The translations under genes and the position numbers were made by a program. Positions 1-64,000 of a DNA stretch of 64,000 nt are shown one piece after another (positions within the stretch are counted from its first letter, which is position 1; every line of letters begins with the position of its first letter). The stretch is from Halochromatium roseum (lineage in GTDB: Bacteria; Pseudomonadota; Gammaproteobacteria; Chromatiales; Chromatiaceae). The notes below the pieces were generated by a model that worked only from the letters and a program-made list of their open reading frames with translations, had not been told where the DNA came from and searched no databases. The stretch covers positions 1 to 64,000 of the forward strand of contig NZ_NHSH01000054.1 in the NCBI RefSeq assembly GCF_016653315.1. The letters run 5' to 3'.

Positions 1-264
1 ACCAAGAATATCGAAGGTTGGGTAGTTCTTTAAGTAAAAAAAAACAAAGAAAAGTTTTAGCTCAGGAGTAGATAAAACACCTAAACGTCCACCACCCGGA
101 CGTCTTTGACGGCTTGCTCGATTTTTTTGGTAATTTTTTCGCCTATCTTGATCGAGAGCGCGAGTGAACTCAATCAGCAATTTATCAAAATCCTCTTCAG
201 AAACCCCTGTGAAAGCAAGAAATTGCCGCTTGTTTCTGATATTGATCGATTTGAATTTTCTCAT
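1..264 (-). CDS. IS5-type transposase, N-terminal part (runs off left edge)
   Basis: Reading leftwards from an ATG at 264, the frame stays open for 88 codons to the window edge. About residues 52-88 read RRPGGGRLGVL, then a leucine/phenylalanine-rich helix, then YLKNYPTFDILG. That is the helix-turn-helix start typical of IS5-group transposases with a DDE_Tnp_4-type catalytic domain, which would lie outside the window. The stretch is AT-rich with many poly-A runs, unlike the GC-rich genes that follow, which fits a mobile element of foreign composition. The terminal inverted repeat should lie between 265 and about 343, but I could not identify it. The family call is from motif memory only. Confidence 0.7.
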   Translation of the reverse strand, partial: MRKFKSINIRNKRQFLAFTGVSEEDFDKLLIEFTRALDQDRRKNYQKNRASRQRRPGGGRLGVLSTPELKLFFVFFYLKNYPTFDILG

Positions 265-343
265 TTTGAGTTTTATTAAAAAATGGTTGCCATTCAATTA
301 TTATTAGGGTCGAATTATAACTTTTCAAGGTTAAGCTGTTGTT

Positions 344-580
344 TTGAAAAAACTTACTGAAAGAATGCTCGTCAGGTTACTGAAAAATAAAAAAATATTA
401 TTTAGTCACAAGTCTAACACAGCTTCTCTGGTTGCAAAGCATATCACCATCAGTATTGGCACGGCTTCAATGGTACCTTCACGTGAAATAGACCTTAAAA
501 AACTGATTGAGAAGGCCGACGAAGCACTCTATTTGGCAAAAGAACAGGGGCGAAACAGACATCTACATTCGGTTAACTGA
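344..580 (+). pseudogene. C-terminal remnant of a GGDEF diguanylate cyclase
   Basis: A 78-residue frame contains the end of a GGDEF domain: HITISIGTASMVP followed by LIEKADEALYLAKEQGRNR, the usual last strand and helix of diguanylate cyclases. The GG(D/E)EF active loop, the substrate-binding part and any sensor domain are absent. An in-frame TAA at 332-334 closes the frame upstream, and the listed TTG start is not convincing. The fragment follows directly on an IS5-type transposase end and is AT-rich, so insertion and deletion probably destroyed a once larger gene. It should not make cyclic di-GMP. Confidence 0.75.
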
Positions 581-655
581 TGAATCAAATGAGTCGGGAT
601 GAATTTCTAAGCGCTGAATCAACGTGCAATCAATCGCCTAATAAACGCTTCTAGT

Positions 656-680
656 CCGCCGCTCGCTACGCTCGCGGCGG
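656..680. repeat. REP-like GC-rich inverted repeat
   Basis: CCGCCGC (656-662) and GCGGCGG (674-680) form a perfect 7-bp stem around the loop TCGCTACGCTC, 46 bases before the thiD start. It marks the change from the AT-rich remnant region to the GC-rich core. It may be a dispersed palindrome or the end of a transcription unit; there is no T-tract after it. Confidence 0.55.
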
Positions 681-725
681 CTGAGGCTGGCGTTGGGCGA
701 TAAGATGTTTCTCCCTTATTACGTT

Positions 726-1562
726 ATGAGTAAGACCCAGCATGTCCTCGCGATCGCCGGCTCCGACCCGTCCGGCGGGGCCGGTATCCAGGCTGATATC
801 AAGGCGATCTCGGCCAATGGCGTCTATGCGATGGCGGCGATCACGGCGCTGACAGCGCAGAATACCCGTGGGGTCCGCGGGGTGCAGTTGATCGCGCCGG
901 AGTTTGTCACAGCCCAGATCGACATGGTATTCGAGGATATCCGTGTCGATGCGGTGAAGATCGGCATGCTCGGCTCGCCCGGGATCACGCTGGCCGTAGC
1001 CGAGGCGCTTGCGCGCCATGATGCGCAGCGCATCGTGTTGGACCCGGTGATGGTGGCCAAGGGTGGCGATCGACTGCTTTCCGAAGCTGCCATCCGAACC
1101 CTCATTGAGCGCTTGCTGCCATTGGCGACTATCCTGACGCCGAACTTGCCGGAGGCGGCGGCGTTGCTCGAGGAGCCAGAGCTGACTGATCCAGCGGCGA
1201 TGCCGGCACTCGCCGAGCGGTTGCTGGCTCTCGGGCCTTCCGCGGTGCTGCTGAAGGGTGGCCATCTGAGCGGGGCGGCAAGCCCGGATTATTTGGCCAC
1301 GGCCTACGCAGGCGTTTGGCTGGAAGCCGAGCGTATCCCAACCAAGAACACCCACGGCACCGGTTGCACGCTCTCCTCGGCGCTCGCTGCGCAGCTTGCG
1401 ATCGGCGCTGACTCGTCGCTCGACCTCGCCACGGCCGCTCGGCGCGCCAAGGCGTATGTCGCCGCTGCCATCGCGCATGCTGACGCGCTCGATGTCGGCC
1501 AAGGGCAGGGGCCGACGCATCATTTTCACGCGCTATGGCCGGCCGGGCATGCACCGAGCTAG
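726..1562 (+). CDS. thiD: Hydroxymethylpyrimidine (phosphate) kinase ThiD
   Basis: This cytoplasmic kinase phosphorylates HMP and then HMP-P to HMP-PP, the pyrimidine half of thiamine diphosphate. The N-terminus carries the ribokinase-fold substrate loop GSDPSGGAGIQAD (residues 12-24). Near residue 209 is HGTGCTLSSA, the anion hole with the family cysteine. At 278 residues it is the normal length for ThiD without a ThiE or ThiN fusion. I chose the ATG at 726, which gives MSKTQHVLAIAGSD, over an upstream in-frame TTG at 693. The stop lies just before the downstream exporter gene, so the two are probably cotranscribed. I saw no TPP riboswitch in the 145 bases upstream. Confidence 0.93.
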   Translation: MSKTQHVLAIAGSDPSGGAGIQADIKAISANGVYAMAAITALTAQNTRGVRGVQLIAPEFVTAQIDMVFEDIRVDAVKIGMLGSPGITLAVAEALARHDAQRIVLDPVMVAKGGDRLLSEAAIRTLIERLLPLATILTPNLPEAAALLEEPELTDPAAMPALAERLLALGPSAVLLKGGHLSGAASPDYLATAYAGVWLEAERIPTKNTHGTGCTLSSALAAQLAIGADSSLDLATAARRAKAYVAAAIAHADALDVGQGQGPTHHFHALWPAGHAPS

Positions 1563-1580
1563 TTGGCGGCGGCGGTCTTA

Positions 1581-2528
1581 ATGAATCTTGCTGCGCCCCA
1601 GCATCATCGTCGCGAGATCGAGGTCGGCATGCTGTTGATGACCATCGCGATGCTGCTGTTCCCAATCAGCGACGCACTCGCGAAATTTCTCACCGCGGAG
1701 CTAACGCCGGTTCAGATCGGAGCCGCGCGCTTCCTTTTCCAATCCCTGCTGCTGTTGCCAGTGTTGTTGGTCTATAAGGCTGGTCGACTGCCGCCGCCTG
1801 GTATTCGCCACCTGGCGCTCGGGACGCTGATTGGTCTGGCGGTGATCTTCTTGTTTTCAGGACTGCAATATCTCCCGCTGGCCAACAACACTGCGCTGTT
1901 CTTCATCGAACCCTTGCTATTGACCTTGATCTCAGCGGTTGCCTTGCGCGAGCCGGTGTCCGGGCGACAGTGGCTGGCGGTGGTCGTCGGCCTCGTTGGG
2001 GCGCTGATCGTCTTGCGCCCGAATTGGGCTGCGTATGGGCCAGCCGCGATCTTCCCGGTTGCCGCGGGCGCCTTCTTCGCCGGTTTCTTGGCGCTGACGC
2101 GGGTCGTCGGTGGGCGCGATGATGCGTTGACACTGGCGTTCTGGACCGGAGCCGCCGCAGCGCTGGTGCTCCTCCTGATCATGGGCGTCGGACTGATGGG
2201 TCAGGCGCCGGTGTCGGCGCGCCCAATGGCTGGGCTGATGGTGCTTGCTTCGCTCGGCGTCTGGCCGCTGCTGCTGGGGGTTGGCGCCATTGCGGCGGCG
2301 ACCAATGTGCTCACCGCACTGGCGCTGCAGCGGGCCGGCGCCGGGGTGCTGGCACCGTTTCAGTATCTCGAGATCCTGAGTGCAACGCTGCTCGGTTGGC
2401 TCGTCTTCAGCGAGATTCCGGACCTCGTCACCGGTCTCGGCGCCGCCATCATCGTTGGCTCGGGGCTGTATGTCTTCACTCACCAAGGACGCCGCTTGGA
2501 ACCTCTCGGGGCGGCACAAAGGAACTAG
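1581..2528 (+). CDS. EamA-family (DMT) transporter
   Basis: A 315-residue, very hydrophobic protein with about ten predicted membrane helices arranged as two EamA repeats. The first repeat contains the typical ISDALAKFL start and the ALREPVSGRQW end; the second ends with VFSEIPDLVTGLGAAII. Drug/metabolite transporters of this family export or import small metabolites across the inner membrane, and the substrate cannot be read from sequence. The start is taken at ATG 1581, 18 bases after the thiD stop; an in-frame TTG lies at 1563. Close spacing suggests an operon with thiD, though a role in thiamine precursor transport is only a guess. Confidence 0.85.
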   Translation: MNLAAPQHHRREIEVGMLLMTIAMLLFPISDALAKFLTAELTPVQIGAARFLFQSLLLLPVLLVYKAGRLPPPGIRHLALGTLIGLAVIFLFSGLQYLPLANNTALFFIEPLLLTLISAVALREPVSGRQWLAVVVGLVGALIVLRPNWAAYGPAAIFPVAAGAFFAGFLALTRVVGGRDDALTLAFWTGAAAALVLLLIMGVGLMGQAPVSARPMAGLMVLASLGVWPLLLGVGAIAAATNVLTALALQRAGAGVLAPFQYLEILSATLLGWLVFSEIPDLVTGLGAAIIVGSGLYVFTHQGRRLEPLGAAQRN

Positions 2529-2649
2529 CGCAGAGATCGATCCTGGGTTGGCGACGACCGGTTTATAGGGCTCTAGCGGATGGCCGATGTCGGAGGTGGG
2601 TCGATACTGACCGCTTGTCGGCCACTGAGGCCTCCAGTATCGTTCGCCG

Positions 2650-5600
2650 ATGCGACTGGAAAAGATCAAGCTGGCTGGATTCAAGTCCTTCGTCGACCCG
2701 ACGACCGTGCCCTTCCCAAGTAACCGGGTCGGCGTTGTGGGGCCGAATGGCTGTGGCAAGTCGAACGTCATCGATGCGGTGCGCTGGGTCATGGGCGAGA
2801 GCTCGGCGAAGATGCTGCGTGGTCAGTCGATGGCGGATGTCATCTTTAACGGCAGCAGCTCGCGTAAGCCGGTTGGCTTGGCCCATATCGAGCTAGTGTT
2901 CGATAACAGTGATGGGCGTGCTGGTGGCGAGTTTGCGCGTTTTGCTCAGATCGCGGTCAAGCGACAGGTCTCGCGCGACGGGCAGTCGAGCTATTTCCTG
3001 AACGGCGCTCGCTGTCGGCGGCGCGATATCCAAGATCTCTTCCTTGGTACTGGCCTCGGGCCGCGCAGCTACGCGATCATCGAGCAGGGCATGATCTCGC
3101 GCTTCATCGAAGCCAAGCCGGAGGAGCTGCGGCTGTTCATCGAGGAGGCGGCCGGTATCTCCAAATACAAGGAGCGGCGGCGTGAGACCGAGAACCGGAT
3201 GCGCCATACGCGTGAGAACCTAGAACGGCTCCAGGATTTGCGCGATGAGGTCGGTAAGCAGCTGCAGCATCTGGAGCGTCAGGCCGCGACCGCAGCCAAG
3301 TATCGCGCCCTGAAAGAGGACGAGCGCCGCCTGAGCGATGAGTTGGCCGCGCTGCAGTGGCGTGAGCTGGATCAGGGCCTGGAGCGTCAGGACCGGGTCA
3401 TCGGGGAGGCCGAGGTGCGGTTGGAGGCCGACCAGACAGCCTTGCGCCGGCTTGAGGCCGAGATCGAGGCGCAGCGAGCGCTGCATGCTGAGGTCTCAGA
3501 GGCTTTCAACGGCGTGCAAGGGCGCTGGTACGCGGCTGGCTCCGAGATCGCCCGGCTCGAGCAGGCGCTGCAGTTCGCGGCCGAGACTCGGCAGCGCCAG
3601 GAGCGCGAGCTGGGCTCGGTGCGACGTGAGCTGGATGAGGCCAGCGGCCAGCAGGAGCGGGATCAGTCGCGCCAGGCCGAGCTGGATGCGGAGCTCGAGC
3701 GTGACATGCCGTTGCTCGAGGAGGGGCGTGAACGCCTCGATGACCTGCGCGAGCGGCTGGCCGAGGCCGAAGATCAGCTCGAGACCTGGCAGCAGGCCTG
3801 GGATGCCATTCAGCTCGAGATCGCCGCACCCTCGGCCGAGGCGCAGCACGAGCGCTCAACCCTCAATCATCTCGAGCAGCGTCTGGCGCAAGATCGCGAG
3901 CGCAGCAACCGCATCGATGACGAAATGGGCCGGCTCGAGACCGGCGAGCTGGAAGACCGCTTGGCCGCGCTCGATGAGCGGTCTGATGGGCTCGATGAGC
4001 GGCTGCGTCTCGCCGCTGATGCACAAGAGCGCGCGGCCGCGGCGCTGCGCGAGGCGGAGTCGACGCGGGGCGAGCTGAGTGGGCGTCTCGATGCCGCTCG
4101 CACCGAGTTGCAGACCACCCGCGGTCGTCTGGCCTCGCTCGAGGCGCTACAGGATGCGGCCTTGGAGAACCCGGATGAGGCGGTCGCGGCCTGGATCGAT
4201 CGCTGCGATCTGACCCAGGCACCGCGCTTGCTGGATCAGATCGAGGTCACCGCTGGCTGGGAGACCGCGGTTGAGGTGGTCCTGAGCAGCGCGCTTGCGG
4301 CCGTTTCGGTCGCCGAGCTGGACGTTCTGGTGCGCTCGCTCGAGAGCGAGGCCCTGATGCTGTTCGAGAACGATGCCTCCCAGGTCGACTGGGTTGGCTC
4401 GGCGCCGGCTGGCACAGCGGGGCTGGCGGCCCTGGTGCGCGGCCCTTCGGTCTTGGCGCAGCTGCTCGCGGGCATCGATGTGGCTGAGAGTCGCGAGCAG
4501 GCGCTGGCTCGGCGTCCGGAGCTGAGCGGCGGGCAGCGTATCGTCACCCGCGATGGATTCTTGGTTGGGCCGGGCTGGGTCAAGGCGCCGGGGCAAGGCG
4601 CTCAGGATGCGACCGATGTCGGTGGCAGTATCGCGCGCGCCGAGGAGATGAAGGCCCTTGTGGTCGCCGCTGATGAGCTCGAAGAGGTGATCGCAGGGCT
4701 GGCGGACGAGCAGGAGGTCTTGGCGCTGCGCCGCGTCGAGTTGGAGCAGGCGCGCAACGATGCGCATGAGGATCTTGCCCGCTTGAGCCGTGATCGGGCG
4801 TCACTGGATGCCGAGCAAGGCGCGGCGCGGGCGCGCTTGACCCATCTGCGCGAGCGCCGCGCCGCGCTGGCCGATGAGCAACTGGCGCTGCAGGAAGGCT
4901 GCGCCGAGATGGAGGAGGCGATGGAGCTTGGCCGCGAGCGTCTGCATGCGGCCCTCGAGCGCAGCGAGCAGCTGACCGAGCGCCGCGATGGCCTAGCCGC
5001 TGAGCGCGAGCCGCGGCGTGCTGCCGTGACCGAGCTGCGACGCGAAGAGACAGCGTTGCGCGATGAGGTGCAACGCTTGGAGGTTGCCACCGAGACGCGG
5101 CGTGCATCGCAGGCCGGGCTGGCGGCGAATCTCGAGCGTGCCAGCGAGCGTGTCGCCAATCTCGAGGCACGCCGCGATGAGCTGGCGGAAGCGCTGACCG
5201 AGGCCGCGGAGCCCGCGCTGGAGCAGCAGGAGCGCCTGGATGAGCAGCTCGAGCAACGTCTGCTGGTCGAGCAGGAGCTGAACGCGACGCGCCAGCGCAT
5301 GGAGGAGGTCGACGCCCAGATTCGCGCCTCCGAGCAGCGCCGCCACGGGCTCGAGCAATCGCTCAATGCGGAGCGACAGGAACTCGATGCCGCGCGCCTG
5401 CAGCGGCAAGAGCTGCTGGTGCGTCGGCAGACGGTTGAAGAACAGCTGCGCGCGCGCGAGGCTTCACCGCAGGCGGTGCTCGAGGCGATGCAGCCGGAGC
5501 TGCTCGCGGAGCAGCTCGCCGACAATGGGCTTGTCGAGCGCTGGGAACTGGAGCTAGAAGCGGTCAAAACGCGCATTGGCCGGCTCGGCAACATCAACCT

Positions 5601-6201
5601 AGCCGCCATCGATGAGTTTCAAGAGCAGTCTGAGCGCATGCGCTATCTCGAAGAGCAGCATGCCGATATCAGCACCGCGCTGGAGACGCTGGAGTCGGCG
5701 ATCCGCAAGATCGATCGTGAGACTCGGAGTCGGTTCAAGGAGACCTTCGATCGCATCAACAGTGGTCTGCAGGAGCTGTTCCCGCGCGTCTTCGGCGGTG
5801 GCAATGCCTACCTGGAGCTGACTGGCGAGGATCTGCTCGACACCGGCGTCTCGATCATGGCGCGTCCGCCCGGCAAGCGCAATGCCACCATCCACATGCT
5901 CTCGGGCGGTGAGAAGGCGCTGACGGCGGTGGCCTTGGTGTTTGCTATCTTCCAGCTCAATCCGGCACCCTTCTGTATGCTCGACGAGGTCGATGCGCCG
6001 CTGGATGATGCCAATGTCGGGCGCTTCTGCGAGTTGGTGCGCTCGATGTCGGATCAGATCCAGTTCATCTTTATCACCCATAATAAGGTGACGATGGAAT
6101 TGGCGGATCAGCTACTTGGGATTACGATGCACGAGCCCGGCTGCTCGCGCCTGGTCTCAGTTGATGTGGAGCAGGCCGCGCGCATGGTGGCCGCCTCTTG
6201 A
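2650..6201 (+). CDS. smc: Chromosome segregation ATPase SMC
   Basis: The ATPase of the SMC-ScpAB condensin, which loads on DNA near the origin and extrudes loops to separate sister chromosomes. At 1183 residues it has full family length. Walker A is GPNGCGKS (31-38). Long Glu/Arg/Leu-rich coiled coils flank a hinge at about 510-640. The ABC signature LSGGEKALTA begins near 1084, followed by Walker B FCMLDEVDAP. The kleisin and winged-helix partners scpA and scpB lie 10 kb downstream on the same strand, so the complete complex is encoded in the window. This replaces the MukBEF condensin of enteric bacteria. smc heads an smc-zipA-ligA cluster. Confidence 0.97.
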   Translation: MRLEKIKLAGFKSFVDPTTVPFPSNRVGVVGPNGCGKSNVIDAVRWVMGESSAKMLRGQSMADVIFNGSSSRKPVGLAHIELVFDNSDGRAGGEFARFAQIAVKRQVSRDGQSSYFLNGARCRRRDIQDLFLGTGLGPRSYAIIEQGMISRFIEAKPEELRLFIEEAAGISKYKERRRETENRMRHTRENLERLQDLRDEVGKQLQHLERQAATAAKYRALKEDERRLSDELAALQWRELDQGLERQDRVIGEAEVRLEADQTALRRLEAEIEAQRALHAEVSEAFNGVQGRWYAAGSEIARLEQALQFAAETRQRQERELGSVRRELDEASGQQERDQSRQAELDAELERDMPLLEEGRERLDDLRERLAEAEDQLETWQQAWDAIQLEIAAPSAEAQHERSTLNHLEQRLAQDRERSNRIDDEMGRLETGELEDRLAALDERSDGLDERLRLAADAQERAAAALREAESTRGELSGRLDAARTELQTTRGRLASLEALQDAALENPDEAVAAWIDRCDLTQAPRLLDQIEVTAGWETAVEVVLSSALAAVSVAELDVLVRSLESEALMLFENDASQVDWVGSAPAGTAGLAALVRGPSVLAQLLAGIDVAESREQALARRPELSGGQRIVTRDGFLVGPGWVKAPGQGAQDATDVGGSIARAEEMKALVVAADELEEVIAGLADEQEVLALRRVELEQARNDAHEDLARLSRDRASLDAEQGAARARLTHLRERRAALADEQLALQEGCAEMEEAMELGRERLHAALERSEQLTERRDGLAAEREPRRAAVTELRREETALRDEVQRLEVATETRRASQAGLAANLERASERVANLEARRDELAEALTEAAEPALEQQERLDEQLEQRLLVEQELNATRQRMEEVDAQIRASEQRRHGLEQSLNAERQELDAARLQRQELLVRRQTVEEQLRAREASPQAVLEAMQPELLAEQLADNGLVERWELELEAVKTRIGRLGNINLAAIDEFQEQSERMRYLEEQHADISTALETLESAIRKIDRETRSRFKETFDRINSGLQELFPRVFGGGNAYLELTGEDLLDTGVSIMARPPGKRNATIHMLSGGEKALTAVALVFAIFQLNPAPFCMLDEVDAPLDDANVGRFCELVRSMSDQIQFIFITHNKVTMELADQLLGITMHEPGCSRLVSVDVEQAARMVAAS

Positions 6202-6291
6202 CCCCCGGGCTCGACCTTCCGCAGAAGGGCTGCAGAAGTGCGACCAATGCGCTGATATACTGACTCATCACTCTGCATCGAATGTGAACCC

Positions 6292-9287
<2,996 letters not shown>

Positions 9288-9446
9288 GTGGCATCTGGCA
9301 GCGACGATCGGGACGAAACCAAAAAGCACCTCGGTGACTGCTGAATTTGGCGGTTTGCGTCCCGATCTCTGACTAGGCAGATGTCGGCGGATGACGGAAG
9401 AACCCGGCCGAGTCCATACCACTCCACCCCTGATGAGATTATGATG

Positions 9447-9731
9447 ATGTCTGAGTTGAGCAAAGAGCAACAGATCCTCGTGGCGATGCGCAAGACGCTT
9501 GGCGCGATCGTCAAGGATGTAACCCCACCGCCTGGGATGAAACATCCGCTGTCCGAGAACACCATCGGTGATGTTCGTGCCTGCTTGTCATTGATTGCAG
9601 CGCGCGAGAAAGAACTCGCGGACAGTGAGGGGCGGGGGGGAGATCGGCCTTACTATGTAGATCAACCGCAATCAGCCCAGGTGGTGCCGATTGCAGGCAT
9701 TCGACGCACTGAGAAGCCGAGCGGTAACTGA
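9447..9731 (+). CDS. Small conserved protein, function unknown
   Basis: A 94-residue soluble protein beginning MSELSKEQQILVAMRKTL. Its first 60 residues are compact and helical, with TPPPGMKHPLSENTIGDVR followed by a helix ending ALREKEL-like in AAREKELA. The tail is polar and proline-containing. I have a weak memory of similar short proteins in sulfur-oxidising gammaproteobacteria but cannot name a characterised one. Three in-frame ATGs occur in a row (9441, 9444, 9447); the last gives the most natural start. It lies between ligA and the carbonic-anhydrase-like gene on the same strand, with no strong promoter visible. Confidence 0.6.
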   Translation: MSELSKEQQILVAMRKTLGAIVKDVTPPPGMKHPLSENTIGDVRACLSLIAAREKELADSEGRGGDRPYYVDQPQSAQVVPIAGIRRTEKPSGN

Positions 9732-9754
9732 GGCGCGCGCGAGCTGCCACTTGC

Positions 9755-9760
9755 AGGAGG
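9755..9760 (+). promoter_or_regulatory. Strong Shine-Dalgarno deciding the next start
   Basis: AGGAGG sits five bases before the ATG at 9766. It fixes the start of the carbonic-anhydrase-like gene there rather than at the in-frame codon at 9691, which lies inside the previous gene. Confidence 0.75.
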
Positions 9761-9765
9761 TTGAG

Positions 9766-10641
9766 ATGGCGATGAGTCGGTTTGCCCCTGTTTTTCTGCC
9801 TGTGCCGTTGGTGACCGTGAAACAAACGCTTCATCGCCTGGGCTGGCGGCGCGCCCTCTATGTGAGCGGTGCTGCGTTTCTGCTGTTGGCGGCAAACGCT
9901 CATGCTTGGCAGGCGCGAAGCTCCAATCTGTCGGGATCGGTTCCGGATTGGTCCTACAGTGGTGCGCAAGGACCCGGCCATTGGGCCGATTTGAACACCG
10001 CCTATGACCGCTGCGCCTCTGGGCGGCTCCAGTCACCGATCCCTATTGAGACCGCAGCAACGCTGCTTCAACCCTGCACCCCGCTGCGGTTCCGGTATCG
10101 GAGCAGCTCCCTGCACCTGGTGAACGACGGCAACGCGCTCAGACTCGGCTACGACCGGGGCAGCTATTTGGTGATCGACGGGCTCAGCTATGAACTGGTC
10201 GAACTCCGCTTTCATGTGCCCGGCGAGCACGCGATCGATGGTCGTCTCTCCGACGGCGAGATCGAGCTGATCCATGGCAACAACCGGGGCGACATTGCGG
10301 TTGTTTCGGTGTCGATCGAGGCTGGTAACCGCTCTAACCAGACCCTGCGGCGCATCCTCGACAATGCGCCCTTGGTGGCGGGGAAGAACGCTTATGGACG
10401 CAACATCGGTGTCAATGCCCTGTTCCTGCTGCCGGCTCGGCGCGCCTATTTTCGCTACGAGGGGTCGATGACGCGTCCGCCTTGTCAGGAGGGTGTGCAT
10501 CGTTATGTGATCGAGACGCCGCTCGAGATTGCCGCATCAGACCTGGCCCGGCTCGCCCAGATCGTCGGCTCCAATGCCCGTCCGCTGCAGGAGGTTGGCT
10601 CGCGCCAAGTCGAACGGCGCTGTGCGGCTGTTGGCGATTAA
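9766..10641 (+). CDS. Alpha-carbonic-anhydrase-like exported protein, zinc site degenerate
   Basis: The fold is clearly alpha carbonic anhydrase: WSYSGAQGPGHWADL (62-76), the DRCASGRLQSPIPI segment with the disulfide cysteine C83, and MTRPPCQEGVHRYV with the partner cysteine. A signal peptide ends at NAHA (44-47), so the protein is periplasmic. The usual FHFH zinc pair reads LRFH, putting arginine 148 where human CAII has His94 and keeping His150 for His96. The third ligand, normally in EAHFVH, reads EIELIH, so Glu167 replaces His119. Two of three zinc histidines are therefore gone, and CO2 hydration is unlikely. It resembles vertebrate acatalytic CA-related proteins, and a binding or structural role is inference. 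Threonine 199 and the disulfide cysteines of the family are retained. Confidence 0.85.
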   Translation: MAMSRFAPVFLPVPLVTVKQTLHRLGWRRALYVSGAAFLLLAANAHAWQARSSNLSGSVPDWSYSGAQGPGHWADLNTAYDRCASGRLQSPIPIETAATLLQPCTPLRFRYRSSSLHLVNDGNALRLGYDRGSYLVIDGLSYELVELRFHVPGEHAIDGRLSDGEIELIHGNNRGDIAVVSVSIEAGNRSNQTLRRILDNAPLVAGKNAYGRNIGVNALFLLPARRAYFRYEGSMTRPPCQEGVHRYVIETPLEIAASDLARLAQIVGSNARPLQEVGSRQVERRCAAVGD

Positions 10642-10684
10642 CGTAACGCCGCAAGGTCAGCGGCGATACGCTAAGACCGACTCA

Positions 10685-10716
10685 GGACCGGCGCGAGGCC
10701 GGTCCGTTGCGCTTTT
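10685..10716. terminator. Terminator between convergent genes
   Basis: GGACCGGC (10685-10692) pairs perfectly with GCCGGTCC (10698-10705) around a GCGAG loop, followed by GTTGCGCTTTT. It lies between the carbonic-anhydrase-like gene and the convergent parvulin gene and may serve both. Confidence 0.7.
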
Positions 10717-10722
10717 CGCTGA

Positions 10723-11580
10723 TTATTCCTCGGTAGGCGCTTCCTTCACCGTGACCACCTCTTCGTTGAGCTGAACATCGGCGTTGTTGCGCAGCTCGGC
10801 GAGCGCCTCGGCCACCTTGCGCTGCCGCAGAAGGGCCTCAAGCTGAGGCTTGGCTTGTTCCAACGATGGCGGCTCGGCGGCCCGCGTCTCTTCAAGCAGG
10901 ATCACGTGCCAGCCGAACTGGGTCTGCACGGGTTGCTTCGAGTAGCTGCCAGGCTCCATCTCAGCGACGGCGTCGGCAAACGGCTTGACCATGCGCCGAG
11001 AGTCGAACCAGCCGAGATCGCCTCCCTTCTCAGCGGTTGGGCCGAGCGAATTTTCTTCGGCTAGGGTCGCAAAGCCCTCGCCATTGGCGGCGTCGAGCTG
11101 TTCGATCAAGGCCTGTGCCTTGTCTTTGTCGTCGAGCAGGATGTGGCGCGCCTTGTACTCGGTGCGTTGCGATTGCGCGACGAGTTCATCGTAGGCCTGC
11201 TTGAGCTCGGCTTCGCTCGGGTTGGTTTCGGCGCCAATACTCTGCAGGGCGGCTGCAGAGAGCACCATCATGCGCTGCAGTGCGAGCGCCGCCTGCACCT
11301 CGGCATTGTTGGTGACGTCGCGTTTTTCGCCCTCTTGCGAGGCGACGATCATGTTCATGAACTCGTTAAAGGCTTGCTCTTGGAGTTGCGGGCTATCTTG
11401 TCCGTTTCGCTGAGCAAGGATCTCGCCGTAATAGGCGCGAAATAGGTCCAGCCGATAGGGCTGGCCGTTGACGGTCGCGATCAGGGTCTCGTCGTTACTG
11501 GCCTCTTGGGCCTCCTGGGCGCAGGCGGGCACGGAGATGACGGCGGCTAAGAGTGAAGCGGTGATGAAGCGGTGTTTCAT
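10723..11580 (-). CDS. Parvulin-type peptidyl-prolyl isomerase, exported
   Basis: A periplasmic folding helper that accelerates proline cis/trans isomerisation in secreted proteins. The 285-residue protein has a signal peptide ending near SVPACAQ; the cysteine could make it a lipoprotein, but the lipobox is poor. A SurA/PrsA-like N-terminal helical domain follows (about 30-140). The parvulin domain starts at YKARHILL and contains GGDLGWF and TQFGWHVILL. The last 30 residues are acidic. It is not SurA itself, because only one parvulin domain is present. The gene is transcribed leftwards and alone, and its upstream side holds a 14-bp tandem repeat. Confidence 0.88.
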   Translation of the reverse strand: MKHRFITASLLAAVISVPACAQEAQEASNDETLIATVNGQPYRLDLFRAYYGEILAQRNGQDSPQLQEQAFNEFMNMIVASQEGEKRDVTNNAEVQAALALQRMMVLSAAALQSIGAETNPSEAELKQAYDELVAQSQRTEYKARHILLDDKDKAQALIEQLDAANGEGFATLAEENSLGPTAEKGGDLGWFDSRRMVKPFADAVAEMEPGSYSKQPVQTQFGWHVILLEETRAAEPPSLEQAKPQLEALLRQRKVAEALAELRNNADVQLNEEVVTVKEAPTEE

Positions 11581-11607
11581 AACACGATGATCCTTCTTGG
11601 TTGTTTT

Positions 11608-11663
11608 GCGTTGAGTGTTTAGCGTTGCGTGTTTGGCGTTGAGCGTTTAGCGTTGAGTGTTTC
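11608..11663. repeat. 14-bp direct tandem repeat, four copies
   Basis: Four consecutive copies of GCGTTGAGTGTTTA-like units, each differing by one or two bases. They fill most of the short gap between the yciI stop and the parvulin gene start, on the 5' side of the latter. Confidence 0.85.
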
Positions 11664-11678
11664 AGGGTCGTGTCCTGC

Positions 11679-11981
11679 TCAAGCTGGCAGGACCTTGAGG
11701 AATGGCTTGACCTGCACCTCGGCGTAGACACCAGCCAGTGCATACGGGTCGGCATCTGCCCAGGCTTGAGCGGTCTGCAGGTCGCTGAACTCAGCCACCA
11801 CCAATGAGCCGGTAAAGCCCGCCTCGCCGGGGTCTGATGCATCGATGGCGGGATGTGGTCCGGCTAGGATCAGCCGCCCAGCTTGTTGCAGTGCGTGCAG
11901 TCGTTCGAGATGCGCCGGGCGCGTGGCGCGGCGTTGTGACAGGCTGTCGGGCCGGTCGCGGCTGATGATGGCATAGAGCAT
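11679..11981 (-). CDS. YciI-like protein
   Basis: A 100-residue protein of the YciI (YCII-related) family, a small ferredoxin-like fold with a conserved histidine and aspartate that may be catalytic. The start [13 protein letters not shown] and the [10 protein letters not shown] and [13 protein letters not shown] segments match the family. The ATG at 11981 overlaps the yciB stop by one base (TGATG), so translation is coupled. E. coli also keeps yciI near yciB. Its biochemical role is not established. Confidence 0.85.
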
Positions 11982-12709
11982 CAGCGGATGTCTCCGGAGG
12001 TCGCTGGTGATGGGGTGGGCGCCGGTCCAGAATCGGATGGCTCGGAATCTGATGACTCGGAATCCTGGATGTAGCGCGCGAGGTAGAATGCCTGTCCGAT
12101 GATGAACAGGATCGTCATGCCCATCATACCGAACAGTTTGAAGTTGACCCAGACCGACTCGCTCGCATGCGCCGTCTCGCAGAGCGCGCGTTGCGGGCCG
12201 ATGAACTGATCGGCGCAGGCGCTCAAGTCGATGGCGGTGACCCCGGTCGCGGCGATCAGCGCCTGCTCGGCGGCATAGAAGCCACTCCCGATATAGACCA
12301 CAAACAGGTTGGCGAGGCCAGAGACCAAGAAGAACAGAACCCAGGCCCAGTTGAGCCGACGCCAGATCGGCGCTGGCACGCTGACGGCGTGTCCCATCAT
12401 GCGTTCGATCAAGGGTCGCTTGCCGATGAGGCTGCCGCCGAGAAAGGCGCCGGCAAAAAGCCAGTTGACGATGGTTGGCTTCCACATCACGAAGATCGGA
12501 TCGCGAAGCAGCAGCGTGAGACCGCCAAAGACCACGATCAGCCCAAGCGTGATCAAGGGCATCTTCTCGAAACGGCCATGCCGCCAGCGCAGCCAGGCGA
12601 CCTGCGCCAGCGCTGCGATGATGGCAGTGATGGTTGCCGCATAGAGGCCATAGAGCTTGTAAGCGACGAAAAAGAGGAGGATCGGAAAGAAGTCGATGAG
12701 CAGCTTCAT
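11981..12709 (-). CDS. yciB: Inner-membrane septation protein YciB (IspZ)
   Basis: A polytopic inner-membrane protein of the YciB/intracellular septation A family, linked to envelope synthesis and division. The start [20 protein letters not shown] and the segment [18 protein letters not shown] are family hallmarks. Five to six hydrophobic helices are visible. Two features are odd for the family. A hydrophilic insertion of about 35 residues ([13 protein letters not shown] onwards, with two cysteines) lies before the last helix. The C-terminal tail is Ser/Asp/Glu/Pro-rich ([13 protein letters not shown]) and encoded by imperfect short repeats. It is the first gene of a yciB-yciI pair. Confidence 0.9.
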
Positions 12710-12968
12710 CGCGGGGGTCCAGACAGATTGCAGGGCAGGTTTCAGGGCAGATTTCCGGGCGAGCTTACCGGCAGATGTTCAGTCAGCATGGGCGCGAGGC
12801 GGGCCGCGCAATGACCAGCCACGCCGACGAGGAGGCGGCATCCTAGCATCCTTGCCGCCTGCCGTGATCTGGTTGCGTGATCTGGCTGCGGCTCTACGCA
12901 ACACCATCATTGCCGATGTATTGCCGATGCAGGCACGGCGGCTGTGGCGTATCAGGTAGAATGACCGA

Positions 12969-13868
12969 ATGATGAAGACGCCTGACCTACATACGCATTC
13001 CACCGCCTCTGACGGAACCTTGGCCCCGCGCGACCTGATGGCCCGCGCCGCTCAGCAGGGTGTCGAGATGCTGGCGCTGACCGATCACGATACCCTGGCA
13101 GGCCTCGACGAGGCTGCTGAGGCAGCAACCGAGCATGGGCTGAAACTGGTTTCCGGTGTCGAGGTTTCGGTGACCTGGGGTGGGCGCACCGTTCATATCG
13201 TTGGTCTGGACGTCGATCCCGCCTGCGCGAAGCTGCGCGCAGGCCTCGCCGGTTTGCAGGCCTACCGCGAACAGCGGGCCGCCGAGATCGCCGCTCGTCT
13301 GGACCGTGCCGGTTGGCCAGGTGCGCTCGAGGGTGCCCGCGCGCAGGCTTCGGGCGAGCTGGTTGGTCGCACTCATTTCGCGCGTTTCCTGGTTCAGCGT
13401 GGCGCAGCCAAAGACCTTCGTTCTGTGTTCAAGCATTTTCTGGTCAATGGCAAACCGGGCCACGTCGCCGGTCAGTGGACCACGCTAGAAGAGGCGGTCG
13501 GCTGGATTCGGGCTGCGGGTGGACAGGCCGTGATCGCCCATCCAGCGCGTTATGGGCTGACGCGCTCAAAGATGAAGCGCCTGCTCGATGACTTTCGTGC
13601 CTGCGGTGGTCGCGGGATCGAGGTGGTCTCAGGCAGTCATAGCCGAGATGATTACTTCACCTTTGCGCGCTGGGCGCGTGAGCAAGGGCTATTGGCTTCG
13701 GCCGGCTCCGACTATCATGGCCCTGAGAGCCCGTGGCTTGAGCTTGGACGCCTGCCGGCGTTGCCCGAGGGCTGCCAGCCGATCTGGGAGCAGCCTGGCT
13801 TCGCCGGACTCGATCGGCATGGGCGAGTGATGGCGCGGGCGTCGCAGTGCGATCGGCCAGTTGCCTAG
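12969..13868 (+). CDS. rnm: PHP-domain 5'-3' exoribonuclease RNase AM (Rnm/YciV)
   Basis: A 299-residue PHP phosphoesterase with the expected metal motifs: LHTHSTASDG (HxH near 7-9), LTDHDT near 37-42, GVEVSV, a histidine in VIAHPARYG, and GSDYHGP near the end. E. coli RNase AM (formerly YciV/TrpH) matures the 5' ends of ribosomal and small RNAs one nucleotide at a time, and the same role is inferred here. It starts the conserved string rnm-yciO-M50 protease-trpS-scpA-scpB-rluB, which mirrors the E. coli yciV-yciO-rluB neighbourhood. Confidence 0.9.
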   Translation: MMKTPDLHTHSTASDGTLAPRDLMARAAQQGVEMLALTDHDTLAGLDEAAEAATEHGLKLVSGVEVSVTWGGRTVHIVGLDVDPACAKLRAGLAGLQAYREQRAAEIAARLDRAGWPGALEGARAQASGELVGRTHFARFLVQRGAAKDLRSVFKHFLVNGKPGHVAGQWTTLEEAVGWIRAAGGQAVIAHPARYGLTRSKMKRLLDDFRACGGRGIEVVSGSHSRDDYFTFARWAREQGLLASAGSDYHGPESPWLELGRLPALPEGCQPIWEQPGFAGLDRHGRVMARASQCDRPVA

Positions 13869-13951
13869 GCCGCCGGTCGGCGCTCGCAGATGCTCTCAAC
13901 AGCTGTCTTATCCCCAACACTCGGCATCGCCTGAAGACTAAACCGCTGCTC

Positions 13952-14584
13952 ATGGCCAGCTCGCCACAGTTTCTCGAGATCCATCCACAAGATCCGCAGT
14001 CGCGGCTGATTCGGCGTGCGGCAGAGACGTTCGCGTCTGGCGGCGTCGTTGTCTATCCGACCGACTCCTCCTATGCGCTCGGCTGCCAGCTTGGCGACAA
14101 GGCGGCGTTGGATCGTATTCGGATGATCCGACGGGTGGATGACAAGCATCACTTCACGCTGGTCTGCCGTGATCTTTCCGAGATTGCGACCTATGCTCGC
14201 CTCGATAACCAGGCCTATCGTCAGATCAAGTCGTTGACGCCCGGACCCTATACCTTCATCTTTGAGGCGACCAAGCAGGTGCCGCGACGGTTATTACACC
14301 CGAAGCGTCGAGCCATCGGCATCCGTGTTCCGGGGACACCGATCACCCAGGCGCTGCTCACGGAGCTGGATCAGCCGATCTTGAGCACCACGCTGATCCT
14401 GCCGGGCGACAGGGAGCCGATGGACGATGTCTTGGAGATGCGTGAGATGATCGGGCACTGTGTCGACCTGATCATCGACGGTGGTCCTTGCGGCAATCAG
14501 CCGACGACGGTTGTGGATATGACCCAAGAACCACCGGTCGTGGTGCGTGAGGGCAAGGGTGATACGGCGGTCTTCGAGCACTAG
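13952..14584 (+). CDS. yciO: YciO, Sua5/YrdC-family protein
   Basis: A 210-residue member of the YrdC/Sua5 family, which makes threonylcarbamoyl-AMP for the t6A modification of tRNA. VVYPTDSSYALGC, then the KHHFTLVCRDLSEI segment and GPYTFIFEATKQVP, are typical of the YciO branch. That branch is a paralogue of the essential TsaC, and its in vivo role is less clear. The start is taken at ATG 13952, about 84 bases after rnm ends; the upstream extension of the frame overlaps rnm and has no family match. Confidence 0.9.
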   Translation: MASSPQFLEIHPQDPQSRLIRRAAETFASGGVVVYPTDSSYALGCQLGDKAALDRIRMIRRVDDKHHFTLVCRDLSEIATYARLDNQAYRQIKSLTPGPYTFIFEATKQVPRRLLHPKRRAIGIRVPGTPITQALLTELDQPILSTTLILPGDREPMDDVLEMREMIGHCVDLIIDGGPCGNQPTTVVDMTQEPPVVVREGKGDTAVFEH

Positions 14585-14638
14585 CGCCGTTGCCTCGGGT
14601 CGGTTACGTCGGTTTCTTCTACGAGGGCTTTAACCGCT

Positions 14639-15358
14639 TTGGCTGCGATTGCGGAAACGTTGTTGATGGTGGCACTGATCGCGATACCCGTGCTGTTCGC
14701 GATCACCGTGCATGAGGCCGCCCATGGTTGGGTGGCGAATCGGCTCGGTGATCCGACCGCGGCCCTGCTTGGGCGCGTGACCTTCAACCCCATCAAGCAC
14801 ATCGACCCGGTTGGCACTGTCGCGGTGCCTCTGGTCATCTACCTCAGCTCCAAGTCCCTGCTCGGCGTGCCCTTCCTGTTCGGCTGGGCCAAGCCGGTAC
14901 CGGTGGACTGGCGCCGGTTGCGGAATCCACGCTGGGATATGGCGCTGGTGGCGATCGCCGGGCCTGGCGTGAACCTGCTGATGGCGATCGGTTGGGGGTT
15001 GGTCTTGTACTCGATGGGGCAGATGCTGGGCCTCATCGAGGTGCCGGCCGCGGTGCTGGGTGCCGTTGTGCAGATGTGCCTGATCGGTGTGCTGATCAAC
15101 CTCTTCTTGATGGCCCTCAACATGATCCCGCTGCTGCCGCTCGATGGCGGCCGGGTGCTCAGCGCCTTGCTGCCGCGTCCCTTGGCGCGTGGCTTTGCAC
15201 GACTCGAGCCCTATGGGCTAATCATTTTGATCGCGCTGTTGTTGTTGCCGAATGGACAGCCGCCAGGGCTGCTTGGCATCGTGTTGCGCCCGATTGTGCA
15301 GGCGGCGTTTGCGGTGATTCCCGCATCCGACCTGATCCGAGCGAATTTCCCGCTTTGA
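14639..15358 (+). CDS. Site-2-protease-family (M50) membrane metalloprotease
   Basis: A small 239-residue intramembrane zinc protease of the M50 family without PDZ domain. The HExxH motif is HEAAH (25-29). The second metal-binding segment is LLPLDGGRVLSALLP (residues about 169-183). Five or six hydrophobic segments are present. Such minimal S2P homologues are common beside trpS and scpA in proteobacteria, but their substrates are unknown. The start is TTG at 14639; an internal ATG at 14666 would remove the first nine residues. Its last codons lie in a 23-bp duplicated sequence. Confidence 0.88.
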   Translation: MAAIAETLLMVALIAIPVLFAITVHEAAHGWVANRLGDPTAALLGRVTFNPIKHIDPVGTVAVPLVIYLSSKSLLGVPFLFGWAKPVPVDWRRLRNPRWDMALVAIAGPGVNLLMAIGWGLVLYSMGQMLGLIEVPAAVLGAVVQMCLIGVLINLFLMALNMIPLLPLDGGRVLSALLPRPLARGFARLEPYGLIILIALLLLPNGQPPGLLGIVLRPIVQAAFAVIPASDLIRANFPL

Positions 15359-15389
15359 TCTTCTCTAATTTCCCATTTTGATCTTCTCT
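15344..15389. repeat. 23-bp tandem duplication at the 3' end of the M50 gene
   Basis: Two adjacent 23-bp copies beginning AATTTCCC (15344-15366 and 15367-15389) differ at two bases. The first copy carries the end of the M50 coding sequence and its stop codon; the second is non-coding, between this gene and trpS. Confidence 0.85.
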
Positions 15390-15420
15390 GACCTGATCTA
15401 ACAGTAAAGGCCCTAAGCCG

Positions 15421-16638
15421 TTGAATTCTGCTCCGAATCAAACCCATCGCGTCCTCTCCGGCATGCGCCCGACCGGCAAGCTGCATCTTGGCCACTATCA
15501 CGGCGTGCTCAAGAACTGGATCGAGCTGCAGCATGAGTATGAGTGCTTCTTCTTCGTTGCCGACTGGCATGCGCTGACCACCGACTATGAAGATCCCTCG
15601 CAGATCCCACAGGCGAGCTTTGACATGGTCGTCGACTGGCTTGCCTGCGGCATCAGCGCTGGCGCCGCGACCCTATTCATCCAGTCGCGGGTGCCCGAGC
15701 ATGCCGAACTGCACTTGCTGCTGTCGATGATCACGCCGCTGGGCTGGCTCGAGCGGGTGCCGAGCTACAAAGACCAACAGGAGAAGCTGAAGGAGAAGGA
15801 TCTGGCGACCTATGGCTTCCTCGGTTATCCACTGCTGCAGAGCGCGGATATCCTGATCTACAAGGCTGGTGCGGTGCCGGTGGGTGAGGATCAGGTCGCG
15901 CATGTCGAGATGACGCGCGAGATCGCCCGCCGCTTCAATCACATCTATGGCCGCGAGCCGGGCTTCGAGGAACAGGCCGAGCAGGCCAAGCGCAAGATGG
16001 GCAAGAAGAACGCGAAGATGTTCGATCAGCTCAAGCGCCGCTACCAGGAGCAGGGTGATCAGGAGGCGCTCGACGTCGCGCGTGCTTTGCTCGAAAGCCA
16101 GGCGAATATCACCATCGCCGATCGCGAGCGGCTGCTCGGTTATCTTGAAGGCGGTGGCCGTGTGATCCTGCCGGAGCCCTCGCCGCTGCTGACCAAGGCG
16201 GCGAAGATGCCAGGACTGGATGGGCAGAAGATGTCGAAGTCCTACGGCAATACCATCGCCTTGCGGGATGATCCCGATGCGGTCGAGCAAAAGCTGCGCA
16301 CCATGCCCACCGATCCGGCGCGTGTGCGCCGCACCGATCCGGGTAATCCGGATATCTGTCCGGTCTGGCAGTTCCACGAGGTCTACTCGGACACCGAGAT
16401 CAAAGACTGGGTGCAACAGGGCTGCCGCAGTGCCGGTATTGGCTGTATCGAGTGCAAGCAGCCGATCATCGATGCCGTGCGCAATGAGCTGGAGCCGATT
16501 CAGGCTGAGGTCAAACGGCTCGAAGCCGATCCCGACCTGGTGCGCTCGTTCATCAACGAGGGTTGCGAGCGTGCACGCGACCGGGCGCGCGAGACCATGG
16601 ACGATGTGCGCCACGTGATGTCGTTGCGGCAGGGCTGA
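15421..16638 (+). CDS. trpS: Tryptophanyl-tRNA synthetase
   Basis: Charges tRNA-Trp with tryptophan. This class I synthetase has the HIGH-type motif KLHLGHYHG (20-28) and the KMSKS motif in QKMSKSYGN (about 269-277). At 405 residues it is longer than the E. coli enzyme (334). The extra sequence is a Lys/Glu-rich insertion around 180-215, typical of the long TrpS form found in many proteobacteria. The start codon is TTG at 15421, just before MNSAPNQTHRVLSGMRPTG. It sits between the M50 protease and scpA in the conserved order. Confidence 0.95.
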   Translation: MNSAPNQTHRVLSGMRPTGKLHLGHYHGVLKNWIELQHEYECFFFVADWHALTTDYEDPSQIPQASFDMVVDWLACGISAGAATLFIQSRVPEHAELHLLLSMITPLGWLERVPSYKDQQEKLKEKDLATYGFLGYPLLQSADILIYKAGAVPVGEDQVAHVEMTREIARRFNHIYGREPGFEEQAEQAKRKMGKKNAKMFDQLKRRYQEQGDQEALDVARALLESQANITIADRERLLGYLEGGGRVILPEPSPLLTKAAKMPGLDGQKMSKSYGNTIALRDDPDAVEQKLRTMPTDPARVRRTDPGNPDICPVWQFHEVYSDTEIKDWVQQGCRSAGIGCIECKQPIIDAVRNELEPIQAEVKRLEADPDLVRSFINEGCERARDRARETMDDVRHVMSLRQG

Positions 16639-16670
16639 GTCGCTGCGGGTCACGGCGGCTGAGCAAGGCC

Positions 16671-17546
16671 ATGCAGAACCCAAGATCCGAGGCCGACGAG
16701 ACCGAGGCGGCGACGGCAGACGCGCCGGCGAGTCCCGGTGCAGAGACCTTGGCGCCGATCGGAAAGGGCCGTTTCGCGCTGGTGCACGGCGAGCCGTTGC
16801 TGAAGCTGCCGGAAGATCTCTACATCCCGCCGGATGCGCTCGAGGTCTTTCTCGATACCTTCGAGGGGCCGCTGGACCTGCTGCTCTATCTGATCCGACG
16901 GCAGAATCTCGACATCCTCGATATTCCCATCATCGACATCACCAATCAGTACATGGAGTACGTGGAGCTGATGAAGGAGGTGCGGCTTGAGCTGGCCGCC
17001 GAGTATTTGGTGATGGCCGCGATGCTGTGTGAGATCAAGTCGCGGATGCTGCTGCCGCGGGCCGACGAAGACGCTGAAGATGACGAAGACCCGCGTGCTG
17101 AGCTGGTCCGACGGTTGGCCGAATACGAGCAGTTCAAGCGCGCAGCGCAGGATCTTGATGCATTGCCGAGGCTGGAGCGCGATTGTTTTCTGGTGCAGGC
17201 TCGGGTGCCGCCGGGCCATATTCGGCGCACCCCGCCAACCGTCGAGCTGGATGAGCTACTCGCCGCTTTGCGGGGCGTCTTGGCCAGGGCTGACCTGTTT
17301 ACGAACCATCAGATCGAACGCGAGTCGCTGTCATTGCGTGAACGGATGTCGGCGGTGTTGGAGCGGATCAGCGGTGCGGAGCTGGTGCCTTTTACCGATC
17401 TCTTCGATGTGACCGAGGGCCGCGCTGGCGTGGTCGTCAGCTTCCTTGCAGTACTCGAGCTCTTGAAAGCGGCGACGCTCGAGCTGATCCAGGTCGAGCC
17501 GTTCGCGCCGATTCGCCTGCGCCGGCGCGGGATGGATGCGGCATGA
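16671..17546 (+). CDS. scpA: Segregation and condensation protein ScpA (kleisin)
   Basis: The kleisin that bridges the SMC heads and binds ScpB. The 291-residue protein has a variable Ala/Glu-rich start, then the hallmark FEGPLDLLLYLIRRQNLDIL. EYLVMAAMLCEIKSRMLLP follows, then an acidic linker, and the C-terminal winged-helix segment FLAVLELLKAATLELIQ. The ATG at 16671 is chosen because the upstream extension overlaps trpS out of frame. The stop overlaps the scpB start by four bases. Confidence 0.95.
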   Translation: MQNPRSEADETEAATADAPASPGAETLAPIGKGRFALVHGEPLLKLPEDLYIPPDALEVFLDTFEGPLDLLLYLIRRQNLDILDIPIIDITNQYMEYVELMKEVRLELAAEYLVMAAMLCEIKSRMLLPRADEDAEDDEDPRAELVRRLAEYEQFKRAAQDLDALPRLERDCFLVQARVPPGHIRRTPPTVELDELLAALRGVLARADLFTNHQIERESLSLRERMSAVLERISGAELVPFTDLFDVTEGRAGVVVSFLAVLELLKAATLELIQVEPFAPIRLRRRGMDAA

Positions 17547-18448
17547 GCGATAGGAGGCGAGACCAAGGCGGCGACGATGAGCTTGCTGAAGGCAGCGCCG
17601 CAGACAGCACCGAAGACAGCGCGCCGCGGCAGCATGCCCTGTCGCTGCTGGTGCCTGAACTCAAACAGGTGGTGGAAGCGGCCTTGCTGGCCTCTGGGGA
17701 GGCGCTCCAGGTAGAGCGTATTCAAGGCCTGTTCGACGACCGCGAGCGTCCATCCCGTGACCAGGTGCTGGCAACCTTCGAGGCGCTGCGCGAGGATTTC
17801 GAGGGGCATGGCATCGAGCTGGTCGAGGTCGCGGGTGGCTGGCGGGTTCAGGTGCGCGCATCGGTGGCGCCCTGGGTCGGTCAGCTCTGGCAAGAAAAGC
17901 CATCGCGTTATTCGCGCGCCCTGCTCGAGACCCTGGCCCTGATCGCCTATCGGCAGCCAATCACGCGTGGCGAGATCGAGCAGATCCGTGGCGTTGCGGT
18001 GAGCACGCCGATCATCAAGACCCTCAGCGAGCGCGAATGGGTGCGGGTGGTTGGGCATCGCGATGTCCCGGGTCGTCCCGCACTCTATGCGACGACGCGC
18101 CGTTTTCTGGATTACTTCGGCCTGCGCTCACTGAATGAGCTGCCACCACTCGCCGAGATCCGCGATGCCAGCTTTTTCGAGCAGGCCTTGGCCGAGGCGA
18201 CGGATGGCGCTCGTCCCGGATCTGCCGTAGCGTCAACGTCCAGGGCATCGGCAGAGGACGCGGTCGATGATAGCTTGGCTACACCGCAGCCCTTGGTGAG
18301 GAAGTCAATAGGTCGTCCGCACTTGGTCCTTGCGGTGAGTAATCCTGAGACCGAGACCACTCGCGAGCCTGCGCCAAGCACTCGGCCAGCTGCGCCGTTT
18401 GCTGACACCAACGAACGTACTGGAGATGGCGAGGATGAAGGACGCTGA
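17543..18448 (+). CDS. scpB: Segregation and condensation protein ScpB
   Basis: ScpB dimers bind ScpA and regulate SMC ATPase activity. The protein has two winged-helix domains: VVEAALLASGEALQVERIQ and YSRALLETLALIAYRQPITR followed by EIEQIRGVAVSTPIIKTL are clear family signatures. At 301 residues it is longer than usual because of acidic, poorly conserved tails at both ends. It is translationally coupled to scpA (ATGA), and its 3' end overlaps the rluB start by about 23 bases. Confidence 0.95.
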   Translation: MSDRRRDQGGDDELAEGSAADSTEDSAPRQHALSLLVPELKQVVEAALLASGEALQVERIQGLFDDRERPSRDQVLATFEALREDFEGHGIELVEVAGGWRVQVRASVAPWVGQLWQEKPSRYSRALLETLALIAYRQPITRGEIEQIRGVAVSTPIIKTLSEREWVRVVGHRDVPGRPALYATTRRFLDYFGLRSLNELPPLAEIRDASFFEQALAEATDGARPGSAVASTSRASAEDAVDDSLATPQPLVRKSIGRPHLVLAVSNPETETTREPAPSTRPAAPFADTNERTGDGEDEGR

Positions 18449-19352
18449 TCGACGCGGAACACCACTGGAGCCACAGGAGCCGGTCCGGCTGCAGAAAACA
18501 CTGGCCGAGGCCGGCCTCGGCTCTCGGCGCGAGATCGAAGGTTGGATTCGCGAGGGCCGAGTGCGGGTGAATGGTGAACTTGCGAAGCTCGGCGATCGGG
18601 TCATGCCGAGCGACCGTATCCGAGTCGATGGTCAGGAGGTGCGGCGCCGAGCCGCAAAGCGCCATAGCGTGCGGGTGCTTGCCTATCACAAGCCCGAGGG
18701 CGAGGTGGTGACGCGCAAAGATCCCGAGGGTCGCCCTACCATCTTTCGCCGCTTGCCGGGGATTCGCGATGGTCGCTGGATCGCCGTCGGTCGACTCGAT
18801 CTGAACACCGCTGGGCTGCTGTTGGTGACGAATCATGGTGAGCTGGCGAATCGGCTGATGCATCCGTCGCGCGCACTGGAGCGCGAGTACGCGGTGCGGG
18901 TGCGTGGTTCTGTTTCCGACGACTTGTTGGCGCAGTTGGTCAACGGCGTTGAGCTCGAGGATGGCCCAGCCCGCTTCGAGGAGATCGTGCCGTCGGGCGG
19001 CTCAGAGAGCCATCAATGGTTCCATGTGCTGATCGTCGAGGGGCGCAATCGCGAGGTCCGCCGGCTCTGGGAGGCGGTTGGCTGCAGCGTGAGCCGGCTC
19101 AAGCGGGTGCGCTATGGCAATGTGATCCTGGGTGCGCGGCCAACGCCAGGGCAGTGGCGTGAGGTGGTTGGTGAAGAGTTGGATGAACTCATGGCCTTGG
19201 CCGAGCTTGGGCCGCCGGTGGCGGGTCGCAGCGGTTTGAGCACCGGTTCAGACAAAGGCTCAGGTGCACGCGGTTCGGCGAAGCCGCGGGCAGTGGGTTC
19301 GCCGCGGCTCGCGGGGCGCGGCTTGAAGCCACGCCCGTCGGGCCGACGCTGA
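18426..19352 (+). CDS. rluB: 23S rRNA pseudouridine synthase RluB-type
   Basis: Converts uridine 2605 (E. coli numbering) of 23S rRNA to pseudouridine. An N-terminal S4 RNA-binding domain (RLQKTLAEAGLGSRREIEGW) precedes the RsuA/RluB catalytic domain with the active aspartate in GRLDLNTAGLLLVTN. The 308-residue protein ends in a basic, glycine/serine-rich tail after about 265, common in RluB. I start it at ATG 18426; another ATG lies at 18435. It overlaps the scpB end, and the next gene is convergent, ending 16 bases away. Confidence 0.92.
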   Translation: MARMKDADRRGTPLEPQEPVRLQKTLAEAGLGSRREIEGWIREGRVRVNGELAKLGDRVMPSDRIRVDGQEVRRRAAKRHSVRVLAYHKPEGEVVTRKDPEGRPTIFRRLPGIRDGRWIAVGRLDLNTAGLLLVTNHGELANRLMHPSRALEREYAVRVRGSVSDDLLAQLVNGVELEDGPARFEEIVPSGGSESHQWFHVLIVEGRNREVRRLWEAVGCSVSRLKRVRYGNVILGARPTPGQWREVVGEELDELMALAELGPPVAGRSGLSTGSDKGSGARGSAKPRAVGSPRLAGRGLKPRPSGRR

Positions 19353-19367
19353 GTCGATACGCCAGCA

Positions 19368-20669
19368 TCACTCAGCCTCTGGCACGATACGGATGAGGGC
19401 GCCATCAGGCTCGTCGGTGAGGATGTAGAGGCCGCCGTCTGGACCTTGGCGGACATCGCGCACGCGCTGGCCGATGCTGAGCTTGTCTTCGCTGACCACG
19501 CGGGTGCCGTCGAGTTTGGTGCGGCGCAGTTGTTGGAACCTGAGCGCGCCGCTGATCAGATCGCCTTGCCAGTCAGGAAAGTCGCCGCCGGTGTAGAAGG
19601 CCATGCCGCTGGGGGCGATTGACGGAGTCCAGACGACGAGGGGCTGGGTGACGCCCGGGGCTTGGGTCTTGTCTGAGACGCGCGGTCCCCAGTATTCCAT
19701 GCTGTAGGTAACCTCGGGCCAGCCATAGTTGTTGCCGGGATCGATCAGGTTGATCTCATCGCCGCCGCGTGAGCCATGCTCGTTGGCCCAGATGCGACCG
19801 CTGTTGGGGTCGCGGGTCAGGCCTTGAATATTGCGATGGCCGATGCTGTAGAGTTCTGGCTTCGCGCCTGGCTGGTCGACGAAGGGGTTATCGGCGGGCG
19901 CTGAGCCGTCGGCATTCAGGCGCAGCAGCGAGCCGAAATGGGTACCGGGGTTCTGCGCCTGGTTGCGGATGTTCTCGCCGTCGAACGCGGTTGGTGGATT
20001 GCCACCATCGCCGATGCTCATCAGCAGGGTGCCATCGGGCAGCCACTGCAACCGCGAGCCGAAGTGCTGGCCGCCGGATTTGCTGTCGGCGTTGCCGAAG
20101 AGGATCTCGAGGTCCCGCAGGCGCTTGTTCTCGAGATCGAGCCGGCCGCGCGCCAGCGCGGTGCGGTTGGCCTCTTCGGTGCCTTCGGCGAAGGTTAGGT
20201 AGACCAGTTGGTTGTCGGCGAAGTCAGGGTGCAGGCTGATGTCCAGCAGCCCGCCTTGGCCGCAGGCGCAGACCTCGGGCGTGCCGCGGATGGGAGTCGG
20301 GTCGAGCTTGGCTGTGCGGAGGGGCTGGCTTGCGGCCTGGCCGCTTGTTTTGCTGTCTGCTGTGGTATTGGCAGTGTCATCAGCGTCCGCTCCCGCCGTC
20401 GCGTTGTGGATCAGACGCAGCCGGCCGGGTCGTTCGGTAACCAGCGCGGAGCCATCAGGCAGCCAGGCGATGCTCCAGGGATGGCGCAGCCCCTCAACAA
20501 TGGTTTCCATGCGCCAGCCTTCGGCTTCGGGCACATCGGCAGTTGGGTCGACGGGGCCTGTGGGTTGGCTGCAGCCGAGTGCCGGGATCAGGGCGAGCAG
20601 CCAGAGTGCGATCCCGAGCGCAGGCTTGCGAATTTGACTCGGATTTTGAGTGAGATACTGTCGCTGCAT
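19368..20669 (-). CDS. PQQ-dependent aldose sugar dehydrogenase-like exported protein
   Basis: A six-bladed beta-propeller of the soluble glucose dehydrogenase/YliI (Asd) family, which oxidises aldose sugars in the periplasm with PQQ and calcium. Typical blades are HPWSIAWLPDGSALVTERPG, GGLLDISLHPDF, QHFGSRLQWLPDGTLLMSIG and GHRNIQGLTRDP, followed by NNYGWPEVTYSMEYW. The N-terminal signal ends with ALGCSQP, so it may be a lipoprotein. An unusual Ala/Asp/Thr-rich insertion of about 40 residues (around 95-130) lies between the first and second blades. No PQQ biosynthesis gene is in the window, so cofactor supply is unverified. Confidence 0.88.
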   Translation of the reverse strand: MQRQYLTQNPSQIRKPALGIALWLLALIPALGCSQPTGPVDPTADVPEAEGWRMETIVEGLRHPWSIAWLPDGSALVTERPGRLRLIHNATAGADADDTANTTADSKTSGQAASQPLRTAKLDPTPIRGTPEVCACGQGGLLDISLHPDFADNQLVYLTFAEGTEEANRTALARGRLDLENKRLRDLEILFGNADSKSGGQHFGSRLQWLPDGTLLMSIGDGGNPPTAFDGENIRNQAQNPGTHFGSLLRLNADGSAPADNPFVDQPGAKPELYSIGHRNIQGLTRDPNSGRIWANEHGSRGGDEINLIDPGNNYGWPEVTYSMEYWGPRVSDKTQAPGVTQPLVVWTPSIAPSGMAFYTGGDFPDWQGDLISGALRFQQLRRTKLDGTRVVSEDKLSIGQRVRDVRQGPDGGLYILTDEPDGALIRIVPEAE

Positions 20670-20750
20670 GGGATATTCCCTCCTGTCTCGATGGGCGTTA
20701 ACCTGAATCTCTCGCGATGCATGTTCCAGGATGACGCCGCGCTATGAGCG

Positions 20751-21221
20751 TTAGGCGCGCTCGGGATAAAACTCGTCATCAAAGATCTGTTCGCGGCTAT
20801 AGGGACATGATTCAGGAAACGTCTTGCGCGGTAAGCGCGTCTCCTTGTAAGCGAGACGCACGGCCGCTGGGTAGGCCGTGGCGATGCTGTCTTCGATGAC
20901 GGTCTTGAGCCCCGGCGATTGGCTGAAGAGATCAGCCAATTGTTCGCGCTGCTCAATGATGGTCGTACGCCAACTACGTCCATCGAATTCACGCCAGCGT
21001 TCCGCCAGGGTGTGATATTGGAACTCCCATTTCAGCAGATGAGCAAGGAGTACCAGCAGGCGGCTGTGAAGTTCGCGCCGATCACTCTTGCTCATGTCGC
21101 TGAGTTCCTCGAGCAGATGCGTGATGTCGAGTTCTTCAAAGCGTCCCGCGCGGAGCAGATCGGCGTTACGCTGCGCCCATTGGCTGTAGTCGGTGTCGTA
21201 GAGCGTGCTGAGATCCGTCAT
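20751..21221 (-). CDS. DUF29 family protein
   Basis: A 156-residue soluble protein matching the DUF29 pattern: LSTLYDTDYSQWAQRNADLL, then LDITHLLEELSDMSKSDRRE, then HLLKWEFQY and the C-terminal YSREQIFDDEFYPE. DUF29 proteins are helical, of unknown function, and abundant in cyanobacteria and purple sulfur bacteria. The start at ATG 21221 matches the usual family N-terminus; an upstream ATG at 21248 would add nine residues. It lies between two minus-strand genes with about 80 bases on each side and may be transcribed alone. Confidence 0.88.
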   Translation of the reverse strand: MTDLSTLYDTDYSQWAQRNADLLRAGRFEELDITHLLEELSDMSKSDRRELHSRLLVLLAHLLKWEFQYHTLAERWREFDGRSWRTTIIEQREQLADLFSQSPGLKTVIEDSIATAYPAAVRLAYKETRLPRKTFPESCPYSREQIFDDEFYPERA

Positions 21222-21302
21222 TCGGGTATCCCCAGGCTGGGCGGTCAAACAGTTGGATCTAACGGCTGGATTTAACGGTTTGATAGAGACGGTTAGGGTT
21301 TT

Positions 21303-22739
21303 TTATGACAGCAGCGCCAGCTCGGTCAGCGGACCATCGCGCTCGACCTCGAGCTTGCGATTCAGGTCGTTGAGTGCGGCCTGCAGCGCCTCTTCGATCA
21401 CTGGATGGTAGAACGGCATGCGCAGCATCTGTTCGACCGTCATTCCTTGTTGAATGCTCCAGCTGAGCAGATGGGCCAGATTTTCGCCACGCGGTGCGAT
21501 TAGCTCGGCGCCGAGCAGGCGGCCGTTGGTCTTGTCGGCATAGACCCGGATCAGGCCGCGGTTGTTGCCCATGATCAGGGCGCGGCCGACCGGGGCCATC
21601 TTGATCTCGCCGATCGCGATCTGGTCAGGATCAAGCGCGTCGAAGCGCTCGCCGATGGCGCAGATATTCGGGTCACAGAAGTTGATGTACAGCGGCGTGC
21701 GGCGACGGAAGCGGAGCGGCTGTTGGGGTTCGCCAGCGGCTTGGCTGGTGATGCGCACGGCATTGAAGCCGGCGATGCGGCCCTCGTCGCCGGCCTCGTG
21801 CAGCACTGGGCGCTCGGCGGTGACGTCACCGGCGATGAACATCGGCAGCCCGCCGACTTGCATGCTGTGGCGATCGAACGGCGGTAGGCCGCGGGCATCG
21901 AGCTCCACACCAAGGTTTTCGAGCCCGAGCCCCTCCAGATTGGGCACTCGACCGATGCTGCACAGGACGGCGTCGACGCTGATCTGATGATCCCCGGCTT
22001 GGATGCGTAGCTGTTCGCCGTCCTCGCTGATCTGTGCCGGCTGCCCGAGGTGGAGCGGGAATTCCTTGCCGATGACCTGGATGGCGGTCTTGGCGACCTC
22101 GGGATCGCGCAGGCCAGCGATGGTCTCGAGCTGATCGAAGCCCTCCACCTGGATACCGAGCCGATGCAGGCTCTGGCCGAGCTCGAGGCCGATGGTGCCG
22201 AGGCCGATGACGGCGATCGAGCGTGGCAGATCCTCCAGCTCGAACAGGCTGTCGGTAGTCAGCAGCTTGTCGCCAAAGGCGCGCCAGGGCTCCGGCACCA
22301 GCGGCCTGGAGCCGGTGGCGATGATCACGGCGCCGGCGCGGATGCGTTGCTCGCCGACCGCGAGCAGGGTCGGTTCGAGGAAGCGGGCGTAATCCTGCAG
22401 GAACATGTCCTCTGGCAGATCGTCCGTGCTGCTGCCAAGCACCCGGTCGACGAAGGTGTCGCGGATATCCTGTACATGCTCGAGGGCCTCGGGTAGATCG
22501 AGGCTGAGCCCTTCATGGCCGTCGATGCCGTAGCGCCCGAGATGGGTGCGCCGGTGGTAGTCCTCGGCGACCTGGATCATCGCCTTAGAGGGCATGCAGC
22601 CGACCCGGGCGCAGGTGGTGCCGGGCTCGCCGCCGTTGATGAGCACGAAGCTTTTGCCGGCCTTGCGCGCCTGGCTCATCGCATTGAGCCCGGAGGTTCC
22701 GGCGCCGATGATGGCGATATCGACGAATCGTTCTTGCAT
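21303..22739 (-). CDS. Dihydrolipoyl dehydrogenase-like flavoprotein
   Basis: A 478-residue class I pyridine nucleotide-disulfide oxidoreductase. The FAD-binding start is IAIIGAGTSGLNA, the redox disulfide is in GTTCARVGCMPSK, and the NAD(P)-binding loop is IGLGTIGLELGQ. FIAGDV is the second FAD contact, and the C-terminal catalytic His-Glu lies in FYHPVIEEAL. It is not beside the other subunits of a 2-oxoacid dehydrogenase, and the flavin-site sequence differs from the canonical GGTCLNVGCIPSK. It may therefore act on another disulfide or lipoyl partner, and the substrate is not assignable here. Confidence 0.85.
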   Translation of the reverse strand: MQERFVDIAIIGAGTSGLNAMSQARKAGKSFVLINGGEPGTTCARVGCMPSKAMIQVAEDYHRRTHLGRYGIDGHEGLSLDLPEALEHVQDIRDTFVDRVLGSSTDDLPEDMFLQDYARFLEPTLLAVGEQRIRAGAVIIATGSRPLVPEPWRAFGDKLLTTDSLFELEDLPRSIAVIGLGTIGLELGQSLHRLGIQVEGFDQLETIAGLRDPEVAKTAIQVIGKEFPLHLGQPAQISEDGEQLRIQAGDHQISVDAVLCSIGRVPNLEGLGLENLGVELDARGLPPFDRHSMQVGGLPMFIAGDVTAERPVLHEAGDEGRIAGFNAVRITSQAAGEPQQPLRFRRRTPLYINFCDPNICAIGERFDALDPDQIAIGEIKMAPVGRALIMGNNRGLIRVYADKTNGRLLGAELIAPRGENLAHLLSWSIQQGMTVEQMLRMPFYHPVIEEALQAALNDLNRKLEVERDGPLTELALLS

Positions 22740-23144
22740 GGATGGCTCGCTGTTAAGGAAGTGACGGGGTCAGTGGTGACCCGCTAAACCGCAGATGGTG
22801 CAGGTTGCTCAGGTTTCTCAACTTGCTCGGATAGATCAGATGGCTCAGATTAAATTCTTTCGAATCAAAGCGATGAAAAGGTCATTAGGGCCATCGGCCC
22901 GATCGGGAAGGGTTCGGTCGGCACGTCTTCAAGCCCCCGCACTCACCTGTTGAACCCTGTGACTCAACAGCGCCCTGCGAGGGGGACGCGAGCTGGAGCG
23001 GCCTCAGCGCCTTGACCCGAACCTGATGAGCGCCGCATTCTACGCGGTTATGGTCGCGACTTTTTCTGGTCTGTGGCCTTCATCCTGCGTGTTCTGATTG
23101 CCCGTTGTCCACCCATTATCTAGCCGTTATCCACCGAGAGGTCT
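22740..23144. other. 405-base intergenic region, structured, no gene
   Basis: No credible open frame is present. The left third is moderately AT-rich and probably holds the promoter of the leftward flavoprotein gene. The centre, about 22888-23064, has nested inverted repeats, described in the separate candidate RNA entry. The right end is the leader of aroA. Confidence 0.7.
22888..23064 (+). ncRNA. Candidate structured RNA or leader upstream of aroA
   Basis: Several complementary segments nest inside one another. A closing stem pairs GGTTCGGTC (22911-22919) with GACCCGAACC (23014-23023) with one bulge. Inside, CCCCCGCA (22934-22941) pairs with TGCGAGGGGG (22976-22985), also with one bulge, and carries an inner perfect stem CTGTTGA/TCAACAG (22947-22953 and 22964-22970). 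A third small hairpin spans 22992-23008. Upstream, GGGCC-ATC-GGCCC (22888-22900) forms another. Together they suggest a three-way junction. A weak stem followed by five Ts ends near 23064. I could not match it to 6S RNA, SRP RNA, the TPP riboswitch or another family I know, and the strand is a guess. Confidence 0.35.
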
Positions 23145-24530
23145 ATGACTGCGTCTGCCCATTCTCTGAGCTTCGAGCTTGCGCCCGGTGGCGCCTTGCG
23201 CGGTGAGCTGCGCGTCCCAGGTGATAAGTCGATCTCTCATCGCGCGGTGATGCTCGCCGCCTTGGCTGAGGGGGAGACTGAGATCGAGGGCTTTCTCGAA
23301 GGTGCCGACAGTCTGGCAACCCTAGCCGCGTTTCGTGCCATGGGGGTTGAGGCCGATGGACCAATCGCTGGCCGGCTGCGAGTCAGCGGGGTTGGGCTAC
23401 AAGGCTTGCAAGCGCCACAACAGGCGCTCGATCTTGGCAATTCCGGCACCTCGATGCGCCTGCTCTCAGGGCTGCTTGCAGGCCAACGCTTTGCCAGCAC
23501 ACTGATCGGCGATGCGTCCCTGTCGCGGCGGCCGATGGGGCGGGTGATCGATCCGCTGACACAGATGGGTGCGCGGATCGAGGCAACGCCTGAAGGACGC
23601 TCACCGCTGCGCCTGCTGCCGGCTGAGGCGCTGGTCGGCATCGACTATGCGCTGCCAGTCGCGAGCGCCCAGGTCAAATCGAGTCTGCTCTTGGCCGGGC
23701 TCTATGCGCAGGGCGAGACCTGTGTCACCGAGCCAGCGCCGACCCGTGATCATACCGAGCGCATGCTCGCTGCCTTCGGCTATCCGGTTCGACGCCAGGG
23801 CAATCGCGTCTGTTTAAGCGGCGGCGGACGCCTGATCGCGACGCCGATCAGGATTCCCGCTGATATCTCATCAGCGGCCTTTTTTCTGGTCGGTGCCAGC
23901 ATTGCCCCGGGCTCAGATCTCACCTTGACTGAGGTCGGCATGAATCCGACGCGGATCGGCGTGGTGAATATCCTGCGCCAGATGGGTGCCGACATCGCCA
24001 TCGAGCGGCCGCGTGAGCTGGGTGGTGAGCCAGTTGCGGATCTGCGAGTGCGCGCAGCAGCACTGCATGGCATCGCGATCCCGGAGGAACAAGTGCCGTT
24101 GGCGATCGATGAATTCCCGGCGCTGTTCATCGCCGCCGCCTGCGCCGATGGCGAGACCTTATTGACTGGCGCGGCCGAACTGCGGGTGAAAGAGAGTGAT
24201 CGTATTCAGGTCATGGCCGGCGGCTTGAGCGCCTTGGGGGTTGAGGCCGAGCCGCGCCCGGATGGGATACTGATCCGCGGTATTGGCGCCGCTGGGCTGC
24301 TCGGGGGTGGTCGAGTTGCCGGCCATGGTGATCATCGGATCGCGATGGCTTTTGCGATCAGCGCGTTGCGGGCGATAGCCCCGATCCAGATCGACGACTG
24401 TGCCAATGTTGAGACCTCGTTCCCGGGATTTGCCGGCCTAGCTGCGGGCGTTGGCCTGCAGATTACCGAGCGACGCGCTGAGAAGCACGCCGAGGAACAT
24501 GCCAAAGAACACGCCGAGGAGAGGGCATGA
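23145..24530 (+). CDS. aroA: 3-phosphoshikimate 1-carboxyvinyltransferase (EPSP synthase)
   Basis: Joins shikimate 3-phosphate and phosphoenolpyruvate in the sixth step of the shikimate pathway. Recognised motifs are PGDKSISHRAVML, LDLGNSGTSMRLLSGLL, DASLSRRPMGRV, RVKESDRI and GHGDHRIAMAFAI. The LGNSGTSMR loop resembles class II enzymes rather than the E. coli LGNAGTAMR form. The protein ends with an extra tail of about 18 residues built from EKHA/EEHA/KEHA/EERA units, a four-residue periodicity not needed for activity. The last four bases overlap cmk (ATGA). The order aroA-cmk-rpsA-ihfB is conserved in gammaproteobacteria. Confidence 0.95.
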   Translation: MTASAHSLSFELAPGGALRGELRVPGDKSISHRAVMLAALAEGETEIEGFLEGADSLATLAAFRAMGVEADGPIAGRLRVSGVGLQGLQAPQQALDLGNSGTSMRLLSGLLAGQRFASTLIGDASLSRRPMGRVIDPLTQMGARIEATPEGRSPLRLLPAEALVGIDYALPVASAQVKSSLLLAGLYAQGETCVTEPAPTRDHTERMLAAFGYPVRRQGNRVCLSGGGRLIATPIRIPADISSAAFFLVGASIAPGSDLTLTEVGMNPTRIGVVNILRQMGADIAIERPRELGGEPVADLRVRAAALHGIAIPEEQVPLAIDEFPALFIAAACADGETLLTGAAELRVKESDRIQVMAGGLSALGVEAEPRPDGILIRGIGAAGLLGGGRVAGHGDHRIAMAFAISALRAIAPIQIDDCANVETSFPGFAGLAAGVGLQITERRAEKHAEEHAKEHAEERA

Positions 24531-25237
24531 AGCAATCGACACCTTTTGCCGATGCGTCTGACGCTGGTGCCGCGCCGGTCATCACCATCGATGGGCCGTC
24601 GGGGACCGGCAAGGGCACCATCGCTGGTCTGCTCGCTGCGCATCTTGGCTGGCACCTGTTGGATAGCGGTGCGCTCTATCGCACACTGGCCTTGGCGGCC
24701 CGTCGATGGAATGTCGATCTCGACGCCGGGCCTGAGCTGGGCCGTTTGGCTGCGCAGGTCCGAGTGCGGCTCGAGGGCGAGCGGGTGCGTTTGAACGGCG
24801 AGGATGTCTCGGAAGCGATCCGCACCGCCGAAGCCGGGGCCGATGCCTCGCGGGTGGCCGTGCATGCTGACGTTCGTGCGGCGCTGCTCGGCTGGCAGCG
24901 GGATGCCGCCGCGGCGCCGGGCTTGGTCGCCGATGGCCGAGATATGGGTTCCAGGGTTTTCCCTGATGCGCTGCTCAAGATCTACCTGGATGCAAGCCCG
25001 GAGGAACGCGCTCAGCGTCGATATAAACAGTTGAAGGACAAGGGGATGGATGCTAACCTCCGCGATCTTGTCCAAGCGCTTCGTGCGCGCGACCAGCGTG
25101 ACCGTGAGCGATCCGAGAGTCCGCTTCAGGTTCCGAGCGCAGGCATTGTCGTCGATTCGACCTCGAAATCGATCGATGAGGTGTTCACACAGGTCCGTGA
25201 CCTGGCTGAGGCTGCGCTTGACTCAGCTGGCCTTTGA
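24527..25237 (+). CDS. cmk: Cytidylate kinase
   Basis: Phosphorylates CMP and dCMP with ATP. The P-loop is DGPSGTGKGTIAG near residue 22, followed by LLDSGALYRTLAL; the NMP-binding region includes VADGRDMGSRVFPDA and the lid region has SPEERAQRRYKQL. At 236 residues it has normal length with a slightly extended N-terminus. It is translationally coupled to aroA and followed by a hairpin with a T-tract before rpsA. Confidence 0.95.
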   Translation: MKQSTPFADASDAGAAPVITIDGPSGTGKGTIAGLLAAHLGWHLLDSGALYRTLALAARRWNVDLDAGPELGRLAAQVRVRLEGERVRLNGEDVSEAIRTAEAGADASRVAVHADVRAALLGWQRDAAAAPGLVADGRDMGSRVFPDALLKIYLDASPEERAQRRYKQLKDKGMDANLRDLVQALRARDQRDRERSESPLQVPSAGIVVDSTSKSIDEVFTQVRDLAEAALDSAGL

Positions 25238-25309
25238 CAAGATGTCGGTTTGGAACTGGCCCCGCGCTAACGCGCGATAGGGCTACCTCTGATCCATGTT
25301 TGATGACCT

Positions 25310-25344
25310 CGACCGATCGGCAACCGCCGCGGTCGTTTTGTTTT
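25310..25344 (+). terminator. Hairpin with T-tract between cmk and rpsA
   Basis: CGACCG (25310-25315) pairs with CGGTCG (25330-25335), with an inner CGG/CCG, followed by TTTTGTTTT. It could end the aroA-cmk transcript or attenuate read-through into rpsA. Confidence 0.65.
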
Positions 25345-25432
25345 AACTCAACCCTCCTGCTGCTTGCAGCCCGTTGATGCGGCTGCGGCTCAACCTCAGG
25401 AGATGGCGTGGGACGCCAGGAACATTCACAGC

Positions 25433-27112
25433 ATGACCGAAAGCTTCGCCGAGCTCTTCGAAGAGAGCCTCTCTAATACTCAGCTTCAGCCGGGCACCAT
25501 CGTTACCGGCCAAGTCGTCGCCATCACCTCTGACTCTGTCATCGTGAATGCCGGCCTCAAGTCGGAAGGGATCATTCCGCGTAACCAGTTCCTCAGCCCC
25601 GAGGGCCAGCTGGAAGTCGCCGTCGGCGATGACGTCGAGGTCGCGCTGGACGCGGTCGAAGACGGCTTTGGCGCGACCCGACTCTCGCGCGAGAAGGCCA
25701 AGCGCTTCGCCGCTTGGGACAAGCTCGAACGCGCATTTGACGATGGCGAGACGGTGACCGGCCAGATCAACGGCAAGGTCAAGGGTGGCTTTACTGTCGA
25801 ACTCGGGAGCGTGCGCGCGTTCTTGCCGGGATCGCTGGTCGATATCCGTCCGGTGCGTGATACCACCTATCTCGAAGGCAAGGACCTCGAGTTCAAGGTC
25901 ATCAAGCTCGATCGGCGTCGCAATAATGTCGTCGTCTCTCGCCGCGCGGTGGTCGAGGAAGAATACAGCGCCGAGCGCGAGCAGCTGCTCGAGAAGCTGG
26001 AAGAGGGGCTGGAGCTCAACGGCGTGGTCAAGAACCTCACCGACTATGGCGCCTTCTTGGATCTGGGCGGTATCGATGGCCTGCTGCACATCACCGATAT
26101 GGCCTGGCGCCGGGTCAAACACCCGTCTGAGGTGGTCGAGATCGGCCAAGAGGTCATGGTTAAGGTGCTCAAGTTCGACCGCGAGCGTCAGCGCGTCTCG
26201 CTCGGGCTGAAGCAGATGGGTGAAGATCCTTGGGTCAATATCTCGCGCCGCTATCCCGAGGGTACCCGTGTCTTCGGTAAGGTCACCAACATTGCCGATT
26301 ACGGTTGCTTCGTCGAGATCGAAGAGGGCGTTGAGGGTCTGGTTCACGTCTCCGAGATGGACTGGACCAACAAGAACGTGCACCCGAGCAAGATCGTCAA
26401 CATGGGCGATGATGTCGAGGTCATGGTGTTGGATATCGACGAGGAACGTCGCCGCATCTCGCTTGGTGTGAAGCAGTGTCAGTCCAACCCCTGGGACGAG
26501 TTCTCGGCCATCCATAAGAAGGGCGACCACGTCGCTGGCCAGATCAAGTCGATCACCGATTTCGGTATCTTTATCGGCCTGGATGGCGGCATCGATGGCC
26601 TCGTGCATCTCTCCGACATCTCTTGGGATGAGTCTGGCGAGGACGCGCTGCGCAGCTTCAAGAAAGGCGATGAGGTCGAGACCGTGGTGCTCTCGGTCGA
26701 TCCGGAGCGCGAGCGCATCTCGCTTGGCATCAAGCAGCTGGATAAAGACCCGTTCTCGAGCTTCGTCGCTGTGCATGAGAAGGGCAGCATCGTCACCGGA
26801 ACCATTACCGAGGTGGACGCCAAGGGCGCCAATATCGACCTCGGCGATGGCGTCGAGGGCTATCTGCGTGCCTCGGAGATCTCGCGCGATCGGGTCGAGG
26901 ATGCGCGTGCGGTCCTGAAGGTCGGTGAAGAGGTTGAGGCCAAGTTCCTTGGCGTCGATCGCAAGAACCGCAGCATCTCGCTGTCGATCAAGGCCAAGGA
27001 CATGGCCGATGAGCAAGCGGCAATCAAGGGCTACGCGCGCGAGGCGCAGGCCGGCACCGCAACGCTCGGTGACATCCTCAAGCAGCAGATGGAAGAGGCC
27101 GCGAAGGACTGA
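25433..27112 (+). CDS. rpsA: 30S ribosomal protein S1
   Basis: S1 brings mRNA to the 30S subunit and helps unfold structured leaders. The 559-residue protein begins [13 protein letters not shown], as in E. coli, which fixes the start at ATG 25433 rather than an upstream in-frame codon. Six S1 OB-fold repeats follow, recognisable by units such as [40 protein letters not shown] and [20 protein letters not shown]. The upstream leader (25345-25432) is short; whether S1 autoregulates through it cannot be seen. A GGA at about 25418 may be the weak ribosome site usual for this gene. Confidence 0.97.
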
Positions 27113-27202
27113 TTTGGCTGCGTTTTCAGCAGACGTCAATCCTTGTGATTACACGCCCGGCGCAGGGTGCCGGGCTTGCATCGCTAGTGCAGGCTATCCG
27201 TT

Positions 27203-27571
27203 ATGATGAAATCCGAGCTCATCGATATTCTTGCGAGGGAGCAAAGTCACCTCGCCTACAAGGACGTCGAGCTCGCTGTCCGCTGTATCCTGGAGCAGAT
27301 GAGTGGTGCGCTCGCTTCGGGTGAGCGAATCGAGATTCGCGGGTTTGGCAGTTTTTCGCTCCATTTTCGCCCACCCCGGGTGGGGCGCAATCCGAAGACG
27401 GGTGATGCGGTTGCGCTGTCGGGAAAGCATGTGCCGCACTTCAAACCAGGTAAAGAGCTTCGCGATCGGGTTAACCAGGCCTATCAGGACGAGTTGGCCC
27501 AGATCACAGAGGACGACGAGAACGACAACAGCGCTGGCGCACGGCGGGCTGTTCCTGCCAGTGTCGACTGA
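27203..27571 (+). CDS. ihfB: Integration host factor subunit beta
   Basis: One half of the heterodimeric DNA-bending protein IHF. The HU/IHF fold is clear: [36 protein letters not shown] and [20 protein letters not shown], the arm that inserts its proline into the minor groove. Two ATGs in tandem (27203 and 27206) are possible starts. The 122-residue protein has about 25 extra C-terminal residues, acidic (TEDDENDN) and then basic, that are not part of the core fold. It follows rpsA as in most gammaproteobacteria. Two strong hairpins follow its stop. Confidence 0.95.
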
Positions 27572-27680
27572 GGGGCTGAGGTTCAGTCAGTCGGCTGAGG
27601 CCCAGGTAGCCACCAGAGGCGGTCTCGGACAACGCGCTGACCCGAGAAAGTCCGTTTTTGCGACGGTCTTCGTATTCTAG

Positions 27681-27721
27681 CCAGCCCTAGAGCGTCTGGT
27701 CATCGACGCTGCTGGGGCTGG
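27681..27721. terminator. Long GC-rich hairpin downstream of ihfB
   Basis: CCAGCCC (27681-27687) pairs with GGGCTGG (27715-27721), and inside it GCGTC (27692-27696) pairs with GACGC (27705-27709). There is no T-tract directly after it, so it may stabilise the 3' end rather than terminate by itself. Confidence 0.5.
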
Positions 27722-27732
27722 TTTATCAGGCT

Positions 27733-27771
27733 AAAGGGGAATGCTGGGCGACCAGTGTTCCCCCTTTTTTT
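27733..27771 (+). terminator. Intrinsic terminator after ihfB, before convergent glgC
   Basis: AAAGGGGAA (27733-27741) pairs with TTCCCC from 27758, and inside CTGG-GCGA-CCAG closes a GNRA-type tetraloop. The stem runs into a seven-T tract ending at 27771. It ends the ihfB transcript and abuts the stop codon of the convergent glgC. Confidence 0.85.
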
Positions 27772-27776
27772 GGCTG

Positions 27777-29036
27777 CTATTCCGAGTAACCTCGACCCTG
27801 TCGTCCGATGACGGCGCGCGCAAAGGTGTTCGAGTGGCCGGCTGGGACCACGGTGACACCGCCGGAAGACACCTTGTAGCGCTTGGAATCCGTCTCACGG
27901 TCGTAACCAATGACCGCACCGGGCTCGATGGCATTGTGTCGATCCACGATCACCTTCTTCAGGCGGGCGCCTTTGCCGACATGGACATAGTCCATGATGA
28001 TGCAGTCCTCAAGTTCTGCTCCCTCGTCGATCACCGCCTCGCGCCGAATGATGGAGTTCCTGATCCGGGTGTTGTCGTGGATCATGGTCGCGGCGCCGAG
28101 CAGGGTGTTCTCGATCTGCCCGCCCAGTACACGTGCGACCGGCCCCTGGTAGTTGCTCGAGTAGATCGGCCAGTCTGGGTTGAAGGCATCGAAGACCGGC
28201 TCAGCACCGAGCACATCCTTGTGCGCATTGAAATAGGCATCGATGCTGCCGACGTCGCGCCAGTAGACGCGATCTTCATAGGCATTGATGCCAGGGATCT
28301 CGTTGGTCGCGAAGTCGTAAGCAAACAACCGATGCTTGCTGGCGAGCAGCCGTGGCAGCACATGCTGGCCAAAATCGGTCTCGCCGGCCTGCTGCGCGTC
28401 TTGCAGCGCTCGGATCAGCACCTCGGTACTGAAGATGTAGTTGCCCATCGATGCATAGGCCTTGTTAGGATCGTCCGGCATCGGCGAGGGGTTGGCCGGT
28501 TTCTCCTGAAAGGCTTCGACCCGCCCCTCGGTGTCGGCGGCAATGACGCCGAAGCTCTTTGCATCCTCGAGGGGTACCGGCAGCGCGGAGATGGTGACAT
28601 CGGCCTCGCGCTCCTTGTGGAAAGCGACCATCTGCGAGATGTCCATCCGGTAGATATGGTCGGCACCGAACACCGCGACCAGGTCGGGGCCATGTTCTTC
28701 GATCAGATTAATGTTTTGGTTGACCGCGTCTGCGGTGCCCTGAAACCAGGATTCACCAAGCAGCATCTGCGGCGGCACGACGGTGACGAACTGGTCCTTC
28801 AGCAAGGGTGAGATGGTCCAGGCCTTGCGCACATGCTCGATCAGCGACTGCGACTTGTACTGCACCAGCAGGTAGATGGTCCGGATCTGCGAATTGATCA
28901 GGTTGCTGAGCACGAAGTCGACGATGCGGTAGCGCGAGCCGAAGGGCACCGATGGCTTTGAGCGGGCAGCGGTCAGCGGTTGCAGGCGCGAGCCTTGTCC
29001 ACCGGCCATAACGAAAGCGATGATTCGATCGGGCAT
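27777..29036 (-). CDS. glgC: Glucose-1-phosphate adenylyltransferase
   Basis: Makes ADP-glucose from ATP and glucose 1-phosphate, the committed step of bacterial glycogen synthesis. The 419-residue protein starts MPDRIIAFVMAGGQGSRLQP with the nucleotide-binding loop, and continues with SKPSVPFGSRYRIVDF and the sugar-phosphate loop containing GTADAVNQN. The C-terminal left-handed beta-helix has hexapeptides around RNSIIRREAVIDEGAELED. No other glg gene lies nearby. The enzyme is usually allosterically controlled; its effector cannot be told from sequence. The next gene, gpmI, is divergent. Confidence 0.95.
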   Translation of the reverse strand: MPDRIIAFVMAGGQGSRLQPLTAARSKPSVPFGSRYRIVDFVLSNLINSQIRTIYLLVQYKSQSLIEHVRKAWTISPLLKDQFVTVVPPQMLLGESWFQGTADAVNQNINLIEEHGPDLVAVFGADHIYRMDISQMVAFHKEREADVTISALPVPLEDAKSFGVIAADTEGRVEAFQEKPANPSPMPDDPNKAYASMGNYIFSTEVLIRALQDAQQAGETDFGQHVLPRLLASKHRLFAYDFATNEIPGINAYEDRVYWRDVGSIDAYFNAHKDVLGAEPVFDAFNPDWPIYSSNYQGPVARVLGGQIENTLLGAATMIHDNTRIRNSIIRREAVIDEGAELEDCIIMDYVHVGKGARLKKVIVDRHNAIEPGAVIGYDRETDSKRYKVSSGGVTVVPAGHSNTFARAVIGRQGRGYSE

Positions 29037-29393
29037 GTCTCCTCCAGACGCTGTGAGTCGGAAACTGAGCGTCGATAACGGATCACGGCTCCTTGGTCAG
29101 CGTTGGCCAGGTAGTCGTTGGTTCGTTCGTAGCAACGCGCCTACCGCGTTACAATGGCCGCTCAGTTTGGTTGTGTTCGATGTCGTCGCCGGCGAGACGT
29201 TGACGCTCGTCGAGCCCGACATTGGCCCATGATAAACCCGGAGGCGGTTTCGTTGTTGCGATCCGACAGTTCAAGCACGATTGGCTGCGCTCTGCTCTTG
29301 GTTGGCGGGCTTTGGCTTGTCCCTGTCGAACGACGATTTCCTTACACCCCAGATTGACATCGGGGCCGATTTGACCTGATTCACGGAGAGACA
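29037..29393. other. 357-base divergent intergenic region glgC/gpmI
   Basis: No credible gene. It should contain the two divergent promoters. A TTGACA lies near 29354 on the plus strand, but I find no good -10 partner for it. A GGAGAG Shine-Dalgarno precedes the gpmI ATG. No long repeat or strong hairpin was seen. Confidence 0.6.
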
Positions 29394-30938
29394 ATGGGAC
29401 AGAGTTTCGAGCTACCGCGGCGCCCGGTGGTCCTGATCATCCTCGATGGTTTCGGCACCAATCCGAGCAAAGCAAACAATGCCGTCGTTCTCGCGCAGAC
29501 GCCGAATCTCGATCGGCTGTTCGCGAGCAACGCGCACACCGTTTTGCAGGCCTCAGCGCGCGCCGTCGGTCTTCCCGAGGGCCAGATGGGGAACTCCGAA
29601 GTCGGACACATGACGCTCGGCTCGGGCTGCACCGTGCGCCAGGATCTGGTCCTGATCGACGATGCGATCGCCGATCGGAGCTTCTTCGACAACAAGGTGT
29701 TGCAGGCTGCGGCGCGGCGCGCGGTTGAGCTTGGCCGTCCGTTGCATCTGATGGGGCTGGTGTCCGATGGCGGCGTGCATAGCCATGTTCGGCATCTCAA
29801 TGCGTTGATCAAGCTCAGCAAGTACCAGGGTGCGCGTCCGGTGGTGCACATGATCACCGACGGCCGCGATACCGCGCCGCGCTCAGCGCTGAGCTATCTG
29901 GCGGCGCTCGACGAGGCCCTCGCGGCAGCCGGCGGTCTGATTGGCAGCCTGTCTGGGCGCTATTACGCGATGGACCGCGACAAGCGTTGGGATCGCACCA
30001 AGCTGGCCTTTGATGCGCTGGTGCATGGTCAGGGGCGTCGAGCGGATTCCGCGCGCGCTGCCATCGAGCAGGCCTATGCGGCCGATGAGGACGATGAGTT
30101 CATCCGCCCGACGCTGATCACGGATGCTGAGCTGATCCAGGACGGCGACCCGGTGATCTTCTTCAACTTCCGCAAGGATCGCCCGCGACAGATCGTCTCG
30201 GCGCTCTACAACCGCGATTTCGATCAGTTCGATCGGGGTGACTTCAAGGCTGCTGATCTGACCTGCATGATGGAGTATGACCCCTGGTACGGGCTGCCGA
30301 CGGCCTTCAGCCACGAGATGCCTCCGGTGGTGCTGGGCGAGATCCTGAGTGATGCCGAGCTGCCGCAGTTCCACTGCGCAGAGACCGAGAAGTATGCGCA
30401 TGTGACCTTCTTCTTCAACGGCGGTCGCAGTGATCCGTTTCCCGGCGAAGCGCGTTGTTTGATCCCCTCGCCCCAGGTCGCGACCTATGACCTTCAGCCC
30501 GAGATGTCGGCCGCCGAGGTGGCGGATGCGGTGATCGCGGCCCTTGAGAGTCGCGCCTATGCGTTCATTGTGGTGAATTTTGCCAATGGCGATATGGTCG
30601 GGCATACCGCGGTGAGATCGGCCGTCATCCAGGCGGTTGAGACCCTTGATCGCGAGGTCGGACGCGTGATCGAGAGCGCCGCCGCTGAGGGCTATTCGGT
30701 GCTGCTGACCGCTGATCACGGCAACTGCGATGAGATGGTCGATCCCCTGACCGGTGAGCCACACACTCGCCATACCGTCTATCCGGTGCCTTGTTTGGTC
30801 ATCGATGAGGTTGCTTGGCGGCTGCGGATTGGTGCCGGCATTGAGGACGTAGCCCCAACCGTGCTGCAACTCATGGGGCTGCCACAGCCTGAGGCCATGC
30901 AGGGCAAATCGATCCTGCTGAAACCGGCACAGAAATAG
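29394..30938 (+). CDS. gpmI: 2,3-bisphosphoglycerate-independent phosphoglycerate mutase
   Basis: Interconverts 3- and 2-phosphoglycerate in glycolysis and gluconeogenesis with manganese. The 514-residue protein is standard length. VVLIILDGFG holds the first metal aspartate and MGNSEVGHMTLGSG the phosphoserine. HMITDGRDTAP and GRYYAMDRDKRW are substrate contacts. NFANGDMVGHT and TADHGNCDEM supply the remaining metal ligands. Start ATG 29394 follows GGAGAG. It is followed about 75 bases later by thyA on the same strand. Confidence 0.97.
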   Translation: MGQSFELPRRPVVLIILDGFGTNPSKANNAVVLAQTPNLDRLFASNAHTVLQASARAVGLPEGQMGNSEVGHMTLGSGCTVRQDLVLIDDAIADRSFFDNKVLQAAARRAVELGRPLHLMGLVSDGGVHSHVRHLNALIKLSKYQGARPVVHMITDGRDTAPRSALSYLAALDEALAAAGGLIGSLSGRYYAMDRDKRWDRTKLAFDALVHGQGRRADSARAAIEQAYAADEDDEFIRPTLITDAELIQDGDPVIFFNFRKDRPRQIVSALYNRDFDQFDRGDFKAADLTCMMEYDPWYGLPTAFSHEMPPVVLGEILSDAELPQFHCAETEKYAHVTFFFNGGRSDPFPGEARCLIPSPQVATYDLQPEMSAAEVADAVIAALESRAYAFIVVNFANGDMVGHTAVRSAVIQAVETLDREVGRVIESAAAEGYSVLLTADHGNCDEMVDPLTGEPHTRHTVYPVPCLVIDEVAWRLRIGAGIEDVAPTVLQLMGLPQPEAMQGKSILLKPAQK

Positions 30939-31014
30939 CCCAGGTTGGCGGGCGGCGCTGCAGTCAGTCGCTCGGCCCGGCGCTGCTTGACTTGTCTCAG
31001 CCACGGCTTTGCTC

Positions 31015-31854
31015 ATGCAACAGTATCTCGAACTGCTCCGCGATGTGGTCGACAACGGTCGCGATCGATCCGATCGCACCGGAGTGGGTACGCGCTCCGT
31101 GTTCGGACGCCAGATCCGCTTCGATCTCGACGCCGGCTTTCCGCTGGTGACCACCAAACGGATTCATCTCAAGAGCGTCATTGCCGAGTTGCTCTGGTTT
31201 CTCTCCGGCTCCACCAATAATCGCGACCTGAATGCACAGGGCGTCAGGATCTGGGACGAATGGGCGGCTGATGATGGTGCGCTCGGCCCCATCTATGGGG
31301 CCCAGTGGCGCAGTTGGCCGACGCCCGACGGAGGCTCGATCGATCAGATCAGCCAAGTGTTGGAGGCGATCAAACGGGAACCCGACTCACGTCGGTTGCT
31401 GGTGACGGCCTGGAACCCAGCCGATCTTCCGGCATCAAACTGCTCGCCGCGGCAGAATGCGGCCGCGGGGCGCATGGCGCTCGCGCCCTGTCACTGCCTG
31501 TTCCAGTTTTATGTGCAGGATGGGGCCTTGTCCTGCCAGCTCTATCAACGCAGTGCCGACCTATTCCTGGGGGTGCCCTTTAACATTGCGAGTTATGCGC
31601 TGTTGACGCAGATGATAGCGCAGCAAGCGGACTTGGCCGCCGGCGAATTGGTGCATACATTCGGCGATCTGCACCTCTACCAGAACCATCTAACCGACGA
31701 GATCGTCTATGAGCAGCTGCGCCGTGAGCCCCGCCCCTTGCCGCGCCTGCGCATGCTTCGCAGACCGTCGAGCCTGTTCGACTATCGGCTTGACGACTTC
31801 CACATCGAGGGCTACGACCCGCATCCGCTGATCCGAGCGCCGATTGCGGTCTGA
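31015..31854 (+). CDS. thyA: Thymidylate synthase with a 14-residue insertion
   Basis: Methylates dUMP to dTMP with methylenetetrahydrofolate. The start [15 protein letters not shown] matches the family at ATG 31015; a TTG lies six bases upstream. Conserved parts are [35 protein letters not shown], the catalytic cysteine in [13 protein letters not shown], and [20 protein letters not shown]. Between [12 protein letters not shown] and MALAPCH an extra 14 residues, [14 protein letters not shown] (31432-31473), interrupt a normally continuous loop just before the catalytic cysteine. The inserted DNA contains a GC-rich inverted repeat and keeps the frame. The rest of the enzyme is intact, so activity is plausible. 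Confidence 0.95.
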
Positions 31855-31955
31855 TGCAGCTTGGGTTACTGCGATCGATTCGGTACCCCCAACGCGCTTC
31901 AGGTCTGAAGACACCTTTCAGCGATGCCTTGCCTTAACAGAGACCCAGTAACCGC

Positions 31956-33035
31956 ATGACCCTGATGCAAGCGTTAATCGAATACGGCCTGTTCGCGGCC
32001 AAAGCCCTGACCCTGGTGCTAGCCATCGGACTTTTGGCGGTGATGATTCTGCGGGTTCGGCAGAGCAGTTCGTCCGATGAGGATGATGACGGCAGTCGTC
32101 TCGAGGTCGTCGATCTGAACCATCGCTATGCGCAGATGGCAGACCGGATCAAGGCGGCGACATTGCCGCCAAAGGTTGTTAAGAAAGACTTTAAGGCTGA
32201 GCGTAAGGCGGAGAAGGCGAAGGCAAAGCTCGAGCAGCCGGATCAGCGGCGTCTTTTTGTGATCGATTTCCACGGCGATCTGATGGCCACCGAGGTTGGC
32301 GCTTTGCGCGAGGTGATCTCAGGGTTGTTGATGACCGCAAGCAGCGAAGATGAGGTGCTGGTGCGTCTCGACAATGCAGGCGGTGCCGTGCACGAGCATG
32401 GTCTTGCTGCTTCGCAGTTGTTGCGACTGCGGACCGCCGGAATCCCGTTGACCATTGCCGTCGATAAGGTTGCGGCAAGTGGCGGCTATTTGATGGCTTG
32501 TGTCGCCAATCGCATCATTGCGGCGCCGTTTGCGGTGGTTGGCTCGATCGGCGTGCTCGCCGAGATGCCGAATTTCCATCGCTTGCTGCAACAGAAGGGC
32601 GTCGACTTCGAGCTGCATACCGCCGGCGAGCACAAGCGCACCTTGACGCTGTTCGGGGAGAACACCGACGAGGGGCGGGCTAAGCTGCGCGAGCAGCTCG
32701 AGGAGACCCATGGCCAGTTCAAGTCGTTCATCGCTGCATACCGCCCGGATCTGGATCTGAGCAAGGTTGCGACTGGCGAGTATTGGCATGGCGAGCAGGC
32801 GCTCAGCCTGGGGTTGGTTGACGGTGTGCAGACCAGTGATGACTACCTGCTGTCGGCGCGGCAGGAGGCGAGCCTCTACAAGGTTCGTTATCGCGCTCAC
32901 AAGCGGCCGCTGGAGCGCCTGCTCGGATCGGTTGGTCTCGAAGATTCGCGCGCGGGAGTGCTGTCGCTTGGCTCTCTTGCTGCACTGATTGGGCGGCGGA
33001 TTGGACGCTGGATGCTGGCTCGAGACAACGTCTGA
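31956..33035 (+). CDS. sohB: Protease SohB (S49 family)
   Basis: An inner-membrane-anchored periplasmic serine protease related to signal peptide peptidase SppA. The 359-residue protein has one N-terminal membrane helix (GLFAAKALTLVLAIGLLAV), a Lys/Glu-rich segment, and the S49 domain with LFVIDFHGDLMATEV, VRLDNAGGAVHEHG and the catalytic serine region KVAASGGYLMACVANRI. SohB was found in E. coli as a multicopy suppressor of loss of the periplasmic protease DegP. The gene is followed after four bases by a LysM protein gene, likely in one operon. Confidence 0.93.
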   Translation: MTLMQALIEYGLFAAKALTLVLAIGLLAVMILRVRQSSSSDEDDDGSRLEVVDLNHRYAQMADRIKAATLPPKVVKKDFKAERKAEKAKAKLEQPDQRRLFVIDFHGDLMATEVGALREVISGLLMTASSEDEVLVRLDNAGGAVHEHGLAASQLLRLRTAGIPLTIAVDKVAASGGYLMACVANRIIAAPFAVVGSIGVLAEMPNFHRLLQQKGVDFELHTAGEHKRTLTLFGENTDEGRAKLREQLEETHGQFKSFIAAYRPDLDLSKVATGEYWHGEQALSLGLVDGVQTSDDYLLSARQEASLYKVRYRAHKRPLERLLGSVGLEDSRAGVLSLGSLAALIGRRIGRWMLARDNV

Positions 33036-33039
33036 GGCG

Positions 33040-34074
33040 ATGAGCATGATGCATCTCCAACCAGGGCGGAGTGATGACGGCATGGTTGCTCGTGCTCAGC
33101 CCCCTCGACAGCGCCCTCGGTTAGTGCGGGTCAGCAGCATGGGCTGGTTCTTGCGAGTCGGTTGCCTGGCGATGCCGATACTGCTGGGCGTGACGGTGAC
33201 CAAGGCAGCGGCCCAACCCGGGCTAGAGCAGCCGGCATCGGGGTCTGGGGAGCAGGCCGGGATAGCCAGCGAAGCCGCTGCTGTAGGCCGCATCCACGAG
33301 CGACTCGACCTGCTTGCCGATGAGACCGGCCAGCTGCGGGCCGAAGTTGCTGCTCAATCCGATCTCTTGCGTCGCCTGATGCCGGATCTCGATGGGCTGT
33401 TGCCGGTCTCTTCGCAGCCGGAGCAAGACGCTTCCGGAGTTGATCTGGAAGCGCTGACGACCTGCCAAAGCGATATGGCGGAGCTCAGTGCGCGCTTGCA
33501 TCAGCAACAGCTCATGCTAGACGAGGCACGGCGTCGCGCCGAGAAGGCAGAGAAGGGGGCGGCGGCCATGAATGAAGCTCAGGCTCATGCCGCGACTGAG
33601 ATTGAGCGGCTGAGCACTGAGTTGGCGATGGCTAAGGCGCGCCAGAACGAGGCATTGCAGCAGGCGGTGGAGCTCGAACGCCGACTTGCGACCGCTGAGG
33701 CCCGGCTTGCCCGCTTGGCAACAAACACAAAGGTTCAAAGGGAGCAGGCAATCGCGGGGCCTGACTCAAAACCGTTTGAGCCGGCCGTTGCGCTGATCAG
33801 CGAAGGGCCAGGGCCAGAGGCTGAAGCGACGGCTGTCGATGCCTCTGACCGATCGAGCGTCTTGGGCCTCACCGCATCGGATGCGGCGTCAGCATCGCTC
33901 GCGCAGCCCTCAGCGCCCGTGTTCTACGAGGTGCGGGCTGCGGATACGCTGTCGCGGATCAGTGCCCGCGTCTATGGTGATGCCAGTGCCTGGGAGCGGA
34001 TCTATGACGCCAATCGTGACCTGTTGACGGCGCCAGATGCGTTATCACCTGGGATGTCGCTGGTCATTCCCTAA
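33040..34074 (+). CDS. Exported coiled-coil protein with C-terminal LysM domain
   Basis: The 344-residue protein has a hydrophobic export or anchor segment (FLRVGCLAMPILLGVTVTKAAAQ, about 40-60), an alanine/glutamine-rich coiled coil from about 85 to 240, and a low-complexity stretch. The C-terminal LysM domain begins YEVRAADTLSRISARVYGD and ends LSPGMSLVIP. LysM domains bind peptidoglycan, so a cell-wall-linked periplasmic protein is likely; no enzymatic domain is seen. The start at 33040 follows sohB by four bases. A later ATG at about 33139, just before the signal segment, is also possible. Confidence 0.75.
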   Translation: MSMMHLQPGRSDDGMVARAQPPRQRPRLVRVSSMGWFLRVGCLAMPILLGVTVTKAAAQPGLEQPASGSGEQAGIASEAAAVGRIHERLDLLADETGQLRAEVAAQSDLLRRLMPDLDGLLPVSSQPEQDASGVDLEALTTCQSDMAELSARLHQQQLMLDEARRRAEKAEKGAAAMNEAQAHAATEIERLSTELAMAKARQNEALQQAVELERRLATAEARLARLATNTKVQREQAIAGPDSKPFEPAVALISEGPGPEAEATAVDASDRSSVLGLTASDAASASLAQPSAPVFYEVRAADTLSRISARVYGDASAWERIYDANRDLLTAPDALSPGMSLVIP

Positions 34075-34155
34075 CTGAGACCCGTTTCTCATGGTCGATC
34101 GGCCGAGGCTGACCGCGACGGTCTTTAACGGCTGGCTATCGGCTCGCCTGCGCGA

Positions 34156-34872
34156 TTAGAGCGATGAGCTGTGCCATGCGCTGCGTCGCCGGCGCAGCCG
34201 CAGGTGCGGCAGGATAAGACCGATGAGGATGCCGCCGACGACCACGGCGGCGCCAATCAGGAACCAATGTTGCCGGGTCTTGTTGCTGAGTTCGAGATTG
34301 CGGTGCTCGAGCTGGTCGACCTGGAGCAGTAGGGCCGACACCTGCTGTTGTAACTCGTGGCGCTCACGGTCGATCTGGATCGCGTTGGTCGCGGCATGCC
34401 GAATCTCGGCCAGCTCCGCCTCGAGATCCTGCTTGTCGCGTTTCAGCGTCTCCGCGTCAGCCATGAGTGCATCATAGTCGTTTTGCAGCGTGCTCAGTTG
34501 TGCCGCTAGCTTATCGGGCTCCTGCTGCAGCGCGGCGAGTTTTGCGCGCATCGACTCGAGTTCGCTGCGGGCGGCGGGTTCATTCTGTAGATAGTTCAGT
34601 AAGATGTATCCAGTCAGCCCTTCGTCGGTCCGCACCCTTGCGTAGCCGCTCTCCTTGTTGACGCTGAGTATCGTCAGCGGCGTGCCGCTCGGCAGCTGAC
34701 GCAGAATCTTGTAACGCGTGCTCTCGCCACTGCGCAGATTGAAGTCGTATTGATCAGTGACGTACCGCGTCTCGCCTTCGGCGAGTGCGCCGATCGACGT
34801 GGCAGCCAGTGCCGCTGCCAGGCACAGGCCGGTCAGAAAACGGGCGCGGTGGTGATCATGTGAGGACTGCAT
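34156..34872 (-). CDS. SH3-domain coiled-coil membrane protein (TIGR04211/YgiM type)
   Basis: A 238-residue protein with a signal peptide (ending near SIGALA), a bacterial SH3 domain (RYVTDQYDFNLRSGESTRYK, then GYARVRTDEGLTGYIL), a long coiled coil, and a C-terminal membrane helix (FLIGAAVVVGGILIGLILP) followed by a short arginine-rich cytoplasmic end. This layout matches the TIGR04211 family that includes E. coli YgiM. The SH3 domain would sit in the periplasm and may bind wall or protein ligands. Function is unknown. It is convergent with the LysM gene and 34 bases downstream of argF. Confidence 0.9.
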   Translation of the reverse strand: MQSSHDHHRARFLTGLCLAAALAATSIGALAEGETRYVTDQYDFNLRSGESTRYKILRQLPSGTPLTILSVNKESGYARVRTDEGLTGYILLNYLQNEPAARSELESMRAKLAALQQEPDKLAAQLSTLQNDYDALMADAETLKRDKQDLEAELAEIRHAATNAIQIDRERHELQQQVSALLLQVDQLEHRNLELSNKTRQHWFLIGAAVVVGGILIGLILPHLRLRRRRSAWHSSSL

Positions 34873-34906
34873 GAGGCCGGTTCTGAGGCAACTTCCAGGG
34901 CTTGTC

Positions 34907-35860
34907 TTAGGGCGCTGGCGTGGTGCCGGATTGCTGATCAAGCAGTAACCACTCGAGTAGGGCCTTCTGCGCATGCAATCGATTCTCCGCTTCGTCCCAG
35001 ACCACAGATTGAGGGCCGTCGATGACATCCGCGCTGACCTCTTCGCCTCGATGTGCCGGCAGACAATGCATGAAGAGGGCGTTTGGGCGGGCCTTCGCCA
35101 TGATTGCTGAGGTGACGCTGAAATCGGCGAATACCGCCTTGCGCTGAGCTTCTTCACTTTCCTGGCCCATGCTGGCCCAGACGTCGGTCACCACAAGATC
35201 GGCGTTCTCGACTGCCTCTGCTGGATCATGCATGAGGCTGCAATGGTCTGCGCCAGCGGCCAGGATCTCGGGTTCGGGCTCAAAACCAGGCGGGCAGGCG
35301 ATGTGCAGCTCAAAGCCGAAGAGACGGGCGGCATTGATGTAGGAATGACACATATTATTGCCATCCCCGACAAAGGCCACACGCCGCCCCCGAATCGAAC
35401 CGCGATGTTCGACATAGGTCTGCATGTCGGCCAGTAACTGGCAGGGATGAAAGCGGTCGGTCAGCCCATTGATCACTGGTACCCGCGAATGGTCGGCAAA
35501 CCGTGTTAGGGTCTCGTGCTCGAAGGTGCGGATCATCACGATGTCGACCATTCGCGAGAGCACCCGAGCGCTATCCTCAATCGGCTCGCCACGGCCGAGC
35601 TGGGTATCTCTTGGAGACAGGAACAGCGCCGTGCCACCCAGTTGCGACATGCCGGCCTCGAACGAGACGCGGGTTCGGGTCGATGATTTTTCAAACACCA
35701 TTGCGAGTGTGTAGCCGACCAGCGGTTGGTAGCTCTCGCCGCGGTGTCGTTGCTGCTTTAGTGCTGTCGCGCGCGTAATGAGTCGCGCCGCTTCTTGCTC
35801 GTTGAGGTCGAGCAGGCTCAGGAAGTGCTTAGGCGGAGTCTGGCTGTTATCGAACGTCAC
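34907..35860 (-). CDS. argF: Ornithine carbamoyltransferase
   Basis: Forms citrulline from ornithine and carbamoyl phosphate in arginine biosynthesis. The 317-residue protein carries the carbamoyl-phosphate loop STRTR (about 59-63), [14 protein letters not shown], the ornithine loop DVWASMGQE, and [11 protein letters not shown]. Its start overlaps the argD stop by four bases, so argD and argF form one coupled operon. No frameshift or missing catalytic residue is seen. Confidence 0.96.
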
Positions 35861-37119
35861 GAGGAGCTTCCGGCGTCAGGGTCTGCGTGGGTGCTTAAGA
35901 ACATCAGTATGAGTTCGGATACCGTCTCAACGATCTCCGTCGCTTGGTCGTCGTCGATGATCAGCGGTGGTAGCAATCGCACCACCGAGCCCGCCGTCAC
36001 GTTGATGAGCAGGCCTCGATGCAGCGCCTCAGTGACCAATTCGGGGCAGGGCCGGTCCAGCTCAATCCCGATCATCAGTCCGCAGCCGCGAATGTCTTGC
36101 ACGCCAGCGACGCCATTGAGTCGGGTGCGGAAGCCATCGATCAGCCGGTCGCCGAGCACGGCTGCGCGCGATGGCAGACCCTCATGCTCGAGGGTGTCGA
36201 GCACGCTGGCCGCCGCGCGGCAGGCGAGTGGGTTACCGCCAAAGGTTGAGCCGTGGCTGCCTGGGCCGAGAACCTCAGCCGCCGCGCCGCTGGCGAGGCA
36301 GGCGCCGATGGGGATGCCGTTTGCGAGTCCTTTGGCGAGGGTCATCACGTCGGGTTTGATGCCGCTCCACTGATGCGCGAACAGGCGTCCGGTCCGACCC
36401 ATGCCGGTTTGGATCTCGTCGACCATCAAGAGCCACTGATGGTGGTCGCAGAGCGCGCGCAGGCGAGGCAGATAATCCTCGTCTGGAATCATGATGCCAC
36501 CCTCACCTTGGATCGGCTCGACGAGGACCGCGACGATATTGGGCCGGTTTGCGGCGGCGGTCTCGATCGCGTCGATGTCGTTGTAAGGCACGCGCACGAA
36601 GCCTTGGACCAAGGGCTCGAAACCGGCCTGCGCCTTGCGGTTGCCGGTTGCAGTGAGCGTGGCCAGGGTGCGGCCGTGGAAGGCGTTCTCCATCACCAAG
36701 ATCGCGGGGTTCGCGATGCCGCGCTGATGGGCGTGCAGGCGCGCCAGCTTGATCGCGGCCTCGTTTGCCTCAGCGCCGGAGTTGCCGAAAAACACGCGGT
36801 CCATCCCGGCCGCTCCGCATAGGCGCGCGCCGAGTTCAGCTTGCTGTGGAACCTGGTAGAGGTTGGAAGTGTGGATGAGGGTGCCGGCTTGATCGCACAC
36901 CGCCGCACGTACGGCCGCATGGGCATGCCCAAGGCCGCAGACGGCAATGCCGCTGAGCGCGTCGAGATAGCGCCGTCCGTCGACATCCCAGAGCCAGGCG
37001 CCTTCACCATGCTCGAAGGCAACCGGCAGGCGTTTGTAGGTCGCCATCAGCGGTGCACCGCTGTTGCTCGCTTGAGGCTCGGCGCCCGATAGTGCGCCGG
37101 CGTCTTCAGGCCCATTCAC
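35857..37119 (-). CDS. argD: Acetylornithine aminotransferase
   Basis: A PLP enzyme converting N-acetylglutamate semialdehyde to N-acetylornithine; related enzymes also act in lysine synthesis. Family landmarks are [44 protein letters not shown], the PLP aspartate in [13 protein letters not shown], and the lysine in [14 protein letters not shown] chose GTG 37119, which has GGAGAG six bases upstream. This gives a 420-residue protein with about 25 extra N-terminal residues. ATG 37047 would give the typical family start, and GTG 37158 is a longer alternative. It is coupled to argF downstream. Confidence 0.93.
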
Positions 37120-37125
37120 GATGGT

Positions 37126-37131
37126 CTCTCC
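37126..37131 (-). promoter_or_regulatory. Shine-Dalgarno supporting the GTG start of argD
   Basis: GGAGAG on the minus strand lies six bases before GTG 37119. The competing ATG at 37047 has only a weak match upstream. Confidence 0.5.
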
Positions 37132-37321
37132 AAGTCTTCGATCGACGCAATGTGCCACCCAGTGATTTGCGATGACAGCAGCTTAAATGATCGAGTAAAC
37201 CGAGAAGCATAGCAGGATAAGCCTAGAGCAGGCTAATCATGTCGACACGCGATTTTCTCGAACCGGATCTCGGCTGCTTGCGGTCGGCGACGGTCTGGCG
37301 ATGGTCTGGCTGGGCTCACCG

Positions 37322-37355
37322 ACTAAGCACACTTGGCATGCCGAGCGTGCTTAGT
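37322..37355. repeat. 34-bp near-perfect palindrome centred on GCATGC
   Basis: Each 17-base arm begins ACTAAGCAC. The two halves match with one mismatch (37331/37346) and one G-T pair, with no loop at the centre. It may be an operator for a dimeric regulator, a cruciform or a recombination site. There is no T-tract typical of a terminator. Confidence 0.75.
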
Positions 37356-37499
37356 GTGTTAAGTATGCAGGAGGTGTCTAATCTAGCATGCTGTTTTTTG
37401 CTCCTGCGTACTCGAGGTTTGGGTACTCGCCTCGTCGCCTGCTAAGCTGGCGATTGTCTTCAACGTCGGTTGTCTTCGTGGAGCAACGCGGTTGATCTC

Positions 37500-38309
37500 A
37501 TGAGCGCTAAGTATCTGAATTGGAATCTCAACCAGAATCGCTTGGGCTTTGCGCTCGCCTTGCTGTTGCTGGTTTCAGCAGGCGGGCAGGTCGCTGCTGC
37601 TCAAGTCGAGATAGGTCCTGAGTTGAGTCGGCTGTCGACCGCGCACGGGTTTGCAGTGAGCGGCATCGAGGTGCTTGAGGACGAGCGTGGGCGTTCGGAA
37701 GATGTCGACCTCTACCGCCGGTTGCGCGTGCTTCTCGAGCGCTTCGACCACATCCTGGTGCACGGTGCGAGCGGGGAGGTGGCGCGGGTCATCATCATGG
37801 GCCGCACCAATACAGCGCCGCCGCCAAAGCTGCAGATCGATCCTGAGCCGGACTCAGGCGCAACGGCCGGGCAGATCGAGCTCGAGACGATCCGTCAAGG
37901 CGCTCAGCATTCGGTTCGCGTCACGCTCGAGGGGGCGGCTGGTCGCCGCGTCGATCGCACGCTGTTGATCGATACCGGTGCGGATGCCGTGGTGCTGCCG
38001 GCATCGATGATCGCGCCGCTCGGAATCGATCAGGCGACGCTGTCCGAGCGCGAGGTGCAGACCGCTAACGGCCGAACCCAGGCCCTGATGGGGACCCTGG
38101 AAGCGGTTTGGCTGGACGGTGAGCGCTTGCCGGGGGTCGCCGTTGCGTTCATTGATGAGGATAAGCTCGGGACCCCTGGCCTACTTGGGATGAGTGTATT
38201 GGGTCGCTATCAAATGACCATTGACGACGACAACAGCCGCCTTAGGTTGACGCCGAACCGCGGTAGCGCCACGGCTACGAGTGGCGACGCCCAGGCGCCA
38301 GACCAATAG
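37500..38309 (+). CDS. Exported retropepsin-like aspartic protease
   Basis: A 269-residue protein with a signal peptide (LGFALALLLLVSAGGQVAAA, about 14-33) and a C-terminal single-chain retropepsin-like domain. LLIDTGADAVVLP carries the DTG-type active aspartate. TANGRTQALMGTLEAVWLDG and TPGLLGMSVLGRYQMTID match the clan AA aspartic proteases of proteobacteria, which act as dimers. The first half (about 35-110) has no recognised domain. The substrate is unknown. It stands divergent from argD and convergent with the copper-peptide operon, so a functional link to either is not implied. Confidence 0.85.
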   Translation: MSAKYLNWNLNQNRLGFALALLLLVSAGGQVAAAQVEIGPELSRLSTAHGFAVSGIEVLEDERGRSEDVDLYRRLRVLLERFDHILVHGASGEVARVIIMGRTNTAPPPKLQIDPEPDSGATAGQIELETIRQGAQHSVRVTLEGAAGRRVDRTLLIDTGADAVVLPASMIAPLGIDQATLSEREVQTANGRTQALMGTLEAVWLDGERLPGVAVAFIDEDKLGTPGLLGMSVLGRYQMTIDDDNSRLRLTPNRGSATATSGDAQAPDQ

Positions 38310-38393
38310 CGAGCCTGACAGTCGATCTCGCCGCGAACGCAGCGGTAGTCATACTGGGCCGGAAGGCAGTTGATTGATTTGTCCTGTCCTGCA

Positions 38394-38468
38394 CGCTATC
38401 CCGCGCGCTATCCCGCGCCCCCTATCGCTCATCTTTATCCAGCATCCCTATCCCGCATCCCTATCCCG
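38394..38468. repeat. Short direct repeats at the 3' end of the DUF2063 gene
   Basis: Two adjacent 12-bp copies of CGCTATCCCGCG (38394-38405, 38406-38417) and two adjacent 13-bp copies of CATCCCTATCCCG (38443-38455, 38456-38468). The last copy includes the stop codon of the minus-strand DUF2063 gene. Confidence 0.8.
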
Positions 38469-39306
38469 CCAAGCGTCGTGTGCCGACGAGGATCTGTCGC
38501 TGCCTGAGGTCCTTGAGCAATCCGGTGCCAAACTGGACGACGCGCGCTGGCTCTGGATGCCGCAGCTCAGCGGCGATCGTCTCCAAGCACTCGAGTCCTG
38601 ATCGCTGCGACTGTTGTTCTTTAATAAGCTGCAGCAAGCGCTGAGTGACCAGGTTGATCTTCAGGAACTCGACCTCGTCGTTTCGGTTGCGATAGACCAC
38701 CAGGTGGGTGGCTTCAGGGCCTGGCTCTTGTGGCTGGAAGTCAGGTCCGATCTGGTGCACTGGGAAACGGTAACTGAGATTCCAAGCAAGCGGCGAGAGC
38801 AGGGGGATGCCGGTGAGCAGATCGCCGTTCGGGTCGGCGAGATCGGTGGCCGCTTCATCATCGCTGAACAGCAGCGCGGCCTCGACCCATTCGTAGTGCG
38901 CAAGCTCGAGCATGAAGGGCAGGTCATCGGGCTGCGCCTCTCGCTCTTCGCTGAGGAAGGCGATGAGTTCTTGGCCGAGCTGCGGGAAGAGCGGCGTGGT
39001 CGCTCGGTGCTTGATCATGAACTGGCGGATCAGCGCATCCCAGCGTGCCTGACCCAGGCATTGATACAATACCGGAAAGCCCTGGCTTAACAGCGACGAG
39101 AGGTTGTTGAAGAACAGATCGCGATAGATTGCCATCCGCCTCGGTTCGACCTCGGCGGGTAGCGCTCTCTCTGCCGGGTTACGGATGTGGGCAGTGAAAG
39201 CGCGCTGGACCTCTGCGAAATGCTTGGCCCCGGGCTTCGGAGTCATGCCTGCCGGAGTCATGCCTGCCGGAGTCATCCCTGACTGCAGGTTATGGTCATG
39301 AGGCAT
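38461..39306 (-). CDS. hvfC: DUF2063 partner protein of the MNIO enzyme (HvfC/BufC type)
   Basis: A 281-residue protein with an N-terminal DUF2063 domain ([17 protein letters not shown], then [19 protein letters not shown] and FPVLYQCLG) and a C-terminal domain with [15 protein letters not shown]. Proteins of this pair act as recognition partners that deliver the precursor peptide to the DUF692 enzyme. The start overlaps the hvfB stop by 11 bases, so it is coupled. The N-terminus reads [16 protein letters not shown], encoded by a 15-bp tandem repeat that offers three more in-frame ATG codons; the true start could be any of these. It is the last gene of the three-gene operon. Confidence 0.88.
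39238..39282. repeat. 15-bp tandem repeat in the hvfC 5' end, three copies
   Basis: Three copies of a 15-bp unit, the third imperfect at its end, each encode [10 protein letters not shown] on the minus strand. Because 15 is a multiple of three, copy-number change would alter length without frameshift, and each copy supplies an in-frame ATG. Confidence 0.85.
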
Positions 39307-40180
39307 AGGCCAGCTGCTCCTGCCTCAGTTGGGCGGTTGCAAGCCTATGAGACGCTTGAAGAGAGGCTTGAATGCTGCTGATTCGCTGAACCTCGTTGGT
39401 GAGTTGATCGAGCGGCGGAATGTTGAAGTCGCGTTCGAGTAGTGTTGGAAACACGCCGAAGCGCTGATAGGCATGCTCAAGCAAGTCCCAGACCGGCTCG
39501 ATCACATCCGCCCCATGGGTGTCGACACGGAGGTCTGGCGCCTCTTCAAAGTGCCCGGCGATGTGTCCGTAGACGATACGATCACCTGGGAGGCCATTGA
39601 GAAACGTATTCGCATCGTAGCGGTGGTTGATGCTATTGACCTGGATGTTGTTGACGTCGAGGAGCAGATTGCAGTCGGCCTCGTGCAAGACCGCGTTGAT
39701 GAACGCCAGCTCGCTCATTTCTTGGCCGGGTGCGGCGTAGTAGGACACATTCTCGAGTGCAATTCGCCGTTCTAAGATGTCCTGAACCTGGCGGATGCGC
39801 TCGACCACATGGTCAACGGCCTCGCTGGTAAACGGAATCGGCATCAAGTCGTAGAGATGGCCTTCGTCCGAGCAAAAACTCAGATGCTCGGTGTAGGCGC
39901 GAATCTGATGCCGATCGAGAAATCCCTTGATGCGGCGAACCAGGTCGAGATCCAGCGGGGCCGGCGAGCCGATCGAGAGGGAGAGCCCGTGGCAAACGAA
40001 CGGGTAGCGCTCAGTCAGGCTGCGCAGGACCTTGCCCCAGCGGCCGCCGACACCGATCCAATTCTCCGGCGCGATCTCCCAGAAATCGACCTCGGCGGGG
40101 CGCTGTTCGGCTGCGACCGCCGCAAAGGCGCGTCGCAGGCCGAGGCCCGCGCCATGAACAGGGAAAGCATGTGCGCTCAT
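39296..40180 (-). CDS. hvfB: MNIO (DUF692) multinuclear iron-dependent oxidase, HvfB/BufB type
   Basis: A 294-residue TIM-barrel protein of the DUF692 family, whose members use two or three non-haem irons and oxygen to modify cysteines in ribosomal peptides. Candidate metal ligands are all present: His64 in CHGLSLSIG, Glu98-His99 in YTEHLSFC, Glu143 in ALENVSYYA, Asp175 and His186 in [15 protein letters not shown], His206 and His210 in YGHIAGH, Asp220 and His222 in VDTHGAD, and Glu249 in LLERDFNIP. It lies 29 bases downstream of the precursor gene and overlaps hvfC. By family precedent it converts cysteines of the EGKCG motifs to copper-binding heterocycles. The start ATG 40180 has GAGG upstream. 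Confidence 0.92.
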
Positions 40181-40209
40181 GGCGAGACCCTCAGATCGAT
40201 CGAGCGGGA

Positions 40210-40482
40210 TCAGCTGGCGCCGCCGCACTTACCTTCGCCGCACTTACCCTCGCCACCCTCTTTGTTGCCACATTTGCCTTCGCCGCACTTGCCTTCGCCG
40301 TCACTCTTGCCGCCACACTTGCCTTCGCCACAGCTGCCTTCAGCGAGCATCAGATAGCCGCCGTCGAGCTGCTCGGCAGCAAAAGGATTCTCTGCGGCAT
40401 GGGCCAGATTAGCCATCGACAGGCTGCCGACGAGGGCAGCGCCGATCACCGCAGCAGCTGGGGTTGTGGTGTTCTTGGACAT
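40210..40482 (-). CDS. hvfA: Copper-binding RiPP precursor with EGKCG repeats (HvfA/bufferin type)
   Basis: A 90-residue precursor with a signal peptide of about 29 residues (ending ANLAHA), so the product is periplasmic or secreted. [12 protein letters not shown] is a conserved linker of HvfA proteins. The C-terminal core has one EGSCG and five EGKCG motifs. Its six cysteines are at 51, 56, 66, 71, 81 and 86, three pairs in a 15-residue period. No cysteine lies elsewhere in the mature part. Related peptides are modified at these cysteines by the DUF692-DUF2063 pair and then chelate copper, for copper defence or acquisition. The start ATG 40482 has GGAG eight bases upstream. The number of cysteines actually modified here is unknown. 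Confidence 0.92.
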
Positions 40483-40498
40483 GGGTTCCACTCCGAAA

Positions 40499-40527
40499 AT
40501 GATAGAGTTATCGTTTCTCTTGGTGCC
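40499..40527 (-). promoter_or_regulatory. Weak candidate promoter of the hvfABC operon
   Basis: On the minus strand TATCAT (40499-40504) lies 17 bases from GGCACC (40522-40527), just 5' of the hvfA ribosome site. The -35 is unlike the housekeeping consensus; an ECF sigma factor is possible but I cannot name one. Confidence 0.2.
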
Positions 40528-40730
40528 TGCCGACGCCGAAACTGGGTCTCGGATGCGCCGACAACGACTCATTCATAGCACAGTGTTTTGCTGGGGTAAA
40601 ACCGGGCGGCTCGTCCAGCTACTGTCTGCTATCGCTGGTAGAGACCCAGTAAACTGGTCAAATGTTTCATCGCAGAGGCTCTGAGTTTCGATCTCGATCG
40701 ATCTCGATCTTGGCAAGCTCAATCTCAAGC

Positions 40731-41180
40731 TCAAGCGCGCGTGCGGTTCCCGGCTCCGCGTCGCTTGATGCACTTTAGGTAAGATTTGGGTTGGAAATCG
40801 CGCCCATCGTGCTGAATCTTCCAGATCGCTTCGGCCAGACATTCAAGCATGCGATGTTCGGCCTCGTGCACATCGCCGAGGCAGTGCCTGATCATGCCTT
40901 GGTAGAGGCGTTGAATACCGGCCGGGCGGTCGGTGCTGACCTGCTCCTGCAGCGCGATGTGCAGGGCCATGTGTAAAAACGGGTTGCTTTCGCCACCTTC
41001 GGGCCGCCATTCGCGGCCGATGACCGCTTCGCCCTGCTCGAGCAAGGCGTGATATTCAGGGTGCTGGCTGGCAACTTCGACGATCTGCCGCTCGACGGGT
41101 TCGAGTGGCTCGCCGGCCTGCGCTTTGCGCCAGGCGGTAAGATAGGCCTGGCGGAGCTGGTCGCGATCTTGGCTGAACAT
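40731..41180 (-). CDS. DUF1841 family protein
   Basis: A 149-residue soluble protein matching DUF1841: FSQDRDQLRQAYLTAWRKA, QIVEVASQHPEYHALLE, NPFLHMALHIALQEQV and HRMLECLAEAIWKIQHDG. The clustered histidines and glutamates in two helices hint at a metal-binding or helical bundle protein, but no function is established. The tail is basic and shorter repeats lie just beyond the stop. It is on the same strand as nth and about 100 bases from it, a pairing I associate with gammaproteobacteria. It is upstream of hvfA but separated by about 250 bases. Confidence 0.88.
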   Translation of the reverse strand: MFSQDRDQLRQAYLTAWRKAQAGEPLEPVERQIVEVASQHPEYHALLEQGEAVIGREWRPEGGESNPFLHMALHIALQEQVSTDRPAGIQRLYQGMIRHCLGDVHEAEHRMLECLAEAIWKIQHDGRDFQPKSYLKCIKRRGAGNRTRA

Positions 41181-41278
41181 GGGCGTTTGCTTGGACTGTC
41201 AGGAAGGCTTGTAGGGACCAATCAAGGCGATCGGTCAACCCTGATCCAGGGCGTGACGGCGAGTGTGAACCTATCGAT

Positions 41279-41983
41279 CTATCGATCGATCGCTTTTTTG
41301 TTCAGCTCAGGGACTGACTGCGGCATCTGCTCAGGTATCGTTTTCGGGTCAGCCGGTGTCTTCTGTCGGTACTCACAGAGATCGGAGATCGGGCAGTGCG
41401 GGCAGTTCGGCTTGCGTGCCTTGCAGAGATACCGACCGTGGAGGATGAGCCAGTGATGGGCATCCTGCAGGAACGGCGCTGGCACCAAGCGGAGCAGACC
41501 TTGCTCGACCGCCAATGGCGTTTTCCCGGGTGCGAGTCCAGTGCGATTCGCGACTCGGAAGATATGTGTGTCGACGGCGATGGTCGGTTCACCAAAGGCC
41601 GTATTCAAGACCACGTTGGCGGTCTTTCGGCCAACACCCGGCAAGGCTTCGAGCGCGGCGCGCTCGCGAGGGACCTCGCCACCATGCTCGTCGACCAGCT
41701 TGCGGCAGGTCGCGATGATGTTCTTGGCCTTGGCATTGAACAGCCCGATGGTGCGGATCTGTGTCTTAAGCCCATCCTCGCCCAATGCCAGGATCGCAGC
41801 CGGCGTGTTGGCTACCGCAAATAGGCGCTCGGTGGCCTTGTTGACGCCCTTGTCAGTCGCCTGTGCCGAGAGGATGACGGCGATCAGCAGCTCAAAGGCT
41901 GAGCTGTAACGGAGTTCGGTTGTTGGGGTGGGATTGGCCTGGCGCAGCCGTTCGAAGATTGCCGTGCGTTTGGTCTTGTTCAA
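41279..41983 (-). CDS. nth: Endonuclease III
   Basis: A DNA glycosylase/AP lyase that removes oxidised pyrimidines. The 234-residue protein contains the helix-hairpin-helix LEALPGVGRKTANVVL with the catalytic lysine, and VDTHIFRVANR with the catalytic aspartate. The 4Fe-4S site CKARKPNCPHCPISDLC has the C-x6-C-x2-C-x5-C spacing. About 20 residues follow the cluster, a little longer than E. coli Nth. An 11-bp tandem repeat begins 15 bases upstream of its start. Confidence 0.95.
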   Translation of the reverse strand: MNKTKRTAIFERLRQANPTPTTELRYSSAFELLIAVILSAQATDKGVNKATERLFAVANTPAAILALGEDGLKTQIRTIGLFNAKAKNIIATCRKLVDEHGGEVPRERAALEALPGVGRKTANVVLNTAFGEPTIAVDTHIFRVANRTGLAPGKTPLAVEQGLLRLVPAPFLQDAHHWLILHGRYLCKARKPNCPHCPISDLCEYRQKTPADPKTIPEQMPQSVPELNKKAIDR

Positions 41984-41997
41984 AGATGGTCTCTATC

Positions 41998-42041
41998 TGA
42001 ACTCGAGCTGAACTCGAGCTGAACTCGAGCTGAATTCGAGG
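41998..42041. repeat. 11-bp tandem repeat, four copies, upstream of nth
   Basis: Three exact copies of TGAACTCGAGC and a fourth with two changes occupy 41998-42041, between the V-type ATPase subunit D stop and the nth start. It would be in the 5' leader of nth. Confidence 0.9.
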
Positions 42042-42063
42042 CGAGCAAGCTTCAGGTCGATGC

Positions 42064-42687
42064 CTAGACGATTGCTCGCTCGCGCAGCACCTTGACCTGG
42101 AACAGGGTGTTGCGCTCTTCTTCCTCCAGCGCCGATTGAATGAAATGGATGCTGCGCTGGTACAGCGGGATGATGTTGTACTTGAGCGCATTGACCCGTT
42201 TTTGCGCCTTGCGCTGCTCTTCCATCAGCCGATAAAGCGCAATCTCGACCTCGCCGAGCCGCGCCAAGAGCACGGCGGCTTCAGCCAGGTGCTCGCGGGT
42301 GTTGTCGAAACTGGCGTCGGTGCCGAGCAGCCCCGTCGGTTTGATTGGCAAGCGCTCGGCGGATACCGATGGGTACTCAACACCCAGCGAGCGCCGTGGC
42401 AGGATGTCGATCTGCAGTCCTGGTGCGGCACCCAGCGCCGCCTGATTCAGTCCGCGACTGCCCATGCGCAGATGCGTTATGCCAAGGCAGCGATAGGCCT
42501 CGGCGAGTCCGCGTTCGGCATCCTCTCGCAGTCGCCGATATTCGCCGATGCGCTCGTACACCAAACGCGTCAGCAGTTCCCGCTTGCGCTCAAGTAGGTC
42601 GTGCCCCTCCTCAAGGAATTTGGCCTGCTTCTTCAATGATAGCAGGGTGTTTTTGGTCGGCGGGACCTTGAGTACTTGCTGGGCCAT
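42064..42687 (-). CDS. V/A-type ATP synthase subunit D, orphan
   Basis: A 207-residue helical protein of the V/A-type ATPase subunit D family, the central rotor shaft. The family pattern is clear: VPPTKNTLLSLKKQAKFLEE at the start, HDLLERKRELL, and a C-terminal coiled coil with RVNALKYNIIPLYQRSIHFI. No other V-ATPase subunit is adjacent: an FGGY kinase lies upstream and nth downstream. Subunit D works only inside a V1/A1 motor. Either the rest of the operon is elsewhere in the genome or this is a leftover or repurposed copy. The frame is intact with no sign of decay. Confidence 0.85.
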   Translation of the reverse strand: MAQQVLKVPPTKNTLLSLKKQAKFLEEGHDLLERKRELLTRLVYERIGEYRRLREDAERGLAEAYRCLGITHLRMGSRGLNQAALGAAPGLQIDILPRRSLGVEYPSVSAERLPIKPTGLLGTDASFDNTREHLAEAAVLLARLGEVEIALYRLMEEQRKAQKRVNALKYNIIPLYQRSIHFIQSALEEEERNTLFQVKVLRERAIV

Positions 42688-42802
42688 GGCGTTGATAACT
42701 CCGCGGGACGGGTCAGGACCGATGTCGGGCCCTAGAGATTACCGGCAAAACGGTGCATTGTGCCAAAGAGGCGGTGGGTGGATGCTGGTGTTGGTCAAGC
42801 GG

Positions 42803-44200
42803 TCAGCGCGTCAGGCGTCCTCGCAGTTGGTCGTTATCGTCTGGTCTGGCGGCTGCGCCCCAGTCGCCGCGCGCGAGTAGTGCTGCCCCGTAAGCGGCCT
42901 CTTGCTGCCGCGCGCATTCCACGGGCAAACCGAGGATGCGACTGCGGATGGCGCTCCAGACCGGGTTTTGGGCGCCACCGCCGCTGCTTAGGATGCGCCT
43001 TGGTGTCGGTGCCCCGAGCGCACCTAGCCGCTGATAGCCGGTGCGCTCGATCTGGGCGATGCCTTCGAAGAGGCCGGCCAGGAATAGGCTGTCGTCGACG
43101 GGTCTTGGTGTGATTCTCGGCGCGAGGTCGGGGTTGGCGATCGGAAAGCGCTCGCCGCGATGCGGCAGTGGGTAGTAATCGAGTCCGGTCGACCAGGTCG
43201 GGTCGATGCGCTCGCTCAGCCGGCTGAGCTGGGTATCGTCGAAAAACCGCCTCAGCACGGCACCGCCACTGTTGGATGCGCCGCCGACGAGCCAGAGGTC
43301 GCCGACCCGATGGCTATACACCCCGCTGGCGGCGTCTGTGACCGCGCGCGTGGAGACCAGTTTGAGCACCAGCGTGGAGCCGAGACTGGTCACCGCATCA
43401 CCTGGTGCTCGGGCCCCGGCCGCCAGCGTCGCCGCGGTACTATCGGTGGTCCCGGCGGCGATACGCAGTGTCGGCGCTAGCCCCGTTGCCGTTGCGACCG
43501 CCACGCTCACCGGTCCAAGATTGACCCCAGGTGGATGGCAGCGCGGTAGCTCGACGGGTTTTAGGTCCAGCGCCAGAAGCCAGGGCGGGTAGGCGCGTCG
43601 GTGTGGGTCGAAGCCGAGTTTGAGTGCGTTGTTCCAATCGCTGTCGCCGAACTGGCCGCGCAGGCGTCCGCTGATCCAATCCGCCTGATGCAGCGCGAGC
43701 GCGGGCTGGTCCGGATCGAGCTGTCGTCGCAGAGACAGCAGCTTAGCGAGGGAGGCGCTGGGGCCTTGAGCAGGCGAATCGTTGGGCGCGCGCTCGGCGA
43801 CGATCTTTGCCTCGTCGACAGCACGTGCGTCGTTGTACATCAGCGCGGGGGTCAGTGGCTTGCCCTGGAGCGTGCACAGCAGGAGGGTCGCCGAGGTGGC
43901 GTCGACGCAAAGCCTTTGCGGACGATAGCGGCCGAGATCGCAGCACAGCTGGCTCAGCACCTCAATGACGGCCTGCCACCAGTGCTCCGGGTCCTGTTCG
44001 GTGGCACAGCTAATCCGGCCGCGGCTGTTCGTTTGGTTGCCGCCACCGTTCGCCTGGCTCGCCTGGTTCGCGTGGAGTGCAAGGAACTCCGCCTTGGCGA
44101 TGGCGATCGGCTCGCCAGCGCGGTCGATGGCCATCGCGCGGCAGCCGGAGGTGCCGAGATCAAGCCCGATCCAACAGGGACGGCCAGCAACGTCGGTCAA
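42803..44200 (-). CDS. FGGY-family carbohydrate kinase
   Basis: A 465-residue sugar kinase of the FGGY family. The N-terminal phosphate loop is [18 protein letters not shown]-type catalytic residues lie around [11 protein letters not shown] and [12 protein letters not shown], and the nucleotide loop is in [11 protein letters not shown] and [13 protein letters not shown]. It is shorter than xylulokinase and resembles the ribulose/xylulose kinase-like proteins of cyanobacteria and sulfur bacteria, so a pentulose substrate is plausible but unproven. Its start overlaps queF by four bases, implying coupled translation with queuosine synthesis, for which there is no obvious reason. Confidence 0.85.
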
Positions 44201-44586
44201 GGCAGTGCGACGGCCGCGGGTGCCTGCCAGTGGGGTGCGCGGTGTTCGGCGACGACCGTCGTGTAGATGCCGCCGCGGACATTGAACTCGGCGGTCAGCC
44301 GCATGAAGCGCGGCTCGGTGGCCTGCACCAGGTCGGTCAGGATGCGGTTGGTGACGGCTTCATGGAATCCGCCCTCGTCACGATAGGACCAAACGTACAG
44401 CTTCAATGATTTCAGCTCGACGCAGGTCGTTTCTGGCACGTATTCCAGGGTTAGCTCGGCAAAATCTGGCTGTCCGGTTTTCGGGCACAGGCAGGTGAAC
44501 TCGGGAACACGGATGCGGATCGTGTAGTCGCGCTCGGGCTGTGGGTTGGGGAAGGTCTCCAGGGCTTGGCTGGGGCTGGTCGCCAT
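44197..44586 (-). CDS. queF: NADPH-dependent 7-cyano-7-deazaguanine reductase QueF
   Basis: Reduces preQ0 to preQ1 in queuosine biosynthesis. At 129 residues it is the short, unimodular type. [16 protein letters not shown] contains the nucleophilic cysteine. The NADPH motif reads [18 protein letters not shown], with leucine where many enzymes have serine (ESKSLK). FHEAVTN supplies a catalytic glutamate. No other que gene is nearby. It is the first gene of a coupled pair with the FGGY kinase. Confidence 0.93.
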
Positions 44587-44699
44587 GATGATGCAGTCTC
44601 TTTGATTGTGGTTAGCCTAGGGTGGCTGAGTATAGGGCGAATTCTGGTTGTGATGAGTTCACGCGATTCATCTGCCAGGGTGGCGTGGCGCCATGAGTG

Positions 44700-45692
44700 T
44701 TAAGTAGACTTTGGAGCGGTTCCTGGGCCACCCGGTGTCCCTGAGCTGCCTGGTGTCCAGGCATAGAGGCTGCGCTTGGCGTAGACACGGAAGCCGGTGT
44801 CTTCGTAGATGCTGCATGCCGGCTGGTTGCGGACATCCACGGACAAGAGTACGAACTCAGCACTATTCTTGCCGGCGCGGCTCAGTGCCTCGGCAACCAG
44901 CAGTCGGCCCAACCCATGGCCGCGCCATGCCGGAACGATGCCCATGTAAATGAGTTCCCAGCAGGCCGTCTGCGGATGCGGCGCCAGCAGCAGCAGGCCT
45001 GCGTCCTCTCCCTTGAAGCGCAGAACACACCAATGCTCAGGTGTGAATTGTCCCTGTCGCTGAAAGCCCTCGATGGCCTGCAGGGGGGAGAGGACACCAT
45101 GCAGACCTGGGCAATCGAGAGAGCCGTCTTCGATGCGTGTCATGAGCGACAGCAGCCGCGCTGAGGGCAGCTGACCGATGGATTCGATCGAGGCCTCTGG
45201 TCTTGTGCGTGGCCTGGGGTCGCCCTGGCTGCTGTGTCGCCTTGTCTTGGCTTGCATGTAAAGTAGGTCGACCAAGAGCGGGAAGCCATTCTCTCGCAGT
45301 AACACGGCTGCCTCTTCATCCGCGCTGTCGACCACCGCTTGGACGATGTCGAGACCCTGGCTGTCAGCCCAGTGTTGGGCCCCACGCAACAGGATCGCAG
45401 CCCACTGGGAGCGGTCGGCAGGCAGCCAGAGCCGAGCGGTGTTGCCCGGCTGCGGCTGCACCCAGACCGCCGCAGCCGGGCCATCGCTTGTGGGGATGAT
45501 CAGTAGGCTGCTCCAGTCTGCCTCCGGCTGCTGCGCGACCGTGTCGATGGCCTCTGCGAGTTCCGCGAGGCTGCTCGGTTCATCCGCCGCGGCGAGAAGC
45601 CTGAGTGCATTGACCCGCCAGGGTGCGGGACATCGGATCAGTGTTGCGCCATCTCGGGCTTGGTCGCAGAGCGCGGGCCGCCTAATAGACAT
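44700..45692 (-). CDS. GNAT-family N-acetyltransferase, two-domain
   Basis: A 330-residue protein whose C-terminal half is a clear GNAT acyltransferase. MGIVPAWRGHGLGRLLVAEA holds the acetyl-CoA pyrophosphate loop (RGHGLG), and SVDVRNQPACSIYEDTGFR is the following strand and helix. The N-terminal half (about 20-160) has a similar alpha/beta pattern, but its acetyl-CoA loop is not recognisable, so it may be a degenerate GNAT copy. The substrate is unknown. A 51-bp tandem repeat array begins at its start codon side. Confidence 0.85.
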   Translation of the reverse strand: MSIRRPALCDQARDGATLIRCPAPWRVNALRLLAAADEPSSLAELAEAIDTVAQQPEADWSSLLIIPTSDGPAAAVWVQPQPGNTARLWLPADRSQWAAILLRGAQHWADSQGLDIVQAVVDSADEEAAVLLRENGFPLLVDLLYMQAKTRRHSSQGDPRPRTRPEASIESIGQLPSARLLSLMTRIEDGSLDCPGLHGVLSPLQAIEGFQRQGQFTPEHWCVLRFKGEDAGLLLLAPHPQTACWELIYMGIVPAWRGHGLGRLLVAEALSRAGKNSAEFVLLSVDVRNQPACSIYEDTGFRVYAKRSLYAWTPGSSGTPGGPGTAPKST

Positions 45693-46082
45693 AGGGCGTC
45701 GCCACTCGCAAGGGTGAAGCGTCTGTTTTAGGGTAAAGTGTAAAGTACGTTGCCATCCTGAACGATGAATCGCCTGTTTTGCGGTAAAATATGAAGTGTG
45801 TCGCTATCGCGAACGATAAAGCACTGGTTTTAACGTGAATCTCACGTGATTCATCTTCATCTGCCGGTGTGGCGCGGCGCCATTGAGAGTCAGGGGTAAC
45901 ACTGGGCATCGACACCATTGTTGTGTTGTCATTGTCTAGGCTGTTGCTGATTAGCCTGGCTCGCCCCTGGTCAGAATGGATGGTTAAGTACCCGTGCAAG
46001 CTCAAGTGCCGGTTTCGCAGTAACCTTGATGGAACAGTGGGCGTGTTTCTGCGACACTACCTCAGCCGTCGAGGAACAGCCG
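45693..46082. other. 390-base divergent intergenic region GNAT/ZipA-like
   Basis: Contains the three-copy 51-bp repeat array in its left half. The right half (45851-46082) has no repeat or strong hairpin that I could see and should carry the promoter of the ZipA-like gene. A 107-codon open frame on the minus strand (45682-46005) is judged spurious. Confidence 0.6.
45698..45850. repeat. 51-bp degenerate tandem repeat, three copies
   Basis: Units 45698-45748, 45749-45799 and 45800-45850 share GTCGCCA, GAACGATGAA and CTGTTTT blocks in the same phase and differ at roughly a third of positions. The unit is 17 codons long, and on the minus strand it reads as a repeated SFRMATYFTLYPKTDAS-like peptide. 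No independent evidence makes that frame a gene. The array is AT-richer than its surroundings. Confidence 0.75.
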
Positions 46083-46697
46083 ATGAATAACTCTAGCCTT
46101 GCCATTTTGCTGGCTGCCGCAGCCTTAATTCTAGGGTTGGGTGCACTGGCGATCTTCTACATTTCGGTCGTCAGACAAAGAGACGACAGCGATGCGACGG
46201 AGTTGGATGCGCCGCCTGAACGACCGGCGGATGCGGCTTTGACCGAATCCGATCCTCCAGCCCAGTCCCCTCCTGGGCGGCACAAAAAGAAGCTGGCAGA
46301 CAAGACTCAGCGCTATCTTTTCGTCGTATTCGATGAGCCGGGACCCGAGACGAATCGGGAGCTGGGTCAGCTGCTTAAGGAGACCAAGGCCTTCTACGAG
46401 GCGGCGCTCGGCATCTACCATATTCCCCCGGGACCTGAGGGCTATCCGCTGACCGTTGCAAACGCCTCATCCCCTGGAACCTTGCCGCCACTGCACCTTG
46501 ATGACGGTGAGCATGCACCGGTGCAGGGCGTCTCTATCTTGATTAAGTTTATCAATTCGCGCAGCCTATCGCGTAGTCCCGACACGATGATCGCCTTCAC
46601 GCGGCGGGTTGCAGAGATTGGTGGGCGCATCTTGGACGTCGAGCGCAATCCTGTGACGGAGGAGACCCTGGCGGGGCTCCACCCGGATGCCGATTGA
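46083..46697 (+). CDS. Second ZipA-like membrane protein
   Basis: A 204-residue protein with an N-terminal membrane helix (LAILLAAAALILGLGALAIF), an acidic Pro/Asp-rich linker, and a C-terminal domain that aligns by eye with the ZipA FtsZ-binding domain. YPLTVANASSPGTLPPL corresponds to the FSLANxxxPGTF strand, VQGVSILIKFINSRS to TPGVxIFMxVP, and TRRVAEIGGRILDVERNPV to AxxIADExGGxVLDDxR. It is shorter and more diverged than the ZipA at 6292-7212. It may bind FtsZ weakly, bind another peptide, or have changed role. The start is ATG 46083; the longer upstream frame lacks a good start. Confidence 0.65.
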   Translation: MNNSSLAILLAAAALILGLGALAIFYISVVRQRDDSDATELDAPPERPADAALTESDPPAQSPPGRHKKKLADKTQRYLFVVFDEPGPETNRELGQLLKETKAFYEAALGIYHIPPGPEGYPLTVANASSPGTLPPLHLDDGEHAPVQGVSILIKFINSRSLSRSPDTMIAFTRRVAEIGGRILDVERNPVTEETLAGLHPDAD

Positions 46698-46770
46698 TCT
46701 GCGAAAGACGCTGCCCGGGCGTCTGAGGACTCGACCCGGGCGTTGATGGATGCGGCGAGATCAGTCTGCC

Positions 46771-47502
46771 TCAGGCGACGCTGCGTAAGCTCGCCTGCGC
46801 AGTCCCGGCGCCGGTGCTCGTGGTCGCCGCTATGCGGCTGTATTCCTCGACCCGTCGGTCTCGGCCCAGCTCGGCACTGGCGGTCTCGTCATCATTAGCC
46901 GCAGCATCCTCGGCGATTAGGCTAGTGGCTCCCGTTTGCTGTTGGCTGAGTTCGAGCTGGGCCATGAGCAGGTATTGCCGCGCGCGCGCGGCCACCTTGT
47001 AATCGGTCGGTGACGGCTCCGCGGGCGCGAGTGCTGCACTGATCACGACGTTCATTTTTTCGATGGTGGCCCGAGGGTCGCCGGTGACGGGTCCGTAGTC
47101 GACCGATACTTCGCCGGCCACGGCATAGCGCTGCCCATCAGGGCCGATCTCATACTGGAACTGGGCGCTTCCGGTATAAGCTCCGCCTGCAATTTGATGA
47201 GCGAGTTCGTGCTGCCGGACTTCGCGATCGGTCTGCTTGAGCTGGTCGACAATGCGCAGCTCTTGTGGCGTGAGTTCCTCCGCGAGGGCGTTGTTTTGCG
47301 TATTTCTGCTGGCGTCGCCTTCAGCGACCCGAGTGCGCGTACCTTCTCCGCTGATCTGTTCGGGCTGACCCGGCCCAGCCTCGGTTTTGGCGGCCTCGAC
47401 GCTTGGGCGCCAGGTGGCCGGCGAACTGGCTGCGCTGCCGTTAGCCGCTTTACCTCCATAGGCAATAGGGGTGATGGGGCTGGCAGCGGTCGTGGTGATC
47501 AC
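46771..47502 (-). CDS. SprA-related putative metalloprotease
   Basis: A 243-residue protein of the SprA-related (CJM1_0395-type) family. The conserved core is VRQHELAHQIAGGAYTGSAQ, containing the zincin motif HELAH. It is followed by FQYEIGPDGQRYAVAGEVSV and DYGPVTGDPRATIEKMNVVI. The first 90 residues and the last 60 are low-complexity Ala/Thr/Glu. No signal peptide is evident. Members occur widely in proteobacteria with unknown substrates. It lies between the ZipA-like gene (convergent) and a chemoreceptor gene on the same strand, about 50 bases from the latter's stop. Confidence 0.85.
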   Translation of the reverse strand: MITTTAASPITPIAYGGKAANGSAASSPATWRPSVEAAKTEAGPGQPEQISGEGTRTRVAEGDASRNTQNNALAEELTPQELRIVDQLKQTDREVRQHELAHQIAGGAYTGSAQFQYEIGPDGQRYAVAGEVSVDYGPVTGDPRATIEKMNVVISAALAPAEPSPTDYKVAARARQYLLMAQLELSQQQTGATSLIAEDAAANDDETASAELGRDRRVEEYSRIAATTSTGAGTAQASLRSVA

Positions 47503-47551
47503 GGTTTGATCCTCAATGTAGATTGAGAACCTGAGGGTGGGTCAGGTTACA

Positions 47552-49282
47552 TCAAAAGCTTTCCCAGTCATCTTCGCTGTGGGTGACGGGCTCAGGCTGC
47601 TTCTTGGGCGCAGGCTGAGCCTTGGGTGGAGGCGCGAGCGCTGCGGGTTTGGCTGTTTCTCGTTTCGGGACGGTTTTGGTCGCTGCGGGAAGGGCCATCT
47701 TTGGCGCGGCCACCGCCGTCTTGCCGACGTTGAAGAAGGATACCGCATCCGCAAGCTCACGAGACTGTTCTTCGAGTGACGCTGAGGCGGTTGCCGTCTG
47801 CTCGACCAAGGCGGCATTCTGTTGGGTCACCTCGTCCATTTGGCTGATCGCGACGCTGACTTGGTCGATCGCCATCGTTTGTTCATTGGACGCCCGGTTG
47901 ACCTCGTCCATCAGCTCTGAGACCTTCGTGCTATGGGTGACGATCTCATTCATTGACTCGCCAACCGCCTCGACCAGCACGCGTCCCTCCTGGACGACCT
48001 CGCCATTGAGCTCGATCAGCTCTTGAATCTGCTTGGCAGCATCGGCTGAGCGCTGCGCAAGGTTGCGCACCTCTTGGGCAACGACGGCAAAGCCGCGGCC
48101 TTGCTCACCGGCCCGCGCCGCCTCTACCGAGGCATTCAGTGCCAGGATATTGGTCTGGAACGCGATGCCGTCAATCAGCGAAATGATGCCGCTGATCTTT
48201 TCAGAACTCTCTGACAGTTCGTGCATTTTGCCAACGGCCTGCTTGGCCTTTTCGCCACCGGTGCCCGCCGAGGTGCTGGCCTGGCTCGCAAGCTGGTTTG
48301 CTTGTGCCGTATTGTCCGTATTGTGCTTCACCGTTGACGCCACTTCCTCCATGCTGCTCGCGGTTTGCTGGAGGCTGGAGGCCTGCTCTTCGGTGCGCTG
48401 TGAAAGGTCGGTATTGCCAGTTGAGATCTGGGTCGCAGCGGTCGATATCGACTCAACCGATCCTTGAATGTTGATGATCAGGTCGCGCAGCTTGTCCTGG
48501 GTATCAGCGAGCGATAACATCATCTCTCCGACCTCATCTCTGCCACGGACATCGATGTGGTTTGTGAGGTTACCGCGAGACATCTCCACGAACACCTGCC
48601 GCGCGTTCGTCAGCGGCCGGGTGATGCGCAAAATGATCTGCCAGCCGAGTAGGGCGCCTACAAGTATCGCGACCACCACAGCGCTGATCATGAGGTTGCG
48701 CATGAACAGCGCATTGGCCTCGGCACGCTGAAATGCGGCCTGGGCTGTCTGATGCTCAAGCTCGACCATCTCCTCAAGGGTCGTGCTCAATTCCGCATAG
48801 ACGGGCAACCCTTCGATGAAGACGATGAAATCCGCTGCCGGGTACTCGCCGATCAGATAGAGTTCTACGGCTGGGTCGATGGCGTTATAGACAAGCTTTT
48901 GGTAGAGGGTGTCGAACTGTTCGGCCAGGCCTTCGCCGTCTGGGCTGTTGACAGCCTCCTGGTAGCTGTTCCAGATGTCGGTCAGTTCGGTCCGATTGTC
49001 CTCGATGATATCCGAATGCATCGAAACGGGATGATCGTGGAGCGCGCTGACAGCGATGGTGGGGGCATGCTGCGAGGCCAGGAAGAGGTGCATCATGATG
49101 TTTCGGACCAGCGCGTCGATACGGGCCAGATCCTGTGAGCGCTTGAGATTTTGCTCATACACGCCCTCGAGGGCACGATTAGACGCTTGCATGCCGTTGA
49201 AGCCAAGGCTGCCGACGACGAGCAGCAACGCGAGCAGGATGATAATCAGCAAGGCCAAGCGGCTCTTGATCGTCAGTTTCAT
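47552..49282 (-). CDS. Methyl-accepting chemotaxis protein, four-helix-bundle sensor
   Basis: A 576-residue transmembrane chemoreceptor. It has an N-terminal membrane helix, a periplasmic four-helix-bundle sensor of about 150 residues, a second helix ([19 protein letters not shown]), a HAMP domain, and the signalling coiled coil. The hairpin tip is canonical: [20 protein letters not shown] then [18 protein letters not shown] Pro/Ala/Lys-rich linker leads to the C-terminal DDWESF, close to the NWETF pentapeptide that tethers CheR and CheB in enteric receptors. This implies adaptation enzymes elsewhere in the genome. The start is ATG 49282 ([13 protein letters not shown]). Confidence 0.93.
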
Positions 49283-49490
49283 AGCGCGGAGTACTCCCGG
49301 ACAAGGCGGCGTGCAGTCCCCTCCTAGGGGTGGAGGTTTCCCCTTACAATCATCGTTCATACGGGGGCGGGCTTGAACACGGCTGCCTGATGTAGATCAA
49401 GCGCTCGATGTATTTCGCCCCGGTCGCTCAGGCTGTCTATTATCTATGCTCTGTTGAGCGAGCTTTCTCAGGTACAACCGTATAACGACC

Positions 49491-49712
49491 ATGCCAAGTG
49501 TCGATGTTGTCATCGAGCTTTCCGCCGAGGCATGCCTGAGCCACTATGAGGGCCGGGCCGAGCAGGTCTATACCTGGAGCCTCGACGGTCGGCGCGTCGT
49601 GTTTCCGGCGACGGCGCTGCGACAGGTCGTTACACGTGATGGCGTTCACGGTATCTTCCGATTGCGCTTTTCGCCGACGGGACAATTCGAGACGATACAG
49701 CGCTTAAGCTGA
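49491..49712 (+). CDS. DUF2835 family protein
   Basis: A 73-residue protein that matches DUF2835: VDVVIELSAEACLSHYEGR, then VYTWSLDGRRVVFPATALRQ and TRDGVHGIFRLRFSPTGQFE. It is a small beta-rich protein of unknown function, conserved in gammaproteobacteria. The gene starts at ATG 49491 and ends 43 bases before the next start, so the two may share a transcript. Confidence 0.88.
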   Translation: MPSVDVVIELSAEACLSHYEGRAEQVYTWSLDGRRVVFPATALRQVVTRDGVHGIFRLRFSPTGQFETIQRLS

Positions 49713-49755
49713 ATTGACGCGCGTGCTACACGTCTGTAGCAAGCTGGGGGATTGG

Positions 49756-51438
49756 ATGAAAGAACCGCAGGATGGCTACACGCGTGTACAGAAGCCGTCC
49801 GAGATCGAGACCTTGCTAGGCCAGCTGAGCGAGCCTGGAGGGGCGTCGTTGGTGATGGAGGATTCCGACGGCAAGGCGTTGCCGGTTTTGGTCGCCGAGC
49901 AGGTGTTCGGCGATCATCTGCTGCTTGATATCAGCGCGATCCGGGAATTGGCGGGTCCTTTGAAGCGTGGTCAGCCGTTTCGGTTGGTCGGCGAGTCTAA
50001 GGGCATGATGCTGCGGACCCCGGTGCTGGTCATCACCGTCTGCGAGCAGCAGCAAGGTCGATTGCGATGTCGTTGCGATTACCCGCTCTACTTAGAGGTG
50101 TTGCAGCGGCGCCAATACTTCCGTGCAAAGCTGCGGCTGGGGATGGAGGTTGGCGCCATCCTCAGAGACCAGGAAGACGCGACAACCTCTCAGGGCGACC
50201 TGAAGAACCTCTCACTGGATGGGTGCATGGTCGAAATGCCCATCTCGAGCGCGAACATGTTGGTGGCGTCCGAGCCGCTTGAGATCGAACTCTGCTTCCC
50301 TGACGGCACGCGTTTTGCCATCAAAGGTGTTGCAAAGCACTACAGCACCAACATCGAGCGGCAAGTCATGAGTGTTGGCTTCCAGTTCAACACGCCCAAT
50401 GTCGAGGAAGAACGCCAACTGTGGCTGCTTGTCCGCGAGATCGAGCGCGAATCGGCTCGCCAGTCAGCGAGTGGCGGCGATGGGTTACTGCGCTCGTTGC
50501 TGTTCCAGACCGACCCCAAAGCGCCGCCGCTGGTCGCGCGACGCAATGCCCAACGCTATGCCACGCCGATGACGAAGCGACTTGCGCGTGTGGCAGGCTA
50601 CTTGGATGCGCAGCTGCTCGAGCTCTCCTGCGACCATCGGTTGGACCCAGTCCAGCTGTCGCGACATGCAGACCGGCTGCTCCTGCTCCATGACGAGGAT
50701 CGCGAGGCCGTCTTGTTTGCGGTCCGGTGTCTGTCTCAAGAGGCCACGTTGGTGCGTCACTGCCTTGCGGTGGCCGTTCATCTGCTCGACCTGGCGACCT
50801 TGAGCAAGATGCCGCGGGATGCCTGCAAGGCCGTGGCTGCGTGCGCGATGGTGCACGATTTTGGCAAGGCGTTTCTGCCAGACAGCGTCGTCAATTCGCC
50901 AGAGCTGGATCAAGAGCAGCGTGCCCTGTTGACGACCCATGTCGCCCTGCTCGAGCCAAGCTTTGAGCGTTGCCAATGGTTAGCGAGCAGCGTGTTAAAG
51001 AGTGTGGTGTTCGAGATCAACGAGCGACTTGACGGCAGTGGCTATCCGCTGGGCCTGAGTGGCGATCAGCTCGGTGAGCTGTCGCGCGTGGCGATGGTCG
51101 TCGACGCGGTCGATGCGATGCGCCGAGAGCGGCCCGATCGCCCGGCACGGAGTATGGCGCACATCTATGCTCGACTCGCACATCAGTCAGAACGTTTCGA
51201 CCAGCGCTGGCTCAAGCGTTATATCAGCGCCTTCGGGTCTCTGCCGATTGGCTCGTTGGTCCGCTTCGAGGCCGGGCAGCTGGCTTGGATTCAGCGGCTT
51301 GATGCCAAGGGCCGGCCGCTGCAGGTGCAGCTGACGGATGCGGTAAAGCCACCCGATGACTCGCTCGGCGAGGTGTTGCGTGACGAGGCCGTGCTGAAGC
51401 TCGGCAAGCCGTTGGAGGAGATGGTGGTTTCGCTCTGA
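49756..51438 (+). CDS. PilZ-domain protein with degenerate HD-GYP domain
   Basis: A 560-residue cytoplasmic protein. An N-terminal YcgR-like domain precedes a PilZ domain with an intact cyclic-di-GMP site: RQYFR (RxxxR) and NLSLDG (N-x-S-x-x-G). The second half resembles HD-GYP phosphodiesterases: VRHCLAVAVHLL, MVHDFGKAFLP, then LDGSGYPLGLSG and VVDAVDAMR. The usual HHE before the GYP segment reads INE, so two metal-ligand histidines are absent. It probably senses cyclic di-GMP without normal hydrolysis, but this is inference. The start at ATG 49756 has GGGGGA upstream; an in-frame TTG at 49714 would add 14 residues. The fli operon follows. Confidence 0.85.
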   Translation: MKEPQDGYTRVQKPSEIETLLGQLSEPGGASLVMEDSDGKALPVLVAEQVFGDHLLLDISAIRELAGPLKRGQPFRLVGESKGMMLRTPVLVITVCEQQQGRLRCRCDYPLYLEVLQRRQYFRAKLRLGMEVGAILRDQEDATTSQGDLKNLSLDGCMVEMPISSANMLVASEPLEIELCFPDGTRFAIKGVAKHYSTNIERQVMSVGFQFNTPNVEEERQLWLLVREIERESARQSASGGDGLLRSLLFQTDPKAPPLVARRNAQRYATPMTKRLARVAGYLDAQLLELSCDHRLDPVQLSRHADRLLLLHDEDREAVLFAVRCLSQEATLVRHCLAVAVHLLDLATLSKMPRDACKAVAACAMVHDFGKAFLPDSVVNSPELDQEQRALLTTHVALLEPSFERCQWLASSVLKSVVFEINERLDGSGYPLGLSGDQLGELSRVAMVVDAVDAMRRERPDRPARSMAHIYARLAHQSERFDQRWLKRYISAFGSLPIGSLVRFEAGQLAWIQRLDAKGRPLQVQLTDAVKPPDDSLGEVLRDEAVLKLGKPLEEMVVSL

Positions 51439-51444
51439 CCCTTA

Positions 51445-51504
51445 TCTCATGGCTGACTGTCTCATGGCCCACTGTCTCATGGCCCACTGTCTCATGTCCC
51501 ACTT
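51445..51504. repeat. 15-bp tandem repeat, four copies
   Basis: Four adjacent units of TCTCATGGCCCACTG; copies two and three are identical, the outer ones differ slightly. They start six bases after the PilZ/HD-GYP stop and end 24 bases before the sigma-28 promoter of fliD. Confidence 0.9.
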
Positions 51505-51528
51505 GGCCGCGGCGGCACGGTTTTCGCC

Positions 51529-51555
51529 TAAAGTCCGGATGGCAGCTGCCGATAA
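51529..51555 (+). promoter_or_regulatory. Sigma-28 (FliA) promoter of the fliD operon
   Basis: TAAAGTCC (51529-51536), an 11-base spacer, then GCCGATAA (51548-51555). The -10 element and spacer match the E. coli FliA consensus exactly, and the -35 matches five of eight with the core TAAAG intact. It lies about 100 bases upstream of fliD, a class III flagellar gene in FlhDC systems. Confidence 0.85.
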
Positions 51556-51657
51556 TCCTACTAACCTTAGGAGGGAGTTGCTCGCAGGGGCGGGCGTTTT
51601 GGCCAGCCTTCGATCGCTAGCCAGGCATACTCCCAGAACACGACACGAGGAGCCGTC

Positions 51658-53088
51658 ATGTCAACTATCACTTCGCTCGGCATCGGTTCAGGGCTTGATC
51701 TCAACGGATTACTCGATCAGCTACGCGACGCCGAGCGCGGTCGGCTTCAGCCGATCGCTCAGCAGAAAGAGGCTCAACAGGCGAAGCTTTCGGCCTATGG
51801 CAAGCTGCAAGGGGCGCTTTCGTCCTTGCAGTCGGCGGCTGATACACTCAATGGCAGCGCGCTGTTTGGAAGCCTTTCCAGTAGCGTTACCGGTACCAGC
51901 GTGACCTCGGCAGCGGATTCTAACGCTGTGCCGGGTCGCTATGATGTCAGTGTGACCACACTGGCGCGCGCCCAAAGTATTGCAACCGGCGGTTTTGCTG
52001 AGGGCAAAACATTCGCGGAAGGAACTCTCAGCATCCAGGCCGGCGGCAGCGATTCTCTGGATGTGTCAGTTGCTGAGGGGGCGAGCCTTGAAGACATCCG
52101 CGACAGCATCAATGCCGCAGGCTCATCGATCACCGCAAGCATTGTCAACGATGGCGCGGATAATCCGTACCGCTTAGTGCTCAGCACCAACGAGACCGGT
52201 GAGGATGCGGAGATCTCGTCGGTCAGCTTTACGATAGATGATGGTTTGGATCCTGACGGTGACCAAGACAAGCTGTCTTTCGATATCGCTGACGTTCCTG
52301 CGGATCCTGCTGACCCTTATCCTAACCTTAATAAAATGACGCAAACCGTCGCTGCCCAGAACGCGACCTTGACCGTCAACGGCATCGGCATCACCAGCCA
52401 GAGCAACCAGGTCGAAGGCGCCATTCAAGGTGTGACCCTGAGCTTGGCCGAAGAGGGCGAGTCAGCTAATTCAACGGTCATCGTCGAGCGCGACAATTTT
52501 GCCGTGCGCGATGCGATCAGCGGATTCGTTGATGCTTTCAACTCCTTGAAAGAGACCACTGCTGATCTCACCAGCTTCAATGCTGAGACGGGTGCCGCTG
52601 GCGAGTTGCTCGGGGACAGTGCGTTGCGCACCATCGATTCGCGGCTGCGCGGTGTGCTCGGTGGCATCGTCTCTGGCGGTGACTTCAGTACGCTCTCCGA
52701 TATCGGGATCAGTCTGCAACGCGACGGGACGCTCGAGATTGATGCAGAAAAGCTCGACGATGCGGTTGTCAATCAGCGGCAGGCACTCACCACGTTTTTC
52801 GCTGGGGACACTGAAGCGGGAGGCTTTGCCGGCGCACTGAGCGAGATGCTCGATCAGGTGCTCGATGATCGCGGTTTGCTGGGGAGCGCTCGAAGCGGTG
52901 TGGAATCGCGGATCACCAGCCTCGATGAACGCTCAGCCCGCATGGAAATCTCGATTGAGCGTGAGATCGAGCGCTATCGGGTTCAGTTTGGGCAGCTCGA
53001 CTCGATGATCGCGCAGATGAATCAGACCAGCACCTACCTGACGCAACAGTTTGACAATCTAAATTCAATGCTCGGCAGAGATAATTAA
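51658..53088 (+). CDS. fliD: Flagellar filament cap protein FliD (HAP2)
   Basis: Caps the growing flagellum and helps flagellin fold as it leaves the channel. The 476-residue protein begins MSTITSLGIGSGLDLNGLLD, a typical FliD start, with an N-terminal coiled coil. The variable exposed domains lie in the middle, and the C-terminal coiled coil ends YLTQQFDNLNSMLG. It heads fliD-fliS-fliT-fliK-like-flhB'-like behind a FliA promoter. Flagellin itself is not in the window. Confidence 0.95.
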   Translation: MSTITSLGIGSGLDLNGLLDQLRDAERGRLQPIAQQKEAQQAKLSAYGKLQGALSSLQSAADTLNGSALFGSLSSSVTGTSVTSAADSNAVPGRYDVSVTTLARAQSIATGGFAEGKTFAEGTLSIQAGGSDSLDVSVAEGASLEDIRDSINAAGSSITASIVNDGADNPYRLVLSTNETGEDAEISSVSFTIDDGLDPDGDQDKLSFDIADVPADPADPYPNLNKMTQTVAAQNATLTVNGIGITSQSNQVEGAIQGVTLSLAEEGESANSTVIVERDNFAVRDAISGFVDAFNSLKETTADLTSFNAETGAAGELLGDSALRTIDSRLRGVLGGIVSGGDFSTLSDIGISLQRDGTLEIDAEKLDDAVVNQRQALTTFFAGDTEAGGFAGALSEMLDQVLDDRGLLGSARSGVESRITSLDERSARMEISIEREIERYRVQFGQLDSMIAQMNQTSTYLTQQFDNLNSMLGRDN

Positions 53089-53134
53089 TCGCGAGCGGTC
53101 TGCCGACAGCCTGATCAAGAGGGGAGCCAAAACG

Positions 53135-53563
53135 ATGAATGTGATGCGTGGAGCAACAGCCTATGGCCGAGGGGCCGGCGCCTATGCCCGAGTGGGAGTG
53201 GAAAGTGGGGTCATGTCAGCCAGCCCACACCAGCTGATTACGATGCTGTTCGACGGCGCAATCGCCTCGATTCGCGCGGCCCGCATCCAAATGCAGGACG
53301 GCAATATTCCGGAAAAAGGCAAAGCGATCTCTAAGGCGATGGATATCGTCAACAATGGTTTGGCTGCCGCTCTGGATGCGGAGCGTGGTGGCGAGATTGC
53401 CGAGCGCTTGGCATCGTTGTACGACTACATCAGCCGCCTGTTGCTGGCCGCTAATTTGCACAATGATGAAAAAAGCCTGGATGAGGCAGAGGCGTTACTT
53501 GAGGATGTCTCGGCAGCTTGGCGTGAGATCGGCGAGCAGCAGACGCAGACCGCTGTTGCCTAA
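53135..53563 (+). CDS. fliS: Flagellin export chaperone FliS
   Basis: A small helical chaperone that binds the flagellin C-terminus and prevents early polymerisation. The 142-residue protein has the family segments SASPHQLITMLFDGAIASIR, GKAISKAMDIVNNGLAAAL, and LYDYISRLLLAANLHND. The C-terminus ends with a short polar tail. It lies 46 bases after fliD and six bases before the fliT start. Confidence 0.95.
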   Translation: MNVMRGATAYGRGAGAYARVGVESGVMSASPHQLITMLFDGAIASIRAARIQMQDGNIPEKGKAISKAMDIVNNGLAAALDAERGGEIAERLASLYDYISRLLLAANLHNDEKSLDEAEALLEDVSAAWREIGEQQTQTAVA

Positions 53564-53569
53564 ACGAAC

Positions 53570-53995
53570 ATGGTCGCCACGCTGACGCTTAAGACGCCAA
53601 CCGGGTCCGGTGCCGCGACTCGTCAGCAGGAGCTGCTGGCTGTGTATGAAGGGCTGTTGGCATGCTCACGAAGGATGCTCAAATCGGCCCGTGAGGCTGA
53701 CTGGGAGGCGCTGATCGATCTCCAGAGCAGTTACCTTGCCCAGGTCGAAACACTCCGCCATTTCGATGATGAACCGATGCTCCTCGGTCAAGAAGCCGAC
53801 GGTCGCAAAGCCGAACTGCTCAAGCAGCTGCTCGAGTCGGATCAGGAGATTCGCCAGCGTTTGATGGACCGGCGGCACGAACTCACGCAGATGATTTCAG
53901 GCTCTAGGCAGCAGCTCGCTTTGTCTCGCACCTACAGCTTTTATCAGGAGACCTCGGAGGTCATCGAGGCCGCTCAGCGCTTTAAGTCGACGTGA
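53570..53995 (+). CDS. fliT: FliT-like flagellar chaperone
   Basis: A 141-residue helical protein in the usual fliT position after fliS. It has the helical bundle and the motif ADWEALIDLQSSYLAQVETL seen in FliT homologues, plus a C-terminal helix with RTYSFYQETSEVIEAAQRF. In Salmonella FliT is the FliD chaperone and also inhibits FlhDC activity. FlhDC is encoded at 59762-60640, so that feedback could operate here. Sequence similarity in this family is low and the call rests partly on position. Confidence 0.8.
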   Translation: MVATLTLKTPTGSGAATRQQELLAVYEGLLACSRRMLKSAREADWEALIDLQSSYLAQVETLRHFDDEPMLLGQEADGRKAELLKQLLESDQEIRQRLMDRRHELTQMISGSRQQLALSRTYSFYQETSEVIEAAQRFKST

Positions 53996-55260
53996 GTGGC
54001 ATCAACACCCTCATCGATACCCTGATGCATCAAGTGTTGGGGAAGCGGGTTGATACTCCAACCCCCCGCGACCTCAACCAGCCGGTCAAGCCGATCACGG
54101 CCGCGGGAGCGCTTGCCGCCGTCCGCAGTGATTCCCGACTCGATGCGCGCAATCATGCTCCGGTCAGCGAGGTGGGGCGAGCCCCACAGGACGGGCGCAC
54201 CACGCAGGCCCGCCAGCCGGCTGGCGAGAAGCTGCCACCGCCTTCCACGCAGACGACCTTCACCTCTTCGGCACGCTCGATTGCCGATCTGATGCTGCGT
54301 TTTCCGGCCTCATCGTCAGCGTTACGTGTCGCGCAGCCCTTATTTCCGAGCAGTCAGAGTCCGGCGCCTGCTCAGGTCGCAGACCGATTACAGTCGTCGG
54401 TGCGTGATAGCGGTCTATTTTACGAGTCCCATCTGTCGCGCTGGTTTCGCGGCGAACTGCCGCGTGAGCAATTGCTGCGTGAGCCGCAGATGTTGCGGTC
54501 GTTGAGCTTCACCCAGGCCGCGTCAAGCTTGCCGCCGACGCCGCTGAAAACGAGCTTGCCAGCCTTCTTGCTCGGTTTCTCGAAGGGCGGGGAAGCCGCT
54601 CCGGGCTCCGCGCAAGCTGGCCTGAGTGGGCAGTCTGCATCGCCAGTGGCTCCTGCGGGTGCGGGAGCCCCCGGAGTCCCTCCGGCACCGGGCACGCTGC
54701 CAGCTCCCGCGCCGCCATCAGGGTCTTCAGGGGCCGTTGCTGGGCCTACAGGTGCAGAGGCGCGCGATAACAGCGCCGCGGCGCAGCAGCAGGCATTAAA
54801 TGCGGAAATCGCGACCCAGTCGGCGCGGCTACAACGTAGCGAAGTCATTCATGAGAGCTTGCAGGGCGTGGTTCGCCATCAGCTCGAGCTATTAGCGGCA
54901 CCGGTGCTGCGCTGGGAGGGGGATGTCTGGTCCGGTATCTTCATGGCGCTCATGATCCAGCCGCCGGCTAAGCGGGATGAGCGAGGGGGCTCGGACGAGG
55001 AGCAGGAGCAACAGGAGTCTGGCGCGAACGAGTGGCATTCAAACATGACCTTGCAGGTGGCCGGTCTTGGCGAGGTTGGTGTGAAGCTCTGGCTGCGTGA
55101 TTCGCATCTGGATATCGAACTCATGGCGCGAGATCCCGATGTTCGTCTTGCGCTCGCCGAAGGTGTTGAGCGGTTGAAGTCACGGCTTGATGCGCTAGAC
55201 CTCGCCGAGGTTCGAATCCGTCTCCATCATGACCCGCCTGAACCAGAGACGCTGCCATGA
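53992..55260 (+). CDS. FliK-domain protein (hook-length control-like)
   Basis: A 422-residue protein with a long disordered Pro/Ala/Gly/Ser-rich first half. Its C-terminal domain is of FliK/FlgE-hook-length type: WHSNMTLQVAGLGEVGVKLW, then DSHLDIELMARDPDVRLAL and RLDALDLAEVRIRL. FliK measures hook length and switches the export gate by acting on FlhB. The start is a GTG at 53992 that overlaps fliT (GTGA), and the stop overlaps the next gene (ATGA). The adjacent FlhB-like protein makes a hook-switch role plausible. A second, canonical fliK may exist elsewhere. Confidence 0.8.
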   Translation: MSGINTLIDTLMHQVLGKRVDTPTPRDLNQPVKPITAAGALAAVRSDSRLDARNHAPVSEVGRAPQDGRTTQARQPAGEKLPPPSTQTTFTSSARSIADLMLRFPASSSALRVAQPLFPSSQSPAPAQVADRLQSSVRDSGLFYESHLSRWFRGELPREQLLREPQMLRSLSFTQAASSLPPTPLKTSLPAFLLGFSKGGEAAPGSAQAGLSGQSASPVAPAGAGAPGVPPAPGTLPAPAPPSGSSGAVAGPTGAEARDNSAAAQQQALNAEIATQSARLQRSEVIHESLQGVVRHQLELLAAPVLRWEGDVWSGIFMALMIQPPAKRDERGGSDEEQEQQESGANEWHSNMTLQVAGLGEVGVKLWLRDSHLDIELMARDPDVRLALAEGVERLKSRLDALDLAEVRIRLHHDPPEPETLP

Positions 55261-55532
55261 GCGAGGCGCTCCCCGACGAACGGCGTCGTGCCATTGCGCT
55301 TGCCTATCGTGATGGCGATGATGCGCCGCGTGTCGTTGCCAAAGGGTATGGTGAGATCGCCGAGCGGATCATCGAGGAGGCCGAGCGACACGGCATCTAT
55401 GTCCACGATGCTCCCGAGCTCGTCGCACTCTTGATGAATCTGAATCTCGACGAACAGATTCCGCCGAGTCTCTACCAGGTGATTGCCGAACTCCTCGTTT
55501 GGGTTCGACAGATTGCCGATGAGCGGAAATAG
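55257..55532 (+). CDS. FlhB C-terminal-domain homologue (EscU/YscU-like small protein)
   Basis: A 91-residue protein resembling only the cytoplasmic autocleavage domain of FlhB: RRRAIALAYRDGDDAPRVVA, KGYGEIAERIIEEAERHGIY, and LNLDEQIPPSLYQVIAELLVW. The NPTH cleavage motif of full FlhB is absent and there are no membrane helices. In other bacteria such standalone proteins (FhlB-like) can substitute for the FlhB C-terminal half. It is coupled to the FliK-like gene (ATGA), which supports a joint role in export substrate switching. Confidence 0.85.
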   Translation: MSEALPDERRRAIALAYRDGDDAPRVVAKGYGEIAERIIEEAERHGIYVHDAPELVALLMNLNLDEQIPPSLYQVIAELLVWVRQIADERK

Positions 55533-55571
55533 GAGGTAGCCGATGTCTTGATGCGGCCTGCCAAGGATTGC

Positions 55572-56936
55572 CTAAGCGGCGCGACGACGCTTTGCTTTGC
55601 TGCGACTGGCCTGAGCAAGATCTTCTGGCGTGAGCGTTTGCATCCATTCGGCGGCTGCGTCATAACGATTGGCCGCAAAGCCTTGCTCGACCTCGGGTGC
55701 GAGCTTGAACACGGAGACGGCCTTTCTCAGCCGTCCTGCCTCGGCTTCGACCTGATCCGCGGCTTTTGCGTCCTGCCGCACCAAATCCGCGTTGCGCTGG
55801 GTGACCTGATCCATCTGCGCAATGGCGCGATTGAGCTGCTCGATACCCTGACTCTGATCCCTTGAGCCCGAAGTCATCCCATCCATCAGGGTATTGACCT
55901 GATTGACCGCCGAGACAATGGCATTGATGGATTGCATGGCCTGATCCGCTTGCGCGAGACCGGTGTTGACGCCCGTGACCGAGGCTTCGATCAGGGATCG
56001 AATCACTTGAGTCGCGTCGGCGCTGCGTTTCGATAGGTCTCTCATCTCGCGTGCGATCATGCCGAAGCCGTGACCGCTTTCACTTGTCTGGGCGGCCTCA
56101 ACCGAGGCAAGCAGCGCGATGCGATTGGCCTGGGAAGCGACCCTGTCGATAAGCTCGACGACCTTGGTCATCTGCTGCACGCCTTGGTTGATCTCGCCCA
56201 TGGTCGCGACGAGATCGCTAACGGTCTCGCGACCCGTGCAGGCGGTGCGTGCCGCGCTCTCCGTGACGTGGCGAGCTTGCCGCGCTTGATCTGCATGTTG
56301 CCTCACGGTTGCCGACAATGTGGCGATTTGTGAAGCTGTCTTCTTGAGCTTGGCGACTTGCTCTTGAGTGCGTGCTGAGAAATCATTGTTGCCGCTCGCG
56401 ATGTGCTGGGCGCCGCGATGGACGGCGTCACTACTCATGCGAACCAGCGCCACGGTTCGGGACAAACGCTGCTGTAGGGCCCTGACCGCGGCACTGAGTT
56501 GGCCGAGCTCGTTACGGCCGAAGCGCTCGAGCGGCACCGAAAGGTCGCCATAAGCCATCGCGTCGAAGCCAGCAACGACCTTTTGCAGCGGCTCTAGGAC
56601 GTTGGCGATCACGCCCCAAAACACCACTGCGGCGGTGAGCAGCGCCATCACAAGCACGCAGATGATGATCAAACGGGCATGATCGGCGAGTGCCGAGAAG
56701 GCCTGCAGCAGTTGCGCGCCGGCCTCGCCCGACTGGGGTGCCAGCAGGACGATTGTGCTCTCAGCCTGAGCGAGTACAAAGAAACCGAGTAGGCTGAGCA
56801 CCGTGATCAGCAACAGGAAGGCGCCAAGCACCAGCGCCCAGCTCGTTCGCATGCTCATGTCCGACAAGCGATCGCTCAGCGCTTGTAGCGGGCGTGCTCC
56901 GCGACCGGCTTCGGCCGTGGGTCCTGTCTCCGGCAA
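55572..56936 (-). CDS. Methyl-accepting chemotaxis-like protein with atypical hairpin tip
   Basis: A 454-residue receptor with two membrane helices separated by only about 35 residues, a HAMP domain (DAMAYGDLSVPLERFGRNEL), and an MCP coiled coil. The normally near-invariant tip ([19 protein letters not shown]) here reads VASQANRIALLASVEAAQTS, followed by SGHGFGMIAREMRDLSKRSA. Residues that contact CheA and CheW are changed. The gene directly follows cheW on the same strand. It may be a decoy, a receptor for a specialised CheW, or non-signalling. A basic tail (RSKAKRRRAA) ends the protein, with no CheR-binding pentapeptide. Confidence 0.85.
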   Translation of the reverse strand: MPETGPTAEAGRGARPLQALSDRLSDMSMRTSWALVLGAFLLLITVLSLLGFFVLAQAESTIVLLAPQSGEAGAQLLQAFSALADHARLIIICVLVMALLTAAVVFWGVIANVLEPLQKVVAGFDAMAYGDLSVPLERFGRNELGQLSAAVRALQQRLSRTVALVRMSSDAVHRGAQHIASGNNDFSARTQEQVAKLKKTASQIATLSATVRQHADQARQARHVTESAARTACTGRETVSDLVATMGEINQGVQQMTKVVELIDRVASQANRIALLASVEAAQTSESGHGFGMIAREMRDLSKRSADATQVIRSLIEASVTGVNTGLAQADQAMQSINAIVSAVNQVNTLMDGMTSGSRDQSQGIEQLNRAIAQMDQVTQRNADLVRQDAKAADQVEAEAGRLRKAVSVFKLAPEVEQGFAANRYDAAAEWMQTLTPEDLAQASRSKAKRRRAA

Positions 56937-56940
56937 TGCT

Positions 56941-57453
56941 TCACCCGGCGACCTGTTCGATTTGTTCGACCTGTTCGACCAGGGCCATCTCCTTGCTGGT
57001 CAGGAGTCTGTCGATATCGACCAGGACCAGCATGCGATTCTCCAAGCTGCCGAGGCCTTTGAGGAAATCCGATGACATGCTCATACCGAGTTCGGGCGCG
57101 GGCTTGATCTGATTCGGTGTCAGCGTCATGACGTCTGAGACGCCATCGACGACGATGCCAACGATCCGGTCGAAGACATTGACTACGATCACTACGGTCT
57201 GACCGCCGTATTCAACCTTGTCCAGATGGAACTTGATCCGCAGGTCGACGATGGGCACGATGACCCCACGCAGATTGGTCACACCCTTGATGAAATCGGG
57301 GGCGTTGGCGATGCGTGTGACATTCTCGTAACCGAGAATCTCCTGAACCTTGAGGATGTCGATCGCATACTCCTCCTCGCCGAGTGAGAAGACTAAAAAC
57401 TGCTGGTTCTCGCCCTCTGTTGCAGATAGGGCGTCGCTCGTTAGACGGCTCAT
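56941..57453 (-). CDS. cheW: Chemotaxis coupling protein CheW
   Basis: Links chemoreceptors to the kinase CheA. The 170-residue protein has the two SH3-like subdomains with [39 protein letters not shown], and [14 protein letters not shown]. Its start overlaps the cheA stop by four bases, and its stop lies five bases from the next receptor gene. All belong to a single leftward gene string from motA to the tip-variant receptor. Confidence 0.95.
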
Positions 57454-59606
57454 GAGAGGGCAACCTCCGTTGATGTGGGAAGGGGTTTAGCGGACGTGTC
57501 GAGGCTTGTCTGACGGGCTTCCTTCTTCCTCTGGCTCAGTTGATGGAGTCCGGCAATGTCGAGGATCAGCGCCACACGGCCATCGCCGAGGATGGTTGCC
57601 GCTGATACGCCTGGCACTTTGCGGTAGTTGGTCTCAAGGTTCTTGACCACGACCTGCTGTTGGCCGATGAGGTCGTCGATGAGCAGGGCATAGCGTCGTC
57701 CCTCGCCTTGGACGATAACAGCAATGGAGCGCAATGGATCGGTTTGGGCGCCTGCCACGTCGAGTGCGTCATGCACCGCGATGACGGGCAGGTACTCGTC
57801 TCGAACCCGTAATACCAGGTCTTCACCGGCCATCTCGTAGAGATCGGCCTTTGTCGGCTGCAACGACTGTAGTACCGTCGATAGCGGCAGAATGAAGATC
57901 TCGTCGCCGACCTTGATCGACATGCCATCGAGAATCGCCAAGGTGAGCGGTAGAACAATGCGGATGGTCGTCCCTTGCCCCGCGGTCGACATGATCTGAA
58001 CGCTGCCGCCCAGGCCCTGGATGTTGCGCTTGACCACGTCCATCCCGACGCCACGCCCGGAGACGTCGGTGACCTCCTTGGCAGTCGAGAAGCCAGCGGC
58101 GAAGATGAGCTGCCAGACCTCGTCATCGGTCATGCTATCGGAGACGCCAAGGCCATTCTCGCGAGCCTTTGCAAGCAGCTTGTCGCGATTCAGGCCAGCG
58201 CCATCGTCTTTCACCTCAATGATGATATTGCCGCCTTGATGCCGGGCGGAGAGGGTGAGATTGCCAACCCGCGGTTTGCCTAGGGCCTCGCGCTCTTCTG
58301 GCGTTTCAATGCCGTGATCGAGGCTGTTGCGCACCAGATGCGTCAGTGGGTCGATAATGCGTTCAGTCAGGCTCTTGTCGAGTTCGGTCGATTCGCCCTC
58401 GGTGTGCAGATCGATCTGCTTACCAAGTTTGCTCGAGGTCTCGCGGACCACGCGGGGAAATCGACTGAAGACGAAATCCATCGGGATCATGCGAATCGAC
58501 ATGACCGCTTCTTGCAAATCGCGGGCGTTGCGCTGCAGCAGACTCATGCCATTGACGAGTGAGCCATTGCTGACGCCGTCAAGCTGGCTGACGGTCTGAT
58601 CAAGCATCGACTGGGTAATGATGAGTTCGCCGACCAGGTTGATGATCTGGTCGACCTTCTCAACCGAGACGCGGATCGACGAACTCTCTGCTCCCCCCTT
58701 GGGCTTGGCCGGTGGCTTACTCGCCGTCTTTTTTGGCTCCGTCGGCTTTTGCGGCGCTACCGGCTGCGCCAGTTCAGGTGCAGTGGTCTGCTGGCTCGGT
58801 GACGTTGGTTCGGAGACCTCGGCGGGCGCACTGGGCTCGGATGTGGCCTTTGGCGCATCTGGTTCCGATGCTGGCGAAGTGTCTTCGGCCGCGGCGGATG
58901 GCTTTGCGCTTCGCGTCTCGATCTGTTCTGGCTCGATGATGAAGCACATGACCGACTCGATGTCGGCTGCGCTGGTTGTCGTCTCGAGTTCGACCTCGTA
59001 CCTTGTGGTATCCCCGGATTGGGCGATAATCGTGCCGAACTGCTCAAGCTCCTCGACCAGAAGCGCGCGATTTTCTTCGCTGATTCCGAGCAGGGCAATG
59101 AGCAAGGATTCCGCCGACTCGCCTTCGCTGGCGGTCTCAGTCTCCTCTTCGCGCGTCTGCGCTTGAGGTTGGCTGACCGGCTCGCCGGGGCTGCCATCGC
59201 CGCCATCGCCGCGGGCCTTGATCTCTTCTTCGGCGAGCTGTTGCAGGGTCTTGCAGATGCGCTCGAAGGCTTCTTGGTCCGGCTCTTCGCCATTGCGATA
59301 GGCCGTCAGCTGATCATTCAGCATATCCTTGGTTTCCAGAAAGATGTCGACAATGTCCCGACGCAGGTTCAGTTCGCCATGGCGAGCATGGTCGAGCAGA
59401 TTCTCAAACAGGTGTGTGGTCTTCTGTAGTGCCTCGAAGCCAAAGGTCCCGGCACCGCCCTTGATCGAATGGGCGGTTCGGAAGATAGCGTTGAGCTGCT
59501 CCGCATCAGGCTCCTCGAGATTGAGTTCGAGCAGATAGCGCTCCATGTCAGTCAGCAGCTCTTCTGCTTCCTCGAAGAAGGTATCGTAGAAATCGGTGAT
59601 GTCCAT
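57450..59606 (-). CDS. cheA: Chemotaxis histidine kinase CheA
   Basis: Autophosphorylates under receptor control and passes phosphate to CheY and CheB, which are not in the window. The 718-residue protein shows P1 with the phosphoacceptor His46 in [14 protein letters not shown] and an acidic P2-like segment. A Pro/Ala/Ser-rich linker of about 80 residues precedes the P3 dimerisation helices. The P4 kinase has [20 protein letters not shown] and [12 protein letters not shown], and the C-terminal P5 domain is CheW-like. It lies 155 bases downstream of flhC, a gap that could hold a promoter, and is coupled to cheW. Confidence 0.96.
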
Positions 59607-59761
59607 CCGCGTTTCCTGTTCCCGAACTAGCGACTGGAATCAGACCAGTCTGTCATACACGCCTGTCCGTCTTCTTTGCCATCCTGGTATAGACGCCCTA
59701 GGCCCGGCTCGCGAGCGCGTCATGCGCACGGGTTTGTTGCTTAGCCACGATGGCTGCTGGC

Positions 59762-60307
59762 TCAGTTCGCCTTGAGCACTGGTGCGGCGGCGCGCCGCAT
59801 TGTCTTGCCGGCCCGAGAGGGTGGGTGGCAGATGCCACAGACATAGTCCTGAACGGGTGCATAGGCATGAACAATGAATTGACCACCGCAACGCGTACAA
59901 CCCTTCAACTGTAGCAGATCATTCTCGAAGAATCGCATCAGCGTCCAGGCGCGGGTAAGGCCGAGCACTGTCTCTTGGCCACTGATCCGTACCTGCTCCT
60001 GATAGAGCCTGAACGCCCGCACAAAGGCATCGATGCGGTCACAGCCATAGTCCTCCCGCAAGCGTTGGTGAACATTGATGAACAGCGAGGCATGGATGTT
60101 GGGTAGCCAGGTGATGAACCAGTCGGTTGAGAACGGCAGCATCCCCTTCGGTGGTGACTTGCCGCGAAGCTCTTTGTAGAGCTTCGTCAGGCAGGTGCGG
60201 CTGAGATCGGTCTCGGTTTCCAAGACCTGCAGGCGGGCACCGAGTTCGATGAGCTCGATGGCGAGCTGCACTTGATGCATTTCGGTGACCGGACTCTTGG
60301 GTGACAT
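59762..60307 (-). CDS. flhC: Flagellar master regulator subunit FlhC
   Basis: With FlhD forms the FlhD4C2 activator of class II flagellar genes. The 181-residue protein is close to the enteric and betaproteobacterial proteins: QLAIELIELGARLQVLETET, LYKELRGKSPPKGMLPFSTD, and the zinc site CTRCGG...CGIC. It lies three bases after flhD. FlhC is uncommon in purple sulfur or other non-enteric gammaproteobacteria, most of which use FleQ-type regulators, so transfer from a betaproteobacterium-like source is a reasonable inference. Confidence 0.95.
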   Translation of the reverse strand: MSPKSPVTEMHQVQLAIELIELGARLQVLETETDLSRTCLTKLYKELRGKSPPKGMLPFSTDWFITWLPNIHASLFINVHQRLREDYGCDRIDAFVRAFRLYQEQVRISGQETVLGLTRAWTLMRFFENDLLQLKGCTRCGGQFIVHAYAPVQDYVCGICHPPSRAGKTMRRAAAPVLKAN

Positions 60308-60310
60308 GGC

Positions 60311-60640
60311 CTAATTCCCCGTTTCATCGGGCTCGTTGTGCTGGCGCGACGCCATCAGGAGCGATGCGTGCAAGCCACAGAGGTCCTGTTCACGCTGCTG
60401 ATGCGTCACAATGCGCAGCTGCTCGGCATCTTCGTAGCCGAAGCGGCAAAGTAACTGATTCGTACGAGATAGTTTAGCGAGCTGACGCGCGCTCAGCGAC
60501 AACAGTAGCTCCGCCATTTCGTCTTGGATCTTGAGCCGAAACATTGCGCTTGCCCGATCGCTCTTGAGCATGCGTTGTGCCAGCAAGAGATAGGTCAGAT
60601 TAAGCTCTTGGATCTCGTTGATCAGGCTCTCGTCGTTCAT
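60311..60640 (-). CDS. flhD: Flagellar master regulator subunit FlhD
   Basis: A 109-residue partner of FlhC, contributing to DNA binding. The sequence LNLTYLLLAQRMLKSDRASA and AMFRLKIQDEMAELL match FlhD. The cysteine in TNQLLCRFGYED corresponds to the one that forms the intersubunit disulfide in the E. coli dimer. The start lies three bases after the stop of the upstream receptor gene, with no room for a separate promoter. flhDC is therefore transcribed with motAB and mcp, or from a promoter inside mcp. That differs from the long regulated flhDC promoter of enteric bacteria. Confidence 0.95.
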   Translation of the reverse strand: MNDESLINEIQELNLTYLLLAQRMLKSDRASAMFRLKIQDEMAELLLSLSARQLAKLSRTNQLLCRFGYEDAEQLRIVTHQQREQDLCGLHASLLMASRQHNEPDETGN

Positions 60641-60643
60641 CTG

Positions 60644-62542
60644 TCAGTGCATCATGCCTGGCGGCAAGGCGGCCTGAGCATACGGCTCGTTGTCATCGTC
60701 CCGAGCCGTGCTCCCCAGCTCGAAGGCGTCGATGAGCGCGTTCAGGTGCTCGGCCAGCGTGCGCATCTGGGCGGCCGAGGATGAGGTCTGGTTCACCATC
60801 GCCGCATTCTGTTGAGTGACGGTGTCCAGTTCGGTGACCGCGGTGTTGACCTCCGCGACGGCCGAACTCTGCTCCCGGGTGCTGGCGCTGATCTCTTCGA
60901 GGACATCATTGACGTTGCTGATACTCTCGAGGATCTGGTTCATCGACTCGCTCGCCTGCTCAACCTTATTCAGCCCGAGATGGGAGGTCTTGACGGACTC
61001 CTCGGTGACATCGCGGATCTCGCGCGCGGCCTGGCGCGAGCGTTCGGCCAGCGTGCGGACCTCTTGTGCGACCACCGCAAATCCCCGGCCATGCTCGCCG
61101 GCGCGCGCGGCCTCAACCGAGGCATTGAGTGCGAGGATGTTGGTCTGAAAGGCAATGCCATCGATCAGGGTGACGATATCGGTGATGCGCGACGACGCCT
61201 GGTCGATATCGTGCATGGTCGTGCGCAGTTCTTGCATCCCGGTTGAGCCTTGTGTAGCGGCCGTGCTGGCCGATGCCGAAAGCGCGGTTGCCTGATGGGC
61301 GGAATCAGCCCCGTGTGCCACCGTGGCCGCGATCTCCTCCATGGCCGCCGAGGTTTGTTGCAGATTGGCAGCGGCTTGGTCACTGCGGCTCGCCAGATCC
61401 TCGCTGCTGCGCGCAATAGAGCCCGCGGTTTCATACACGCTGCGCGCGCTATCGCGCACATCCTGCAGCGTCAACTGCATGCGCGAGACGAAGGCATTGA
61501 ACTGGCGTGCAAGCTCACTCAGCTCGTCGCGGCCGTTGGCGTCGAGGCGCCGCGTGAGATCACCCTCGCCCTCGGCGATATCGCCCATGGCGGCGGCGGT
61601 GCGCTTGATTGGGCGGGTGATGGTCTGTGAGATCAAGAAGGCGAGGAGGATGCCGACGCCCAGCGTAACAGCGCTGATGAACAGTGCCGCGTTGCGCGCG
61701 GTGGTTGCGCGGGCAATATAGGAGGTTCGATCCAGCGTCACCTCAAGCACCCCCACGGGCTTACCCGAGAAGTCCCGGATGACGGCCCCCATCACCGCGA
61801 GTGGCGTATCGCCGTAGTCGTGGTCTTCCATCGGTTGCTCGCCCTTCATGGCCGCATCGAGAGCCGCCTTGCTCAGCAGCGGCTGATCACCAAAGGTTGA
61901 GGCGAAGGTCTTGAAGCCGCTCTCCTCGCGCAGCCGCAGGGCTGCACCAGCGCCGTAGAGTTCCTCAAAACGCTCGAAGAAATCCTGGCCGAAGCTCATG
62001 CCAAATTCGAGCGAACCGACGTGCTGTCCTTGCCACTGCACCGGTTGCAGGCTGCGGATACCGAGCCCGAACACGCCGTGCTCAAGCCCTGATATTGGCT
62101 GCTGTAAGCGGTTGGTCTCGATGACGGTCTGGCGGATGGCGCTGAGATCATCGCCAAACTTTTCCGGTCCATGAACGCGCAGAAATGAGGTCGCGGGTGG
62201 ATTGTGAAACTGGAATTGGGCGATGCCGTACTGCTCACGCAAGGTCTTGAAGCCTGGAACAAAGAGCTCGGCAAGCCGGTCGCGGCGCTGCTCTGAAAAG
62301 GCCTGCTGTACATCGGGGATCAGTGCAATCAATGCGCTCATGGCATTGCCACGACGGCTTTCCGCGTCGAGGGCGGCGACGAGGTTGCCATGTAAGGTGC
62401 GCAGCTCTCGTTGCTCGGCTTCTTGAATGACGCCGTCGAGTCGGTTCAGCAGAAAGGGCACGATGATGGCGACGGCGAGCAACAGCATGACGACAAAGCC
62501 AGCGATGATCCGAACCCCAATCGGAAAGTTGTCAAGGCGCAT
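60644..62542 (-). CDS. Methyl-accepting chemotaxis protein, large periplasmic sensor
   Basis: A 632-residue receptor. It has an N-terminal membrane helix ([21 protein letters not shown]) and a periplasmic domain of about 240 residues, of double-Cache type. [20 protein letters not shown] is typical of sensors with a haem- or ligand-binding dCache_3 fold. A second helix, HAMP domain, and full MCP coiled coil with the canonical tip follow ([20 protein letters not shown]). The C-terminus is short with no CheR pentapeptide. It lies between motB and flhD in the leftward operon. The ligand is unknown. Confidence 0.93.
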
Positions 62543-62592
62543 GTGGCATTCTCACTCTAATAAACGGCCTGATGGTGTCATCGAGCTCGTCA

Positions 62593-63303
62593 TCACAATC
62601 GTTGCTTCAACAACAGCTCGACACGGCGATTGACGGCACGCCCCTCTGCGGTGGTATTGCTCTCCACCGGCTGCGTATCAGCATAGCCGATAGCGCGTAA
62701 TCTGCCTTCGGAAATTCCGGATTGAATGAGATGACGCAGTACCGCAATGGCGCGTGATGTCGATAGCTCCCAATTGGAGGGGAAGCGCGCCGTCGAGATT
62801 GGAATATTGTCGGTATGGCCCTCAACGGAGATCTGCCCGTCGAACGCGTCTAGGGTGGGTACCAGCGACTCGATGACCTCTTTGCCTGGTTCCGTCAGCT
62901 GCGCCTCACCACTAGCAAACAAGAGGTTATCGTCGATGCGCAGGGTAATGCCCTCTTGTCCTTCGGCGATACTCACCCCGTCAACGCCTTCCATGCCTTG
63001 AAACTCCTGCTGTTCGGGTGTCTGCAGCGCTTGATTTTGGTGCAGCAGTCTCGCGTTCTGCGGCTGCAAGCCTTGACCCCCAGGCAGTAGCCCCGTGCTG
63101 ACTCCAGCTTGCTGATCCTGCTGCTGGCCACCGTCGTTACGGCTTTTGGCGCTATCAGCGCTGCCGGTTCCCAGCATGGATACGAGCAGTACGAACAAGG
63201 TGATGAGCAAGGTCAAGACATCGAGATAGCTCATCAGCCAGGCATCGCTATCGCCCCCCGTCTTGATCTCTGGCATCGATTGCCGACTGCCTCGATCAAG
63301 CAT
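62593..63303 (-). CDS. motB: Flagellar motor stator protein MotB
   Basis: A 236-residue stator subunit that anchors the proton channel to peptidoglycan. The critical channel aspartate is D28 in WLMSYLDVLTLL, within the single membrane helix. A Gln-rich linker leads to an OmpA-like domain with ISVEGHTDNIPI and NRRVELLL. The start is ATG 63303, overlapping the motA stop by eight bases; the longer upstream frame overlaps motA. It couples to MotA and is likely proton-driven, though the ion cannot be read with certainty. Confidence 0.93.
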   Translation of the reverse strand: MLDRGSRQSMPEIKTGGDSDAWLMSYLDVLTLLITLFVLLVSMLGTGSADSAKSRNDGGQQQDQQAGVSTGLLPGGQGLQPQNARLLHQNQALQTPEQQEFQGMEGVDGVSIAEGQEGITLRIDDNLLFASGEAQLTEPGKEVIESLVPTLDAFDGQISVEGHTDNIPISTARFPSNWELSTSRAIAVLRHLIQSGISEGRLRAIGYADTQPVESNTTAEGRAVNRRVELLLKQRL

Positions 63304-64000
63304 TTTTGGCCCTCTTTCTACGTGGGGTGATGCCAGGTTTGGTCGGGTCGCGAATCTCGTCGTGATAGGTGGCAACAAACGAGTGCAGGGTTTCCTCGAT
63401 GAACGAGGGCAGACGGCGCTTGGTAATCAGCGAGATTCCCTCCAGCACCATATTCATCGCGATGAGTCGTTCCTCGGTCCGTCGCTCGAGCTTGACGGCA
63501 AAGGGCTTAAAGACCAGGTTGGCGAGCAAGATGCCGTAAAAGGTCGTGAGCAAGGCGACGGCCATGCGGGGGCCAATCACCTGCAGGTCGCCGGCCTCCA
63601 TGACCTCGAGCATGTTCACCAGCCCGACCAAGGTGCCGATCATGCCGAAGGCCGGCGCATAGGTGGCCATGGTATGAAAGATCTGCGCCTCAGCATGCTC
63701 CCGCGCCTTGAGACGCGCGATACGCCAGCTGAGCAGGTCGAAGATCTCCTGCTCTTTGGTGTTGGCAATGACCAACTGGATGCCGCTGCGGAGGAAGGGA
63801 TTGCGCGTTTGCTCGAGCGCGGCTTCGACCGCGCGGACGTCACCTTTGAACCAGAGACGCGAGACATCCACGAGTTCTTGAATGTCATCGCGGGTATAGG
63901 TGTTCTCACGCCGGAAAACGACGGCGACGAGACCAACAACCCGCAGCACTTCACGCAATGGGTAGCTAATAAAGGTGGCCGCCATGGTTCCTGTCAGCAC
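63296..64000 (-). CDS. motA: Flagellar motor stator protein MotA (5' end outside window)
   Basis: The last 234 residues of a MotA/ExbB-type stator subunit. The window begins inside the first cytoplasmic or membrane segment (TGTMAATFISYPLREVLRVV). YAPAFGMIGTLVGLVNMLE contains the conserved proline and channel residues. The following helix has MAVALLTTFYGILLANLVF. The C-terminal tail is basic (RRKRAKNA). The true start lies beyond 64000. It overlaps motB by eight bases and begins the leftward string motA-motB-mcp-flhD-flhC-cheA-cheW-mcp. Confidence 0.92.
   Translation of the reverse strand: MLTGTMAATFISYPLREVLRVVGLVAVVFRRENTYTRDDIQELVDVSRLWFKGDVRAVEAALEQTRNPFLRSGIQLVIANTKEQEIFDLLSWRIARLKAREHAEAQIFHTMATYAPAFGMIGTLVGLVNMLEVMEAGDLQVIGPRMAVALLTTFYGILLANLVFKPFAVKLERRTEERLIAMNMVLEGISLITKRRLPSFIEETLHSFVATYHDEIRDPTKPGITPRRKRAKNA

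Follow-up and report, generated by a model that had tools for sequence, protein, structure and literature searches.

An open reading frame at positions 9,766 to 10,641 of the window, the whole 64,000-nucleotide stretch of Halochromatium roseum DNA that was analysed, probably encodes an exported, zinc-free and catalytically silent protein of the alpha-carbonic anhydrase (alpha-CA) fold, kept by selection in the Chromatiaceae family as a bacterial analogue of the animal carbonic anhydrase-related proteins (CARPs). The frame has an AGGAGG ahead of its ATG, and residues 69-284 match PF00194 (Carb_anhydrase) with E 9.9e-29 and 101.1 bits, against a curated cut-off of 27. An AlphaFold2 model built from 80 aligned sequences has a mean pLDDT of 93.3 and a pTM of 0.91, and it matches solved bacterial alpha-CAs with Z 32-34 over the first eleven matches. 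Profile and fold together make the protein a member of the alpha-CA family by homology. Its best solved relatives in sequence are the bacterial alpha-CAs 6im0 and 6eki (phmmer, E about 9e-45), and animal enzymes are much weaker matches (best about 8e-17); NCBIfam has no family for it. The earlier note, made from the letters alone, had described a secreted protein with an intact fold and intact disulfide cysteines. Profile alignment and modelling bear out the fold, the translation read by eye begins with a signal-like N-terminus, and the Cys83/Cys240 pair is present.

The features discussed here are listed below. Residue positions follow CA II, and the clade is the group of 67 Chromatiaceae-family proteins defined by the tree.

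6292-7212, plus strand: zipA, conserved upstream neighbour (profile and locus comparison)
7209-9287, plus strand: ligA, conserved upstream neighbour (profile and locus comparison)
9381-9731, plus strand: orf116, conserved small upstream gene of no known family
9766-10641, plus strand: exported alpha-CA-fold protein with a broken zinc site, 291 aa (PF00194 and predicted fold)
9766-9906, plus strand: signal-peptide-like N-terminus, residues 1-47, with probable cleavage following AHA (translation by eye)
10012-10014, plus strand: Cys83, canonical disulfide with Cys240 at 10483-10485 (alignment)
10075-10077, plus strand: Cys104, extra pair with Cys286 at 10621-10623 (clade cysteine count)
10132-10134, plus strand: Asn123, proton-shuttle position 64 (alignment)
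10201-10203, plus strand: Glu146, position 92, where 72 of the 73 non-clade proteins have Gln (alignment)
10207-10209, plus strand: Arg148, zinc-ligand position 94 (alignment)
10213-10215, plus strand: His150, zinc-ligand position 96, the sole ligand retained (alignment)
10264-10266, plus strand: Glu167, zinc-ligand position 119 (alignment)
10471-10473, plus strand: Thr236, position 199, retained (alignment)
10474-10476, plus strand: Arg237, position 200, where 70 of the 73 non-clade proteins have Thr (alignment)
10501-10503, plus strand: Arg246, position 209, where all 73 non-clade proteins have Trp (alignment)

Codons of about 15 to 35 (9,808-9,869 of the window) lie within a dispersed repeat that has 10 further copies in the genome at 78-88% identity. 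The N-terminal extension of the signal region is seemingly repeat-derived, and it is absent from the other genus members that were read. Between 9,200 and 10,800 no promoter-like site was found, and the sole terminator-like match there lies inside the frame; a plasmid search gave 182 records, every one below 60% identity.

phmmer alignments to 6im0 and 4xz5 place R148, H150 and E167 opposite the three zinc-binding histidines of those enzymes, and a 140-sequence alignment concurs. The CA II numbering is anchored on the same alignments. Where an active alpha-CA has three histidines at 94, 96 and 119, the H. roseum protein has R-H-E, in agreement with the earlier reading of Arg148 and Glu167 at the positions of CAII His94 and His119, with only the His96 equivalent left. 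The mature chain contains six histidines (72, 117, 150, 155, 170 and 245), and H150 alone occupies a ligand position. The changes extend beyond the triad to Q92E, H64N, T200R and W209R, such that the CO2 pocket and proton shuttle of an active enzyme (T200, W209 and H64) are here R, R and N. H64 and T200 are variable among active CAs; of the 73 unique non-clade proteins, 72 have position 64 filled in the alignment, and 71 of these carry His there. T199, E106, H107, E117 and H122 are still enzyme-like. As judged from the aligned residues, metal site, CO2 pocket and proton shuttle are all altered, and we strongly infer that the protein is catalytically inactive.

The broken site belongs to a whole lineage. 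Matches occur in 43 of 93 related genomes and in 111 of 210 genomes of the GTDB family, where they fall into two score bands. A species-genome scan, which kept 80 of 430 relatives, gave as the nearest holders Lamprobacter modestohalophilus (93%; Lamprobacter is a member of the Chromatiaceae), Halochromatium glycolicum, Thiohalocapsa, Thiocapsa, Thiocystis, Thiorhodococcus, Marichromatium and endosymbionts of Lamellibrachia and Escarpia. For the alignment, 190 proteins were reduced to 140 unique ones, 67 in the clade and 73 outside; 83 carry H-H-H and 57 carry broken triads (RHQ 11, DHQ 10, SHH 8, RHE 7, NHH 5, QHQ 3, EHQ 3, DHH 2 and eight single types). The tree was built by a quick method, with SH-aLRT and without bootstrap, from the 67 clade rows and 32 of the 73 others after removal of the triad columns. 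In this tree, a branch with SH-aLRT 100 sets the 67 unique Chromatiaceae-family proteins, 55 of them broken, apart from the rest; the 32 non-clade rows include two lone broken proteins, KHQ and EHQ. The earlier note had been right about the broken site; the protein it described is one member of a clade in which the triad is broken in many different ways.

If H-H-H was never regained, it was lost seven separate times within the clade, a provisional count, above all at the deeper forks, and one of the forks behind it has a support of only 75. Such diversity of triads (17 types) fits a loosening of constraint at the old site better than the rise of a single new ligand site. H94, H96, H119 and T199 are all present in only 6 of the 67 clade members, versus 70 of the 73 proteins outside, and those six may still be enzymes. 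T199 is missing in 23 of the 67, and because 22 of these 23 keep His119, the site fails in two different ways. Five clade members (L183, L184, L185, L188 and L189) have an intact H-H-H with Ala in place of T199 and Thr at position 107, a possible further route to silencing the enzyme.

Broken and intact versions share a locus. Homologues of ligA and orf116 stand alongside the gene in 30 of the 35 loci with longer flanks, and ligA-orf116 lies upstream in the same direction in 51 of the 67 clade members, comprising 44 of the 55 broken and 7 of the 12 H-H-H proteins; some of the remaining 16 have short flanks. Since both versions occupy the same ligA-orf116 locus, they are orthologues at one site, and the passage from enzyme to pseudoenzyme is therefore traceable residue by residue. 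As a source of function the neighbours were set aside: ligA, zipA and orf116 supply no biochemical hint, and for orf116 neither NCBIfam, searched up to E 1, nor Pfam, searched up to E 10, gives a match. The D-H-Q copies of tubeworm symbionts (L086, L089, L090 and L098) sit not by ligA but beside exported rhodanese-, thioredoxin- and YyaL-like frames, labels that were given by eye.

Homologues sharing Arg and Glu at these positions, which the earlier note had thought worth seeking, exist as seven unique R-H-E sequences from the genus of the H. roseum genome, and all seven compared keep the change. Their 21 pairs have Nei-Gojobori dN/dS values of 0.04-0.17, with synonymous sites mostly near saturation, and the Arg94 codon varies (CGC, CGG, CGT) while the residue is constant. 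Because the seven agree despite near-saturated synonymous sites, R-H-E is not a product of chance, and random decay or sequencing error as the cause of the triad is rejected. Several residues that are not typical of canonical enzymes are near-fixed among the 55 broken proteins (R112 in 54, R196 in 55, G215 in 55, N217 in 54 and F220 in 54), a sign that a new surface is being constrained. Eighteen of the 67 clade members, all of them from the RHE/RHQ/QHQ group, have both C104 and C286, and the remaining 49 have neither; their presence or absence as a pair suggests a gained disulfide tying the C-terminus to the domain.

We propose that the protein is secreted and would fold without zinc. Arg94, Glu92 and Glu119 would form a salt-bridge core where the metal used to sit, and with such a core in place the fold could be stable without the metal. 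Arg94 is found in 18 clade members, 17 in the Halochromatium-Thiohalocapsa group and one (L013) apart in the tree, and all 18 also have Glu92. However, Glu92 is present in 20 of the 37 broken clade members that lack Arg94, so the pairing is not exclusive and we put the salt-bridge core forward as a hypothesis. A periplasmic partner or ligand would be bound via a clade-specific surface formed by R112-S113, R189, R196 and R212-x-x-G-x-N-x-x-F. Since the zinc site is replaced much as in animal CARPs, the role is most likely one of binding rather than CO2 conversion.

The main rival is a rebuilt metal site, in which another metal would be held by H150 and E167, possibly aided by H155 or E165 from the second shell, for another reaction or for sensing of that metal. 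H96, H107, E117 and H122 are indeed retained in 53, 55, 54 and 53 of the 55 broken members. In zinc sites of engineered CA II, His can be substituted by Glu, Asp, Gln or Asn, and one of the structure matches, 1cvc, is an entry of this kind. Yet Arg94, present in those 18 clade members, is no metal ligand and would occupy the place of the metal, and the conservation of H122 is not telling because canonical enzymes keep it equally (73 of 73). We consider a rebuilt site unlikely.

It is quite improbable that the protein partners a separate, active carbonic anhydrase as its regulatory subunit or competitor. Elsewhere in the family, genomes hold a second, canonical alpha-CA, as the two score bands indicate, but the H. 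roseum genome has no second PF00194 match, so in that genome the protein has no active alpha-CA to assist or compete with. Nor does it have a PF00484 beta-CA, and its one CsoSCA is a carboxysomal enzyme of the cytoplasm. PF00484 is found in 147 of 204 family genomes but in 1 of 8 of the genus of H. roseum. A regulatory role of this sort is proposed for secreted CARPs by authors working on corals (PMC4981384). Residual carbonic anhydrase or esterase activity without a canonical zinc site is very improbable: T199, E106 and the fold are retained, but two ligands, T200, W209 and His64 are all altered. To a decaying gene that is bound for loss and retained only through linkage to ligA we give scarcely any credence, for although its many different triads would fit and passive linkage could explain the gene order, the low dN/dS, full-length frames, clade-wide fixed residues and a cysteine pair gained together all argue against it.

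A silent binding protein under selection is the reading we prefer. How rare broken triads are was gauged from 398 sampled genomes of the phylum. PF00194 was matched in 62 of them, with 69 matches besides the protein of H. roseum itself; the count covers 66, one misread frame and two partial matches being omitted. Sixty of the 66 readable triads are H-H-H and six are broken (NHH, KHQ, ERQ, QHQ, EHH and RHQ). In a comparison of 36 of the 67 clade rows, 25 of the 73 others and 26 of the 69 sample rows, all six fall outside the clade. Breakage of the triad is therefore a recurrent event in bacteria. The earlier note had called an exported bacterial case unusual, which holds in the sense of uncommon and not in the sense of exceptional. 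On the sequences compared, this case is set apart by the existence of an entire conserved clade with broken triads; such proteins are uncommon but not unique. The broken triads outside the clade are those of L224, L250, L253, L255, L256, L258, L097 and L110; L258 is R-H-Q, and L250 and L253 are a sister pair with KHQ and ERQ.

By this account the range of acatalytic carbonic anhydrases would come to include a conserved lineage of bacteria, some of which are in culture (Thiocapsa, Marichromatium and Thiohalocapsa), and a PF00194 match in purple sulfur bacteria should not automatically be called a carbonic anhydrase. More tentatively, and just short of what we would call probable, purple sulfur bacteria may have a CARP family of their own in which Glu92-Arg94-His96, often with Gln119, replaces zinc, an arrangement that animal CARPs would have reached independently. 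If so, an Arg-carboxylate core would be an outcome that evolution can reach repeatedly, one that makes the alpha-CA fold independent of its metal and available as a binding module.

We found no paper on this bacterial protein group in the open-access library searched, and the comparison is with better-known relatives. The bacterial alpha-CAs (6im0, 6eki, 4xz5, 4c3t and 1kop) share the fold, export, the cysteine pair and T199 and are the best matches in sequence and structure, but they have an H-H-H triad and a canonical CO2 pocket, and the H. roseum protein has neither. Dioscorin (4twl), a plant tuber protein, also has the alpha-CA fold (Z 31 to the model) and is likened by fold alone. The alpha-CA-type IMV membrane protein of poxviruses (4e9o, 5ush) employs the fold in binding, although it is a viral surface protein of eukaryotic CA type.

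Animal CARPs VIII, X and XI have likewise lost zinc histidines. A protein of the CARP kind lacks at least one of them in a kept alpha-CA domain; the H. roseum protein lacks two and is under selection. Human CARP VIII (2w2j) has YEVRFH where the H. roseum protein has VELRFH, a common E-x-R-x-H in place of Q-x-H-x-H, although 2w2j is not among the 50 structure matches listed, which are too few to exclude a likeness. Cnidarian CARPs often have H-H-H changed to R-H-Q, according to PMC4981384, and R-H-Q is also the triad of 11 clade members. The animal proteins act on partners: CARP VIII binds ITPR1 (PMC9032886), CA10 binds neurexin (PMC8024894), and CARPs VIII, X and XI raise transport by MCT1 (PMC6609565). 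The proton-antenna idea in the last paper depends, for CA II, on His64, which is lost in the H. roseum protein. In contrast to the animal CARPs, the H. roseum protein is of a bacterial sequence type, with a signal-like peptide and an R-H-E triad, and the likeness to them drawn here is one of residues and motif.

Follow-up and report, generated by a model that had tools for sequence, protein, structure and literature searches.

A minimal hvfA-hvfB-hvfC operon of Halochromatium roseum and its putative ECF-sigma-type promoter shared with a second, distant copy

Can three minus-strand genes of a purple sulfur bacterium make up a whole copper-peptide system, and how might they be switched on with no copper regulator nearby? 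The question is raised by hvfA, hvfB and hvfC in the window, which is the whole 64,000-nucleotide stretch of Halochromatium roseum DNA analysed here. Our reading, to which we give a probability of roughly 0.88, is that these genes form a complete minimal HvfABC operon (EGKCG-type captophorin) in which HvfB and HvfC would form 5-thiooxazoles and the exported product would buffer Cu(I). The features of the locus are as follows.

40639-40669, minus strand: putative ECF-sigma-type promoter of hvfA, TGAAACATTTGACCAGTTTACTGGGTCTCTA, of the form TGAAA-N18-GGTCTYTA
40210-40482, minus strand: hvfA, exported precursor of 90 aa with its ATG at 40482-40480; NF050137, Chromatiaceae orthologues
40393-40482, minus strand: Sec-like signal peptide of HvfA, residues 1 to about 30, ending AHA/A, judged by eye
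40222-40341, minus strand: HvfA core with three EGxCGEGKCG double motifs in tandem period, Cys 51, 56, 66, 71, 81 and 86
39296-40180, minus strand: hvfB, MNIO (DUF692) peptide-modifying iron enzyme of 294 aa; PF05114, NF003818, and 3BWW by sequence and fold
38461-39306, minus strand: hvfC, DUF2063/NGO1945-type partner (PME1, RRE-like) of 281 aa; PF09836, PF22106, NF050145, fold of 3DEE

The gene coordinates bear out the preliminary description of one operon in the order hvfA-hvfB-hvfC, with a gap of 29 bp between hvfA and hvfB and an overlap of 11 bp between hvfB and hvfC. All three genes lie inside the span it gave (38461-40527), although the upper bound of this span runs slightly past the hvfA start at 40482, and the putative promoter extends beyond it to 40669. 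The neighbours are argD, an aspartyl protease gene (convergent), DUF1841, nth (identified by homology and eye), V-ATPase subunit D and an FGGY kinase gene, and these identities agree with the earlier remark that no DoxX, copper transporter or copper regulator stands beside the operon. Neither an intrinsic terminator nor a sigma-70-like site was found on the operon strand. Short degenerate 13-bp tandem repeats (CTATCCCGCATCC) were seen directly 3′ of hvfC (38396-38469).

The identity of the enzyme was established by profile searches and modelling. HvfB matches PF05114 (E=4.6e-106) and NF003818 (E=1.6e-133; 444 bits, cut-off 360), and the best PDB match of its AlphaFold2 model (pLDDT 91.7) is 3BWW (E=3.6e-23), a DUF692 protein of Histophilus somni which matches by sequence too. 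Among 33 aligned HvfB sequences there is no variation at H64, E143, D175, N177, N178, H206, H210, D220, H222, E249, D251 and F252, and almost none at R16/R17; these residues and the profiles uphold the description of a DUF692 enzyme with all candidate metal ligands. The FonB residues that have been studied, Arg15/Arg16, catalytic Asp249 and Phe250 (PMC12668002), correspond in the alignment to R16/R17, D251 and F252, and the published HvfB site-3 ligands N175, D242 and H244, whose substitution inactivates the enzyme (PMC13419390), correspond to N177 or N178, D220 and H222. Both the FonB-type specificity residues for the Lys-Cys group and the MNIO metal-site residues are therefore conserved across this alignment.

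HvfC is a DUF2063 partner as first described, matching PF09836 (E=5e-26), PF22106 (E=2e-30) and NF050145 (E=3.7e-91; 305 bits, cut-off 142). Its AlphaFold2 model (pLDDT 91.4) has 3DEE (NGO1945) as best PDB match (E=7.1e-8), though by sequence no PDB match was found at E<=0.001. The Pfam matches of HvfB to DUF692 and of HvfC to DUF2063 are those by which the preliminary description proposed to check its families, and the identification of the HvfABC genes is far beyond chance. The start of hvfC also holds a fifteen-base tandem repeat (39238-39281), and the N-terminal repeat of the second hvfC, on contig C88, differs (QADAQADAQANVQANVQ).

The 90-residue exported precursor with six EGxCG motifs was likewise recovered, the signal peptide being judged by eye. 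One EGSCG and five EGKCG motifs are paired as three EGxCGEGKCG units that repeat every 15 residues (45 bp), and a stretch ENPF...GGYLMLA lies between the Sec-like N-terminus and these units. In profile searches HvfA passed the cut-off of NF050137 in two stretches (E=7.2e-11), stayed under that of the equivalog NF050188 (37.9 vs 95 bits) and matched no Pfam family, DUF2282 included. All Halochromatium/Lamprobacter precursors examined, of both copies, begin their motif series with EGSCG, which is probably modified by HvfB as well, because FonBC accepted Ala, Arg and Thr in the third position of the motif (PMC12668002). At six Nitrosomonas loci the HvfA precursor retains one or two clear EGKCG motifs, with an intact HvfB alongside.

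A Pfam search of the genome found exactly two MNIO genes, one in the window and one on contig C88. The latter (locus L006) belongs to a second hvfABC, flanked by genes for a histidine kinase and a sigma-54-type response regulator. The HvfB tree places copies 1 and 2 in different clades, both supported and both with members from Lamprobacter and Halochromatium; judged from the tree, copy 2 diverged anciently from copy 1 and the duplication is older than the split of the two genera. The nearest named relatives are Lamprobacter modestohalophilus (HvfB 90% identity) and Halochromatium, and the hvfA-hvfB-hvfC order with EGKCG precursors was found in nearly all relatives inspected. Copy 1 keeps its syntenic nth-DUF1841 position across Halochromatium/Lamprobacter. 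Among relative loci with readable upstream DNA, nth stands just upstream on the same strand in 28 of 64, with DUF1841 too in 15 of the 28, and in 25 of 72 relative loci a DoxX gene lies no more than 1.5 kb after hvfB. These counts point to an old gammaproteobacterial order nth-DUF1841-hvfABC-doxX, the upstream part of which is retained by the window copy, without doxX.

The only DoxX detected in the genome is encoded on C88, adjoining DUF3179, and the copy-2 promoter is about 8.6 kb away. It is the orthologue of the DoxX following hvfC in relatives, and its identity to the DoxX proteins of relatives beyond the genus, some of them encoded directly after hvfC, reaches 70%. Within the genus the orthologue is present in five genomes (G000, the genome studied here, G001, G002, G003 and G005) and missing from G006 and G007, which carry one HvfB only, of copy-1 type; therefore copy 1 is truly minimal in those two genomes, and they are natural tests of the need for DoxX/HvfX. 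In G004, also without the orthologue, a different DoxX-family gene stands under the same promoter element as hvfA. The word minimal, used in the preliminary description, is thus true of the window locus, but the arrangement is a known one (the fon cluster) and the genome adds a second hvfABC and an unlinked doxX. At copy 2 (L006:5215-6495, L006:2988-4367) an NDH2-like FAD oxidoreductase gene lies 21 bp after hvfC, an arrangement seen also at further Lamprobacter modestohalophilus copies. This protein is not favoured as a DoxX substitute: it was seen at copy-2 loci of the genus alone, and DoxX is encoded nearby.

Alignment of the regions upstream of both hvfABC copies revealed a shared element, which is conserved in the Halochromatium/Lamprobacter orthologues. 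The pattern TGAAA-N18-GGTCTYTA has exactly two matches in the 5.17-Mb genome, each upstream of an hvfA, and its reversed control has none there. Its placement remains nearly exclusive across eight genomes of the genus, where 15 of 18 sites precede hvfA-type genes; two others stand before a small exported GNPD-motif protein and one before a DoxX-family gene. Three loci were noted to encode small exported proteins that have GNPD/GNPDL motifs and match no Pfam family, and at two of these loci, in two genomes of the genus, the gene carries the element of hvfA.

A relaxed form of the element gave ten sites in the genome, against about five expected by chance from base counts and none for the reversed pattern. 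Five of them are upstream of genes: the two hvfA genes, doxX, one gene for an exported protein of the AhpC/TSA family and one for an HxxxCxxC protein of 85 aa whose match to DUF3379 is below threshold. The five others were set aside as chance, four being inside predicted genes and one having no downstream gene. Five genomes retain the element before doxX. On C88 the HxxxCxxC gene and an ECF sigma gene (C88:23371-23898) are transcribed divergently, and G002 and G003 preserve this layout together with the element; the pair looks like an ECF sigma factor and its putative ZAS-type anti-sigma, and nothing on DUF3379 with ECF sigma was found in the literature searched. At locus L164 a putative ZAS anti-sigma gene (7850-8107, minus strand; HAAQCAPC, DUF3379-like N-terminus) is divergent from an ECF sigma gene (8264-8902, plus strand) followed by that of a response-regulator receiver protein. 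An orthologue of the C88 sigma was not found in G006 and G007, yet G007 (89% complete) keeps the exact hvfA site. Outside the training set the promoter core was found upstream of hvfA in 5 of 75 cases (three Thiohalocapsa loci and two others; shuffle mean 0.5), and therefore it is not general to the family.

Homologous clusters are controlled by RpoE2 in Haemophilus (PMC7907618) and by SigE in Neisseria (PMC2893595), and the conserved ECF-sigma-like promoter suggests envelope or oxidative-stress control of hvfABC here. We lean, by a little more than even odds, towards a dispersed captophorin regulon of Halochromatium/Lamprobacter in which the one ECF sigma (C88:23371-23898), acting via GAAA-N18-GGTCT, would govern the two ancient hvfABC copies, the unlinked HvfX-type doxX (with DUF3179), the periplasmic peroxiredoxin and the zinc anti-sigma, so that copper-peptide output would belong to an envelope redox-stress response and would not be copper-specific. 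This hypothesis, drawn from genomic sequence, is the sole part of our account beyond the routine. The shared promoter offers a concrete and testable answer to how hvfABC may be switched on without a nearby copper regulator.

For this organism we infer the chemistry, export, copper binding and sigma control by analogy with characterised systems. Stress would release the sigma factor and hvfA would be transcribed, probably from 40639-40669, whose element is common to the second hvfABC and the unlinked doxX. HvfC would bind the precursor and hand it to HvfB, an O2-using multinuclear iron enzyme predicted to convert each EG(K/S)CG cysteine with its preceding residue to a 5-thiooxazole, four H being lost per Cys. 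Modified HvfA would leave via Sec, and its six heterocycles may bind Cu(I) and so buffer periplasmic copper excess. The earlier view that related systems turn motif cysteines into copper-binding heterocycles is supported and, by the literature, refined: the EGKCG peptides fontiphorin, Haemophilus oxazolin and gonophorin carry 5-thiooxazole, at -4 Da per Cys (PMC12668002, PMC13419390), which closely related MNIO-PME1 pairs install and which goes with copper binding (PMC12668002).

The same enzymes and modification might serve mainly in envelope oxidative-stress defence, with the thiol-bearing heterocycles acting as oxidant scavengers or as ligands for another soft metal. The type of promoter points to a wider stress signal, which counts against a copper-specific role; the shared core also precedes doxX, the periplasmic AhpC/TSA peroxiredoxin gene and the putative ZAS anti-sigma gene, and in Haemophilus HOCl induces the homologous cluster via RpoE2 (PMC7907618). 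We nevertheless regard it as rather unlikely to be the main job, as copper binding is reported for fontiphorin, oxazolin and gonophorin, and growth under copper stress is improved by bufferins (PMC12668002, PMC12452194); the two roles are in any case compatible because copper stress is itself oxidative.

Far less probable is that the window copy is a decaying or inactive paralogue whose work is done by the C88 copy. A second hvfABC does exist, and sister genomes hold decayed hvfB or orphan hvfA remnants, but these are of copy 2, whereas copy 1 is intact, with all active-site residues, its promoter and its syntenic position kept, and is the sole HvfB in G006 and G007. At four sister-genome loci such remnants were seen as copy-2 type hvfA genes with an intact promoter and no intact hvfB behind, as orphan precursors or with decayed hvfB. 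Least probable of all is an oxazolone-thioamide as in methanobactin, the product being a copper-acquiring chalkophore. Oxazolin was originally so assigned, and the NCBIfam naming of HvfA still follows this, but it was reassigned to 5-thiooxazole by alkylation-assisted HMBC (PMC12668002; accepted in PMC13419390), and HvfB scores 444 bits with the HvfB model against 268.6 with the bufferin BufB model (cut-off 310) and 37.6 with the methanobactin MbnB model TIGR04159 (cut-off 325). The preliminary description stands in its family assignment, its operon structure and its likely chemistry, and the copper-buffering HvfABC operon is kept as the preferred reading.

Compared with known systems, the operon belongs to the EGKCG class (HvfABC/oxazolin, fontiphorin; "captophorins") as an ordinary member, with machinery known from other bacteria. 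A close likeness is to the fon cluster of Fontimonas thermophila (PMC12668002), which likewise has only precursor, MNIO and PME1 without DoxX, and shares the EGKCG-repeat precursor and the Arg-Arg and Asp-Phe specificity residues; fontiphorin, however, has seven modification sites against six in HvfA, whose first motif is EGSCG, and the Halochromatium genome adds a second hvfABC and an unlinked doxX. Nontypeable Haemophilus influenzae hvfABC(X) (oxazolin; PMC13419390) has the same gene families and six Cys in three double EGKCG motifs, but its operon includes the DoxX-like HvfX, and HvfB here is without a stretch of about 20 residues that Haemophilus-like 3BWW has between HIAGH and DTHG. In Neisseria ngo/NMB2140-2145 (gonophorin; PMC12668002, PMC2893595) there are an EGKCG product, a DUF2063 partner of solved fold (3DEE) and ECF-sigma control, which in our case is presumed, and the SigE -10 motif CGTCTAAH resembles GGTCTYTA (PMC2893595); sigma, anti-sigma, hvf genes and DoxX form one operon there, whereas Halochromatium has them dispersed over two or more loci. 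The bufferins Buf1/Buf2 (PMC12452194) resemble this system by their genes, having MNIO, a DUF2063 partner, a Sec-exported Cys precursor and a copper-buffering role, but HvfA has EGKCG repeats and no DUF2282 match, and no sigma/NrsF genes are adjacent. What is new is mainly the second copy elsewhere in the genome and a stress-type promoter common to the dispersed parts, which it links. With this operon, anoxygenic purple sulfur bacteria in which two EGKCG systems coexist are added to this widespread class of copper-handling RiPPs.
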